Shown here piece after piece: positions 1 to 64,000 of a stretch of DNA of 64,000 nt. Origin of the DNA: Asaia prunellae JCM 25354 (GTDB taxonomy: Bacteria; Pseudomonadota; Alphaproteobacteria; Acetobacterales; Acetobacteraceae). The stretch covers positions 124,001 through 188,000 of the forward strand of contig NZ_BAJV01000006.1 of assembly GCF_000613885.1 (NCBI RefSeq), read 5' to 3'. Both the position numbers and the translations under genes were made by a program. The notes under the pieces were generated by a model that did no database searches, had not been told where the DNA came from, and saw nothing but the letters and a program-made list of their open reading frames with translations. Every line of letters starts with the position of its first letter. Within the stretch, counting starts at the first letter, position 1.

Positions 1-819
1 CCTGCCAATTATCTCCAGACGCTCAATGATCTGCAAACCCTGCCCATCGATCGTGGTGATGGCAATCCGACGAACGCCCAGCCTCAGCTTCTGGGCGCCC
101 TTTCGGATATCGAGCAGACAGGCACCCCGGCTGAAGTCGCGCATTACAATATCATGCCGGTCTTTGATATCTACGCTTCCAACGAGAATATCGATCTGGG
201 CACGGTGGCACGTTCAGTGCAGCGTGTAGCCGATTCAATGAAATCGGAACTGCCGCGCGGTTCGCATCTGGTTGTGCGCGGTCAGGCTGTCACAATGACT
301 GACGCCTATTCGCAGCTGATCGTGGGTCTCGCGATGTCGATCACGCTGGTCTATCTGATCATTGTGGTGAATTTTCAGTCATGGCTTGATCCGTTCGTAA
401 TCATCACAGCCTTGCCCGGCGCGTTGGGTGGTATCGCCTGGAGTCTTTTCCTGACCCATACGTCACTCTCCGTACCGGCCCTGACGGGGGCTATCATGTG
501 CATGGGTACGGCGACAGCCAACGCCATTCTGGTTGTTTCCTTTGCCCGGGAGCGTATGGAAATCCACGGTGATGCGCTGAAGGCCGCGCTCGAAGCGGGG
601 TATGAGCGTATCCGCCCCGTGCTGATGACCGCCCTTGCCATGATCATCGGCATGGTGCCGATGTCCATGAGCAATTCCGATAATGCTCCGATCGGCAAGG
701 CCGTAATCGGAGGTCTGATTGTAGCGACTGCAGCGACGCTCCTGTTCGTCCCCTGTGTCTTTGCCATTGTCCATTACAGAAAGCCGCGCGAACGCGGAGA
801 TGAGGGAGCCCACGCATGA
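1..819 (+). CDS. RND efflux pump, inner-membrane subunit (C-terminal part)
   Basis: The reading frame is open from base 1, so the gene starts outside the window; about 272 C-terminal residues are visible. They contain the end of the second periplasmic loop and then the last group of membrane segments. Typical RND sequences are present, including NFQSWLDPFVIITALPGA, GTATANAILVVSFARE and RPVLMTALAMIIGMVPMSM. The protein would be a proton-driven tripartite exporter of drugs or small hydrophobic compounds; the substrate cannot be read from sequence. It shares an ATGA start/stop overlap with the adaptor gene downstream, so the two are translationally coupled. The order pump, adaptor, channel differs from the usual adaptor-first order. 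Confidence 0.9.
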   Translation, partial: PANYLQTLNDLQTLPIDRGDGNPTNAQPQLLGALSDIEQTGTPAEVAHYNIMPVFDIYASNENIDLGTVARSVQRVADSMKSELPRGSHLVVRGQAVTMTDAYSQLIVGLAMSITLVYLIIVVNFQSWLDPFVIITALPGALGGIAWSLFLTHTSLSVPALTGAIMCMGTATANAILVVSFARERMEIHGDALKAALEAGYERIRPVLMTALAMIIGMVPMSMSNSDNAPIGKAVIGGLIVATAATLLFVPCVFAIVHYRKPRERGDEGAHA

Positions 820-2096
820 CCCAGCACCAGAAGCCCGGTGCCGAGCCGAACCGCAAGCGGGGCCGCTTTGTCATCCTTATCGTTTTGGCGATCGCTCTTG
901 TGGTCGCGGCATGGGGGATTATTGAACGCAGGCTGCATTACAGCAGTCTTGAAAAAGAGGCGGATGATAATGCCCGCGCCCGTGTCAGCCTGATTCATCC
1001 ACAGCCCGGCCCGGCCGAACGTCATCTGGATCTGCCTGCCAATCTGGCGGCATGGTATCAGGCGCCGATCTACGCTCAGGTCTCAGGCTATGTGAAAATG
1101 TGGTACAAGGATTACGGCGCGCATGTGAAATCTGGTGATCTTCTGGCTGAAATCAGCACGCCAAGTCTGGATGCCCAGTACGAAGCCGCAAAGGCGAATT
1201 ATAATGTCGTACTGGCCCGCTACAGACTGGCCGTGATCACCGCCAAGCGATGGGCCGATCTGCGTGACACGCAGGCCGTGTCACGTCAGGAAGTCGATGT
1301 GCAGGCTGCCAATGCCGCCGCCCAGAAGGCACAGGTCGATCAGGCGCAGCATGAAGTCGAGCGTTTCGAAGCTCTGGAAAACTTCAAGCGTATTGTGGCG
1401 CCCTTTGATGGCATCGTCACTTCGCGTCTTGTCAACGTGGGCGATTATGTCAATGCGGGCGGTGGTGATCTCAACTCCCGTGGCTCCGCCTCCGAGCTGT
1501 TCACTGTGGCGGACACGCACCGCATGCGTGTTTTCGTTTCCGTACCGCAGGATTATGCGGCTGTTATTTCCGACAAGCTTGCTGCCACGCTGACGCTGCC
1601 GCAATTTCCGGGGCGTGTGTACAAAGCGAGCTTTCTTGCGACTGCGCAGGCTTTCAGCCCTGCCACACGTACTGTGACCACCGAGCTCGAGCTGGGAAAT
1701 GAGGATGGCTCACTCTGGCCTGATTCCTATGCCACGGCTCATTTTACGGCGCCAGGCGAACCGGGAGTGTTGATCGTGCCGGTCAATGCACTGCTCTTTC
1801 GTGCACAGGGAACGCAGCTTGCAACGGTGATCGATAATCGCGTTCATCTGATTGATGTGAAGACCGGCATCAATTACGGCATGACCATCCAGATTCTGGG
1901 CGGTATTTCGGAAAAGGATGAGATCGTAGCAAATCCGACTGCGGATATGCTGGAAGGGGATGAGGTGAAGGTCGTCAGCCCGACGCGTGGTTATAACGAT
2001 GTGACGGCTGCTCCGCGCAAGAACGTCGCTCCTGTACCCAGGCCGTCCCAGCTTGAAGAAGGTGAAAGCAGCAGTGAAAGCGGGGCGCGTCGATGA
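816..2096 (+). CDS. RND efflux periplasmic adaptor (HlyD/MFP family)
   Basis: A 426-residue membrane fusion protein. An N-terminal membrane anchor (about residues 15-36) is followed by the split lipoyl/barrel-sandwich halves: YAQVSGYVKMWYKDYGAHVK near residue 90 and IVAPFDGIVTSRLVNVGDYV near residue 195. These flank an Ala/Gln-rich helical hairpin (about 115-185) that would contact the outer-membrane channel. The C-terminal tail is Ser/Glu-rich and probably disordered. The start overlaps the pump stop (ATGA at 816-819), and the stop overlaps the next start in the same way (2093-2096), so all three genes form one coupled operon. Family assignment is firm; the exported substrate is unknown. Confidence 0.92.
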   Translation: MTQHQKPGAEPNRKRGRFVILIVLAIALVVAAWGIIERRLHYSSLEKEADDNARARVSLIHPQPGPAERHLDLPANLAAWYQAPIYAQVSGYVKMWYKDYGAHVKSGDLLAEISTPSLDAQYEAAKANYNVVLARYRLAVITAKRWADLRDTQAVSRQEVDVQAANAAAQKAQVDQAQHEVERFEALENFKRIVAPFDGIVTSRLVNVGDYVNAGGGDLNSRGSASELFTVADTHRMRVFVSVPQDYAAVISDKLAATLTLPQFPGRVYKASFLATAQAFSPATRTVTTELELGNEDGSLWPDSYATAHFTAPGEPGVLIVPVNALLFRAQGTQLATVIDNRVHLIDVKTGINYGMTIQILGGISEKDEIVANPTADMLEGDEVKVVSPTRGYNDVTAAPRKNVAPVPRPSQLEEGESSSESGARR

Positions 2097-3714
2097 GGTC
2101 AGGAGCAAAGCGCCGTATGTTGCGCGGCAGTGTGGCGAGTGCGGCTCTCTGTCTCTCCCTGCTTTCGGGTTGTGATCTCGCACCGAACTACGAGGCACCC
2201 AAATTCATCTATCCCAACGGGTGGGGCGGTAAGGGTGTTCTTGTTGACGGTAAACCTGCCGATGATGTGCCGAGGGGCAAATGGTGGGAGGTCTTTCACG
2301 ATCCCCAGCTGAACGCGCTTGAAGAGAAGATGCTTGCTTCCAATCCTGATCTTCAGGCCCAGGCAGAAATCTTTACGCAGTCGCGCGATATTGCCAGAGA
2401 GACCCAGGCACAGCTGGCACCGCAACTCAACGGCTCTGCAGGGATGTCGAACAACAAGACATCCCTTACCCGTCTGTGGCGCGGGGCAAACGCGAATTCG
2501 CCTACGACAGAATCAAGTGTCTTCTACAGCGGTGCTGCGACCTGGGAGCCTGATTTCTTCAGTCGTATCCGTAATGCGACCCGTATGCAGAAGAACATGG
2601 CGCAGGCGAGTGCAGCTGATTACGCCAATCTACGTCTTATGCTCGAAGCCGAGCTTGCTTCGAACTATCTGGGTCTTCGGGGACTGGATGCGCAATACGC
2701 GGTCTATGAGGACTCGATCCGCTATTACCAGACCGCGGTAAAGATTACCCGTCTCCGTCAGGCAGGGGCCATTGCGGCCGGGCTCGATGTCTCACGCGCC
2801 GAAAATCAGCTTTTCGCGACCATGGCGGCGCAGAGCAATGTGCGGGCACAGCGCCAGGTCATGGAGCATGCCATTGCTGTCATGGTCAATACGGTGCCGG
2901 GAAGCTTCCATATTGCACCGTCCACAGCGCAGACGCTGCCCTATACGATCCTGCGTATCCCTGCGGGGTTCCCGTCCCAGCTTCTGGAACGGCGTCCGGA
3001 TATAGCTTCTGCGGAGCGCAATCTGGCTGCCAACAGCCGGGCCATCGGCGTGGCGCGGGCTGCTTTCTATCCTGATGTTACGTTCAGTCTGAACGGTGGC
3101 TTCATGAATAATGGCTTCGACCTCGCCAGTCTGGGCAATTCCATGTGGAGCTATGGTGTGCAGGCGGTTGAACCGCTTTTCACGGGTGGCTTGCGTCGCG
3201 CAGCCCTGCAACGCGCATGGTCGCAGTACCGCGAGAGTGCCGATCATTATCGTTCCACAGTTCTTGCCGCATTCCAGGACGTCGAGGATGGTATCTCCCA
3301 GACACGCGCCTATGCTGACCAGCAGAAACAGCAGATGGCTGCTGTTGATGCCGCATTGCGGACCAGCGTATGACCATGGCGCTTTATACGGGTGGTCTGA
3401 CCAATTATCTCGATGTCGTGGTGGCCCAGCAGGCTGCCCTTGTAGCGCGTATTGACGCTGTACAGGCACAAACCATTCAGGTTCAGGCCAGTGTACGCCT
3501 GATAAGGGCTCTGGGCGGTGGATGGGATCGCGCAGCCCTGCCATCGGTGAAAGAGATCAATCCGTTCGGGATCCTGCAGTATGACGGATTGCACCACCCA
3601 CGTCCGGCTGGTGATGTTGATACACGTACCGGGGCCTCGGATCAGGATCTCACGGGTTCGGCGGTTCCGAATCAGGCGATCAAAAGCTTGACAGCTTCAG
3701 GTCAGGGGCGTTAA
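2093..3714 (+). CDS. OprM/NodT-type outer-membrane efflux lipoprotein (frameshifted as sequenced)
   Basis: An outer-membrane factor of the TolC superfamily, completing the tripartite pump. A signal peptide ends in the lipobox LLSGC with the lipidated cysteine at residue 27. The usual two repeats follow, with family sequence such as LLERRPDIASAERNLAANSR and ALYTGGLTNYLDVVVAQQAA. The frame breaks at about 3368: the first frame runs into TGA at 3371-3373 while homology continues in the frame that is minus one base. Restoring one G (AGCG to AGCGG) gives a single 540-residue protein, the normal family length. This is most likely a sequencing deletion. Confidence 0.88.
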
Positions 3715-3817
3715 GGGGCCGCTCCCATTCGGAACGCGGGAGAGGCATGAGCAGTCGAAAGACTGCATGAGTCTCACTGGAACCGCGGTTCGGGCAAACC
3801 ATTGAGGAGTCCCGGAT
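3715..3817 (+). promoter_or_regulatory. Structured leader before rplK-rplA (candidate L1 autogenous site)
   Basis: The 103-base gap holds a perfect 6-bp hairpin with a GAAA tetraloop (3751-3766), enclosed by GAGAG/TCTC complementarity. A 12-bp perfect palindrome GAACCGCGGTTC lies at 3780-3791, just before the GAGGAG ribosome-binding site. In many bacteria L1 represses rplKA by binding an rRNA mimic in this position. Identity as an L1 site is inference; the secondary structure is seen directly. No promoter or terminator separates it clearly from the efflux operon upstream. Confidence 0.5.
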
Positions 3818-4252
3818 ATGGCCAAAAAAGTTGTTGGCTACATCAAGTTGCAGATCCCGGCAGGCAAGGCGAATCCGTCGCCGCCAGTCGGTCCGGCCCT
3901 GGGTCAGCGCGGCCTGAACATCATGCAGTTCTGCAAGGAGTTCAACGCCAAGACGCAGACTCTCGAGCCCGGCATGCCGATCCCGGTCGTTATCACGGCC
4001 TATGCGGATCGTACATTCAGCTTCGTTACCAAGACCCCGCCGAACACCTACTTCCTGCTCAAGGCCGCCAAGGTCTCCAAGGGCAGCCAGACCGTTGGCA
4101 AGTCTGCCGCAGTCGGTTCTGTCACGACCGCGCAGCTGCGCGAAATCGCTGCAGAGAAGTTCAAGGATATGAACGCGAATGACATCGACGGCGCAGTGCG
4201 CATGCTGGCCGGTTCGGCCAAGTCGATGGGTCTGAACGTGGTGGAGGGCTGA
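3818..4252 (+). CDS. rplK: 50S ribosomal protein L11
   Basis: 144 residues, normal length. L11 binds the GTPase-associated centre of 23S rRNA and, with L10-L12, supports EF-G, EF-Tu and RelA action. The N-terminal domain carries the conserved proline-rich stretch [20 protein letters not shown] (about residues 20-39), and the C-terminal rRNA-binding domain ends with [22 protein letters not shown] at 3818 follows GAGGAG with good spacing. Four bases separate it from rplA. The usual upstream partners nusG and secE are absent here. Confidence 0.97.
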
Positions 4253-4256
4253 TCCT

Positions 4257-4949
4257 ATGGCCAAGAACAAGAGGCTGAACGCCGCCCGCGCGACAGTAGA
4301 TACCGACAAGCAGTATGACCTCGGCGCAGCTGTGGCTCTCGTAAAGGGCAATGCCAAGGCAAAGTTCGACGAGACCATCGAAATCTCGCTGAACCTCGGC
4401 ATCGATCCGCGTCACGCCGACCAGATGGTCCGTGGTCTGATCTCGCTGCCGAACGGCACGGGCAAGACCCTGCGCGTTGGCGTGTTCGCACGCGGCCCGA
4501 AGGCTGAAGAAGCCAAGGCTGCCGGTGCGGAAGTCGTCGGTGCGGAAGATCTGGCCGAGAAGATCCAGAACGGTGAAATCGAGTTCGATCGCTGCATTGC
4601 GACTCCGGACATGATGGCACTGGTCGGTCGTCTGGGTAAGATCCTCGGCCCGCGTGGTCTGATGCCGAACCCCCGTCTGGGCACCGTGACCATGGACGTC
4701 AAGGGTGCCGTTACGGCAGCCAAGTCCGGTCAGGTTGAGTACCGCGCCGAGAAGGCTGGTATCATCCATGCTGGTATCGGCAAGGCTTCGTTTGGCGAAG
4801 ACAAGCTGGTCGAGAACATCAAGGCCCTGGTCGATGCCGTCCAGAAGGCCCGTCCGACCGGTGCCAAGGGCACCTATCTGAAGAAGGCAGCCCTGTCTTC
4901 CACGATGGGTCCGGGTGTGCGCGTCGACGTGGCGTCGTTCACGGCCTGA
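4257..4949 (+). CDS. rplA: 50S ribosomal protein L1
   Basis: 230 residues. It forms the L1 stalk that moves the deacylated tRNA out of the E site, and in many bacteria it represses its own operon. Conserved signatures include [20 protein letters not shown] near residue 40 and [16 protein letters not shown] near residue 128, the L1 family pattern. It lies four bases after rplK in a bicistronic unit and is followed by a 295-base leader before rplJ. Nothing is unusual in the coding sequence. Confidence 0.97.
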
Positions 4950-5244
4950 TTTGAAAGATGACGCCGTGCGGCCTGGCCGTGCGGTGGCGTAGGGGCGGGA
5001 AGTCATTTTCCCGCTTCCGAACCTGTCCGAGACCGGGCGTGCTGTTTCACGAAACAGCCTAAGGGATCTTGAGAGAGATCCGCGAGCGGGAGACGGGGCG
5101 TCAGCAGACAGGGCAGGGCAACCTGTCGGATATGCTGGGTTCCGATTGAATGGACAGGCGAGCGGCGCTCTTCCGTTTCTGGGGGAGTGTCATGGGTAAC
5201 CCGGTCTGGAAGCTCCGGTTTCCGGACTGACGAGGAGAATGGAT
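4950..5244 (+). promoter_or_regulatory. Leader region of rplJ-rplL (candidate L10 leader)
   Basis: A 295-base gap without a gene. Three clear hairpins are seen: GCGGGAA/TTCCCGC at 4995-5014, GCTGTTT/AAACAGC with a CACG loop at 5041-5058, and GGATCT/AGATCC at 5064-5081. L10 complexed with L12 commonly binds such a leader to repress rplJL translation. The first hairpin may also act as an attenuator after rplA. Assignment to the L10-leader class is by position and structure only. Confidence 0.55.
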
Positions 5245-5763
5245 TTGGACCGTCAGGAAAAACGGGCCTTCGTCGAATTCCTCGCCAACGTGTTCAACAG
5301 CACGTCCATGGTTGTCGTGACCGAAAACAAAGGTCTCACGGTAGCTGATGTGACGGAGCTGCGTCGACGCGTTCGTGCGGCGGGTGCGACGTATAAGGTT
5401 GCGAAAAACCGGCTGGCCAGCCTCGCTCTGCATGGGACCCAATTCGACGGTATCCTTCCGCTGCTGAAGGGCCCGACCGCGCTTGCGTGGTCCGAGGACC
5501 CCGTTGCAGTGGCGAAGGCGATCGTCGAGTTCGCCAAGACGAATGACAAGCTTGTGGTGCTCGGTGGCTCCCTTGGTAACCAGACGCTCGATGCGAATGG
5601 TATCAAGGCTCTTGCCGCCCTGCCGTCGCTGGACGAACTGCGTGCGCAGCTGGTGGGTATGATTTCTACCCCCGCTACGCGTATCGCAGGCGTTGTCCAG
5701 GCTCCGGCCGGCCAGCTTGCTCGCGTTTTCGGCGCCTATGCCAAGACCGGCGAAGCAGCCTGA
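5245..5763 (+). CDS. rplJ: 50S ribosomal protein L10
   Basis: 172 residues from the TTG at 5245. L10 anchors the L12 dimers to the ribosome to form the stalk and acts with L12 as a translational repressor of this operon. The start choice rests on two points. The ATG at 5239 lies directly against the GAGGAG ribosome-binding site, whereas the TTG has normal spacing. Starting at the TTG also gives [13 protein letters not shown], which fits L10 N-termini. The C-terminal helix ([20 protein letters not shown] onward) is the L12-binding part. The gene is followed by a small hairpin and then rplL. Confidence 0.93.
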
Positions 5764-5780
5764 ATTGTCTTACGCAGCGT

Positions 5781-5798
5781 CGCCCCGCGCTCGGGGCG
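5781..5798 (+). other. Hairpin between rplJ and rplL
   Basis: CGCCCC/GGGGCG forms a six-pair stem in the 78-base gap before rplL. It has no T-run and so is not an intrinsic terminator. It may be an mRNA processing or stability element that lets rplL be made in excess over rplJ; this role is inferred. Confidence 0.4.
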
Positions 5799-5841
5799 TG
5801 TGTTGTGAATCGAAAACCAGTTATACAAAAGGACCATTATC

Positions 5842-6213
5842 ATGGCCGATCTGAACAAAATCGTTGACGAACTGTCCGCTCTGACCGTTCTCGAAGCCGC
5901 TGAACTGTCCAAGCTGCTCGAAGAGAAGTGGGGCGTTTCCGCTGCTGCTCCTGTTGCTGCTGCTGCACCGGCTGCTGCCGCTGCTGCTCCTGCTGAAGAG
6001 CAGACCGAGTTCACCGTGATCCTCGCCGAAGCAGGCGACAAGAAGATCAACGTGATCAAGGAAATCCGTGGCATCACGGGCCTGGGTCTGAAGGAAGCCA
6101 AGGACCTGGTCGAAGGCGCTCCGAAGACCGTCAAGGAAGGCGTTTCCAAGGACGAAGCAGCCAAGATCAAGAAGCTGCTTGAAGACAACGGCGCCAAGGT
6201 CGAAGTCAAGTAA
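5842..6213 (+). CDS. rplL: 50S ribosomal protein L7/L12
   Basis: 123 residues, the multicopy stalk protein that recruits translational GTPases. An N-terminal dimerisation helix (residues 1-32) is followed by an Ala/Pro-rich flexible hinge (about 33-54) and a globular C-terminal domain with the conserved [16 protein letters not shown] segment. The hinge is rich in GCT codons. AAAGGA precedes the ATG with good spacing. A hairpin and a candidate promoter separate it from rpoB. Confidence 0.97.
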
Positions 6214-6273
6214 TCAAGCCCACAGGCTGTGCCTTGCCCCTGGGCGGGGCCGGTTGTGGACTGAGACAGGTCA

Positions 6274-6301
6274 GGGCGGAAATCCTAAGGGGTTTCCGCC
6301 C
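6274..6301 (+). terminator. Attenuator-like hairpin between rplL and rpoB
   Basis: GGGCGGAAA (6274-6282) pairs perfectly with TTTCCGCCC (6293-6301) around a 10-base loop. The stem is strong but the following bases (GATTTGCC) give only a short T-run, so partial termination is likely. This is the classic place for attenuation that lowers RNA polymerase output relative to L12. Confidence 0.6.
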
Positions 6302-6304
6302 GAT

Positions 6305-6332
6305 TTGCCGTTGCGGACAAACCCTGTATAAG
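6305..6332 (+). promoter_or_regulatory. Candidate promoter for rpoBC
   Basis: TTGCCG (6305-6310) and TATAAG (6327-6332) are separated by 16 bases, a fair sigma-70-type match lying just after the attenuator hairpin and about 120 bases before the rpoB start. It is a prediction from consensus only. Confidence 0.4.
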
Positions 6333-6451
6333 GGCCGGTTGTCACGCAACAACACTATGAATTTACGGTGCCGGTCGTTCCGGTCGCCCGACATGACAGG
6401 ATTCCTGGCGTGTGGACGACCCGAAGGTCTGGTGCGAGAGGGCAGGGATAG

Positions 6452-10627
<4,176 letters not shown>

Positions 10628-10664
10628 TGATTTCTGCCTCTGTCTTTTCTGTGTTTGTTGCTAA

Positions 10665-14964
<4,300 letters not shown>

Positions 14965-15003
14965 GGACGCAGGAGCGTCTGGAAAAACCGGTTTACGTTT
15001 GAG

Positions 15004-15029
15004 ATCGGGCGGGGTAATACCCGCCCGAT
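15004..15029 (+). terminator. Terminator-like hairpin after rpoC
   Basis: ATCGGGCGGG (15004-15013) pairs perfectly with CCCGCCCGAT (15020-15029) around GTAATA. Ten GC-rich pairs are followed by TTC, a weak T-run. It marks the end of the rpoBC unit, probably with some read-through into rpsL. Confidence 0.65.
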
Positions 15030-15090
15030 TTCGTATCCGGCGATTCGAAACGGGACTCGGACGAGAATCGAGCATAACTCTACAGAATGC

Positions 15091-15119
15091 TTGACTTTCG
15101 TTTTGATCAGCCATAGGGT
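15091..15119 (+). promoter_or_regulatory. Candidate promoter of the rpsL (str) operon
   Basis: TTGACT (15091-15096), a 17-base spacer and TAGGGT (15114-15119) lie after the rpoC terminator. The -35 box is strong and the -10 box is poor. It would produce a leader of about 200 bases before rpsL. Confidence 0.45.
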
Positions 15120-15329
15120 CCGCGCCCTCGGCTACCCCCGTCTCGTAAGGCGTCTGAGCCGTTGATTGACAGCATCAAACGCTAACGGTGCCGCCGCCTT
15201 CGGGTGAGGCTCAGGCCGGTAGTGAAAGAGTTAAAGCGGACGACATTCTGTCGTGCGCTGCATTTTGTTGGAAGCGAGCAGATCGGGCCTTGGTCCGGTC
15301 TCGCAGTGAACAAGGATCGGGAAGGGCGT
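15120..15329 (+). other. rpsL leader without a gene
   Basis: The gap between rpoC and the true rpsL start is 365 bases. This last part holds a CGAC/GTCG hairpin around 15240-15252 and a GGAAGGG ribosome-binding site before ATG 15330. The frame that reads into rpsL from about 15188 is open but its first 47 codons resemble no S12 protein; it is an artefact of the deletion at rpsL codon 2. Confidence 0.5.
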
Positions 15330-15700
15330 ATGCGACCATCAACCAGTTGATCGCCAAGGGCCGTGAGCCTGCCGCCAAGCGGAATAAAGTGCCGGCCCTC
15401 CAGGGTTGCCCCCAGAAGCGCGGCGTTTGCACGCGCGTCTATACGGTTACCCCGAAAAAGCCGAACTCGGCCCTGCGTAAGGTGGCAAAGGTGCGCCTGA
15501 CCAACGGGTATGAGGTCGTGAGCTACATCCCCGGTGAAGGCCATAACCTGCAGGAACACAGCGTCGTGCTGATCCGCGGCGGCCGTGTAAAAGATTTGCC
15601 GGGTGTGCGTTATCACATCCTGCGCGGCGTGCTTGACACGCAGGGCATCGCCAAGCGTCGTCAGCGTCGTTCGCTGTATGGCGCGAAGCGTCCGAAGTAA
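15330..15700 (+). CDS. rpsL: 30S ribosomal protein S12 (frameshift at codon 2 as sequenced)
   Basis: S12 shapes the decoding centre and controls accuracy. The expected N-terminus [14 protein letters not shown] is recovered only if one C is restored after ATGC at 15333 (ATGC-GACC to ATGCCGACC). The protein then has exactly 123 residues, the family length. The lysines tied to streptomycin response are unchanged ([12 protein letters not shown] and [13 protein letters not shown]). GGAAGGG precedes the ATG. A longer start near 15188 can be rejected because its extra sequence is unrelated to S12. Confidence 0.94.
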
Positions 15701-15714
15701 GAGGAAATTCAGGC

Positions 15715-16191
15715 ATGAGTCGCCGTCATCGCGCTGTTAAGCGTGAGATCCTTCCCGATCCGAAATTCGGAGATGTCGTCATCACGCGTTTTATGAACGC
15801 TCTGATGTACGACGGTAAAAAGTCCACAGCTGAGGGTATCGTCTATGGTGCGCTGGAATCGGTGCGTCGTCGCGGCGGCGCCACGGCTGACCCGGTCGCC
15901 ATGTTCCATGCGGCCTTGGACAACGTGAAGCCGGCCGTAGAGGTCCGCTCTCGCCGTGTCGGCGGTGCGACCTATCAGGTCCCCGTCGAAGTCCGCACCG
16001 AGCGCCGTCAGGCTCTCGCGATCCGCTGGCTGATCGACGCCTCGCGCAAGCGCGGTGAGAACACGATGCAGGAACGCCTTTCCAACGAGCTGATGGACGC
16101 GATCAACAATCGCGGCTCCGCCGTCAAGAAGCGCGAAGACACGCATCGCATGGCTGAAGCCAACAAGGCATTCAGCCACTATCGTTGGTAA
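15715..16191 (+). CDS. rpsG: 30S ribosomal protein S7
   Basis: 158 residues. S7 nucleates assembly of the 30S head and in enteric bacteria represses the str operon. Conserved sequence includes [20 protein letters not shown] at the N-terminus and [20 protein letters not shown] near residue 83. AGGAAATT precedes the ATG, 14 bases after rpsL. The next gene should be fusA but is tuf. Confidence 0.97.
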
Positions 16192-16214
16192 GCTTTAAAA
16201 GCTGACCTGTATCT

Positions 16215-16278
16215 CCGGGTGCCTCTTTACGGCGCGCCCGGCACGAATTAGCAATCTTCCCCGCCGCTCCTTCGGCGG
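16215..16278 (+). other. Two hairpins in the rpsG-tuf gap (fusA position)
   Basis: CCGGG/CCCGG with inner pairing spans 16215-16241, and CCGCCG/CGGCGG spans 16261-16278, ending just before the tuf ribosome-binding site. The gap holds no remnant of elongation factor G. Role unknown; they could be processing or attenuation elements. Confidence 0.45.
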
Positions 16279-16296
16279 TGGGTTATGGAGAGAATG

Positions 16297-17486
16297 ATGG
16301 CTAAGGCTAAATTTGAGCGGACGAAGCCGCACTGCAACATCGGCACCATCGGTCACGTTGACCATGGCAAGACCTCACTGACGGCTGCAATCACGAAGAC
16401 ACTCGCCAAGTCCGGCGGTGCGACCTATCGTGCGTATGACCAGATCGATGCGGCTCCTGAAGAGCGCGCTCGCGGCATCACGATCTCCACCGCTCACGTT
16501 GAGTACGAGACCAAGAACCGTCACTACGCCCACGTCGACTGCCCGGGCCATGCTGACTACGTCAAGAACATGATCACCGGTGCCGCCCAGATGGACGGCG
16601 CGATTCTGGTTGTGTCCGCTGCTGACGGCCCGATGCCGCAGACGCGTGAGCATATCCTGCTCGCTCGCCAGGTTGGTGTTCCGGCTCTCGTCGTGTTCCT
16701 CAACAAGGTTGACCAGGTTGATGATGCCGAGCTGCTCGAGCTCGTCGAAATGGAAGTCCGTGAGCTTCTGTCATCCTACCAGTTCCCCGGCGACGATATC
16801 CCCATCGTCAAGGTTCGGCTCTGGTAACGCTTGAAGACGGCGATGCAGCAATCGGTGAAGACCGCGTGCTCGAGCTGATGGAAGCGGTCGACACCTACAT
16901 TCCGCAGCCGGAGCGTCCGGTTGACCGTCCGTTCCTGATGCCGATCGAAGACGTGTTCTCAATTTCCGGTCGTGGTACGGTTGTCACGGGTCGCGTTGAG
17001 CGTGGCGTTGTGAACGTGGGTGACGAAGTCGAGATCGTTGGTCTTAAGGACACTGTCAAGACGACCGTTACGGGCGTTGAGATGTTCCGCAAGCTGCTCG
17101 ACCGCGGTGAAGCCGGTGACAACATCGGTGCGCTGGTTCGTGGCACGAAGCGTGAAGACGTCGAGCGTGGCCAGGTTCTTGCTAAGCCGGGTTCGATCAC
17201 CCCGCACAAGAAGTTCAAGGCTGAGGCTTACATCCTCACGAAGGAAGAAGGCGGACGTCACACTCCGTTCTTTACAAACTACCGTCCGCAGTTCTATTTC
17301 CGCACGACCGACGTCACGGGCGTCGTTCAGCTGCCGGAAGGCACGGAAATGGTCATGCCTGGCGATAACGTTGCCATGGACGTCGAGCTGATTGCTCCGA
17401 TCGCCATGGACGAAGGTCTCCGCTTCGCTATCCGTGAAGGCGGCCGTACCGTCGGTGCAGGCGTGGTCTCCTCGATCAGCGCCTGA
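16297..17486 (+). CDS. tuf: Elongation factor Tu (frameshifted as sequenced)
   Basis: EF-Tu delivers aminoacyl-tRNA to the ribosome as a GTPase. GTP-binding motifs are GHVDHGKT (P-loop), DCPGHADY and NKVD. The frame breaks near 16813, where AAGGTTCGG should read AAGGGTTCGG; restoring one G joins PIVK to [17 protein letters not shown]. The corrected product is 396 residues, the family length. Of the clustered ATG codons (16285, 16294, 16297) the last gives [14 protein letters not shown], the family N-terminus. fusA, normally between rpsG and tuf, is absent. Confidence 0.95.
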
Positions 17487-17514
17487 TTTTAAGCACGGGC
17501 CCTGAATTGGCTGG

Positions 17515-17540
17515 CCCCGGTCGGAGCAATCCGGCCGGGG
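17515..17540 (+). other. Hairpin between tuf and rpsJ
   Basis: CCCCGG-TCGGA and TCCG-GCCGGGG pair around a GCAA loop with one G-T pair. No T-run follows. It sits in the 123-base gap where the str and S10 units join and may be a processing site or weak attenuator. Confidence 0.4.
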
Positions 17541-17609
17541 TCGGCTTTCAGAGGGGCCAGGAGGGAGCAGGGTAAGACCCGAACCCCAACGAGTTGGATT
17601 ATTGGTAAG

Positions 17610-17918
17610 ATGGACAACCAGAACATCCGCATTCGCCTAAAGGCGTACGATCACCGCGTGCTCGACAACAGCACGAAGGAAATCGTAAACACGGCGAAGC
17701 GTACGGGTGCGCGGGTTCGGGGTCCTATCCCGCTACCGACGCATATCGAGCGGTTCACCGTGAACCGTTCCCCACATGTGGACAAGAAAAGCCGCGAGCA
17801 GTTCGAAATTCGGACTCATCGCCGCCTGCTCGACATTGTTGAGCCGACACCGCAGACCGTGGACGCCCTCATGAAGCTCGACCTCGCCGCTGGCGTTGAT
17901 GTCGAGATCAAACTTTAA
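17610..17918 (+). CDS. rpsJ: 30S ribosomal protein S10
   Basis: 102 residues, standard length. S10 is part of the 30S head and also the NusE transcription antitermination factor that contacts NusB and NusG. Conserved stretches are [35 protein letters not shown] and [17 protein letters not shown]. It is the first gene of the S10 unit, with the next start 10 bases after its stop. nusG itself is not in the window. Confidence 0.97.
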
Positions 17919-17928
17919 GGTCCAGACG

Positions 17929-18612
17929 ATGCGTACCGGATTGATCGCAAAAAAGCTGGGTATGACCCGGCTATTCAAGGAAGATGGCACACACGTGCCG
18001 GTCACAGTGCTGCATCTCGACGAGGTCGAGGTGGTGGATACCCGCACGCAGGAGCGTGATGGCTACACCGCAGTACAGGTCGGTATGAGCAAGGCTAAGG
18101 TGAAGAACGTCACCAAGCCGATGCGTGGCCATTATGCTCGCACCAAGGTGGAGCCGAAGAAGACCCTCGTCGAGTTTCGCGTGGCAGAAGATGCCGTGCT
18201 TGAGGCTGGTACGAAGCTCTCCGCGGCCCATTTCGTCGTTGGCCAGAAGGTCGACGTCACCGGCACCAGCAAGGGCAAAGGCTTCGCCGGCGTCATGAAG
18301 CGCTGGAACTTCGCTGGTCTTGAAGCCTCCCACGGCGTGTCCATCAGCCATCGTTCGCATGGTTCGACGGGTCAGCGCCAGGATCCGGGTAAGGTCTTCA
18401 AGGGCAAGAAAATGGCCGGTCATATGGGTGACGAGCGTATCACGACGCTGAACCTCGAAGTGGCAGCCGTAGACGCCGAACGCAACCTGATCATGGTTCG
18501 TGGTTCGATTCCGGGTGCCAAGAACGGCCTGGTGATGATCCGCGATGCGATCAAGAAGGCCCGCCATGCAGATGCGCCGTACCCGGCAGCGACTGCAGCG
18601 GCCGCCGGTTAA
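17929..18612 (+). CDS. rplC: 50S ribosomal protein L3
   Basis: 227 residues from ATG 17929 ([16 protein letters not shown]), the family N-terminus; an in-frame codon 33 bases upstream would add unrelated residues. L3 is an early assembly protein whose loop reaches the peptidyl transferase centre. The loop sequence [20 protein letters not shown] and [15 protein letters not shown] are present. A short Ala-rich tail ends the protein. It is followed 12 bases later by rplD. Confidence 0.97.
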
Positions 18613-18624
18613 GGACTGAGGGCG

Positions 18625-19239
18625 ATGGAATACGATATCAAAACCCTCGATAATGGCAGCGCCGGAACGGTGACCCTGCCTGAGGAACTGTTTGGCGCGA
18701 CTCCGCGTGCAGACATCATGGCACGCGTTGTGCACTGGCAGCTGGCCAAGCGCCGTGCTGGCACGCACCGCACGAAGGGCATGGGCGAAGTCTCCGGTAC
18801 GACCAAGAAGCCGTACCGTCAGAAAGGCACAGGCTCGGCACGTCAGGGCTCGCTGCGCGCTCCGCAGTTCCGCACTGGTGGTGTGGTTCATGGTCCCGTC
18901 GTTCGCGACCACGGCTATGACCTTCCCAAGAAGGTGCGCCGCCTCGGCCTGATCTCTGCGCTGTCGCAGAAGGCTGCTGCTGGCAAGCTGATCGTGATCG
19001 ATCAGGCCGCTGGTGTGACCAAGACCCGTGAAGCCGCTGCAAAGCTGGCCGCTCTCGGCTGGTCCTCGGCCCTGATCGTTGACGGAGCCGTCGATGTGGC
19101 TTTTGGTCGCGCTGTGCGCAACCTGCCCAAGATCGACGTGCTGCCCACGATCGGCGCCAATGTGTATGACATTCTGAACCACGATGTTCTCGTGCTGACG
19201 CGCGCAGGGCTCGAGGGTCTCAAGGAGCGCCTGGCATGA
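18625..19239 (+). CDS. rplD: 50S ribosomal protein L4
   Basis: 204 residues. L4 lines the nascent peptide tunnel, and in enteric bacteria it regulates the S10 operon. The tunnel loop contains [20 protein letters not shown] around residues 69-88, and the C-terminal domain has [20 protein letters not shown]. Its stop overlaps the rplW start (ATGA), indicating coupling. Confidence 0.97.
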
Positions 19240-19577
19240 CCACGGGCATCGTTCTTGCGCGCCGCACAAAGGCGCAGCGCATGACGCGTGAAGCGATGTT
19301 TGACATCGTTCGCGCGCCACTCATCACCGAGAAGGCGACGGCCCTCTCCGAGCGTAACCAGGTTGTTTTCCGCGTGGCCATGACGGCCGCCAAGCCGGAA
19401 ATCAAGGTTGCAATCGAGACGCTTTTCGGCGTCAAGGTCGTCTCCGTGAACACGCTGGTGCAGAAGGGCAAGACCAAGATGGTCAAGGGCCGTCCTGGTC
19501 GCCGTTCGGACATCAAGAAGGCGTATGTTCAGCTTGCGGAAGGTCAGTCCATTGACCTTACCGCAAAGCTGGGCTGA
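19236..19577 (+). CDS. rplW: 50S ribosomal protein L23
   Basis: L23 sits at the tunnel exit and docks trigger factor and the signal recognition particle. From ATG 19236 the protein has 113 residues; this start follows AAGGAG and overlaps the rplD stop. The alternative ATG at 19281 ([18 protein letters not shown]) would give a 98-residue form closer to many homologues. The loop [20 protein letters not shown] is typical. Confidence 0.95.
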
Positions 19578-19593
19578 CGCGGGATAGGATACC

Positions 19594-20423
19594 ATGGCAC
19601 TAAAGCACTTTAATCCCACGACGCCGAGCACACGTGGCACGGTTCTGATCGATCGCAGCGAGCTCTACAAAGGCAAGCCGGTCAAGCAGCTGACCGAAGG
19701 CAAGAACAAGACGGGCGGCCGTAACAACCACGGTCGTACCACGTCGCGTTTCCGTGGCGGCGGGCACAAGCAGTCCTATCGTTATGTCGACTTCAAGCGT
19801 CGTAAGTTTGATGTTGCCGGCACGATCGAGCGTCTGGAATATGACCCGAACCGCACGGCCTTCATCGCGCTGATCAAGTACGAAGACGGCGAGCTGGCTT
19901 ACATCCTAGCACCGCAGCGCGTTAAGGTTGGCGATCAGGTGATTGCTGGCGAACGCACTGACGTGAAGCCGGGCAATGCCATGCCGCTGGGTTCGATGCC
20001 CGTTGGCACGATCGTCCACAACATCGAGCTGAAGCCCGGTGCCGGTGGCAAGATCGCGCGTTCGGCTGGCACCTACTGCCAGCTGGTCGGCAAAGATGCT
20101 GCTACGCCCAGATCAAGCTCCAGTCCGGTGAGCTGCGTCTTGTCCGTGGTGAATGCATGGCGACTGTTGGCGCGGTGTCGAACCCCGACAACATGAACCA
20201 GCATCTCGGCAAGGCCGGTCGTAACCGTTGGCTCGGCCGTCGTCCGCATAACCGCGGCGTCGTCATGAACCCGGTCGATCACCCGCATGGTGGTGGTGAA
20301 GGTCGTACCTCCGGTGGCCGTCACCCGGTTACTCCGTGGGGCAAGCCGACCAAGGGCTACAAAACTCGTGTTAACAAGAAGACGGACAGCCTGATCATCC
20401 GTCGCCGCAAGACCGGCAAGTAA
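19594..20423 (+). CDS. rplB: 50S ribosomal protein L2 (frameshifted as sequenced)
   Basis: L2 is needed for subunit joining and peptidyl transfer. The first part covers [20 protein letters not shown] and [20 protein letters not shown]. At 20101 the frame shifts: GATGCTGCTACGCC should read GATGCTGGCTACGCC, which gives [20 protein letters not shown]. Homology then continues to the catalytic-core region [20 protein letters not shown]. With one G restored the protein is 276 residues, the normal size. An essential gene, so a sequencing deletion is the likely cause. Confidence 0.95.
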
Positions 20424-20440
20424 GAAGGGGGCAAACAGAG

Positions 20441-20719
20441 ATGGCACGTTCCGTCTGGAAGGGCCCGTTCGTTGACGGGTACTTGTTCGGCAAGGCTGAA
20501 GCGTCACGCGCTTCGGGTCGCAATGAGGTGATCAAGATCTGGTCGCGTCGTTCCACCATCCTGCCGCAGTTCGTCGGACTCACGTTCGGCGTTTATAATG
20601 GCCATAAGTTCCTGCCGGTGCAGGTGACGGAAAACATGGTCGGGCACAAGTTCGGTGAATTCTCACCGACGCGCACGTTCCCGGGTCATGCTTCCGACAA
20701 GAAGTCGAAGCGGGGCTGA
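20441..20719 (+). CDS. rpsS: 30S ribosomal protein S19
   Basis: 92 residues. S19 binds 16S rRNA in the head next to S13 and contacts A-site tRNA. Family sequence [16 protein letters not shown] and [20 protein letters not shown] and GEFSPTRTF are present. It follows rplB by 17 bases and is two bases from rplV. Confidence 0.97.
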
Positions 20720-20721
20720 TC

Positions 20722-21153
20722 ATGAGCAAGCCGAAGCACATTCGCACACTCGCTGATACGGAAGCGCAGGCAGTTGCCCGCAACATCCGCGTCAGCCCGC
20801 GCAAGCTGAACCTGGTTGCGGCAATGATCCGCAACCAGCCGGCAGACAAGGCAATCGCAGCGCTGACGTTCTCACGTCGCCGTATCGCTCAGCAGGTTCG
20901 CAAGACCCTGGAGAGTGCTGTGGCCAATGCAGAGAACAATCACCAGCTCGATGTCGATCAGCTCGTGGTCAAGACCGCAGAAGTTGGCAAGTCGATCGTC
21001 ATGAAGCGTTTCCACGCTCGTGGCCGTGGTCGTTCCTCGCGCATCGAGAAGTTCTTCAGCCATCTGAAGATCGTCGTTGCCGAGCGCGCTGCAGACGAAG
21101 CACCTGCGCCGAAGGGCAAGGGCAAGGACGCAGCAGAGCAGAAGGCAGCCTGA
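20722..21153 (+). CDS. rplV: 50S ribosomal protein L22
   Basis: 143 residues, longer than the 110-residue minimum because of N- and C-terminal extensions; the C-terminus is Lys/Ala-rich and probably disordered. L22 lines the exit tunnel and is a macrolide-resistance determinant. The core [19 protein letters not shown] and beta-hairpin [20 protein letters not shown] are conserved. The next gene starts one base after its stop. Confidence 0.96.
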
Positions 21154-21154
21154 T

Positions 21155-21832
21155 ATGGGACACAAAGTCAATCCGATCGGGCTCCGGCTCGGCGTAAACC
21201 GCACCTGGGATAGCCGCTGGTACGCTGGCAATGACTATTCCCGTCTGCTTCATGAAGACCTGATGCTGCGCGCTTACCTGCGTCGCAAGCTGTCAGGTGC
21301 AGGCGTCTCCCGCGTCGTGATCGAACGTCCGGCCAAGAAGCCGCGCGTCACGATCTATGCAGCGCGTCCGGGCGTCGTCATCGGCAAGAAGGGTCAGGAT
21401 ATCGACAACCTGCGCAAGGATTTGAGCCGCCTGGCAAAGACCGACGTTGCGCTGAACATCGTCGAGATCCGCAAGCCAGAAATCGATGCGACTCTCGTTG
21501 CCGAGAACATCGCGCAGCAGCTCGAGCGTCGCGTTGCTTTCCGTCGTGCCATGAAGCGTGCGGTTCAGTCCGCCATGCGTCTGGGTGCACAGGGCATTCG
21601 TATCAACTGCTCCGGCCGTCTCGGTGGTGCGGAAATCGCCCGTATTGAATGGTACCGCGAAGGCCGCGTGCCACTTCATACGTTGCGCGCCGACATTGAT
21701 TACGGTATCGCCACTGCCAAGACGACCTATGGTACGTGCGGTGTGAAAGTCTGGATCTTCAAGGGTGAAATCCTTGCCCATGATCCGATGGCTCAGGACC
21801 GTCGTGCAGCGGAACAAGCGCCGCAGCGCTGA
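21155..21832 (+). CDS. rpsC: 30S ribosomal protein S3
   Basis: 225 residues from ATG 21155 ([20 protein letters not shown]). S3 helps form the mRNA entry channel and has helicase activity with S4 and S5. The KH domain contains [20 protein letters not shown], and the C-terminal domain has [20 protein letters not shown]. An in-frame codon upstream within rplV would add an unrelated extension and is rejected. Confidence 0.97.
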
Positions 21833-21879
21833 GCAGTAGATTATGACAAGCGCCGCGAGGCGCATGAGGATACGACACC

Positions 21880-22296
21880 ATGCTTTCCCCGAAGCGGACT
21901 AAGTTTCGCAAGGCCCACAAGGGTCGCATTCATGGGTTGGCCAAGGGCGGAACGACGTTGAATTTCGGCGCGTTCGGCCTTAAGGCTCTCGAACCCGAAC
22001 GTATTACGGCACGCCAGATCGAAGCGTCACGTCGCGCGATCACACGCGCCATGAAGCGTGCAGGTCGCGTGTGGATCCGGATCTTTCCGGATCTGCCGGT
22101 TTCCACGAAGCCTGCCGAAGTCCGCATGGGCTCCGGCAAGGGCTCACCCGAATTCTGGGTGGCCCGCGTGAAGCCCGGTCGCGTGCTGTTTGAAATCGAA
22201 GGCGTGCCGCCGGAAGTGGCACGTGAGGCTCTGGCTCTTGGCGCAGCAAAGCTGCCGATCAAGACCAAGTTCATCACCCGTATTGGGGAGGCATAA
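21880..22296 (+). CDS. rplP: 50S ribosomal protein L16
   Basis: 138 residues. L16 organises the A-site and P-site tRNA pocket of the large subunit. Conserved sequence includes [19 protein letters not shown], the segment [20 protein letters not shown] and [20 protein letters not shown]. The start lies 48 bases after rpsC and two bases separate its stop from rpmC. Confidence 0.97.
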
Positions 22297-22298
22297 GA

Positions 22299-22532
22299 AT
22301 GGCTGACGCCTATAAGGTCGCCGATCTGCGCGCCAAGTCCCCTGATGAACTGCAGGCCCTTCTTCTGGACCTGAAGCGTGAACAGCTGAACCTTCGGTTC
22401 CAGGCTGCCACGGGACAGTCCGAAGGAGTCGGACGAGTTCGCGTTCTCCGTCGTGCGATCGCTCGCATCAAGACGGTTGCGCATCAATCGAAGAACAAGG
22501 TGGGCGCAAAAACGTCCACCGCAGAGTCCTGA
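22299..22532 (+). CDS. rpmC: 50S ribosomal protein L29
   Basis: 77 residues, slightly longer than the usual 65 because of a short C-terminal tail. L29 lies at the tunnel exit beside L23. The two-helix core [20 protein letters not shown] and [11 protein letters not shown] is recognisable, followed by [14 protein letters not shown]. It lies 13 bases before rpsQ. Confidence 0.95.
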
Positions 22533-22545
22533 GAGGAGACGGACG

Positions 22546-22827
22546 ATGCCAAGGCGCGTCCTGACAGGGCGAGTGACAAGCGACAAGATGGACAAGACGG
22601 TTACCGTTCTTGTTGATCGCCGCATTATGCACCCGCTCTATAAGAAGTTCATTCGTCGCTCCAAGAAGTATGCGGCGCATGACGAGCTGAATGAGTGCAA
22701 GATCGGAGATACGGTGCGCATTGAAGAATGCGCACCGATTTCCAAGCGCAAGACCTGGACGGTGATCACCCGTAACGGCGCGGCCCTTGAGGCAGCGGCG
22801 ACGGCACCGGCTCAGGCGTCAGCGTAA
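22546..22827 (+). CDS. rpsQ: 30S ribosomal protein S17
   Basis: 93 residues from ATG 22546 ([19 protein letters not shown]). S17 is an early-assembly OB-fold protein that binds 16S r[22 protein letters not shown] and [18 protein letters not shown] are the family core, followed by a short Ala-rich tail. The upstream in-frame region lies inside rpmC and is not part of the gene. GAGAGGAG precedes the start. Confidence 0.96.
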
Positions 22828-22841
22828 GAGGGGACTGAGAA

Positions 22842-23210
22842 ATGATCCATCCCGAGACCAACCTGGAAGTCGCCGACAATTCCGGCGCCCGTCAGGTGCA
22901 GTGCATCAAGGTGCTGGGCGGCTCCAAGCGGAAAACCGCCTCGGTCGGCGACGTGATCGTCGTGTCCGTCAAGGAAGCGATTCCCCGCGGCAAGGTGAAG
23001 AAGGGTGACGTGCATCAGGCCGTCATCGTTCGCACGTCCTACCCTGTCCGTCGCGCTGACGGCAGCGCCATCCGCTTCGACAAGAATGCGGCTGTGCTGA
23101 TCAACAAGTCGATGGAGCCCATCGGCACCCGTATCTTTGGCCCGGTGGTTCGTGAGCTGCGTGCGCGCAAGTTCATGAAGATCATCTCCCTGGCTCCGGA
23201 GGTGCTATAA
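22842..23210 (+). CDS. rplN: 50S ribosomal protein L14
   Basis: 122 residues, exactly the usual length. L14 sits at the subunit interface and binds the ribosome silencing factor RsfS. Conserved stretches are [40 protein letters not shown] and [20 protein letters not shown]. The stop overlaps the rplX start by one base (TAATG). Confidence 0.97.
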
Positions 23211-23530
23211 TGGCTGCTCGTATCAAGAAGGGCGACCAGGTTCTGGTCCTCTCCGGCTCGTCGCGCGGTACGCGCGGTGAAGTTCTTGCTGTTCTGCCGA
23301 AGGTCGAAAAGGCCATCGTGCGCGGTGTTGCTGTGGCCAAGCGCCACCAGAAGCCGACTCGCATGAACCAGGAAGGCGGCATTATCGCCAAGGAAATGCC
23401 GGTTCATTTGTCCAACCTGAAGCTCGTCGATCCGAAGAGCGGCAAGCCGACTCGTGTTGGTTTCCGTCAGCTTGAAGATGGACGCAAGGTCCGTGTCGCC
23501 AAGGTGACCGGCGAAGTAATCGAAGGCTAA
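23210..23530 (+). CDS. rplX: 50S ribosomal protein L24
   Basis: 106 residues. L24 is an assembly initiator that binds the 5' end of 23S rRNA. The KOW motif [20 protein letters not shown] and the central [20 protein letters not shown] are conserved. It starts on the last base of the rplN stop and is followed 10 bases later by rplE. Confidence 0.96.
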
Positions 23531-23540
23531 GGGGGCGACA

Positions 23541-24107
23541 ATGAGCGAGACCATTATCCGCGTTCAGCCGCGTCTGCAGCAGCGTTACAATGACGTCCTT
23601 CGTGGCCAGCTGCGTGAGCAGTTCGGTTACAAGAACGCCATGCAGGTTCCGAAGCTGGAAAAGATCGTTCTAAACATGGGCGTCGGCGAAGCCGCTGGCG
23701 ACCAGAAGCAGCTCGATGCCGCCGTTGCCGAAATGGCAGCCATCTCCGGTCAGAAGCCCGTCAAGACGGTGGCCCGCAAGGCTATCGCAGGCTTCAAGAT
23801 CCGTGAAGGTCTGCCCATCGGTTGCAAGGTAACCCTGCGTCGTACACGCATGTACGAATTTCTCGATCGTCTCGTGACGATCGCGATGCCGCGCATTCGT
23901 GACTTCCGCGGTCTGCCCCCGAACAAGGGCTTTGACGGTCGTGGCAATTTTGCCATGGGCATCAAGGAACAGATCGTGTTCCCGGAAATCGATTACGACA
24001 AGATCGACTCCGTACGTGGCATGGACATCATCTTCGTCACCACGGCGAAGACGGATGAAGAGGCAAAGGCGCTGCTCAAGGCGTTCGATCTGCCCTTCAC
24101 TGCCTGA
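23541..24107 (+). CDS. rplE: 50S ribosomal protein L5
   Basis: 188 residues. L5 binds 5S rRNA and contacts the P-site tRNA and the bridge to S13. The segments [40 protein letters not shown] and [18 protein letters not shown] are family hallmarks. It is followed by an unusual 115-base gap with a nested hairpin before rpsN. Confidence 0.97.
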
Positions 24108-24118
24108 TTTATCGGGTT

Positions 24119-24155
24119 GAGCCGGGTTTTTTGCTTTCCAAAGCAATCCCGGCTC
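24119..24155 (+). terminator. Nested hairpin between rplE and rpsN
   Basis: GAGCCGGG (24119-24126) pairs with CCCGGCTC (24148-24155); inside, TTGCTTT pairs with AAAGCAA around a CC loop. All pairs are perfect. No T-run follows, although a T-run (24127-24132) lies within the structure. It could be an attenuator, an RNase processing site or a site for a regulatory ribosomal protein such as S8. Confidence 0.5.
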
Positions 24156-24222
24156 CCTATATACACACGCTGTTTGGAAAACCGTTGGGATTGGCCCGAC
24201 AGGTTCCGGGAGAAGATTTAGC

Positions 24223-24528
24223 ATGGCAAAAATCTCCGCCGTGAACCGCAACGCCAAGCGCGCCTATATGGCGACGCGCGACAAGGCGAAGCGGACCGCG
24301 TTGAAAGATATCATCAAGGACCGGAGCCTTCCGGTAGAGGAGCGTTTCGACGCAACCCTGAAGCTGGCAGAAATGCCGCGTAACGGGTCGCGCGTTCGTT
24401 TCCGTCTGCGTTGCAAGGTTTCGGGACGTCCCCGCGCGAACTATCGCAAGTTCGAGCTGAGCCGTATCGCTCTGCGCGACCTGGCCTCCACCGGCCAGAT
24501 CCCCGGTATGGTCAAGTCGAGCTGGTAA
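24223..24528 (+). CDS. rpsN: 30S ribosomal protein S14 (zinc-free long form)
   Basis: 101 residues, the long form lacking the CxxC zinc motifs of the short paralogue. S14 helps assemble the 30S head. KISAVNRNAKRAYMATRDKA and GRPRANYRKFELSRIALRDL are conserved. A 115-base gap with a strong hairpin lies upstream, unlike the tight spacing around it. GGGAGAAG precedes the start. Confidence 0.96.
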   Translation: MAKISAVNRNAKRAYMATRDKAKRTALKDIIKDRSLPVEERFDATLKLAEMPRNGSRVRFRLRCKVSGRPRANYRKFELSRIALRDLASTGQIPGMVKSSW

Positions 24529-24539
24529 GGTAGAAGCGA

Positions 24540-24938
24540 ATGTCCCTATCCGATCCGTTGGGTGATATGCTCACCCGCATTCGCAATGCCCAGCGTGCGC
24601 GTCACGCGGCTTGCGTCGCACCGGCTTCCAAGCTGCGTGCAAACGTTCTGGAAGCGCTGCGTCGCGAAGGCTATATTCGTGGGTACACCACGGAAGAGCT
24701 GCGCGCTGGTATCTCCCAGCTTCGCATCGAGCTGAAATATGCTGACGGTCAGCCCGTGATCAAGGAAATCCACCGCGTGTCCAAGCCGGGCCGCCGCGTG
24801 TATTCCAAGATCAAGGAACTGCCCCGCGTGTATGCCGGTCTCGGCGTGTCGATCCTTTCCACCCCGCGCGGTATCCTGTCGGATATCGAGGCTCGCGCCG
24901 CAAATGTCGGTGGCGAAGTCCTCTGCCGCGTCTTCTGA
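24540..24938 (+). CDS. rpsH: 30S ribosomal protein S8
   Basis: 132 residues. S8 is a primary 16S binder and in E. coli represses the spc operon. [20 protein letters not shown] and the C-terminal [19 protein letters not shown] core with GGEVLCRVF are typical. It starts 11 bases after rpsN and is followed 10 bases later by rplF. Confidence 0.97.
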
Positions 24939-24948
24939 GGAGGATCAC

Positions 24949-25485
24949 ATGTCACGAGTAGGCAAGTATCCGGTTGTCATTCCTGCTGGCGTGGACGTTT
25001 CCATTGCTGACGGATCCCTGACTGCCAAGGGCAAGCGCGGTTCGCTTAGCATGCCTCTGACCCGCTTCGTTCAGGCGAAGGTGGAAGACGGCAAGGTCTC
25101 GATCCTTCCGGTAGGTAACCGCTCACGTGAGACCTGGACGATGTGGGGCACCACCCGCGCTATCGTCGCAAACCTGGTCAAGGGTGTTTCCGAGGGTTTC
25201 AGCAAGACGCTTGAAATCACCGGTACCGGTTTCCGCGCCAGTGTGCAGGGCTCGAATCTGGTGATGAACCTGGGTTATTCCCACGACGTCGTCTATCCGA
25301 TCCCCGCCGACGTGAAGATCACCACGCCCCGTCCCACGGCCATCACGGTCGAAGGGAACGACAAGCAGCGTGTTGGTCAGGTTGCGCTCGACATCCGTAA
25401 CTTCCGCAAGCCGGAACCCTATAAGGGCAAGGGCGTGCGTTACGAGACCGAAGTTCTCCGTCGTAAGGAAGGCAAGAAGAAATAA
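24949..25485 (+). CDS. rplF: 50S ribosomal protein L6
   Basis: 178 residues from ATG 24949 ([20 protein letters not shown]) behind AGGAGG. L6 binds near the sarcin-ricin loop. The segments [20 protein letters not shown] and the C-terminal [20 protein letters not shown] are conserved. Its last base is the first base of the rplR start (TAATG). Confidence 0.97.
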
Positions 25486-25847
25486 TGGCTACGCAGCATG
25501 GATTGCAGGAACGGCGCCGTCAGCGGCTTCGCTTCCAGCTTCGCCGCAAGAGCGGTGGCCGGCCGCGTTTGTCGGTCTTCCGCTCAGGCAAGAACATTTA
25601 TGCACAGGTCATCGACGATGCGCAGGGCGTAACGCTCGCCAGCGCTTCGACCCTCGAAAAGACCCTGCGCGAAGCTGGCAAGACCGGCGCGAATGTCGAA
25701 GCCGCTTCGGTTGTCGGCAAGCTGGTTGCAGAGCGCGCTCTCGCCGCTGGCGTGACGGCGGTCGTGTTCGATCGCGGTGCATATCTCTATCATGGCCGCG
25801 TCAAGGCGCTGGCCGAAGCTGCCCGTGAGGGCGGCCTTTCGTTCTAA
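25485..25847 (+). CDS. rplR: 50S ribosomal protein L18
   Basis: 120 residues. L18 brings 5S rRNA to the ribosome together with L5. [40 protein letters not shown] and [20 protein letters not shown] are the expected family blocks. It overlaps rplF by one base and precedes rpsE by 13 bases. Confidence 0.97.
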
Positions 25848-25860
25848 GGAAGGATCACAC

Positions 25861-26442
25861 ATGGCACGTGAGCCAAGAGAAGGCGGCCGTGGTGGTCGCG
25901 AGCGGGAACGCGAAGGCGACGATCTGGTTGACAAGCTGGTCACCATTAACCGTGTTGCCAAGGTCGTAAAGGGCGGACGTCGTTTCGCTTTTGCTGCCTT
26001 GGTCGTGGTTGGTGACCAGAAGGGTCGCGTCGGGTACGGTGCGGGTAAGGCCCGTGAAGTCCCCGAGGCAATCCGCAAGGCGACCGAACGCGCCAAGCGC
26101 ACCATGATCCGCGTCCCGATGAAGGAAGGCCGCACGCTTCATCACGATTCCTACGGGCATTTCGGTGCCGGTAAGGTCGTGGTTCGTGCAGCTGAAGCCG
26201 GAACCGGGATCATCGCAGGCGGCCCGATGCGCGCTGTCTTCGAATCACTGGGCGTGAATGACGTTGTTGCGAAGTCCCTCGGGACCCGTAACCCGCATAA
26301 CATGGTCAAGGCGACCTTTGCCGCTCTCGAGCGTTGCAGCAGCCCCCGCGCTGTCGCTAGCCGCCGTGGCAAGAAGGCTTCCGAGCTGTTCGCCAAGCGC
26401 GATGCGCAGACCGAAGAGGCAGCGGAGGCGACCAATGGCTGA
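25861..26442 (+). CDS. rpsE: 30S ribosomal protein S5
   Basis: 193 residues from ATG 25861. The N-terminus is Arg/Glu/Gly-rich, an extension common in alphaproteobacteria. The core has [40 protein letters not shown] and [19 protein letters not shown]5 affects decoding fidelity and spectinomycin response. Its 3' end overlaps rpmD by 8 bases. Confidence 0.97.
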
Positions 26443-26620
26443 GAACAAGACTGTTCGCGTCAAGCAGATCGCTTCCGCTATCGGGCGCAAGCCCGGCCAG
26501 GCTGAGACCCTCGTGGGTCTTGGTCTGCGCGGAATCGGCAGTGAGCGTGAACTGGAGGATACTCCTTCAGTTCGCGGCATGATCCGCAAGGTTGCCCACC
26601 TTATCCAGGTGGAGGGTTGA
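26435..26620 (+). CDS. rpmD: 50S ribosomal protein L30
   Basis: 61 residues from ATG 26435, starting inside the rpsE 3' end. [20 protein letters not shown] and [15 protein letters not shown] match the small L30 family, which is absent from some bacteria. One base after the stop comes the rplO start context, so rpsE, rpmD and rplO are tightly coupled. Confidence 0.96.
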
Positions 26621-26621
26621 T

Positions 26622-27107
26622 ATGAACCTGAATGAACTGCGCGATAACGCCGGTGCGCGTTACCGCAAGAAGCGTCTGGGCCGTGGTATCGGTTCAGGCA
26701 AAGGCAAGACCTCAGGTCGCGGCGTCAAGGGTCAGAAAGCCCGTGAAGGCGTGTCTCTGAACGGCTTCGAGGGTGGTCAGCTTCCGCTGTATCGCCGTAT
26801 GCCGAAGCGCGGATTCAAGAACATCTTCCGCAAGGAATTTGCTCCTGTGAACCTGGGCGCCATCGACCGGGCACTGGCTGATGGCAAGCTTCAGGCAGAT
26901 GCGACGATCACCGAAGAGGCTCTGCGCGCAGCTGGTCTGGTGGGCACTGGCAAATATGCCGGTATCCGCCTACTGGCGAAGGGCGAGCTGACCCGTGCTG
27001 TGACCGTTGAAGTCTCTGGTGCTTCTGCAACCGCTGTTGCGGCTGTCGAGAAGGCTGGTGGCTCTGTCAAGGTTGCCGCCAAGGCCGAGGCACCCGCCGA
27101 GGCCTGA
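26622..27107 (+). CDS. rplO: 50S ribosomal protein L15
   Basis: 161 residues from ATG 26622 ([20 protein letters not shown]). L15 is a late assembly protein. The Gly/Lys-rich [20 protein letters not shown] and [20 protein letters not shown] stretches are diagnostic. The Ala-rich C-terminal tail is typical. A strong intrinsic terminator follows before secY. Confidence 0.97.
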
Positions 27108-27163
27108 TCGCCCGAAAGAACGCTCTGCGCCGTTGCGGTGCAGGGCGGGCATAGGTAATCATG

Positions 27164-27199
27164 AACAGCGTCCCGCGCCTGCGCGGTGACGCTGTTTTT
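27164..27199 (+). terminator. Intrinsic terminator or attenuator just before secY
   Basis: AACAGCGTC (27164-27172) pairs with GACGCTGTT (27188-27196), and inside it CCGCG pairs with CGCGG around a CCTG loop; one T is bulged. The T-run TTTTT (27195-27199) follows. This is one of the strongest terminator shapes in the window, yet it lies inside the ribosomal superoperon, 17 bases before the secY start. Confidence 0.75.
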
Positions 27200-27216
27200 G
27201 TTGAAAGGACCGGTGG

Positions 27217-29164
<1,948 letters not shown>

Positions 29165-29203
29165 GTGTCCTTAGGACGTTCACGAAAAAGTGAATGGTTT
29201 TAT

Positions 29204-29231
29204 TTGACTCAAGGGGGGTGCTCGATATATT
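29204..29231 (+). promoter_or_regulatory. Candidate promoter of the alpha operon (rpsM)
   Basis: TTGACT (29204-29209) and TATATT (29226-29231) are separated by 16 bases, one of the best sigma-70-like matches in the window. It lies in the 222-base gap after adk, after a TTCAC/GTGAA hairpin at about 29180-29195. A GCCTG/CAGGC hairpin (29355-29372) abuts the rpsM ribosome-binding site. Confidence 0.55.
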
Positions 29232-29386
29232 GCGCGCCCTCGACATAGGCGCTGTCAGACGCGGTGATCGTTGCTTTTCGAAGCAGTCGATTCTTTAGCG
29301 CACTGAACAGTTTCGATTGAACTGGCCCAGAAACTGGGTCGAAGCAGAAAGAGAGCCTGGCTCCGGTCAGGCAGGGAGTGAGTGGC

Positions 29387-29764
29387 GTGGCGCGTATTGC
29401 CGGCGTAAATATTCCGACGAACAAGCGGGTAGTCATTGCCCTGAGCTACATCTACGGCATTGGTCCGTCGACGGCGAAGGCAATCTGCTCCAAGCTCGAA
29501 GTACCTGAAGCGAAGCGCGTTAACGAGCTGAGCGACGATGAGATCGTGAAGATCCGCGAACTGATTGATGGCGACTACCGCGTCGAGGGTGACCTCCGCC
29601 GCGAAACCGCGATGAACATCAAGCGTCTGATGGACCTTGGCTGCTATCGTGGTCTGCGTCATCGCCGTGGTCTGCCGGTGCGTGGCCAGCGTACGCACAC
29701 GAACGCCCGTACCCGCAAGGGCAAGGCCGTGGCGATTGCCGGTAAGAAGAAAGCCACGCGCTAA
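29387..29764 (+). CDS. rpsM: 30S ribosomal protein S13
   Basis: 125 residues from GTG 29387 ([14 protein letters not shown]). The earlier GTG at 29378 touches the AGGGA ribosome-binding site, so it is less likely, and it would add three residues not typical of S13. S13 contacts the P-site tRNA and bridges to L5. [20 protein letters not shown] and [18 protein letters not shown] are conserved. Confidence 0.96.
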
Positions 29765-29856
29765 TTCGCGCATCTTAAGCGGATCGTGGCGAGTGGCGGC
29801 CAACAGGCTGTCCTCTGCCCTTCGCTCATTGCCAAGACTGACAGGACGACCTCACT

Positions 29857-30249
29857 ATGGCCAAGGCCGCAACTCCGCGTATCCGCAAGAAGGAGCGCAA
29901 GAACATCATCTCTGGTGTCGCGCACGTTCTTTCGACGTTCAACAACACCATGATCACCATCTCCGACGCCCAAGGTAACTCGATTGCCTGGTCTTCGGCT
30001 GGCGCCCAGGGCTTCAAGGGTTCGCGCAAGTCGACCCCGTATGCCGCTCAGGTTGCTGCTGAAGATGCTGGCCGCAAGGCTCGCGACCACGGCATGGAGA
30101 CGCTGGAAATCGAAGTTTCGGGTCCGGGTTCGGGCCGTGAGAGCGCCCTTCGTGCCCTTCAGGCCGTTGGCTTCTCCATCACGTCGATCCGCGACATGAC
30201 CCCGGTGCCGCATAACGGCTGCCGTCCGCGCAAGCGTCGTCGCGTCTGA
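29857..30249 (+). CDS. rpsK: 30S ribosomal protein S11
   Basis: 130 residues. S11 forms part of the mRNA exit channel on the platform. [20 protein letters not shown], the [20 protein letters not shown] segment and the C-terminal [16 protein letters not shown] are family hallmarks. A 92-base gap follows rpsM. It is separated from rpoA by a 156-base structured region; rpsD (S4) is not in this cluster. Confidence 0.97.
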
Positions 30250-30405
30250 TTGACTGCGGCCCTTTCGGGGGTCGCTCGTCTGTCACCACCCGTCCGTAGG
30301 TGGCTTCTCCTCTGGGGGAGGCCACCGGCACGTTCTGACCGCGCTCCGGCGCGGTTGATGTTCCGTTGGGCCCCAGCGGGACAAGTTGTTTGAAAGGCCA
30401 CGACA
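30250..30405 (+). promoter_or_regulatory. Highly structured rpsK-rpoA leader
   Basis: Four hairpins fill this 156-base gap: 30256-30275 (seven pairs), 30299-30326 (GGTGGC/GCCACC with inner CTCC/GGAG), 30338-30355 (ACCGCGC/GCGCGGT with a TCCG loop) and 30360-30382 (nine or more pairs with G-T). A GAAAGG ribosome-binding site follows. It suggests post-transcriptional control of rpoA separate from the ribosomal genes. No known RNA class could be assigned. Confidence 0.55.
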
Positions 30406-31425
30406 TTGGTCCTCCAGAAGAACTGGCAGTCCCTTATCAAGCCGGAAAAGCTGGAAGTCGCGCCCGGCTCCGTGCCCACGCAGACAGCTACGGTGATCGC
30501 CGAGCCGCTGGAGCGTGGTTTCGGCATGACGCTCGGCAATGCGATCCGTCGCGTTCTGTTGTCTTCGCTTCAGGGCGCCGCTGTAACGGCGATCCAGATC
30601 GACGGCGTGCTGCATGAGTTCTCGTCCGTGCCGGGCGTCCGCGAGGACGTGACGGATATCGTGCTGAACATCAAGCAGCTTGCCCTGCGTATGCATGGCG
30701 AAGGCCCCAAGCGCATGGTGCTGACGGCTACTGGCCCAGGCGAAGTGCGTGCAGGCCAGATCCAGGCCGGTCATGACATCGAGATCATGAACCCTGACCT
30801 CGTGATCTGCACGCTCGATGACGGCGTGAAGCTTGGTATGGAATTCACGGTCAACATGGGCAAGGGCTACGTCCCGGCTGCTGCAAACCGTCCGGAAGAT
30901 GCACCGATCGGGCTCATCCCCATCGATGCGATCTACTCCCCGGTTCGCAAGGTCTCGTACAAGGTTGAACCGACCCGCGTTGGTCAGGTCACCGATTACG
31001 ATAAGCTTCTGCTGACGGTCGAGACCAACGGCGCAGTTACGCCTGAAGACAGCCTCGCTCTCGCAGCCCGTATCCTTCAGGACCAGCTGCAGCTGTTCAT
31101 CAACTTTGATGAGCCGCGTCCGGTCCGTCAGGAAGAGCCGCGTGACGATCTGCCGTTTAACCGTAACCTGCTTCGCAAGGTTGACGAGCTCGAGCTTTCC
31201 GTTCGTAGCGCGAACTGCCTGAAGAACGACAACATCGTCTATATCGGTGACCTCGTGCAGAAATCCGAACAGGAAATGCTGCGCACGCCGAATTTCGGAC
31301 GTAAGTCGCTGAACGAAATCAAGGAAGTCCTGACTTCCATGGGTCTGTCGCTGGGCATGAATGTTCCGGCCTGGCCTCCCGAGAACATTGAGGATCTGGC
31401 AAAGCGTCTCGACGAGACGTTCTGA
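30406..31425 (+). CDS. rpoA: RNA polymerase subunit alpha
   Basis: 339 residues from the TTG at 30406 ([18 protein letters not shown]), which matches alphaproteobacterial N-termini; no ATG or GTG fits. The N-terminal domain (residues 1 to about 235) has [20 protein letters not shown] for dimerisation and assembly. The C-terminal domain (about 255-330) has [20 protein letters not shown] and [13 protein letters not shown] for UP-element and activator contacts. The leader upstream is strongly structured. Confidence 0.97.
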
Positions 31426-31463
31426 GCCCTATCCGGAAGAAAGTAGAGTAAGGAAACCCGATC

Positions 31464-31888
31464 ATGCGTCATGGTGTTGCTGGGCGTAAGCTCAATGTTA
31501 CCTCGACCCACCGCGCTGCCATGTTCCGCAACATGGCCGTGGCTATCATCAAGCACGAGCAGATCACGACGACCCTGCCCAAGGCGAAGGAAATTCGCCC
31601 CGTCGTCGAGAAGCTGATCACCCTTGGTAAGCGTGGCACGCTGCATGCCCGCCGCCAGGCTTTCGCCCAGCTGCGCGACGAGACCATCGTCACGAAGCTG
31701 TTCTCGACCATTGCAGAGCGTTATCAGGGCCGTTCGGGTGGCTACACCCGCGTTCTGAAGCTGGCGTTCGCTATGGCGACAACGCCGACATGGCTGTTGT
31801 CGAAATGGTTGACCGCGACGTTGACGCCAAGGGCAAGGACAGCGGCCCGGTGTTCAACCAGTCTGGTGAAGAGCCGATGGCTGCCTGA
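31464..31888 (+). CDS. rplQ: 50S ribosomal protein L17 (frameshifted as sequenced)
   Basis: L17 sits near the tunnel exit. [20 protein letters not shown] and [19 protein letters not shown] are conserved. At 31760 the frame shifts: CTGAAGCTGGCG should read CTGAAGGCTGGCG, giving [19 protein letters not shown]. With one G restored the product is 141 residues ending SGEEPMAA with stop at 31886. The uncorrected frame would run to 31913 with an unrelated tail. Last gene of the superoperon. Confidence 0.94.
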
Positions 31889-31915
31889 GGCCTTACGCTT
31901 CAGTGAGTTTTGAGA

Positions 31916-31944
31916 AAGCCGGGCAGGGATCTGCCCGGCTTTTT
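31916..31944 (+). terminator. Intrinsic terminator of the ribosomal superoperon
   Basis: AAGCCGGGCAG (31916-31926) pairs with CTGCCCGGCTT (31931-31941) around GGAT, followed by a T-run (TTTTTCTGTTTTTT region). A clear rho-independent terminator 27 bases after rplQ. Confidence 0.93.
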
Positions 31945-32234
31945 CTGTTTTTTGCTTACAAAATCCAGTAGTTTCGTTTATGTAGCTCCCAACAAGCCAA
32001 TCCGAACAATCCGAGCGCCAAGCGTGGGATTTTTGATCAGATTGGATCGTGGTTTCGAAATTTCGCAAAACCGCGATGTCAGGACGGATAGGGCGGCGCT
32101 TCCAGGCGTTCAACGATCCTGATTTCCCATACGGTCCGAGCACTCTCGTAGGACCAGTCACCATGCTTCCCATGCTGTCCCGGGCAATGAGGTCCGGTAG
32201 AGCTCGTGTCGCGTGTAGATACAGGAGAGCTTCT
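31945..32234 (+). other. Gene-free stretch upstream of the MFS transporter, with a palindrome
   Basis: About 290 bases without a convincing gene. CGAAATTTCG (32056-32065) is a perfect 10-bp palindrome inside a run of TTTCG repeats and may be an operator for a sugar-responsive regulator; no regulator gene is adjacent. AGGAG lies 8 bases before the TTG start of the transporter. No clear -35/-10 pair was found. Confidence 0.35.
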
Positions 32235-33545
32235 TTGTCTGAGGCACGTACCACCCAGAGACGCGGGATCGCAGAGATCCTCGGTATTCCACGCCCCCTC
32301 TTTTTTGGCTTTGTCGGGCTTCTGCTCTTCATGATCGGGGACGGCGTCGAGGCTGGCTATCTCGATACCTTCATGCTGCATAATGGCCATACCCAGGGAG
32401 ATGTGAACCTCCTTTTCACGACCTATGGCATCACCGTCATGATTTCAGCGTGGTTCTCCGGACCGCTCTCGGATCTTTACGGCCCCAAAAAGGTAATGTG
32501 GATTGGCCTTATTCTCTGGGCGGTTCTGGAAGTCGGGTTGCTTGCGCTCGGTCTCGGACCGAACAATTTCACCATGACGCTGCTGTTCTACACATTGCGT
32601 GGTTTTGCCTATCCTCTTTTCGCCTATGGCTTTCTGGTGTGGATCGCGGCAGCGACGCCGGCGACAATGCTGGGTTCGGCGGCTGGCTGGTTCTGGTTTT
32701 CGTTCTCGCAGGCCTGCCGACACTGGGCTCACAATTTGCCCGGTATGCCATTCCGGCGATTGGCGAACTGGCGACATTCTGGTGTTCGCTTGGTCTTGTG
32801 ATTCTGGGTGGTCTTGTCGCTCTGCTTTTCACGCATGAACCTACCGGCAAGAAGCGTCTTCTCCCCGAGCATGTCAGCACCAGGGATATCTTTTTCGGCT
32901 CGATCAGTATCATGTGGCGTGAGCCCAAGACCCTCATTGCGGGCATCATCCGCACGATCGATACGTCATCCGAATATGCTTTCCTCGCGATCATGCCGGC
33001 ATTTTTCATTGATCATCTCGGGTTTACCCAGGGTCAGTGGCTGAACCTGCTCTCACTGATCTTTCTCAGCAATATCCTGTTCAATCTGGTTTCAGGTATG
33101 CTGGCAGATGCTCTGGGGCATCGCTTCATTGTCGCTGTTTTTGGAGGTATTGGCGGTTTCGTGTCGATCCCGCTCTTTTATTATATTCCGGTCTGGTATC
33201 CCGGCAATTTTGCGGCCGCCGCGGCAGTGGGCATTTTCTACGGTGCGACAGTGGCAGCTTTTGTCCCGCTCTCAGGTCTGATGCCTCAGATCTGCCCCAG
33301 AGAGAAGGCTGCAGCCTTGTCTATCCTCGGTCTCGGCGCTGGTGCTAGCACTGGGTAGGTCCGGCTATAGCCGGCATCTGTGAGAGTGTGTTCGGTTTCG
33401 GTATGGAGGGTATCATCTGGGCTTTCGCCTGATCTATCTTGCTGCAGCAGGAATGACCATTACGCTTCGTATTTCGGATGAAGCACGTCGTTATACGCAG
33501 GAAGCGCTCGCTCGCGGAGAAAGCATCACGGCGGTAGGACATTAA
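32235..33545 (+). CDS. MFS transporter, RbtT/DalT/CsbX (pentitol) type; three frameshifts as sequenced
   Basis: A 12-segment major facilitator resembling ribitol/D-arabinitol permeases. Family sequence includes FFGFVGLLLFMIGDGVEAGY, AWFSGPLSDLYGPKKVMWIG and YPLFAYGFLVWIAA. The frame breaks at about 32708 (TTCTCG then CAGGC, one G lost), 33352 (near ACTGGGTAGGT, likely one T lost) and 33429 (TTCGCCTGATC, one base lost). Restoring three bases gives 437 residues ending at 33545. TTG 32235 with AGGAG spacing fits the N-terminus MSEARTTQRRGIAEILGIPR. Polyol uptake suits an acetic acid bacterium; the substrate is inferred. Confidence 0.82.
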
Positions 33546-33627
33546 CAGGCTCTCTGTATAGGCGGCCCTGATCCGGCTGTTGTAAGGCACTGTTGACATC
33601 TGTCAGCGGCGTCTTTTCTTTGGCTGC

Positions 33628-34044
33628 ATGACTGACATGTTTTCCGCACCGCCCGCAGGCTGGGAAAGTCTTGAACGTTTCTCGTTTGGTGATAGCCCCG
33701 CATTGGCTGATGAGTTACTTGATCTCGTATTGCGCGGGATCAAGACCGGGACATGCTGGGCAGTCAGTGATGGTGAGCAGACCTACCCGGGTAAGCTGAA
33801 CATCGTATGTGACGGCAGAGATCAGCCACGGGCGATCACACGCACTGTTTCTCTCGACAGGATATGCTTTTGCGATGTGGGAGACGATTTTGCACGCAGG
33901 GAAGGTGAAGGTGACAGAAGCTTGGCGTATTGGCGCCAGGAACATGAGCGCTATTTTACGCGTCTGGGGCAGTTCAGTGCTACCATGGAGCTCTGGTGCG
34001 AGGTGTTCGAGCTCATGTTTGTTTTCCCGTTGCGTCAACCGTAA
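33628..34044 (+). CDS. ASCH-domain protein
   Basis: 138 residues from ATG 33628, or 135 from ATG 33637. The fold is suggested by GDSPALADELLDLVLRGIKT followed by GTCWAV (a G-x-K-x-x-T pattern near residue 37), GKLNIVCDGRDQPRAIT and a C-terminal SLAYWRQEHERYF motif that is frequent in the ASCH/YqfB group. ASCH proteins resemble PUA-like RNA-binding domains, and some hydrolyse modified cytidine. It is a lone gene 82 bases after the transporter. Function here is not known. Confidence 0.75.
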   Translation: MTDMFSAPPAGWESLERFSFGDSPALADELLDLVLRGIKTGTCWAVSDGEQTYPGKLNIVCDGRDQPRAITRTVSLDRICFCDVGDDFARREGEGDRSLAYWRQEHERYFTRLGQFSATMELWCEVFELMFVFPLRQP

Positions 34045-34127
34045 TGTCATAGTTGTTCGTATTCCGCCTGAGCGAACTTTCATTGCGAGATCGCGTTGAA
34101 CCCGGACAGAACTAAGAGGGTTTCGCC

Positions 34128-34301
34128 ATGCTCAAACTCGCCATATTTTTCCTGATCATTTCCCTGATCGCAGGGCTCTTCGGATTCACCGGTATCTCTG
34201 CAGCGTCAGCGGGCATCGCGAAGATTCTCTTCTTCCTCTTCATTGCCCTGTTTGTGCTTTTCCTGGTCATTGCGGTGTTTGTTGGCAAGGCCGTGACCTG
34301 A
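34128..34301 (+). CDS. DUF1328 small membrane protein
   Basis: 57 residues, too short for many gene callers. [20 protein letters not shown] begins the first of two hydrophobic segments, followed by [18 protein letters not shown] and a second segment ending VFVGKAVT. Length and sequence match the YtjA/DUF1328 family of two-pass inner-membrane proteins, often linked to envelope stress. AAGAGGG precedes the ATG by 7 bases. A strong terminator follows. Confidence 0.85.
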
Positions 34302-34321
34302 GCCTGAGCGCAAGGTAGCAG

Positions 34322-34354
34322 AAAGGGGAGAGCTTAGCGGCTCTCCCCTTTTTT
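34322..34354. terminator. Bidirectional terminator between DUF1328 gene and efflux operon
   Basis: AAAGGGGAGAG (34322-34332) pairs with CTCTCCCCTTT (34341-34351), followed by TTT on the plus strand; A-runs on the other side give a T-run on the minus strand. It serves the DUF1328 gene and the convergent OprM-type gene. Confidence 0.88.
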
Positions 34355-34392
34355 ATACGTCCTGGCTGATGCGTGCTCTGGCTTGAGATGCC

Positions 34393-35931
34393 TCAGGGTT
34401 TTGTCTTGGAGATGAACTCGGGCAAGAGCGGATTATTGGTCTGCAACGAGGCTTTGCTCGGGAGCTGGGATACATCCCAGCCACCGCCCAGTGCCACGAT
34501 CAGATCCACATGTGACGTCGCGATGTTCTGACGAATACCCAGGGCCTGCACCTGATAGCTGAGGGCATTCTGCTGGCTCGTCAGTACTGTGGTATAGGTC
34601 TGGGTGCCTGCAAGATATTCGTTCATCGAGACCCGCACAGCCTCCTGCGCAGATTTTACCGCTATGTCCTGCTGTGCAACCTGTTCCCCAAGAATACGCA
34701 GATTCGAGAGGTTATCTTCCACCCCCTGAAGCGCGGTAAGGACTGTCTGACGATAAGTGGCAACCGAGGCATCATAATCCGCCCGTGCAGAGCGTACGGC
34801 CGCGCTACGTGCGCCGCCGTTAAAAAGCGTCTCGGTTGAAGAGGCTCCCAGCGACCAGAACCGTGTGGCGGCCTGAATGAGCGTCTGAAGGGGGTTGCCA
34901 CTATATCCATAGGTCGCGCTCACGGATATCTCGGGATAGAACGCAGCTATATAGTACCCGATCTCGGCATTATACCCTTCCATGTTGCGTTCTGCTGCGG
35001 CGATATCCGGACGGCGTTGCAGCATGATCGAGGGGACAGCTGTAGGCGGGTCCGGGAGTATTGTGGGCAATGCGCCTACAGGAATGCTCAGATCGGCAGG
35101 TGCACGTCCGATCAGCGTGGCGATCGCGTGCTCATATTGTGCCCGGGCGATACCGGCCTGCGTAGCTTGTGCCTGGGTCTGCTGTAACTGATAACGTGCC
35201 TGCCAGAGCGAGCTTGGGTCCGTCACCCCTGCATCGACCTGGTTCTGCACGATTGTCAGCGCCTGCTGAAAATAGCCGACATTGTCCTGATAGAGCTTCT
35301 TGAGGCTATCCTGATAACGCAGGTTGAAATAGGCATTTGCCAGTTGTGACTGATAGGAAAGCTGCGCATTGGCCAGATCGGCTGCGCTTGCCTGGGTGGC
35401 GGTTACTTGCTGCTGGATCTGGCGGCGGATGCGCCCCCAGACATCGAGTGTCCACGATGCCGATGGTCCGGTATTCCACGTATTGACCGTGGTCGTGGTT
35501 GAGTAATTGACGACAGATCCGCTGCTTGCGCTGCGCGAGCCGCTGCCTTGCGCGTTTCGGCTGAAGCTGAACGAGCCGGAAAGTGTGGGGAAAAGCTGCG
35601 CGCGGATCGAGTCGATCGTTGCAGCTGCCTTGCGGTATTGCGCTTCATATTGCTTGACGTTCTGGTTCGAGATCGCGACCTGGGACTCAAGCCAGTTCAG
35701 TTCGGGATCATGATAGATTTCCCACCAGGCACCTTTGGGGGCTTCGGCCAGCTGTGGCTGGGCTACACCCCATCCCGGGGGAGGTTGGGGCGCTTCCTTG
35801 AATTTCGCCGAGATTACGGCGTGAGGGCGATGATAGTCAGGACCCACCATGAAGCAGCCGGCAAGCATGGGCATGCAACACGCAGCAAGGAGGCTAAAGC
35901 GTCGAGCGGAGCGGGACGGAGAAGAGGTCAT
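34393..35931 (-). CDS. OprM/NodT-type outer-membrane efflux lipoprotein
   Basis: 512 residues, intact. The signal peptide ends in the lipobox PMLAGCFMVGPDYHRP, predicting a lipid-anchored trimeric channel. Repeats typical of the family are present, such as MLQRRPDIAAAERNMEGYNA and STETLFNGGARSAAVRSARA. It is the last gene of a four-gene minus-strand operon, overlapping the upstream pump gene by four bases. It would be the exit duct for the two RND pumps. A second, different channel gene lies at 2093-3714. Confidence 0.93.
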   Translation of the reverse strand: MTSSPSRSARRFSLLAACCMPMLAGCFMVGPDYHRPHAVISAKFKEAPQPPPGWGVAQPQLAEAPKGAWWEIYHDPELNWLESQVAISNQNVKQYEAQYRKAAATIDSIRAQLFPTLSGSFSFSRNAQGSGSRSASSGSVVNYSTTTTVNTWNTGPSASWTLDVWGRIRRQIQQQVTATQASAADLANAQLSYQSQLANAYFNLRYQDSLKKLYQDNVGYFQQALTIVQNQVDAGVTDPSSLWQARYQLQQTQAQATQAGIARAQYEHAIATLIGRAPADLSIPVGALPTILPDPPTAVPSIMLQRRPDIAAAERNMEGYNAEIGYYIAAFYPEISVSATYGYSGNPLQTLIQAATRFWSLGASSTETLFNGGARSAAVRSARADYDASVATYRQTVLTALQGVEDNLSNLRILGEQVAQQDIAVKSAQEAVRVSMNEYLAGTQTYTTVLTSQQNALSYQVQALGIRQNIATSHVDLIVALGGGWDVSQLPSKASLQTNNPLLPEFISKTKP

Positions 35932-38900
35932 CCTTGAATTTGATCCTGATGGCGCGGGCGGAAGAAAGCGAAGAAGGAAAAGAGGCGACGTTTTACCGCG
36001 CGTCCCATGGCGTCCAGCGTCAGGAATACGGCGGGCGTACTGTAGAGGGTCAGGGCCTGGCTGACGACCAGACCGCCAAGAATGGAGATGCCCAGAGGGC
36101 GGCGCAGCTCGGCACCATACCCATTGGCGATGATCAACGGAACAGCTCCAAGCGCTGCCGCAAGCGATGTCATGATAATCGGCCGGAAACGAAGCGCACT
36201 TGCCATGCGAATGGCTTCTTCGGGTGAGGCACCCTCGCGCTGGGCCTGCATGGCAAAATCGATCAGCATGATCGCGTTCTTTTTGACGATGCCAATAAGC
36301 AGGATCACACCGATCATGGCGATGAGTGAAAATTCTTCACCAGAGATCTGAAGGGCCAGTATGGCCCCCACGCCAGCGGAGGGCAGGGTGGAGAGGATCG
36401 TGATCGGGTGTACCAGGCTTTCGTAAAGGATTCCCAGAACGATATAGACTGCTGCGAGCGCTGCCAGAATCAGCAAGGGCTCGTCATTGACCGATTTCTG
36501 GAAAAGGGCGGCGTTGCCTGCAAATCCCCCCTGGATGTCGGAGGGTACGTGCAGCTTGACCAGTGCTGTGTTGATGGCGGTTACTGCATCCCCCAGTGAC
36601 ACACCCTGACGCAGATTGAACGAGATGGTGGTGGCAACCGACTGTCCCTGGTGGTTGACACTCAGAGCTGTTGTTCCGGGCAGGATATGCGATGTCAGGG
36701 ATAATGGCACCATGGTCTCGCTGCTTGTCGCTACTGCCGAACCTGAAGAGGCATTACTGCCACCCGCAAGACTGTTGGCCATCTGGTTCTGGTAATTTGT
36801 GGCAGCGGTCGAGACACTCGATGCTTCCGTAGCTGTCGTAACAACACGGATACGATTGGATGCCACACTTCCTGATGCCGTACCGCCAGATGTACTGATC
36901 CAGACCTGATTGAGAGAGGTCGGGTCTTTCCAGAAGCGTGGGGCAGCCTCCATGATCACACGATACTGGTTGATGGGCTTGTAGATGACAGAGGCTGCAC
37001 GCTGGCCATAGGCATCATACAGGATATTCGAGACAAGCTGAGGCGTGATCTGGAAACGGGATGAAAGATCGCGATTGATCTTTACGTCCAGGGCCGCGCC
37101 ACCTTCCGCAAGGTCAGAGGAAACATCCATCAGCTCGGGCAGTTTCTGGAAAGCCTCGACTACTTTGGGTGTCAGGGCAAAAAGTTCGTCGGCATCGGGG
37201 CCCTGCAGTGCATATTGGTAGGAAGCATTCCCCCCTCTGGCGCCGGCTCGCACGGCACCGGGAGCCATGAAGAAGACTTCTGCCCCGACCATCTTGCGGA
37301 ATTTGTGCCCCAGACGTTCAATGGTCTGGGTAACAGTGTCATTGCGGACTAATTTATCCTTGAGGGACGCAAAGAGATTGGCCTGATTGGCCTGTCTGCC
37401 ACCAAGGAACCCGACAATCGACTCAACATCGCGATCCTGCGAGACGGTTTTGGCTACTTCATAGGTCTTGCTGCTCATCTGACTGAATGAGGAGGATTCA
37501 TCGCCCATGATATGCCCCATCATAAGTCCGGTATCCTCGTCAGGAAAAAAGCCCTTGGGCATCTTCACGAAAAGAGCAGCGGCGATGACGAGAGTCAGGG
37601 GCAGGCTCAGCAGCATGAGCCATCGGTGACGCAGTGACCAGTCGAGCGAGACGACATAGCTATCGGTAATGCGCGTGATCTGCCGGTCAAGCCAGATCGC
37701 GATGCGCGCGCGCTGATGGTTTTCCTTCGCCTGGCGCAGCAGCAGCGCGCAGATCATGGGGGTCAGTGACAGGGACAGGAACATCGATATCACCAGCGTG
37801 ATCGAGATGGTCATGGCGAATTCATGAAACAAACGCCCGGCAATGCCGCCCAGAAGGATAATGGGTACGAAAACCGCGATCAGGGAGAGTGTGATGGACA
37901 CAACCGTGAAGGCCACTTCGCCAGCCCCTGTAAGGGCTGCCTTGAGTGGCGAAAGACCCTGTTCGAGATAGCGGGTGATGTTTTCGAGCACCACGATGGC
38001 ATCATCGACGACGAAGCCTGTCGAGATTGTCAGCGCCATCAGCGACATGTTGTCGAGCTGATAGCCCATAAGCTTCATCACGGCGAAAGTCGCGATAATC
38101 GAGGTTGGTACCACAATAGCCGGGACGAGAATGGCCGGAGCGGATTGCAGAAAGACCAGCACAACCAGCACCACAAGCACGACGGCAAGGATGAGTGTCA
38201 GTTTCGTGTCGTCCAGAGCCGCCCGGATGGTCTTGGAGCGATCGACGGCAATATGCAGATCAATATCAGGGGGAAGAGCCGCCCGGATGAGGGGCAGGCG
38301 TGCCTTGATCTCATCTGTCGTTTTCACGACATTTGCCCCTGCCTGGGCAAAGACGAGCCCGACCACGGCACGCTGACCGTTATAGACGCCCAGAGTGCGC
38401 AGGTTCTCCACGCTGTCATTGATTTCCGCAACGCTCGAGAGGCGCACGGGGCGGGCGTTGCGATAGGCGATGATCAGATCGCGATAAGCCTGGGCCTTTT
38501 CAGCCTGGTCATTGGTATCAAGTGTAAAGCGGAACCCATTGGAGTCGATGAAACCCTTGGGCGTATGGGCATTGGCCGAAGCAAGGGCCGCGCGTACGTC
38601 TTCAAAGCCGATGCCATATTTGTAGAGCAGGAGCGGATTGACCTCCACTCTTACAGCAGGCAGGGCGCCGCCGCCGACCTCGACCTCACCGACGCCCTGT
38701 ACCTGGCTGAGCTGCTGTTGCAGCACATTGGTCGCCTGATCATAGAGCATGGCGGGAGTTTTTGTAGGTGAGGTCAGTGCCATGACCAGAATGGGCGCGC
38801 CGTTCGGATTTGCTTTCTGGTAGCTGGGGTTGGTGCGCAGTGTCGTGGGCAGATCGGCACGGGCTGCCTGTAACGCAGCTTCCACATCACGCGCAGCACC

Positions 38901-39206
38901 GTTGATGTCACGGGAAAGGTCAAACTGCAGAATGATGCGTGCCTGATTGACCATCGATTGCGAGGTCATTTCCGACAGTCCCGCAATGGCCCCCAGATGG
39001 CGTTCAAGCGGGGCGGCAATGGTGCTGGCAATCTCGGTGGGGGAGCCACCGGATTGTTGTGCCTGCACCATGATCACCGGCATATCCACATTGGGCAGAT
39101 CGGCTACGGGCAGCAGCCTGTAGGCCAGAATTCCTGCAATCAGCATTGCGACGGTCATGAGCGAAGTCGCGACCGGTCGCAGGATGAAAGGGCGGGTGAT
39201 ATTCAC
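35928..39206 (-). CDS. RND efflux pump, MdtC-like inner-membrane subunit
   Basis: 1092 residues, intact, with twelve predicted membrane segments and two large periplasmic loops. HAE1-type signatures include [19 protein letters not shown] (the DD pair of segment 4), FPDEDTGLMMG and [20 protein letters not shown]. It overlaps its upstream pump gene and downstream channel gene by four bases each (ATGA). Two non-identical pumps in one operon resemble MdtB/MdtC, which work as a heterotrimer. A Ser/Gly-rich insertion sits in the second periplasmic loop. Substrates are unknown. Confidence 0.93.
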   Translation of the reverse strand: MNITRPFILRPVATSLMTVAMLIAGILAYRLLPVADLPNVDMPVIMVQAQQSGGSPTEIASTIAAPLERHLGAIAGLSEMTSQSMVNQARIILQFDLSRDINGAARDVEAALQAARADLPTTLRTNPSYQKANPNGAPILVMALTSPTKTPAMLYDQATNVLQQQLSQVQGVGEVEVGGGALPAVRVEVNPLLLYKYGIGFEDVRAALASANAHTPKGFIDSNGFRFTLDTNDQAEKAQAYRDLIIAYRNARPVRLSSVAEINDSVENLRTLGVYNGQRAVVGLVFAQAGANVVKTTDEIKARLPLIRAALPPDIDLHIAVDRSKTIRAALDDTKLTLILAVVLVVLVVLVFLQSAPAILVPAIVVPTSIIATFAVMKLMGYQLDNMSLMALTISTGFVVDDAIVVLENITRYLEQGLSPLKAALTGAGEVAFTVVSITLSLIAVFVPIILLGGIAGRLFHEFAMTISITLVISMFLSLSLTPMICALLLRQAKENHQRARIAIWLDRQITRITDSYVVSLDWSLRHRWLMLLSLPLTLVIAAALFVKMPKGFFPDEDTGLMMGHIMGDESSSFSQMSSKTYEVAKTVSQDRDVESIVGFLGGRQANQANLFASLKDKLVRNDTVTQTIERLGHKFRKMVGAEVFFMAPGAVRAGARGGNASYQYALQGPDADELFALTPKVVEAFQKLPELMDVSSDLAEGGAALDVKINRDLSSRFQITPQLVSNILYDAYGQRAASVIYKPINQYRVIMEAAPRFWKDPTSLNQVWISTSGGTASGSVASNRIRVVTTATEASSVSTAATNYQNQMANSLAGGSNASSGSAVATSSETMVPLSLTSHILPGTTALSVNHQGQSVATTISFNLRQGVSLGDAVTAINTALVKLHVPSDIQGGFAGNAALFQKSVNDEPLLILAALAAVYIVLGILYESLVHPITILSTLPSAGVGAILALQISGEEFSLIAMIGVILLIGIVKKNAIMLIDFAMQAQREGASPEEAIRMASALRFRPIIMTSLAAALGAVPLIIANGYGAELRRPLGISILGGLVVSQALTLYSTPAVFLTLDAMGRAVKRRLFSFFAFFRPRHQDQIQG

Positions 39207-42200
39207 TCGCCACTCTGTTCAGCAAGGCGCTCGGACATGCTGCGCAATCCGAAACGGCGGCGCGTACCGACTGCAATGCGATCCATCATCAGATAGATGA
39301 CAGGTGTCGTGAACAAGGTCAGAAGCTGCGATAACAGCAGCCCCCCCACAATCGCGACACCAAGCGGGCGTCGCAGCTCCGAGCCGACGCCATGACCCAG
39401 CACAAGTGGCAGCGCACCAAAGAATGCCGCCAGAGTTGTCATGAGGATCGGGCGGAAACGCAGCAAGGCGGCCCTACGGATGGCATCCAGTGGCGCAAGC
39501 CCGTCCAGACGCTCGGCTTCGAGTGCGAAGTCGATCATCATGATGGCGTTTTTCTTCACGATGCCGATCAGCAATACAATGCCGATGATGCCCATCACAT
39601 CCAGATCCATGCCACAGAGAAGGAGCGCCAGAAGGGCTCCTATGGCTGCTGAAGGCAGGGTGGAGAGAATGGTAACGGGGTGGATGAAGCTCTCATACAG
39701 CACGCCGAGCACAATATAGACCGCAAGAAGTGCCGCGATGACCAGATAAAGCTCATTGCTGAGCGATGAGCGGAAAGCTGCTGCGGTACCCTGAAATGCA
39801 CTCTGGAAGGCTGGTGGCAGGCCAATGCTTGAAGCCGCATGATCGATGGCGTTCGTCGCTGCCCCGAGTGAGTAACCCTCGGCGACGTTGAACGAGATCG
39901 TGGTTGCCGGGAACTGCCCGAAATGGGTGATCAGGAGGGGGGCGAGCCCCTTGGTGATGGTTGTCACCTGATGAAGCGGCACGAGCCCGGAGGTTGGCAG
40001 GCGCGTCGGACCCGAGGAGCTCTGTCCGGCCTCGCTCGAAATGCCCGGCAGATAAAGCTGGCTCAGACTTGCCAGATCGTGCTGGAAGCGCGGTTCGGTC
40101 TCAAGAATGACACGATACTGGTTGGACTGCGTGTAGATTGTCGAGATCTGACGTTGGCCATAGCTGTCATAGAGCAGATTATCGATGGTCTGAGGGGTGA
40201 TGGAGTAGCGTGCGCCATTGGTGCGGTCGAGATCGACATGGGCGACCAGACCTTCGGCCTGGAGGTCGGAGGTTACATCGGCAAGAGCCGGTTCGTTCTG
40301 CAACGCGGTCAGAAGTTTGGGCACCCAGATCTTGAAAGTGTCGTAATCCGGGTTTTCGAGAAGGAACTGGTATTGCGTTGCCGAAACCGTTGAATCAAGT
40401 GAGAGATCCTGCACAGGCTGCAGATAGAGACGAGCGCCGGGCGTCGAGCTGCCATTGGCAGCCAGGCGTGCAAGAATGGTCGACAAGCCACTTGTACGCT
40501 GTTCCAGCGGTTTGAGATTGATCAGCATGCGCCCGACATTGAGCGTCATGTTCTGACCATCGATACCCACGAAGCTCGAGACGCTGGCGACGTCAGGGTC
40601 TTTGAGCACTTCGGCAATGACCGCTTCCTGATGCTTCTTCATGCTGTCAAACGAAATGGCCTGTGCCATTTCTGTAATACCCTGCACCACGCCGGTATCC
40701 TGACGCGGGAAAAACCCCTTTGGAATGATCACTGCCAGTACAAAGGTCAGAATGAAGGTGCCGAGTGCCACGATGAGGGTGGCTGTCTGATAGCGCAGCA
40801 CCACATCAAGCCAGCGAGCATAGGTGGCGATAATGCGATCAATCCCGTTGCCGACGCGTGCAGCCAGACGCTGGAAACGCGTGCTGGCATGTTCGTCATG
40901 CGCACGTTCGCTGAGCAGGCGGGCGCACATCATCGGCACGAGGGTGATGGAGACGATGGCCGAGATCACGATGGTGATGGCGAGCGTCATGGCGAACTCG
41001 TGGAACAGGCGCCCCACGACATCGCTCATGAACAGCAGCGGAATCAGCACGGCAATCAGCGAGACCGTCAGCGAGATGATGGTGAAGCCGATTTCCTGCG
41101 ATCCCTTGACGGCGGCTGTGTAACGATCCTCGCCCATCTCGATGTAGCGCGCGATATTCTCGATCACGACGATGGCGTCATCGACCACGAAGCCTGTGGA
41201 AATCGTCAGGGCCATCAGCGACAGATTATCGAGCGAGAAATCAAGCAGATACATGACGGCCAGCGTGCCTATCAGTGAGAGCGGTACGCTGAGACTTGGG
41301 ATAATGGTGGCCGGGACGTTGAACAGGAAGACGAAAATCACCGCGACAACCAGAATCATGGCCATGGCCAGTTCGAATTCCACATCCGATACAGAAGCGC
41401 GAATGGTGGTGGTTCGGTCGGTCAGGGGCGTGATCTCGATACCGGGCGGCAATGTCTTGCGCAGCTCGGGCAGTACGGCCAGAACGTTATCGACCACCGA
41501 GATCACATTGGCGCCTGGCTGACGCTGCACATTGAGGATGAGAGCCGGGGTCTTGTCTGACCAGGCCGCAAGCTGGTCATTCTCTGGTCCCTGAACCACG
41601 GTCCCGACATCGCGCAGGCGGATAGGACCGTTATTCTGATAGGCAATGATCTGGTTCATCAGCTGATCGACAGAGGATATCTGACCGTCGATACGCAGCG
41701 TCGTCGAGCGATGCGGTCCGTCAAACGTGCCGGTAGGCGAATTGATATTGACTGTGCCGATGGTGGTACGAACCGTATCGATCGCGATACCATAGGAGGT
41801 CAGTTTGGGTATGTTGATCCGGACACGTATAGCCTTGCGATTGCCGCCTGAGAGCGTGACGAGACCCACCCCCGAAATCTGGCTGACACGCTGCTGCAGG
41901 CGCGTATTCACGTAATCCTGCACCTCGGTGAGCGGCAGGGTACGAGAAGTGATGCCGAGGGTAAGAACGGGTGTATCCGCCGGATTGACCTTGGCATAGA
42001 TCGGAGGCGCCGGAAGATCGGTCGGCAGGAGTGAATTCGACTGGTTGATAGCCGCCTGCACTTCCTGCTCGGCGATATCCATCGACATGTCGAGTCCGAA
42101 GCGCAGGGTGATGACCGATGCGCCACCGGAAGACTGGGACGTCATCTGGTCGAGGCCCGGCATCTGACCCAGCTGGGTCTCGAGCGGTGCCGTGACTGAG

Positions 42201-42381
42201 GTCGCCATCACATCCGGGCCTGCGCCCGGATAGAAGGTGGAAACCGTGATTGTCGGATATTCGACCTGAGGCAGAGCGAGATCGGTAGAAAGTGATAGCC
42301 AAGCAAACCGGTCAGCATGATCGCCAGCATCAGCAGCGACGTTGCGACCGGACGATCGATAAAGAGGCGTGACGGGTTCAT
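39203..42381 (-). CDS. RND efflux pump, MdtB-like inner-membrane subunit (frameshifted near N-terminus)
   Basis: The true start is the ATG at 42381 reading [20 protein letters not shown]. After about 34 codons the frame breaks near 42277: CCGATCTCGCTCTGCC on the coding strand should read CCGATCTCGGCTCTGCC, joining LPIS to [13 protein letters not shown]. With one G restored the protein is 1059 residues. [20 protein letters not shown] and [20 protein letters not shown] are HAE1 signatures. The next start overlaps its stop by four bases; its own start lies 8 bases after the adaptor stop. Confidence 0.91.
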
Positions 42382-42389
42382 GATCGGGC

Positions 42390-43685
42390 TTACTGCGCAG
42401 GCTTGGCGGCGGGAGCGGTATCGGTCTTGCTGTCGCCCTTGTCGGCCGTGTCTGCAGGAATACTGACCTTTGCGCCGGGACGCAGATGGTTCGTGCCATC
42501 GGTCACCACCCGTTCACCCAGTTTGAGACCGGATTTGATCACTGTCACGTCATTGCTGGCAATGCCGGTTGTGACGTTGCGCATCTCAACGGTGTTGTCA
42601 TCCTTGACGACATAGACGAACTGGCCTTCAGGCCCGGTCTGGAGCGCGTTGGACGAGAGAAGGATCACGTCATGCAACGTATCAACCAGCAGGCGTGCAT
42701 TCACGAACTGGTTCGGAAAGAGATGCTCGTCCTCATTCGAGAAGATGGCGCGCATACGAACCGTGCCGGTTGCGGTATCAATCTGGCTATCGACCGCCTT
42801 GACCGTGCCACTTGCAATCCTGTTGAGATTGGCACTGTCCCATGCCTCGACAGGCAGCTCACCGACCTTGCGCAGGCGGTCCATAACCTGGGGCAGCTGA
42901 TCCTGTGGCAGGGTGAAGATGACCGAAATCGGTTGCATCTGTGTGAGAATCGTCAGTCCGCCTGACTGCCCTGCAGCAAAATAGTTACCCATATCCACAG
43001 CGCGAATACCTACGCGCCCATCAACAGGGGCGATAATATGGCAGTAATAGAGGTTCAGGCGGGCATTATCGACATTGGCCTGGTCCAGTTTGACCGTACC
43101 TTCGAGCTGCTGAACCTTGTACTGGGCGTCGATAGCCGTCATGGCAGCAATCGAGTTCTGTTTGATCAGTTTGTCGTAGCGGCCGGCATTGATTCGCGCA
43201 TCGGCAAGCTGGGCCTGATCCTGCTTGAGTGTGCCGAGCTGCTGTTCGAGCGCGACCTGATAAGGACGCGGATCGATCAGAACCAGTTCATCACCCGCCT
43301 TGACGTGCTGACCTTCCTTGAAAGCCACATTCATGATGTAGCCACTCACACGCGCCTGTACCGTCACGTTGGTAATGGGTACGACCGTACCCAGCTCGGT
43401 CAGGATCTCAGGCATGTCGCCCGTCTTGACGACGGCAACGGCGACGGGGCTGGCGGTGGCATTGCGCTGTGCGCTGGCAGTGCCCTTGTGGGTGCCGCGC
43501 CCGGCATGGCGGGTTGTGCTGTGCGGACGCAGGAAGGCGACGGCAAGAAGCAGAACGATCGCTCCGCCAATCACGAAGAGCAGGCGGCGTCTGCGGCGCG
43601 GTTTACCCGTTGCGGGTGAAACTGAGGCATGGGGCGCAGTATGGCGCGCAGGCTGGGTCCGGTCCGGGCCCGTCTGGTCAGTCAT
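42390..43685 (-). CDS. RND efflux periplasmic adaptor, MdtA-like
   Basis: 431 residues from ATG 43685 ([10 protein letters not shown]). An N-terminal basic stretch and membrane anchor (about residues 27-52) precede the barrel-sandwich halves [20 protein letters not shown] and [20 protein letters not shown]. The C-terminal tail is rich in Ala, Lys and Asp. A TTG 24 bases upstream is in frame but the ATG has a nearby GGAAG and a better N-terminus. First gene of the minus-strand operon adaptor, pump, pump, channel. Confidence 0.92.
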
Positions 43686-43787
43686 CTCTTCTCGTCTTCC
43701 ATCACCCAAATCCAGGCGCGATCACATGCACGTTCTGGTGTCTGAGACATACGTTATTTGCGGCTGCCCTATCATGACGTCAGCTAA

Positions 43788-43815
43788 ATTCTAGTTCAAT
43801 GACGAAACAATTCAA
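43788..43815 (-). promoter_or_regulatory. Candidate promoter of the MdtABC-like operon
   Basis: Read on the minus strand, TTGAAT (43815-43810) and TAGAAT (43793-43788) are 16 bases apart. A TGACGTCA palindrome (43775-43782) lies just inside the transcript and could be an operator. No regulator gene is adjacent. Confidence 0.45.
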
Positions 43816-43950
43816 AACACACTGCGTTACGTTACATCGCCGCATGGTTATCCGACATTGTGTATGGTCGAAAGAAACCGATTTGCTTATGCGTCGTTGC
43901 TCTTATCATCGCGGATGTTTCAGTGTCCGTTCAGTGAAAGGATTATGACA

Positions 43951-44244
43951 ATGGCCGATGCAACAGAAAACAAGGCTGAAGGTCTCCTCGACGAAGCCAA
44001 AGGCCGCCTCAAGGATGCAGCTGGCGGTCTGACGGGTGATGCCAAGCTTCAGGCTCAGGGCAAGGTTGACCAGCTTTCCGGCATGGCACAGCAGGAGTTT
44101 GCAGATCTCTACGATGATGCCGAGACCACGCTCGAAAAGGCAACAGCCTTCGTGCAGGATCGTCCGCTGATTTCACTCAGTGTTGCCATTCTGGTGGGTA
44201 CCATTCTCGGAGCACTGTTCTTCGGACGTTCGAAGAAGAAATAA
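43951..44244 (+). CDS. CsbD-like stress protein with C-terminal membrane segment
   Basis: 97 residues from ATG 43951, which has good spacing from GAAAGGA; the ATG at 43945 is too close, and longer forms add unrelated residues. The N-terminal half NKAEGLLDEAKGRLKDAAGG and GDAKLQAQGKVDQLSGMAQ is CsbD-like and highly charged. The C-terminal RPLISLSVAILVGTILGALF ending GRSKKK is a membrane segment like that of ElaB/YqjD (DUF883) proteins. The combination suggests a membrane-tethered general stress protein. It is divergent from the efflux operon. Confidence 0.82.
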   Translation: MADATENKAEGLLDEAKGRLKDAAGGLTGDAKLQAQGKVDQLSGMAQQEFADLYDDAETTLEKATAFVQDRPLISLSVAILVGTILGALFFGRSKKK

Positions 44245-44270
44245 TACCGGTTTTTCATACGGTATTTCGG

Positions 44271-44300
44271 AAGGGGATCGCAGTGACGCGGTCCCCTTTC
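44271..44300 (+). terminator. Terminator after the CsbD-like gene
   Basis: AAGGGGA (44271-44277) pairs with TCCCCTT (44292-44298), with further inner pairing and a short T-rich tail (TTTCTTCG). It isolates the rnhB-ccrM unit from the stress gene. Confidence 0.75.
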
Positions 44301-44330
44301 TTCGTATTGAGGAAAGAAAAACGGATCAGG

Positions 44331-44397
44331 GAGTCGTGCCAGGGGTTTACAGCTCGATTCGAGTGATTCAAAAGCGATTCGTGTGACTGTGCGACTC
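44331..44397. promoter_or_regulatory. Cluster of five GANTC sites upstream of rnhB-ccrM
   Basis: GANTC, the CcrM recognition sequence, occurs at 44331 (GAGTC), 44356, 44365 and 44376 (GATTC) and 44393 (GACTC), that is five times in 67 bases; about 0.2-0.3 would be expected by chance at this base composition. The last site is 46 bases before the rnhB start. In Caulobacter, methylation of GANTC sites in the ccrM promoter represses it. A similar feedback here is inferred. Confidence 0.8.
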
Positions 44398-44443
44398 GGA
44401 CAGTCTGGTTCATTTTCTTTCGTCAAGGATCCTGCGGCCGCCC

Positions 44444-45085
44444 ATGCCAGACTATGCTCTTGAATTTGCCAATGGGGCACCATTGAGGAGTGTAGTCGGG
44501 CTCGATGAGGTCGGGCGCGGCCCTCTTGCCGGACCGGTCATCGCAGCGGCGCTGCTTTTCATGACGCCGCCTGCCGAAGATCTGGCGTCCATGATTGATG
44601 ATTCGAAAAAACTGACAGCCAGACGACGCGACGCGGCCTACAGGGCCCTGATGCAAACCGCTTCGGTGCGTATCGGTCTCGGTGCGGCTTCGGTAGCAGA
44701 AATCGGGACCATCAATATAGGCAAGGCGTGTCACCTCGCCATGCAACGCGCTTTGCACCATCTTGGCATGATGCCGGATTGTGCTCTGGTTGATGGTAAC
44801 CGTCTTCCCGATCTGGAATGCCCTGCCATTGCTGTCGTGGGGGGCGATCGTAAAAGTCTGTCGATTGCCGGTGCGTCGATCATTGCCAAGGTTACACGTG
44901 ACCGGCTGATGGCGCGTCTTTCTGAACGGCACAATGCCTATGGCTGGGAAAAGAATGCCGGTTACGGCACGGCCCTGCACATGGCCGGTCTGCAAAAGGC
45001 CGGAGTTACTCCCCATCATCGACGCGAATTCGCGCCCATACGCGCCCATCTCGCTTGTGCAGTTCAACCGGCCGGAGCTATCTAA
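44444..45085 (+). CDS. rnhB: Ribonuclease HII
   Basis: 213 residues. RNase HII cuts RNA at single ribonucleotides embedded in DNA and at RNA-DNA hybrids. The catalytic acidic residues sit in VVGLDEVGRGPLAGPVIAAA (DE pair near residues 19-20), LVDGNRLP and GASIIAKVTRDR. A close ribosome-binding site is weak (AAGGA lies about 15 bases upstream). The stop overlaps the ccrM start by one base (TAATG), an arrangement found in several alphaproteobacteria. A GANTC cluster lies just upstream. Confidence 0.96.
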   Translation: MPDYALEFANGAPLRSVVGLDEVGRGPLAGPVIAAALLFMTPPAEDLASMIDDSKKLTARRRDAAYRALMQTASVRIGLGAASVAEIGTINIGKACHLAMQRALHHLGMMPDCALVDGNRLPDLECPAIAVVGGDRKSLSIAGASIIAKVTRDRLMARLSERHNAYGWEKNAGYGTALHMAGLQKAGVTPHHRREFAPIRAHLACAVQPAGAI

Positions 45086-46173
45086 TGCAGGATTTTCCCC
45101 TTGATCAGATCCTGTGCGGTGAATGCATCGACACGATGCGTGGTCTGCCTGATGCCAGCATCGACTGCATCTTTGCCGATCCCCCGTATAATCTCCAGCT
45201 GCGCGGTGAATTGCGTCGCCCTGATGAAAGTGTTGTCGATGGGGTCGATGATGCGTGGGACAAATTCGCCGATTACGCCACCTATGATAATTTCACGCGT
45301 GAATGGCTGGCCGAGGCGCGTCGTCTCCTGACCAAGGACGGCACAATCTGGGTGATCGGCTCCTATCATAATGTATTCCGGCTTGGCGCGATCATGCAGG
45401 ATCTCGGATTCTGGATCCTGAATGACATTATCTGGCGCAAGGCCAATCCGATGCCGAATTTTCGAGGGCGCCGTTTTACCAATGCGCATGAAACACTGAT
45501 CTGGGCGGCCCGTGGCCCTGAGAGCAAATATCGCTTCAATTACCAGGCCATGAAGGCGCTCAATGATGACATGCAGATGCGCAGTGACTGGTATCTGCCG
45601 CTCTGCACAGGCAATGAGCGCCTGCGCAATGCGCATGGCCTCAAACTGCATCCTACCCAGAAGCCAGAAAGCCTGCTTCATCGGGTACTGATTGCCTCCA
45701 CCGTGGTAGATGATGTTGTTCTTGATCCGTTCTCAGGAAGTGGCACAACAGCGGCCATGGCCAAACGCCTTGGCAGGCGCTTCATCGGTATTGAACGCCA
45801 CCCCGATTATATCGAAGCGGCTCGCGCTCGTGTCGAGGCTGAAGTGCGCCTTCCTGATGATCAGCTTGCCATTACCCCTGCCAAGCGGGAAATGCCGCGC
45901 ATTCCATTTGGCAGTTTTGTCGAACAGGGTGCGCTTCCTGCAGGCACTGAGCTCTTTGATCGTCAGCGGCGCGTCAGTGCGACAGTCATGCCCGATGGCA
46001 GTCTTGTTTCGGGTATCCATCGTGGTTCCATCCATAAAATGGGTGCAATCCTGACCAATGCCCCTTCCTGTAATGGCTGGACGTTCTGGTATTTCGAGCG
46101 AAAGGGTGAGGTGCTTCAGATCGATATTCTGCGCACTGAGCAGGCTCAGGCACCACTTCGCAATGTCGGGTAG
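45085..46173 (+). CDS. ccrM: Cell-cycle regulated GANTC adenine methyltransferase
   Basis: 362 residues from ATG 45085. A beta-class DNA N6-adenine methyltransferase: DCIFADPPYNLQLRGEL (catalytic DPPY) comes first, then the target-recognition region, then the cofactor motif LDPFSGSGTTAAMAKRLGRR. The C-terminal domain (about residues 270-355, from LFDRQRRVSATVMPDGSLVS) is the RAMA-type extension characteristic of CcrM and absent from simple restriction partners. There is no restriction endonuclease gene nearby. It is the second gene of an rnhB-ccrM operon and probably regulates itself through the GANTC cluster. Confidence 0.95.
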   Translation: MQDFPLDQILCGECIDTMRGLPDASIDCIFADPPYNLQLRGELRRPDESVVDGVDDAWDKFADYATYDNFTREWLAEARRLLTKDGTIWVIGSYHNVFRLGAIMQDLGFWILNDIIWRKANPMPNFRGRRFTNAHETLIWAARGPESKYRFNYQAMKALNDDMQMRSDWYLPLCTGNERLRNAHGLKLHPTQKPESLLHRVLIASTVVDDVVLDPFSGSGTTAAMAKRLGRRFIGIERHPDYIEAARARVEAEVRLPDDQLAITPAKREMPRIPFGSFVEQGALPAGTELFDRQRRVSATVMPDGSLVSGIHRGSIHKMGAILTNAPSCNGWTFWYFERKGEVLQIDILRTEQAQAPLRNVG

Positions 46174-46593
46174 CTATTCTGCGGGAGGGAGGATTCTGAC
46201 TGTCTCTCTCCGGAACAGGTAAACTGACACTTCATTTCATTCCGATTTTATAAGTATTCATACCGGAAAAAGCGTGTGGTTTGTCCTGTTTTATGGACGA
46301 TCATCTGTGGACGTCTGCAGAATATCCATCACTTCAGGATGGGTATTTGTTTGCAAACTATTTCCGGACATAATCTGAGAAAATATTCCGGAAAAAATGG
46401 CGAGCTCACGCGTTCATGCATGAGGTTCGCTTGTCGCTTTGTGTGCAGAGTGACCGACACGGTCCAGACAGCTCTCAGGGTTTCAAATCCCTGGACTCAA
46501 TGACAGGGCCGGGATTTGTTTTCCGGTTGTTGCCGCTGGTCGGATTGGCGTTACGGCGAGCCTCTGTTCGGATCTGAGGAGCATGAGGCGATC
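46174..46593 (+). other. 420-bp A+T-richer gap before the GH3 gene
   Basis: No convincing gene is present; a 75-codon open stretch at 46276-46503 has no recognisable sequence. GTTTGCAAAC (46349-46358) is a perfect 10-bp palindrome of the kind bound by LacI-family regulators. CCGGAAAAA recurs near 46264 and 46392. CAAATCCC (46483-46490) can pair with GGGATTTG (46511-46518) just before the gene. Base composition is lower in GC than the flanking genes. Confidence 0.4.
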
Positions 46594-48774
46594 ATGGATG
46601 AAATTAGCCCAGACAATATGCAGGAATGGACGGACCCAAGGCGAAATCCTGATGAAAGAGCGCGTGCGGCGACAAAGGCGATGAGTCACGCGCAGAAAAT
46701 GGCCTGGATGTCCGGCCCGATGGCGATACCGATCAATGGCAAAGAGAAACCTGAAGGGGCTATTGGGTCAGCAGGCTATTTTCCTGCCATGGCTGAGCTC
46801 GGGCTTCCGGCACAGCAGCAGAGTGATGCAAGTCTCGGGATTGGTAATCTGGGAGATGTCAGGCCGGGTGATACGGCGACAGCGTTGCCATCGTCACTCA
46901 TGCTTGGTGCTTCCTTCGACCCTGAGCTGGCAAGAGAAACAGGACAGATGGTTGGCCGTGAAGGTCATGCCAAGGGATTTAACGTGGTGCTGGGAGGCGG
47001 CGCCAATCTGCTTCGTGACCCGCGTGGCGGGCGTATCTTCGAATATGTATCGGAAGATCCCTTGTTGACGGGGCATATTGCAGGCAATTCGATCGTCGGT
47101 ATCCAGTCCGAGCACGTCGTTTCGACAATCAAGCATTATGCGATCAACCCGGAAGAAACAGGCCGTGTGATGATCAGCTCTGATATTGGCGAGTCTGCGC
47201 TGCGTGAGAGCGATCTGCTTGCCTTCGAGATGGCAATCGAAATCGGAAAGCCCGGAGCGGTGATGCCCGGCTATAATCTTGTCAACGGCACATGGGCTTC
47301 GGAAAATGCCTTTCTGCTGACGCAGGTGCTCAGGAACGAGTGGGGCTATCGCGGCTGGGCCATGTCTGACTGGGGAGCGACCCATTCGACCGTTAAAGCG
47401 ATCATGTCAGGGCTTGATGTGCAGTCGGGTGCGAATATCGACCCCGAACCTTTTTTCGGTGCTCCACTGGAAAAGGCGATCGAAAGCGGCGCTGTACCGT
47501 CCGAGCGTCTGGATGAGTCAATCACACGGCAGCTGCGCAGCCTGTTTACCGTCGGTGCAATCGATTATCCGGCAAAACCGGGTGGAAAAATCGATTATGA
47601 AGCGCACAGGAAAATTGCGCAGCGTGCTGCTGAAGGCGGTATTGTTCTGCTGCGCAATGAGCAGGCTATTCTTCCACTCCCTGCGACGCTACGACATATT
47701 CTGGTTGTTGGCGCACATGCCGATACAGGCGTTTTGTCGGGGGGCGGGTCTTCATCTGTTACGCCGACAGGAAGCCTGAAGCTCGATGGCGCAGAATTTG
47801 CGGGGGTTTCCCTCGAAAAGGTTTACCAGCCGTCATCTCCTGTTCGGGCAATAAAGCAGATCGTTCCAGAAGCTACAGTGATCTATGATGATGGCAAGGA
47901 TCATGACGCTGTTGCAGCCAGGGCCCGAGAGGCCGAGATTGTAATTGTTTTTGCCGAACTCTGGCGAAGTGAGGGACAGGATGTGCAGGGACTTTCCCTG
48001 CCGGATGATCAGGAGGCACTGATTGTCAGGTTGGCATCCGCAAATCCAAAAGTAATTGTGGTTCTCGAAACGGGCGGACCAGTGCTCATGCCGTGGCGCG
48101 AAAAGGTCCCTGCCATCCTGAATGCCTTCTATCCGGGATCGGGAGGGGGAGAGGCGATTGCGGCGATAGTGTTCGGAAAGGTAAATCCTTCCGGACGTCA
48201 GCCCTATACCACGCCCCTGAGCGAAGATGACCTGCCCAGACCCGATCAGATCGACCCGAAAACCGTGGTTTCCAATCCGGGGCAGCCGGTAACACAGCCG
48301 GTTATTCACCGTGATTATACTGTTGAAGGTGCTGATGTCGGCTATCGCTGGTTTAGCCGGGTTGACAGAAAGGTTGCTTATCCTTTCGGTTTTGGTCTCA
48401 GCTATACGCAGTTCAGCTATGGTTCTCTGAGTCTTGCGTCAGATCATGGTTCTGTCTTTGTCGACGTAACCAATACCGGGGCCGTTTCAGGGGCCGAGGT
48501 TGTTCAGATCTATGCTTTCAGGGAAGGAGATTCATCATTTCAGCCGCGTCTCGTCGGCTTTTCGAAAATCAGGCTCGCGCCTGGAGAGACGGCTGGCGTA
48601 TCAGTCGGACTCGAGCCCAGATTGCTGGCGCAAGTTGTTGGCGATAACTGGGTACGTCACGCCGGGCGCTACCGTCTCGAAGCGCGGAGTGATGCACTGA
48701 CCCCGATAACAGGTCTCAGCATGGACCTGCCACACTGGACGTTACCCCTGCACCACAGCACGCCTGTTGACTGA
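46594..48774 (+). CDS. Glycoside hydrolase family 3 beta-glycosidase
   Basis: 726 residues from ATG 46594; longer non-ATG starts are possible but add Cys/Trp-rich sequence unlike GH3. The catalytic nucleophile is the Asp of GWAMSDWGATHSTVKA (near residue 258), and the substrate-binding KHYAINPEETGR lies upstream. The second alpha/beta domain contains GGIVLLRNEQAILPLPATLR, and the C-terminal fibronectin-III-like domain has VFVDVTNTGAVSGAEVVQIY. No signal peptide is visible, so it may act in the cytoplasm on imported disaccharides or glucosides. The upstream region carries possible operators. Substrate not determined. Confidence 0.9.
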   Translation: MDEISPDNMQEWTDPRRNPDERARAATKAMSHAQKMAWMSGPMAIPINGKEKPEGAIGSAGYFPAMAELGLPAQQQSDASLGIGNLGDVRPGDTATALPSSLMLGASFDPELARETGQMVGREGHAKGFNVVLGGGANLLRDPRGGRIFEYVSEDPLLTGHIAGNSIVGIQSEHVVSTIKHYAINPEETGRVMISSDIGESALRESDLLAFEMAIEIGKPGAVMPGYNLVNGTWASENAFLLTQVLRNEWGYRGWAMSDWGATHSTVKAIMSGLDVQSGANIDPEPFFGAPLEKAIESGAVPSERLDESITRQLRSLFTVGAIDYPAKPGGKIDYEAHRKIAQRAAEGGIVLLRNEQAILPLPATLRHILVVGAHADTGVLSGGGSSSVTPTGSLKLDGAEFAGVSLEKVYQPSSPVRAIKQIVPEATVIYDDGKDHDAVAARAREAEIVIVFAELWRSEGQDVQGLSLPDDQEALIVRLASANPKVIVVLETGGPVLMPWREKVPAILNAFYPGSGGGEAIAAIVFGKVNPSGRQPYTTPLSEDDLPRPDQIDPKTVVSNPGQPVTQPVIHRDYTVEGADVGYRWFSRVDRKVAYPFGFGLSYTQFSYGSLSLASDHGSVFVDVTNTGAVSGAEVVQIYAFREGDSSFQPRLVGFSKIRLAPGETAGVSVGLEPRLLAQVVGDNWVRHAGRYRLEARSDALTPITGLSMDLPHWTLPLHHSTPVD

Positions 48775-48782
48775 AATGGCAA

Positions 48783-48813
48783 CGGATTGCCTTTTCTGTG
48801 ATGAGGCAATCCG
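48783..48813. terminator. Terminator between convergent GH3 and ankyrin genes
   Basis: CGGATTGCC (48783-48791) pairs perfectly with GGCAATCCG (48805-48813) around a 13-base loop containing TTTT. A short T-rich tract follows. It can serve both converging genes. Confidence 0.65.
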
Positions 48814-48835
48814 GTCTTTCGAAAGAGGATTGGGG

Positions 48836-49474
48836 TCAGCGCCCGCCAAAACCGAGAAAGCCGATTGCAGGCTGGGGTTGACCGCCTGAAGCTTCCTGTC
48901 GGCCTTTGGCAGCAACAGCCATGGCCGACGCATTTTTCCGTCCTTTGCCCTTGATCGTCAGATGACCATTTCCTTTGGAGTCGGTCTCGATTGCCGAGTG
49001 GGTCGTCTCGGCGGCAAAGCTGCTATCGCCGTAGTTACGCATCGAGAGCAGCAGAAACATGATGTCTTTGCGGTTCAGGTCGATGGCCATGTCGAGAGGA
49101 GTCTGGAACAGAACATTCTTGGCATTCATATCGGCGCCGCGGTTCAGCGCCTCTTTCGCGGCATTCAGTGAACCACGATTGATGGCGTCGAAGAGGGCTT
49201 CAGTCGGGTTCAGATCCACATTGGCGTGGCCCGCATCCTGTTCCTGGGAATCCGCGCCTGGAAGAGCGGAAGGCGGTGCCGCTGCCTTGGCAGCGCGGCG
49301 GGCTTCAGCCTTCTTCTGTGCTTCTTCGGCTTCCTGTTCCGCTTCCGCATCGTCGGCAGACTGTGCATGCGCTGCATGCCAGGGAATAAAGAATACAGGC
49401 GACGCAGCCAGAGCCGCTGTCAGCATCAGGGGAAAGAGTCGTGGGACATTCATGTGACGTCTCGAGTGGCGCAT
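48836..49474 (-). CDS. Exported ankyrin-repeat protein
   Basis: 212 residues (205 if the internal ATG at 49453 is used). A signal peptide ends around HAAHAQSADD, followed by an Ala/Glu/Lys-rich coiled linker (about 40-70). One to two ankyrin repeats are visible: EALFDAINRGSLNAAKEALN, then GADMNAKNVLFQTPLDMAID. The tail is Gly- and Lys-rich and ends in GFLGFGGR. It lies 39 bases after the vWA/GATase-like gene on the same strand and may be the fifth gene of the moxR operon. A periplasmic scaffold or inhibitor role is possible; function unknown. Confidence 0.75.
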   Translation of the reverse strand: MRHSRRHMNVPRLFPLMLTAALAASPVFFIPWHAAHAQSADDAEAEQEAEEAQKKAEARRAAKAAAPPSALPGADSQEQDAGHANVDLNPTEALFDAINRGSLNAAKEALNRGADMNAKNVLFQTPLDMAIDLNRKDIMFLLLSMRNYGDSSFAAETTHSAIETDSKGNGHLTIKGKGRKNASAMAVAAKGRQEASGGQPQPAIGFLGFGGR

Positions 49475-49513
49475 GGACAGACTATAAGCGATCGTTGAGA
49501 GGCTGGCGACTCC

Positions 49514-51574
49514 CTATCGGCGGCGAAGCCGACCTTCGCGCCACCAGCCGATGAAGAGAAGGACCAGCGTGCCGCAAAGGGCGATCCAGGAGGGGCAGAG
49601 CTCGGTCAATCGACTCGATGAAGCAACGGATACGAGCTGACGTGGAAAACCGATCCAGTCTGAGCCGTAGAGCGTACCGGAAGCAACCTGCCGAATTCCG
49701 GGTACGATGGTTCCGGAGCCGAGCCAGCGTGTCGTGCCATGACTCTGTTTGACTAGGCTGTCGAGAATGGTGGCCGTTGCCCGCAGGTCGGATTCCTCGA
49801 CTGGATCCTCCGTTGTCTGAGCTGTCATTGTGGTCAGCCCGTCCTGTCGAATGATCCAGAGACCGGTCTGACCATTGGTCGCGAAACCGGCTGTGAAGAC
49901 ACCATCTCCGGCAGGTTTGAGAGAAACGGCGGTGGTTTTGCCGTCCGGCGATGTAATCTGGGCAGGATTCGTCAAACTTGCTGCGCTGCTGCGACGCTGG
50001 ATATGAAGATTATTGTCGCTGATAGAGGCACGTAGCTGGTTTTCTTCCAGATCGGGCTCTTTCATCAGCCAGTGCGACAGGCGTTTGAGCAATTCGGCCT
50101 GGGGGCCGCCACCGCCTTCACCACGCGACCAGAGCCAGAGCTGATCAGACAGGAGCAGCGCCACGCGCCCCTTGCGTACTGTATCAAGTACCAGAAGGGG
50201 CTGGTTTTCAGGTCCGGTCAGGAGGGAGGTACCACGCAGTCTCTCTGATGCCAGCCCACGATACCACGGCCCCCAGGGTTGAGGCAGTCCGGCAGTAACG
50301 GGATGGCGTTTTCCTGATTCGGTGAGTTGTGGCACGAAACGCTCATTGATCACCCCCGTCGCGGGGACGTGGGCCGGCAGGATATCGGCCAGAGGCGTAT
50401 CCTGCAGCGTGCCGTCCTGAGTGAATTCAGGTCCCGCTGTCAGCAGTAATCCACCGCCCTCGCGTACGTAATCGGCGATATTAGTCAGGTAATCCTGTGG
50501 CAGGATGCCAGCATTGTGGAAACCGTCGAGTATGATCAGGTCGAACTGCTTGATCCGGTCCTGAAACAGTTCCTTGATCGGAAACGGGATCAGGGCGAGA
50601 TCCGAAAGGGGTGTACCGTCATCCTTGTCAGGTGGACGCAGGATAGTGAAATGGACGAGATCGACAGAAGGATCGGCCTTGAGCAGGCGACGCCACACCC
50701 GTTCGCCCTGGTTGGGTGTGCCCGAAACAAGCAAGACCTTAAGTCTGTCGCGCACACCGTTGATCCGGACAATCGCGTTGTTGTTGCGTGTGCTCACTTC
50801 GCCGGAAAGAGGGGCTGCCGAGAGGGTGACTAGCGTTTCGCTGGGATGACGGACAGGAACGGTGATCTCGATCGGCTCTCCTGAAATGGCGGGAATTTGC
50901 CGGGGCGGCTCGTCACCCTGGCGCAGTGTCAGAGTGACTGGCTGATGGCCTGTTGCGCCGAGATCATCAACGGCTACACGCAGGGACGCGTCCTTGCCGA
51001 CAAGTGCATAGGGCGGGGCCTGAAGAACGCGTAATCTGCGATCCTTTTCTTCACCTGCTCCTGTCAGCAGAACATGCAGGGGCAGGGTAATACCATCACG
51101 TCTGAAAAGCGCAGGCAGCGTAGCGGGAGCATCATGAACCATGCCATCGGTCAGGAGAATGGCGCCGCTGAACCGACCGGGGGGCAGGTCGGCCTGGTCG
51201 ATCGCATCGAAAAGACGGGTGCCATGACCATGGCCTCCCTGAACCGTCACGGTATGCAGGGTAAGACCAGGTATGGCGTGCGCTTCCTGTTGCAGAAGAG
51301 CGGCGGCTTTTTCCGCGCTGTCAAGGCGATTGCGCAGAGCCATGGAGGGCGAGTGATCGACCACCAGCAACACATCCTGCGGGGCAGGTTCATAGAAGGG
51401 GCGGCTCAAGCGCGGTCCGGCCAGCCAGAAGATGAGCAGAAGCAGTGCCAGCATACGTGCCAGGCTGCCCGGTACGCGGCGCAGTAATGCGTAGAGTCCG
51501 ACTAGAAAGACACTTCCCCCGGCCAGACCGATCAGCCAGACGGGTATGAGGGGCATGAAGGTGAGATGGATCAT
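49514..51574 (-). CDS. Membrane protein with vWA-like and GATase-like domains (moxR cluster)
   Basis: 686 residues. Two N-terminal membrane segments (about 8-50) are followed by a von Willebrand A-like domain whose metal-site motif DHSPSM is intact (near residue 73). A glutamine-amidotransferase-like fold comes next (LIILDGFHNAGILPQDYLTN, with a YVREGGGLLLTAGPEF segment lacking the catalytic cysteine). A C-terminal membrane segment and a basic RLRRR end follow. Its start overlaps the DUF4159 gene stop by four bases. Such proteins accompany moxR, DUF58 and DUF4159 genes in alphaproteobacteria. The exact role is not known. Confidence 0.8.
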   Translation of the reverse strand: MIHLTFMPLIPVWLIGLAGGSVFLVGLYALLRRVPGSLARMLALLLLIFWLAGPRLSRPFYEPAPQDVLLVVDHSPSMALRNRLDSAEKAAALLQQEAHAIPGLTLHTVTVQGGHGHGTRLFDAIDQADLPPGRFSGAILLTDGMVHDAPATLPALFRRDGITLPLHVLLTGAGEEKDRRLRVLQAPPYALVGKDASLRVAVDDLGATGHQPVTLTLRQGDEPPRQIPAISGEPIEITVPVRHPSETLVTLSAAPLSGEVSTRNNNAIVRINGVRDRLKVLLVSGTPNQGERVWRRLLKADPSVDLVHFTILRPPDKDDGTPLSDLALIPFPIKELFQDRIKQFDLIILDGFHNAGILPQDYLTNIADYVREGGGLLLTAGPEFTQDGTLQDTPLADILPAHVPATGVINERFVPQLTESGKRHPVTAGLPQPWGPWYRGLASERLRGTSLLTGPENQPLLVLDTVRKGRVALLLSDQLWLWSRGEGGGGPQAELLKRLSHWLMKEPDLEENQLRASISDNNLHIQRRSSAASLTNPAQITSPDGKTTAVSLKPAGDGVFTAGFATNGQTGLWIIRQDGLTTMTAQTTEDPVEESDLRATATILDSLVKQSHGTTRWLGSGTIVPGIRQVASGTLYGSDWIGFPRQLVSVASSSRLTELCPSWIALCGTLVLLFIGWWREGRLRRR

Positions 51575-54321
51575 TGTTCCATCCTCTTCAGAAGTTCGGG
51601 AACGCGCATCTGGTCGGCCTTGTAATTGCCGGTCAGGGCGTAGAGCAGCAGATTCACGCCGAAGCGATAGGCTTGGGTACGCTGCTCATCGCCACCGGGA
51701 ATGACGGCATAGGGTGTATTGCCTTGCGCATCCATGGCCCAGGCATGTGCCCAGTCTCCTGCTCCGATGATGATGGGGCTGACATCGTCGTTGGTGTCAT
51801 CGCCACTGCGGGCCACCCAGACGGGCAAACCCTGCACGCGACCCGGGAAGTCATGCATCAGGTAAAAACTGTGAGCCAGCACGTGGTGATCGTCGAGCTT
51901 GCTGAGTGGTGGCACGACAAGACCGGCCGTGGCGCGCCTGAGCGCCGAGCGTGTCTGGCTTTCGTCCTGGGTCGAGAGCTCGGAGCCTACGCCCTGTGTA
52001 TCAAGCATAAGAATGCCGCCATGAGCCATGAAGCTGTTGAGTGCGGCAGAACGTTTCGGATCTTCCTGCACGTCATCGGTGATCGGCCAGTATAGCAGGG
52101 GATAATAGGCCAGATCGTCCTTGCCCGGAGTCACGCCATCGGGGTGGCCCATCACCGCAGAAGAGCGGTCAGAGGCATAATTGGACAGACCCTGAAGCCC
52201 TTCACGTGAGGCTTCATCTATGTCGTCATGACCTGTCAGCACATAGCCAAGACGGGTTTCCAGGGCGGCACCGGGGACCGGACCATGCGTCGTTGCCTGT
52301 ATCTTCTGGGAGCTTTCATCCTCCTGTGCATGGGCAACGGGAAAGGACAGGAAGACCGGTGGAGCGATGATCAGGGTCAGTGCGACAATGCGCCCCAGCA
52401 TGCCGCGCAGCCAGAGTGCTACAAGGAAATCAGCCAGGAGCAGGAGCAGCGCCGTACCCAGCAGATAGGGCGCCAGGGCGCGATCAGGGGAGACGTGGGC
52501 CGGTGTCAGCGCAGATCCCAGGAGAGGTTCTGGCTGAAGCGCTGGCAGATGATCACCCAGATTGAAGGCGCGACGGGAAAGACGGGGGCCGTAGAAGCCG
52601 GGCGGGTGCTGCACATCAGCTCTGGTGGTAGCGAATGCTGCAACAGACAGAGGACGGGCCGCTTCGGGAGGGGCAACAAGCATTCCGCGTGTATCAAGCA
52701 TGGTGAAAGGGACGAGGTTACGGAGTTCGCTCTGGTCTTTCTGGCCGGCAGAACGTTGCACCAGACGATCAAGCATGTCGGGGAACAACCCGGAAAGCGG
52801 CAGGCTGGACCAGTCGGCACTTGCCGTTACATGAAACAGCACAAGTTCACCCTGACCAAAGGGACTGGCCGTCACCAGCGGTGTGCCGTCACTCAGTCTT
52901 GCCCAGACATGGGCAGCCAGATCGGGTGTAGGCTGAGCCAGTACCTGACGGGTGACAGTCACTTCTTTCGTCAGGCTCAGCCCGTCGAAAGGAGAATGCT
53001 CGGCAAAAGCAGAGAGTGTCTGCGGTTTGCCCCATGACATCGGGCCGCCAAGCTGACGCATGCCACTCATCAGGGGCACGGGCAAAAGCGTCTTGCTCTG
53101 ATCGGGGGTGGACGCATTCCGGTCGGCAGCGAGAACCGGACCGGCAAAGCGTATCAGTACCCCGCCATGGCGTACCCAGTCTGCAACGCGTCTGCGCGTA
53201 TCGTCATCGGCAAGTGTTCCATCGGTTGCAACCAGGACAGACAGTTTCTGTTTCAGAAGATCCTGCGCTGTCCCGCGATGAAGCTCGCCAACACCCTGAA
53301 TGGCCTGGGCCAGAAAGAAACCCTGACCTGTCAGAGGTGTGTCCTGGGTACCGGGAGTCAGCAGACCGACCGGATGGCGGCGATCATCTGAGTCAAGCAG
53401 GAATATGGCCGAAGGCCCTGGCAGAGATGTGTTCTCACGCTCCAGTACAAGTCTTCTGGCACGATTGCGCAGCAGAGGGGGCAAAGGCAGATCCGTCGAT
53501 CCGGATGCTTTGCTGACGAGAGGGAAGATACCGAGCGTACCACCATTCTCGTCACGTACCCTGACATTCAGGGGATGCGCAGGACAGGGCAGGGCACTGA
53601 CCGAGGCGCTCAGCACTCCGGCATCGCCCTGATGGGCTGTGAGCAGCATGGTGTCGCAGCCCGGCCAGCGCATATCGCCGATCCAGCTACCGGATGCGCG
53701 CAGGGAGGTCGCGAATACCGTATCAGACTCTGTCGCCACGCCATCGGAAAGCATCACGATGTCATGGAGGCCACGCTGCGGGGTCACACGTCCGAGAGCT
53801 TTGATCTGTTCTGCACTCCGGGCTCTGTCCGAAGGCCAGGAATGCGGGGTGAGTGCCAGAAGACGTTCTTCGAAACGGGCGCGATCACGGGTAGTGAAGG
53901 GTGCCGCCATACTGCCATCCGCATTGGGCGCGCCCAGAAGAAGTGTGACTTCATGGCCTGAACGGAACCGTCTTTCCGCAAGACCGCGTGCGGCACGCAG
54001 ACGCTCCTGCCAGTAGGGTACGGCAGCCCAGCCATTATCGAGAACCAGTACCAGATCCTGCGAGGATTTCAGGGCAGGATCACGTCCGAGCCAGAAGGGC
54101 TGGGACAGGCCGAATACCAGCAAGGTGACAGCCAGCAGACGCAGCACCAGAAGCCAGAATGGCGAACGCGCCGTATCAGCCCGCCCGGGTCTCAGGCGCT
54201 GCAGGATCTGGAGAGAAGGATAGAGCTGTTCTCTGGGAGGTGGTGGAGTTGCCTTGACCAGCCAGTAGATGACGGGAAGAGCGATCAGACCGAGCAGGGC
54301 AAGGGGACTGAGAAAGATCAT
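51571..54321 (-). CDS. BatA-like / DUF4159 membrane protein (moxR cluster)
   Basis: 916 residues. The N-terminus MIFLSPLALLGLIALPVIYW with a second segment near residue 63 is the BatA-type anchor. A vWA-like region follows but its metal site is degenerate (LVLVLDNGWAAVPYW). Further hydrophobic segments occur near residues 640-665. The C-terminal DUF4159 domain (about 700-910) contains ETRLGYVLTGHDDIDEASRE and GGILMLDTQGVGS. Four-base overlaps with both neighbours show tight coupling. Probable substrate or partner of the MoxR ATPase in envelope maintenance; inferred. Confidence 0.85.
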   Translation of the reverse strand: MIFLSPLALLGLIALPVIYWLVKATPPPPREQLYPSLQILQRLRPGRADTARSPFWLLVLRLLAVTLLVFGLSQPFWLGRDPALKSSQDLVLVLDNGWAAVPYWQERLRAARGLAERRFRSGHEVTLLLGAPNADGSMAAPFTTRDRARFEERLLALTPHSWPSDRARSAEQIKALGRVTPQRGLHDIVMLSDGVATESDTVFATSLRASGSWIGDMRWPGCDTMLLTAHQGDAGVLSASVSALPCPAHPLNVRVRDENGGTLGIFPLVSKASGSTDLPLPPLLRNRARRLVLERENTSLPGPSAIFLLDSDDRRHPVGLLTPGTQDTPLTGQGFFLAQAIQGVGELHRGTAQDLLKQKLSVLVATDGTLADDDTRRRVADWVRHGGVLIRFAGPVLAADRNASTPDQSKTLLPVPLMSGMRQLGGPMSWGKPQTLSAFAEHSPFDGLSLTKEVTVTRQVLAQPTPDLAAHVWARLSDGTPLVTASPFGQGELVLFHVTASADWSSLPLSGLFPDMLDRLVQRSAGQKDQSELRNLVPFTMLDTRGMLVAPPEAARPLSVAAFATTRADVQHPPGFYGPRLSRRAFNLGDHLPALQPEPLLGSALTPAHVSPDRALAPYLLGTALLLLLADFLVALWLRGMLGRIVALTLIIAPPVFLSFPVAHAQEDESSQKIQATTHGPVPGAALETRLGYVLTGHDDIDEASREGLQGLSNYASDRSSAVMGHPDGVTPGKDDLAYYPLLYWPITDDVQEDPKRSAALNSFMAHGGILMLDTQGVGSELSTQDESQTRSALRRATAGLVVPPLSKLDDHHVLAHSFYLMHDFPGRVQGLPVWVARSGDDTNDDVSPIIIGAGDWAHAWAMDAQGNTPYAVIPGGDEQRTQAYRFGVNLLLYALTGNYKADQMRVPELLKRMEQ

Positions 54322-55244
54322 GCGTGCAGACGCCCTCCGGTGAGGCGCGCATAAAGCGCAAGAAGGGCAGGCAGTACGGGTTGGTCGGTATGATTGAGCG
54401 TGAAGCTCGCGCGATGAGCCTCAGCCATGGATGCGATTTGGTCGAGATGTGCCTGCATTTCCTGCTCATAGGAATCGGACAGTGTTTCTACAGCTGACAG
54501 GGTCAGGCGACCTTCCGCCTCCAGGCTGTCGAAAGCGATACGTCCCGCAAAAGGCAGGCTGCGTTCTGCCGGATCAAGCACGCAGAACAGCTCCGTGCGT
54601 GCTGGCCGTGCCGCAACGTCACGCAGCAGTTTCTCAAGAGCTTCGGGAGCAACCAGAAAGTCGCTTACAAGAACGAGCTGGCCATAAGGACGCAACGTAT
54701 CGAGAGCGGGCAGCGGGGGAGAAGGGCCGAGAACGAGATTCTGGGCAAGGCGCGACAGGGCATGAGGACCGCTCACTGATCGTCCCTGTTCAGGACCGTT
54801 CAGAAGAGCAACGCGTTCGCCACCATGCAGTGCAGCTGCAGCCAGTGCCAGTGTGGCAAGCTGTGCCCGTGTTTTCTTGCGTGGCAGGTCGGCGCGCGAT
54901 TGCCAGTCCATCGAGAGCGAGGGGTCGCACCACAGGGTAAGCTGTTGCGCGCCTTCAGCCTCGCGCTCGCGCACCCAGAGCTGGTCGCTGCGTGCAGACT
55001 GTCGCCAGTCGATCCGATGAGCGGGTTCATGCTCATGGGCCGGGCGATATTGCCAGAAATCCTCACCCGAGCCGGCGCGATGCTGATGATGTACACCAGC
55101 ACGTATCTGTCTGCCTATGCGTTCGGCTTCTATAACCAGAGGCGGGAGCAAGGCTTCCGCCTCCGGGGTGAATCCGGAGGGCTGTACAGAGGATGGCGCG
55201 GCTGTCCCTTTCTGGCGGCGCCATTTCCCGAAGAAACCACTCAC
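54318..55244 (-). CDS. DUF58 domain protein (moxR cluster)
   Basis: 308 residues. The family block EDFWQYRPAHEHEPAHRIDW followed by RQSARSDQLWVREREAEG lies near residues 63-100, and a vWA-like fold follows (LTLWCDPSLSMDW). No signal peptide or membrane segment is evident. It starts two bases after the moxR stop and its stop overlaps the DUF4159 start. DUF58 proteins almost always accompany MoxR ATPases and are thought to act as their partners. Confidence 0.9.
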   Translation of the reverse strand: MSGFFGKWRRQKGTAAPSSVQPSGFTPEAEALLPPLVIEAERIGRQIRAGVHHQHRAGSGEDFWQYRPAHEHEPAHRIDWRQSARSDQLWVREREAEGAQQLTLWCDPSLSMDWQSRADLPRKKTRAQLATLALAAAALHGGERVALLNGPEQGRSVSGPHALSRLAQNLVLGPSPPLPALDTLRPYGQLVLVSDFLVAPEALEKLLRDVAARPARTELFCVLDPAERSLPFAGRIAFDSLEAEGRLTLSAVETLSDSYEQEMQAHLDQIASMAEAHRASFTLNHTDQPVLPALLALYARLTGGRLHA

Positions 55245-55246
55245 GG

Positions 55247-56269
55247 TCAGAGAAGCACCTCGACGCCCCTGGCAATCAGTTCTTCCACCTTGAGACCCGA
55301 GGCCCGTGCAGAAAAACTCAGTGCCATACGATGAGCCAGTACGGGTTCGGCAAGCTCGACCACATCATCAAGACTCGGTGTCAGCCTTCCATCCAGAAGT
55401 GCCTGGGCACGGCAGCTCAGCATGAGCGCCTGAGCTGCGCGGGGGCCAGGGCCGTAGAGCAGGGATGAAGCAAGATCGGGCTGATAGGCGGTTTCGGGGC
55501 GAAGGCCGCGTACAAGGGTGAGGATGGCTTCAAGCACCTTTTCTCCCACAGGAAGTCGACGGATGAGCGCCTGGGCCGTAATCAGCTTTTGATTCGAGAG
55601 CAGGACGGGTGCTTCGGCAGTCTGGGCGCCCGTGGTCTGAAGCAGCATGTCGCGCTCGGCATCACGTTCGGGAAAGGTCAGGGCGATACGCAGCATGAAG
55701 CGGTCGAGCTGAGCTTCAGGCAGGGGATAGGTACCTTCCTGCTCGATCGGATTCTGTGTGGCCAGAACATGAAAGGGGCGTGGCAGCTTATGATTGGTGC
55801 CTGCCTGGGCCACTTCATATTCCTGCATGGCCTGAAGCAGTGCCGATTGCGTACGCGGGCTGGCGCGGTTGATCTCGTCAGCCAGAAGAAGCTGGGTGAA
55901 GATCGGCCCCTTCACGAAACGGAAGAAGCGGCGACCGTTTTCGTCCTCGTCGAGAATGTCGCTCCCGGTGATGTCCGAGGGCATCAGATCGGGGGTGAAC
56001 TGTACGCGGCGTGTATCAAGCCCCAGTACATGGGCAGCGGTGCTGACAAGCAGCGTCTTGCCAAGACCGGGCGCACCGATCAAAAGCGCGTGACCACCTG
56101 AGAGGATCGTGACCAGCAGGCGATCAATCACGTCGCGCTGACCGAGCACGATCTGTCCGATGGCGCTTCTGACAGCACCGAGCTGCGCTGTCAGGCGTTC
56201 AGCCATGGCGAGATCGGCAGGGCTATCGGCGGAGAAGGAAGAAGGATCGTTCTGGCTCATATTTATCAA
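55247..56269 (-). CDS. MoxR-family AAA+ ATPase
   Basis: 340 residues, or 337 from the ATG at 56260 (MSQNDPSSFS). Walker A is GAPGLGKT (near residue 66), Walker B LLADEINRA, sensor 1 ATQNPIEQEGTYPLPEAQLD. MoxR ATPases act as chaperones that remodel or insert metal into vWA-domain partners. It heads the minus-strand operon moxR, DUF58, DUF4159, vWA/GATase-like. The DUF1285 gene is divergent, with less than 100 bases between the starts. Confidence 0.93.
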   Translation of the reverse strand: MINMSQNDPSSFSADSPADLAMAERLTAQLGAVRSAIGQIVLGQRDVIDRLLVTILSGGHALLIGAPGLGKTLLVSTAAHVLGLDTRRVQFTPDLMPSDITGSDILDEDENGRRFFRFVKGPIFTQLLLADEINRASPRTQSALLQAMQEYEVAQAGTNHKLPRPFHVLATQNPIEQEGTYPLPEAQLDRFMLRIALTFPERDAERDMLLQTTGAQTAEAPVLLSNQKLITAQALIRRLPVGEKVLEAILTLVRGLRPETAYQPDLASSLLYGPGPRAAQALMLSCRAQALLDGRLTPSLDDVVELAEPVLAHRMALSFSARASGLKVEELIARGVEVLL

Positions 56270-56357
56270 TCTGACAGTTCCGGGGGTTTCATCAAGCCAT
56301 AAGACGACCCAACTTGCAGCTGAAGACGAAATTCTTGGACCGCAAGCGGAGAGAGCG

Positions 56358-56981
56358 TTGAAAGACGGAGTGGCAAAACAGACGTCATGCTACGCGGAAA
56401 TGCAGGCGACCCCTAAATTTGATTTCTGTCCCGACAGGAGTGAGGAAACTGATGACGTGATCGAGACGGAGGCCCCTCGTGTGCTGCCTTTTCTGATCAG
56501 GCGCGATGGTACGTGGCTGTACCGGGGGTCGCCCATACGCAGGAAGGAAATGCTCTGTCTTTTCGGCGCCATGCTGACGCGTGATACGAACGGGGATTAC
56601 TGGCTGCGTACGCCTACTGAAACCGGCCTGATTCAGGTTGAGGACGTGCCTTTCATCATACGTGAGCTTGATTTTCGTGGGGTCTGCGGTCGACAGCAGA
56701 ATCTGTGTCTCCGTACCAATATGGATGAACTGCTCTGTGTCGGGCCTGCCCATCCCCTGATCGTCGACTGGCAACGTCCGCCTGCCGATGACTGTGCGGC
56801 TGTTCCCTATGTGCAGGTCCGCCGCGGTGATGGTGACAAACCTATTCTCGCCCGGCTGTCACGTCCGGTTTATTACGAGCTTGTTGCTCTCGCGGTACCG
56901 GGTCATGTCGGGTGTCGGCCCTGTATGGGGGTCTGGAGCCAGGATTGCTTCTTTCCACTCGCCCCCATGCCCGCTCTCTGA
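56358..56981 (+). CDS. DUF1285 protein
   Basis: 207 residues from TTG 56358, which has GGAGAG at good spacing; GTG 56370 and ATG 56400 (MQATPKFDF) are alternatives. The conserved block FLIRRDGTWLYRGSPIRRKE and YWLRTPTETGLIQVEDVPFI is typical of DUF1285, a family of unknown function with two beta-rich subdomains. In alphaproteobacteria the family commonly lies beside moxR and the CCA-type nucleotidyltransferase, as here. The open frame extends back into moxR, but that part is not coding. Confidence 0.82.
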   Translation: MKDGVAKQTSCYAEMQATPKFDFCPDRSEETDDVIETEAPRVLPFLIRRDGTWLYRGSPIRRKEMLCLFGAMLTRDTNGDYWLRTPTETGLIQVEDVPFIIRELDFRGVCGRQQNLCLRTNMDELLCVGPAHPLIVDWQRPPADDCAAVPYVQVRRGDGDKPILARLSRPVYYELVALAVPGHVGCRPCMGVWSQDCFFPLAPMPAL

Positions 56982-57018
56982 AAACCGGGTGATTTTCGTT
57001 TTTTCGTCTCTGGATGTG

Positions 57019-58269
57019 ATGGTGACCATTCTAGATCGACTGCCTGATCGCTCCGGGCTGGACCGTCTCTGGTCGATTCTGCCACAGGCCCGTCTGGTCG
57101 GTGGTTCTGTTCGCGATCTGCTGCTCGGCGGGCAGGATGTGCATGACCTCGATCTTGCAACGCCTGAGCCCCCCGAGGAGGTTCAGGCGCAATTGCAGGC
57201 GGCGGGAATCAAAACCATTCCCACAGGCCTCACTCATGGCACGATTACCGCTCTCATTGATCATGTGCCTTACGAGATCACGACTCTGCGTCGTGATGTC
57301 AGCACTGACGGGCGTCATGCCGAAGTGGCCTGGACCACCGATTGGCGCGAAGATGCGGCAAGGCGTGATTTCACGATCAATGCCCTGTTCTGCGACCGGA
57401 ATGGTACAATTCATGATTTCTTTGATGGACAGCAGGATCTGGCCGCACATCGCCTGCGCTTTGTAGGTGATGCGGGACAACGTATCGAAGAGGATGCACT
57501 GCGTATCCTGCGCTTTTTCCGTTTTGATGCGCGTTTCGGCAGTGAAACGCCGGATGAAACCGCGATTGCTGCCATTCGCACGAGAGCGGCTCTGGTTGAG
57601 GGACTTTCCGCGGAGAGACTGGCGAGCGAAATGCTGCGTATCCTCGTCGGGCCGAATCTCATGCGTACACTCCTGCATATGGAAGGCGCCGGTATTCTTG
57701 CCTGTGTCATCCCGTCGTACCGCCTCGACAGACTTTCTCGTGCCCTTGAAAATGATCTGCCCGAAGACCCTGTATTGCGCCTTGGAGTGTTGAGCGACAC
57801 ATCCGGTCTGGGCAGGAAGCTGCGTCTGTCAGCCAGAAAAAGTGAGCGGCTTGAGCGTATGCATGCGAGGAACGGCCTGATTTCCTGTGACGGGGACAGC
57901 GATAATGCATCGGATCGGCTCAGGATTTCACCCGATTTATCGCAAGATGCCTTGCGTCAGCTTCTTTCCTTTCATTCCCGGGAAAGCCTGAACGATTGGA
58001 GCTGGGTTGTTCAGGCTGAGTCGAAGGCAGATGACGGGAGAGACTGGAATGGTCTCAGAACGCGTCTGGCGACAATGGAAGTGCCTGTGTTTCCGCTGGC
58101 AGGGCGTGATGTCGTGGCGCTTGGCGTTCCCGCCGGCAAGGCGGTTGGTGTCTTGATGAATGAAGTAACGCGCTGGTGGCGCGCCAATGGCTGTCTGCCT
58201 GATCGTGAAGCCTGTCTGAGCGAACTCAAAAGATCTCTGCCTCTTTCCCCTCGGGGTCTTGGGGGGTAA
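57019..58269 (+). CDS. CCA tRNA nucleotidyltransferase / poly(A) polymerase family protein
   Basis: 416 residues from ATG 57019 (MVTILDRLPDRSGLDRLW). Class II nucleotidyltransferase: RLVGGSVRDLLLG, then DVHDLDLATPEP with the two metal-binding aspartates, the TTLRRDVSTDGRHAEVAWT block and RRDFTINALF. The RNA-binding segment EDALRILRFFRFDARFG follows. It adds or repairs the 3' CCA of tRNA, or adds A tails; sequence alone does not separate these. It lies 37 bases after DUF1285 and 80 before the ABC exporter. Confidence 0.92.
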   Translation: MVTILDRLPDRSGLDRLWSILPQARLVGGSVRDLLLGGQDVHDLDLATPEPPEEVQAQLQAAGIKTIPTGLTHGTITALIDHVPYEITTLRRDVSTDGRHAEVAWTTDWREDAARRDFTINALFCDRNGTIHDFFDGQQDLAAHRLRFVGDAGQRIEEDALRILRFFRFDARFGSETPDETAIAAIRTRAALVEGLSAERLASEMLRILVGPNLMRTLLHMEGAGILACVIPSYRLDRLSRALENDLPEDPVLRLGVLSDTSGLGRKLRLSARKSERLERMHARNGLISCDGDSDNASDRLRISPDLSQDALRQLLSFHSRESLNDWSWVVQAESKADDGRDWNGLRTRLATMEVPVFPLAGRDVVALGVPAGKAVGVLMNEVTRWWRANGCLPDREACLSELKRSLPLSPRGLGG

Positions 58270-58349
58270 ACGGCAGGAATGAAAATACCGCAGCAGGCAA
58301 ACCAGCTCCCTTTGCGCCGCATCGACCTCAGGGAGCTCAGGGGCGCCAG

Positions 58350-60100
58350 ATGCTATGGCGTATCTGGCGTGAGGAAGTGCGCCAACATGTCGGTCGGCTG
58401 GCCGGTGTCGTGGTACTGACCGTTCTTACTGCGGGACTGACGGCGCTCTATCCGCTGGTTATCAAGCGGGCTGTAGATATGTTTGCGGTCCATGATCCGC
58501 GTATTCTGTATCAGGTTCCGGCTCTTGTGGTTCTGGTGACCGGCCTCAAAGCTGCCTCGCAATACGGCCAGACGCTTTCTGTACAGGGGCTTGTTCTGGT
58601 CGTCATCCGCGGCCTTCAGTCACGCATGTTCTCGCATGCGCTTGCTGCTGATATTGCACGTATTGAGCGGGAGGCCCCTGCGCAGTGGGCTGCGCGCTTT
58701 ACGACTGACGCAGTCTCGATCCGTGAGGCTATGATCCGTGCGGTCAACGCACTGGGCGATGTGGTAACGGTTATCGGGCTTGTGGCCTCGATGATCTACA
58801 CTGACTGGGAGCTCAGTCTGATCGCACTGGTGCTTTATCCGGTTGCTGCAGTGCCGATCCAGAAACTCGGAAAGCGCGTGCGTCGTGCGTCTGGCGGTAT
58901 GCAGGAGCAGATCGGCGAGACGGCAACACTGCTCAATGAGAGCTTCGCTCTGGCGCGTCAGGTGCGCGTCTATCGCATGGAAGGCAGCGAAACGACGCGT
59001 ATCGATCGTTCACTTGATCTCCTGCATAACGCGTTCTGGCGGATTTCACGTGGTCGCGCCCGTGTCGATCCCGTCCTTGAGGTGCTGGGAGGCACGGCAA
59101 TTGCTGCTGTTCTTGCTTTGCCGGATGGCGTGCGGCCATGGGGGGCGCCACGCTTGGTGATTTCACAGCGTTTATTGCGGCTCTCTTCGCGGCGTCGCGT
59201 CCTCTGCGCTCGCTCGGTTCGCTCAATGCGGCTCTTCAGGAAGGGCTTGGCGGCCTTGAGCGCGTCTTTTCCGTGATTGATGAGCCACCTGCAGTCGCTG
59301 AACGTCCTGCTGCCCGGGCGCTTCCGCCTGGTCATGGTCGTCTTGTTTTCGAGGACGCGCATTTTGCCTATCCTGATGGGCGTATCGGGTTGAACGGGCT
59401 GAGCTTTGATGTACGCCCGGGCTGGACTGTGGCTCTTGTCGGGCCTTCCGGTGCAGGTAAATCAACGGCTCTGTCTCTTATTCCGCGTCTCCATGATATC
59501 AGTGAGGGGGCTATTCTGCTTGATGGCGTCGATCTGCGTGATCTGCGGCTTGCAGATCTGCGTGATGCCATTGCCTATGTCAGCCAGGATACGACTCTTT
59601 TTGACATGTCGGTGCTGGAAAATATCCGTATCGGTCGTCCGAATGCGAGCCGGGCAGAAGTCGAGGCTGCAGCGCTCGCCGCCGCCGTTGATTTTGCCGA
59701 TACCCTGCCACAGGGGCTCGATACACGGGTAGGACCGGGAGGGCAGCGCCTCTCCGGAGGACAGCGTCAGCGTGTGGCGCTGGCTCGGGCCCTGCTTCGT
59801 GATCCACGTCTTTTGCTTCTTGATGAGGCGACGAGCGCGCTCGATTCAGAGAGCGAGGCGAAAGTGCAGCATACGCTTGCCGAGCTGAGGCGAGACCGCA
59901 CTACTGTCATCGTGGCGCATCGTCTCTCAACGGTTAAAAGTGCCGATCTGATTATTGTCATGAGTGAGGGCAGAGCGGTCGAACTCGGCACCCATGCCGA
60001 GCTTTACGCCCAGGGCGGCCTTTATGCCCGCCTTGTACGCAACCAGTCTCTTGATCTTGTGGATGTGCCTAACGAGGATCTGGAAAATGCGCCTTTATAG
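58350..60100 (+). CDS. ABC exporter, fused membrane and ATPase domains, MsbA-like (frameshifted as sequenced)
   Basis: A half-transporter with six membrane segments in the first part and an ATPase in the second. Walker A GPSGAGKST, signature RLSGGQRQRVALARALL and Walker B LLLLDEATSALD are intact. The frame breaks near 59117: CTTGCTTTGCCGGATGG should read CTTGCTTTTGCCGGATGG, joining AAVLAFAGWRAAMGGATLGD. With one T restored the protein is 583 residues, the normal length. Likely exports a lipid or hydrophobic compound as a homodimer. It follows cca by 80 bases and overlaps rppH tail-to-tail by six bases. Confidence 0.9.
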
Positions 60101-60580
60101 GGCAGGTGCCAGAGCTGTGAGAACGGGTAGAAGCTTTTCGTAGAGCGGGCGTTTGAAGCCCAGATTGAAACGTGTCACATCCTGTGGTGCCACCCATTCC
60201 CACTGATCGAATTCTGCTGGCTCGGAACCGTCTCCCATCAGATTGATCGCGCTGTCTGCTTCCGTCATCCGCATGGCGAACCAGCGCTGCGTTTGGCCAC
60301 GGTACTGGCCATGCAAGGCCTTGCCGATCAGGTGGGGAGGCAGATCATAGGACAGCCAGCCGGGAAAACTGCCAAGCAGGGTCGCCTGGCGCAAACCGGT
60401 TTCTTCACGCAGCTCCCTGACAGCTGCTTCTTCCGGTGTTTCGTTATCGTCTATGCCGCCTTGTGGGCATTGCCACACATTGTGCAGATCAGTGCGTCGG
60501 GCGAGAAAGAGCGCACCCGCGCGATTGAAAAGCATGATTCCGACATTGGGACGATAGGGAAGGGTTTCAGGATCAATCAT
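60095..60580 (-). CDS. rppH: RNA pyrophosphohydrolase (Nudix)
   Basis: 161 residues from ATG 60580 (MIDPETLPYRPNVGIMLFN); an upstream in-frame ATG at 60610 adds ten residues. RppH removes pyrophosphate from 5'-triphosphate RNA to start mRNA decay. The Nudix box is GGID (near residue 42), then EAAVRELREETGL. The WQCPQGG lead-in and FDQWEWVAPQDVTRFN are typical of RppH rather than of other Nudix enzymes. It ends inside the 3' end of the convergent ABC gene and lies just after ctpA. Confidence 0.92.
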   Translation of the reverse strand: MIDPETLPYRPNVGIMLFNRAGALFLARRTDLHNVWQCPQGGIDDNETPEEAAVRELREETGLRQATLLGSFPGWLSYDLPPHLIGKALHGQYRGQTQRWFAMRMTEADSAINLMGDGSEPAEFDQWEWVAPQDVTRFNLGFKRPLYEKLLPVLTALAPAL

Positions 60581-60633
60581 CGTGTCAGGCTCAGAAGAAA
60601 CCGACCCCACTGAGGGGCCGGAAAGGAACAGGA

Positions 60634-62112
60634 TCAGTGCTTCGGAGCAGATGCCGGAGGTGTGGCCGGTACCGGTTTCTGGTCTTTTTTATCCGCAGGC
60701 TTGTCGGAGGCCGGCTGACCGAGTGGCAAAGCTTCGTCAGGGAGCGAGGCCATGGCCCGTACAACACGAAGTCCCTGCTGAAGCTGGAAATCCGTTGCCG
60801 GTTTGGAGAGTTCGAAACGCGGCCAGTTTTCCGGCGGCGCATTGGGGATGCTGGTTGAAATCGAGGGCAGATCGGTGCGTACCGGCGCCTTGTTCTTGTT
60901 GCCGCCGGTATTGGTGATGATATGGGCAAGATCGGCTTCACGATAGCCATAGCCATCATCGTCTTTGCTCTCCTTGACCAGAATATCGGGAGCAATACCG
61001 AGTGCCTGGATCGAACGTCCCGACGGCGTGTAATAGCGTGCCGTTGTCAGGCGCACTGCACCATGACCCGGTACCGGGATGAGTGACTGTACCGAGCCTT
61101 TGCCAAAGGATTTTTCACCCAGCAATACGGCACGGCGATGATCCTGCAACGCACCAGCCACAATCTCTGAGGCCGAAGCCGAACCGCCATCGATCAGGAC
61201 CACGATGGGCAGCTTGCCCGTAATGTCAGTCCCCTTGGCATCCCAACGACGGTTATTCTCGGCGTGACGGCCACGGATCGAAACGATCTCGCCTTCGGGG
61301 ATGAAATCATCACTGACCGAAATGGCCTGGTCGAGTTTGCCGCCCGGATTCAGACGCAGGTCAAGTACAAGACCCTGAAGCTTTCCGCCTGATTTGGCCT
61401 TGAGCTTGTCAAAGGCTTCATGCATCGCGGTTTCGGTGTCGTCATCGAACTCGGAAATGCGGATATAGCCAATATTGCCATAGAGCGCTGATCGCACAAC
61501 CTGAACGTGGATGACTTCACGCGTCATGGTGATCTTGAGCGGCTTGGGCTCTTTCGCACGGATGATCGTCAGTGTGATCTTGGTACCCGGATCACCGCGC
61601 ATCCTGGTCACAGCCTGATCAAGGGTCATGCCTTCAAGGGACTTGCCATCGACTTCGGTGATGTAATCACCCGGTTTGAGGCCGGCACGCGAGGCAGGGG
61701 TCCCATCAATGGGCGAGACCACACGGATATGGCCATTCTGCTGCTGGACCTGAACGCCCAGACCGCCGAATTTGCCGCTGATCTGGATCTGCATCTCCTT
61801 GAACTGCTTTTCGTTCATATAGGAGCTGTGCGGATCGAGACCACCAACCATGCCGTCGAGTGCGTTGTTGATCAGGTCCTTGTCGCTGACCGGCTCCACA
61901 TATTCGGCACGTACCAGATCGAGCACCGTGCCGAACAGGGTCAGCAGGCGCAGGGTCTCGCTATGGTTATCGGGATCAGCCGTAACTTCTTTTGCGAAGG
62001 CCTTGCTGCTGATCATCTGCAAGGCTTGGTGCCATCATGCTTCCAGTCTTGGACCGGCGGTGATTCCGGCCAGGAATGCCGTTCCGAGCAGCAGACCAGT
62101 GCGGAGCTTCAT
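60634..62112 (-). CDS. S41 C-terminal processing protease (in-frame TGA in the signal region)
   Basis: Reading from ATG 62112 gives a signal-like MKLRTGLLLGTAFLAGITAG, then a TGA at codon 26 (62037-62035), then the same frame continues through the whole protease. The PDZ domain (GLGVQVQQQNGHIRVVSPID, SRAGLKPGDYITEVDGKSLE) and the Ser-Lys catalytic region (GGSASASEIVAGALQDHRRA, GEKSFGKGSVQSL) are intact. A start at TTG 62022 would give 462 residues without a signal peptide, implausible for a periplasmic protease. A sequencing error or real loss of export are both possible. The C-terminus is Pro/Lys-rich. Confidence 0.85.
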
Positions 62113-62213
62113 GCAATTCATCCCTTGAATCCGGCCCTGAGCCGATCCTGTTAGCGTCTTGTTTGACGGCAGGATCCGGAAGCCCGGAGCCTGAACCGAT
62201 CTGATACGGGAAA

Positions 62214-62243
62214 ACTATAGCCGTGTTGAAGCACTCTGTCGAA
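62214..62243 (-). promoter_or_regulatory. Candidate promoter of the S41 protease gene
   Basis: On the minus strand TTCGAC (62243-62238), an 18-base spacer and TATAGT (62219-62214) lie about 100 bases before the ATG at 62112. Moderate match. It is in the 193-base gap after the envC-like gene. Confidence 0.35.
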
Positions 62244-62305
62244 ACAACGCGGAATCGCCAAGTGGGATCCTGCAATTCGTCAGGCATTACCGGTACGTGT
62301 CGACC

Positions 62306-63578
62306 TTAAAGATAGGGGCGCGGATCGATAATCGCACTGCCTGAGCGCAGCTGTACAAAAAGTCTTCCTCCGGAGGCTCCCATGTTTCCCAGGGAGGCAC
62401 TCTTTCCCACGCTTTGTCCGCTCGATACGGCGAGCTGGCCGATACCGGAAAGGACAAAACGGTAATGCCTTCCGCAATCGAGAATGATCATATTGCCGAA
62501 CGAGCGGAAAGGGCCGGCAAAATCGACCTGACCGGCGCAGGGCGCGCTGACCGGTCCGGCTCCCCGCGCTTCGAAGGTCACGCCGGTCGCAGGGCCGCTC
62601 TCGGTATCCTGATGCCAGGTGGTCACAATGGTGCCGGAAACAGGCCCGTGTCCGCCACCATGGCTGATTCCCTTCCCGGATGAGCTGCTCAGACGTTTTG
62701 CCTGATTGCTGACAGCCTCAGCTTTCTCTTTCTGGTTCTGACGCGCAAGGCTCTTGCCTCTTCTTCCATACGTGCGCGCAAACGGGCCTGCGTCTTGTCC
62801 AGTGCGGACAGGGCGTCATCGAGCGTGGCTGCTTTCACTGTGGCGGAGGCGATTTCGGCACGGGCCTGCTTCAGTCGGGCTTCGGCTTCTTCCTGATGTC
62901 GGGTCGCATCGTCCTTTTTGCGTGCATTGATGTCGCGCAGCCGTGCCTGCATCTTCCGTGCCTTTTCGAGGGCGTCATTGCGTTCGCTGAGCTCGTGTGC
63001 CGTCTGATCCAGCAGGATCTGCTGACCGTGTAAATCCTCGGCCTGCCGGGTTGTCAGGCGCGTAAGACCAGCAATCAGACTCAGGCCCTGCACCGATTTT
63101 TCTGCCTGTCCTGACAGAGCGATGAAGGACGTGCTGGGATAGTGCGCCAGACGCAGGGCAACGGAAGAATCGCCTGAAGACTGGCGCGTCTCCTTGCAAG
63201 TGCTGCGCGCTGTCTGCTCTGCAGGTCGGTAAGCCGGGCAATTTCCTGGGTTAGGGCATCAATCTGTTTTTCTGTTGCGGCGAGCTCTTCTGCTGCCTGA
63301 TCTGTGAGAGCGGAGAAATGCCGTGCGCGGTCTGCCTGAAGTGCCGCTTCCTGGGCGGCTTTCACCTGGGCCTTGCGCTGGGTTTCTATCTGTGCCGCTT
63401 GGCCGGCCTTGCGTGAAAGCAGGGCCTCGCGATCACGCTTGGTCTTTTCGAGCGCCTTCTGGCTGGCGCTCGATACCGGATGGCGGGAGGGGGAGGCCGC
63501 GGCAGGAACCGGGATTTCCCCCATAAGGCAGATTCCGAGGATAAGGCTGCCGGTCATTACCGGTTTGATGACCGGCAT
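62306..63578 (-). CDS. EnvC-like murein hydrolase activator, M23 domain (two frameshifts as sequenced)
   Basis: A signal peptide (GSLILGICLMGEIPVPAAAS) is followed by long Ala/Gln/Arg-rich coiled coils and a C-terminal LytM/M23 domain (GPVSAPCAGQVDFAGPFRSF, NMIILDCGRHYRFVLSGIGQ). The frame breaks near 63162 (coding CTTCCGTTGCCC should read CTTCCGGTTGCCC, giving ILPVALRLAHYPS) and near 62743 (TTGCGCGTCAG should read TTGCGCCGTCAG, giving ALRRQNQKEKAEAV). With both restored the protein is 424 residues. The zinc-ligand pattern appears incomplete, as in EnvC, which activates amidases instead of cutting. Six bases separate it from gpmI. Confidence 0.88.
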
Positions 63579-63584
63579 GCGTGG

Positions 63585-64000
63585 TCAGCCGGTGATCAGG
63601 CTTTTGCCGGTCATGTCAGCCGGTTGTTCCAGCTTCATCAGGGCAAGGAGAGTCGGGGCCAGATCAGCCAGGCGTCCATCATGGATCGCGGTGACATTGC
63701 GTCCCCCATGCAGCAGCACAGGCACGCGATTGAGTGTGTGAGCCGTATGTACGCCGCCTGTCACCGGATCGCGCATTGTTTCGCAATTGCCATGATCGGC
63801 GGTGACGACCAGCGCGCCACCCATTTTGTCGATGGCGGCGACGATACGTCCGAGGCCGGTATCGACAGCTTCGCAAGCCTTAATGGCAGCAGAAAGAACG
63901 CCTGTATGGCCCACCATGTCAGGATTGGCGTAGTTCAGCACGATGAGATCGAATTTGCCGCTTTCGATCGCCTTGACTGCATAGTCGGTCAGTTCAGGAG
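63585..64000 (-). CDS. gpmI: 2,3-bisphosphoglycerate-independent phosphoglycerate mutase (C-terminal part)
   Basis: The C-terminal 137 residues are visible; the gene continues past the right edge. The enzyme interconverts 3- and 2-phosphoglycerate using two manganese ions. PELTDYAVKAIESGKFDLIV, LNYANPDMVGHTGVLSAAIK and ALVVTADHGNCETM contain the conserved Asp and His metal ligands of this alkaline-phosphatase-like family. The order gpmI, envC-like, ctpA-like, rppH on one strand is common in alphaproteobacteria. Confidence 0.94.
   Translation of the reverse strand, partial: PELTDYAVKAIESGKFDLIVLNYANPDMVGHTGVLSAAIKACEAVDTGLGRIVAAIDKMGGALVVTADHGNCETMRDPVTGGVHTAHTLNRVPVLLHGGRNVTAIHDGRLADLAPTLLALMKLEQPADMTGKSLITG

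Follow-up and report, generated by a model that had tools for sequence, protein, structure and literature searches.

The rnhB–ccrM locus

CcrM is a conserved cell-cycle methyltransferase, whose timing is known mainly from Caulobacter, where it is CtrA-driven. In the window, by which we mean the whole 64,000-nucleotide stretch of Asaia prunellae JCM 25354 that was analysed, ccrM lies directly behind rnhB, and the end of rnhB and the ATG of ccrM (45085) overlap by one base. The ccrM product contains N6_N4_Mtase and RAMA domains, and its comparison with Caulobacter CcrM (6pbd) matched residues 6–352 with an E value of 2.7e-143, the DPPYNLQL motif being common to both. The full-length similarity to Caulobacter CcrM, the DPPY motif and the C-terminal domain identify it as a CcrM ortholog; its score with the NCBIfam model NF050803 was 612.9, below the cut-off of 830. 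It is 96% identical to the CcrM proteins of Asaia bogorensis GD-01 and A. astilbis. In one single-contig 3.20 Mb genome of the genus, rnhB lies ∼494 kb from dnaA, which serves here as a landmark and not as the origin. The features of the region are as follows, with offsets counted from the first base of the predicted −35.

44269–44300, plus strand: terminator-like hairpin 3′ of an upstream CsbD-like gene; left bound of the promoter region
44331–44335, unstranded: GANTC site 1 (GAGTC), 5′ of the predicted −35; in relatives a distal site stands at no fixed distance, or is missing
44346–44351, plus strand: predicted −35, TTTACA, 5/6 to TTGACA, counted back 19 bases from site 3
44356–44360, unstranded: GANTC site 2 (cGATTCg), predicted spacer, offset 10; kept in Asaia and Swaminathania; fits YGAKTCK
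44365–44369, unstranded: GANTC site 3 (tGATTCa), predicted spacer, offset 19; the predicted −10 begins at its C; no fit to YGAKTCK
44369–44374, plus strand: predicted −10, CAAAAG, degenerate, lacking the T of CANNNT; 17-base spacer from the −35
44376–44380, unstranded: GANTC site 4 (cGATTCg), offset 30, close to where transcription is predicted to start; fits YGAKTCK
44393–44397, unstranded: GANTC site 5 (cGACTCg), offset 47, predicted leader; position common to Asaia and Swaminathania; fits YGAKTCK
44444–45085, plus strand: rnhB, ribonuclease HII (PF01351)
45085–46173, plus strand: ccrM, GANTC adenine methyltransferase with RAMA domain (6pbd CcrMI, E 2.7e-143)

Density of GANTC sites upstream of rnhB

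The initial annotation had reported five GANTC sites in 67 bases upstream of rnhB–ccrM, and all five positions (starts at 44331, 44356, 44365, 44376 and 44393) are exact. It had also put the array at about twenty times the density expected by chance. This is a fair figure, as five sites in 67 bp amount to ∼35 times the density of the window and ∼15 times the expectation from shuffled sequence. The window as a whole has 137 GANTC sites compared with 328 ± 18 in dinucleotide shuffles, so that GANTC is avoided, down to ∼42% of the dinucleotide expectation. This depletion hints, only indirectly, that the ccrM product may methylate GANTC in this organism.

A cluster comparable to the array arose in 25 of 20000 simulations when 137 sites were placed uniformly, and in 1750 of 20000 when 328 were placed; dinucleotide shuffles of the intergenic stretch reached five sites in 45 of 5000. 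Within an 864 kb sample of the same genome (the window plus 800 kb, ∼27% of the genome, holding 1850 GANTC sites), the array was the only cluster with at least four GANTC starts within 63 bp, and ten other clusters had three. The tightest three-site cluster of this sample, the ccrM array aside, is found at 15042–15069 of the window, where three GANTC sites in 28 bp, followed by TTGACT, stand between rpoC and a ribosomal-protein region (gene names by eye from ORF translations). As a genome-wide operator the spacing of the array could be rejected, GANTC-N4-GANTC-N6-GANTC occurring once only in the whole genome.

A predicted promoter at the array

The placement of the −35 in the window was copied from the ccrM promoters of other families, that is, 19 bases before site 3. 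Two of the sites (offsets 10 and 19) then fall inside the 17-base −35/−10 spacer, between boxes that are weak and predicted only. A consensus scan called no promoter in the array region, and the TTGAC tandem pattern described below gave no match at the ccrM promoter of the window; it gave two elsewhere in this genome, compared with five for the reversed control. The weak Asaia boxes fit a putative promoter that needs help, and they are also the main weakness of the promoter assignment.

The array is conserved in acetic acid bacteria

Arrays of at least three sites in 150 bp were found before rnhB in 28 of the 30 acetic acid bacterial loci of a named collection. The 28 comprise Asaia, Swaminathania, Gluconobacter, Brytella, Acidomonas, Acetobacter, Gluconacetobacter, Komagataeibacter, Bombella and one uncultured MAG; they were picked by hand from 80 loci after the site table had been viewed, and Commensalibacter, with one site before rnhB in both of its loci (L027, L046), was left out of the 28-locus count. 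Their 150 bp stretches hold between 3 and 7 sites, with a mean of 4.3 against the 0.20 given by local density, and no other 70 bp of the locus is denser than the stretch before rnhB, which leads outright in 24 of the 28 and ties in 4. Related sequences such as these are not independent counts. A further 43 loci of the family, chosen for the most similar RnhB and with duplicates removed, gave at least three sites in 32, two in 6 and none in 5; in basal Acetobacteraceae the count for the 160 bp before rnhB ranges from 0 to 2. Two MAG contigs titled Asaia bogorensis (L031 and L059, with 1 and 0 sites) were classed as basal; their CcrM is only 70–71% identical to that of the window, and they look misnamed.

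All five sites of the array are present as annotated, but site 44331 is not position-conserved and lies upstream of the predicted promoter, whereas the spacing of 44356/44365/44376/44393 (4, 6 and 12 bases between) is kept in Asaia and Swaminathania. Acetobacter, Gluconacetobacter and Komagataeibacter have the array without the 9–19–30 spacing. For acetic acid bacteria in general the −35 was set by counting back 19 bases from TGANTCA, an anchor missing from 3 of the 28 representatives, and a site at offset 19 is therefore present by construction. What the anchor does not force is that the first two bases of the −35 are TT in 22 of the 25 anchored representatives. A site lies at offset 9 or 10 in 20 of these 25, and at offset 30 in 17 and 29 in 2. 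The best −10 among acetic acid bacteria is that of Bombella, CAGAAT.

The gap between rnhB and ccrM is at most 23 bases in the 28 loci, 14 of which show the one-base overlap. The placement ahead of rnhB, singled out in the initial annotation, is true here but general in acetic acid bacteria, where the gap is closed or short. Longer gaps occur in relatives, with 29 bases in L096 and 76 in both L108 and L109. These last two have one or two sites in the gap plus two upstream of rnhB, and perhaps represent an intermediate between the gap and pre-rnhB arrangements. In basal Acetobacteraceae the gaps are mostly 42 to 152 bases, with few sites either there or before rnhB, and a TTGAC- or TTGCC-type promoter was seen in the gap of 2 of 33 and upstream of rnhB in 1 of 33.

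GANTC sites in the rnhB–ccrM gap of other families

We compared the same region in 50 other alphaproteobacterial families, one genome each, all outside the family of the window. These came from 60 first-set loci of the class, mostly the highest-scoring CcrM matches, after removal of L141, which belongs to the window's own family, and of nine loci (L159, L165, L166, L173, L177, L182, L193, L195 and L196) that lacked a same-strand rnhB or a located ccrM start, or whose gap fell below 30 bp. Of these nine, L177 has 4 sites before ccrM and L196 has 3, and CtrA-like boxes occur in L195.

Counts before rnhB (19 sites in 7953 bp, taking 160 bp per locus) gave the impression that other families have almost no arrays. 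This was overturned by the rnhB–ccrM gap, which holds 129 sites in 6405 bp, or 20.1/kb, compared with 103 sites in 30676 bp, or 3.36/kb, inside rnhB. With sites between rnhB and ccrM and sparse before rnhB, it appears that the sites follow the start of the ccrM unit. At least three gap sites were present in 25 of the 50 families and none in 4, so although the array is larger than the two sites of Caulobacter, as had been pointed out, having more than two is not special. Conservation in relatives had been named as a check, and it brought no refutation: arrays recur before rnhB in 28 of 30 acetic acid loci, and 39 of the 50 other families have at least two gap sites. Most simply, the array would be part of the ccrM promoter and would have shifted together with it once rnhB became part of the unit, the direction of the move being judged from the distribution of sites.

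A shared arrangement of sites in the promoter spacer

The gap sites of the other families are also regularly placed. Adjacent sites are 9–12 bp apart in 32 of 83 cases compared with 9.8 ± 2.8 in simulations, none of 5000 being as high. TTGAC is often followed by one GANTC at offset 7–10 and a second at 19, abutting the −10 box, and offset 19 is the modal position, with 20 sites at exactly 19. TTGAC with GANTC at spacer positions was found in 34 of the 50 gaps. Of the 50 gaps, 21 contained the tandem pattern, against 0 of 50 control stretches (the rnhB body plus 160 bp); for the one-site form the counts were 30 and 1, respectively. When 35 of the TTGAC boxes were aligned, offset 24 was A in 83% and offset 28 was T in 89%, which is what a −10 box 17 bases beyond the −35 would show; the boxes had been chosen without reference to either column.

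A held-out set was made up of 32 of the remaining 35 genomes (G262, G287 and G363 were left out), mostly with more divergent CcrM. The architecture was present in 10 of the 32, with both sites in 5, and absent in 22, compared with 0 of 32 control stretches; the criteria differ slightly from those behind the 34 of 50. A24 and T28 occurred together in 7 of the 10 held-out boxes, and the site density was 9.0/kb in the last 250 bp against 2.5/kb farther up. Of 133 whole genomes, 87 contain the tandem pattern, and by hand count at least 31 among the matches listed lie directly before ccrM.

The tandem matches also include a second promoter of this kind, with TTGAC and two GANTC sites; in 9 of 10 loci (L202–L210, from alphaproteobacterial genomes) it precedes a septum gene resembling DivIC/FtsB (PF04977). 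The ten were chosen for similar look, and the distance from TTGAC to the start codon is 29–40 bp. L213, the best DivIC match of the window's genome, is without tandem sites. At L201 (G302:C1:1896161) a septum-type TTGAC–GANTC promoter is followed by a short ORF with no Pfam match, which by eye resembles the start of a transposase and is perhaps an insertion. In the literature searched we found no paper joining GcrA, CcrM and ftsB.

GcrA, CtrA and the context of the sites

GcrA is a sigma-70 cofactor that binds methylated GANTC. The genome encodes a gcrA (G000:C36:30739-31398) with PF07750 over its cut-off; with NCBIfam NF050816 it scored 87.1, short of the cut-off of 280, and it also matches solved structures of Caulobacter GcrA in their N- and C-terminal parts. 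There are 0 GANTC sites within 1.3 kb upstream of this gene, and an autoregulated gcrA, as in Agrobacterium, was rejected on that count.

An extended GcrA motif, YGAKTCK, has been described (PMC7987155), and it fits three of the five sites in the window. In the arrays of acetic acid bacteria it fits 65 of 121 sites, compared with 50 of 262 elsewhere in the loci and 386 of 1849 in the sample of the window's own genome, though Fisher values overstate this enrichment, the sites being related by descent. CGANTCG likewise makes up 51 of 121 array sites and 16 of 262 elsewhere. For YGAKTCK no clear enrichment was seen in the gaps of other families (41 of 129 versus 32 of 122).

CtrA control of the array promoter was considered and rejected. 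TTAA does not occur in 44301–44443, hence there is no CtrA box (TTAA-N7-TTAA) there, and none with up to one mismatch (N6–8) was found in the 160 bp of the 28 acetic acid loci; without such a box the promoter of the window is not classed as Caulobacter-type. In other families a CtrA-like box with up to one mismatch is present in 7 of 50 gaps. A CtrA ortholog is encoded in this genome (311 bits, below the model cut-off of 350). Of nine genomes of the genus, this one included, seven encode one scoring over 310 bits, the other two having only partial or weak matches. ChpT (PF10090) was above cut-off in 0 of these 9 genomes, and CtrA may thus be phosphorylated by another route.

A proposed model for control of ccrM by its own methylation

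Taken together, we favour, at a probability of roughly 0.55, a reading in which the array serves the rnhB–ccrM operon as both promoter and operator: a sigma-70 promoter under negative feedback by CcrM methylation, reset by replication, with GcrA as the likely reader. The sites, their conservation, the spacer architecture, the lack of a CtrA-like box and the gcrA gene are read from the sequence; from them we infer the start point, the methylation, GcrA binding, the sign of control and the coupling to the fork. The promoter (−35 at 44346–44351, −10 at 44369–44374) would have CcrM sites at four places, two within the spacer, a third close to the start and the fourth in the leader. Passage of the fork would leave all array sites hemimethylated together, and the promoter would fire. 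The CcrM produced would then remethylate the array, and full methylation would lower transcription. GcrA would stay compact while the DNA is hemimethylated and, once methylation is full, extend across the promoter. The initial annotation had likewise proposed a methylation-sensing switch. The conserved arrays, and the two sites in the predicted spacer, where a switch would be expected, speak for it, but neither having more than two sites nor the place before rnhB is special to this genome.

The sign of control in this model leans on two published promoters. On fully methylated ctrA P1, GcrA is reported to cover −35 to +7, and a short stretch when the DNA is hemimethylated, with the suggestion that the extended cover may hold polymerase back (PMC3667746). 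The Agrobacterium gcrA promoter, with 6 GANTC sites, is described as weaker when methylated, even in Escherichia coli (PMC11514494). It is on these two that negative feedback is favoured. The opposite sign is nevertheless suggested by several GcrA promoters that are reported to be active only with their own GANTC sites intact (PMC3667746). A live alternative, if a rather unlikely one, is that on the same promoter methylated sites recruit GcrA and activate, CcrM sustaining its own expression in a positive loop. Mutation of GANTC is reported to cut the activity of the mipZ, podJ, flaY and pleC promoters by 60–80% (PMC3667746), and Caulobacter starts with GANTC between −10 and −35 are reported to be activated at 40–60 min (PMC4287350). 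Set against this, Caulobacter ccrM is described as being expressed from the hemimethylated state (PMC2217572, PMC10073500), and a positive loop would require another brake.

Also a live alternative, though an unlikely one, is that no reader is involved at all, m6A beside the −10 and in the spacer by itself altering sigma-70 contact or DNA melting. The modal site does abut the −10, the lowering of the Agrobacterium gcrA promoter by methylation extends to E. coli (PMC11514494), and there is no clear class-wide bias in GcrA context. The context bias in acetic acid bacteria (CGANTCG and YGAKTCK) and the 9–12 bp phasing, however, suggest a protein that reads the sites. That the sites govern rnhB, or local chromosome behaviour such as sequestration or a hypomethylated zone, rather than ccrM dosage, would suit an array lying before rnhB and not before ccrM in this clade; with the sites of other families between rnhB and ccrM, and sparse before rnhB, this is most improbable. 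A chance or compositional cluster, for which the 1750 of 20000 simulations with the shuffle expectation of 328 sites might be cited, can be given hardly any weight when the array is the only such cluster in 864 kb, recurs in 28 of 30 acetic acid loci and has a counterpart in other families. Equally little credit is due to a structured leader RNA that contains GANTC by coincidence: a short hairpin is predicted around site 5 in the window and in L054, but none of the 4 sequences folded was more stable than its shuffles (z 0.13 to 1.26).

Looking beyond acetic acid bacteria, we advance tentatively, as something that could well prove wrong, that ccrM in many Alphaproteobacteria is under one ancestral non-CtrA promoter, with TTGAC, helically phased spacer GANTC sites and a methylation gauge read by GcrA. 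In acetic acid bacteria this promoter would have moved ahead of rnhB and grown to a three- or four-site ladder (offsets 9–10, 19 and 30; about one turn). If that were true, CcrM dosage would be a cooperative, CtrA-independent counter of fork passage.

Relation to known systems

The array of the window is best read as a variant of the known Caulobacter ccrM feedback. The Caulobacter crescentus ccrM promoter has two GANTC sites and is reported to respond to hemimethylation (PMC2217572, PMC10073500), so that in both organisms GANTC sites lie at the ccrM transcription unit and, in Caulobacter, expression is tied to the hemimethylated state. Compared by site number, Caulobacter has two, with activation by CtrA, whereas here there are five (four of them conserved), no CtrA-like box, and rnhB in the unit. 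There is likeness too to the GcrA-dependent sigma-70 promoters ctrA P1, mipZ and podJ, which have GANTC at or between −35 and −10, and GcrA is encoded here. ctrA P1 is described with one site and mipZ with two juxtaposed; the window has a pair in the predicted spacer, a third site close to the predicted start and a fourth in the predicted leader. The Agrobacterium tumefaciens gcrA promoter is similarly a GANTC-rich promoter (6 in 250 bp) of a GcrA/CcrM circuit gene that is less active when methylated (PMC11514494), although it drives gcrA and not ccrM. A synthetic CcrM memory circuit also places a CcrM-encoding operon under methylation-dependent control (PMC5458116), but through an engineered zinc-finger repressor, the array here being native. 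The literature searched, with subscription papers mostly outside it, gave no description of the cross-family spacer architecture or of the acetic acid array.

One comparative study, working from GANTC counts in 500 bp windows, is reported to have been unable to infer methylation control from them (PMC2877005). The architecture described here is position-specific, and predicts that ccrM reads its own methylation via the sites in its promoter spacer; point mutations in laboratory strains of acetic acid bacteria could thereby put the autoregulation of CcrM to the test. The presence of CcrM target sites on the predicted promoter of its own operon, recurring in relatives, suggests that CcrM may sense its own marks to set its production.
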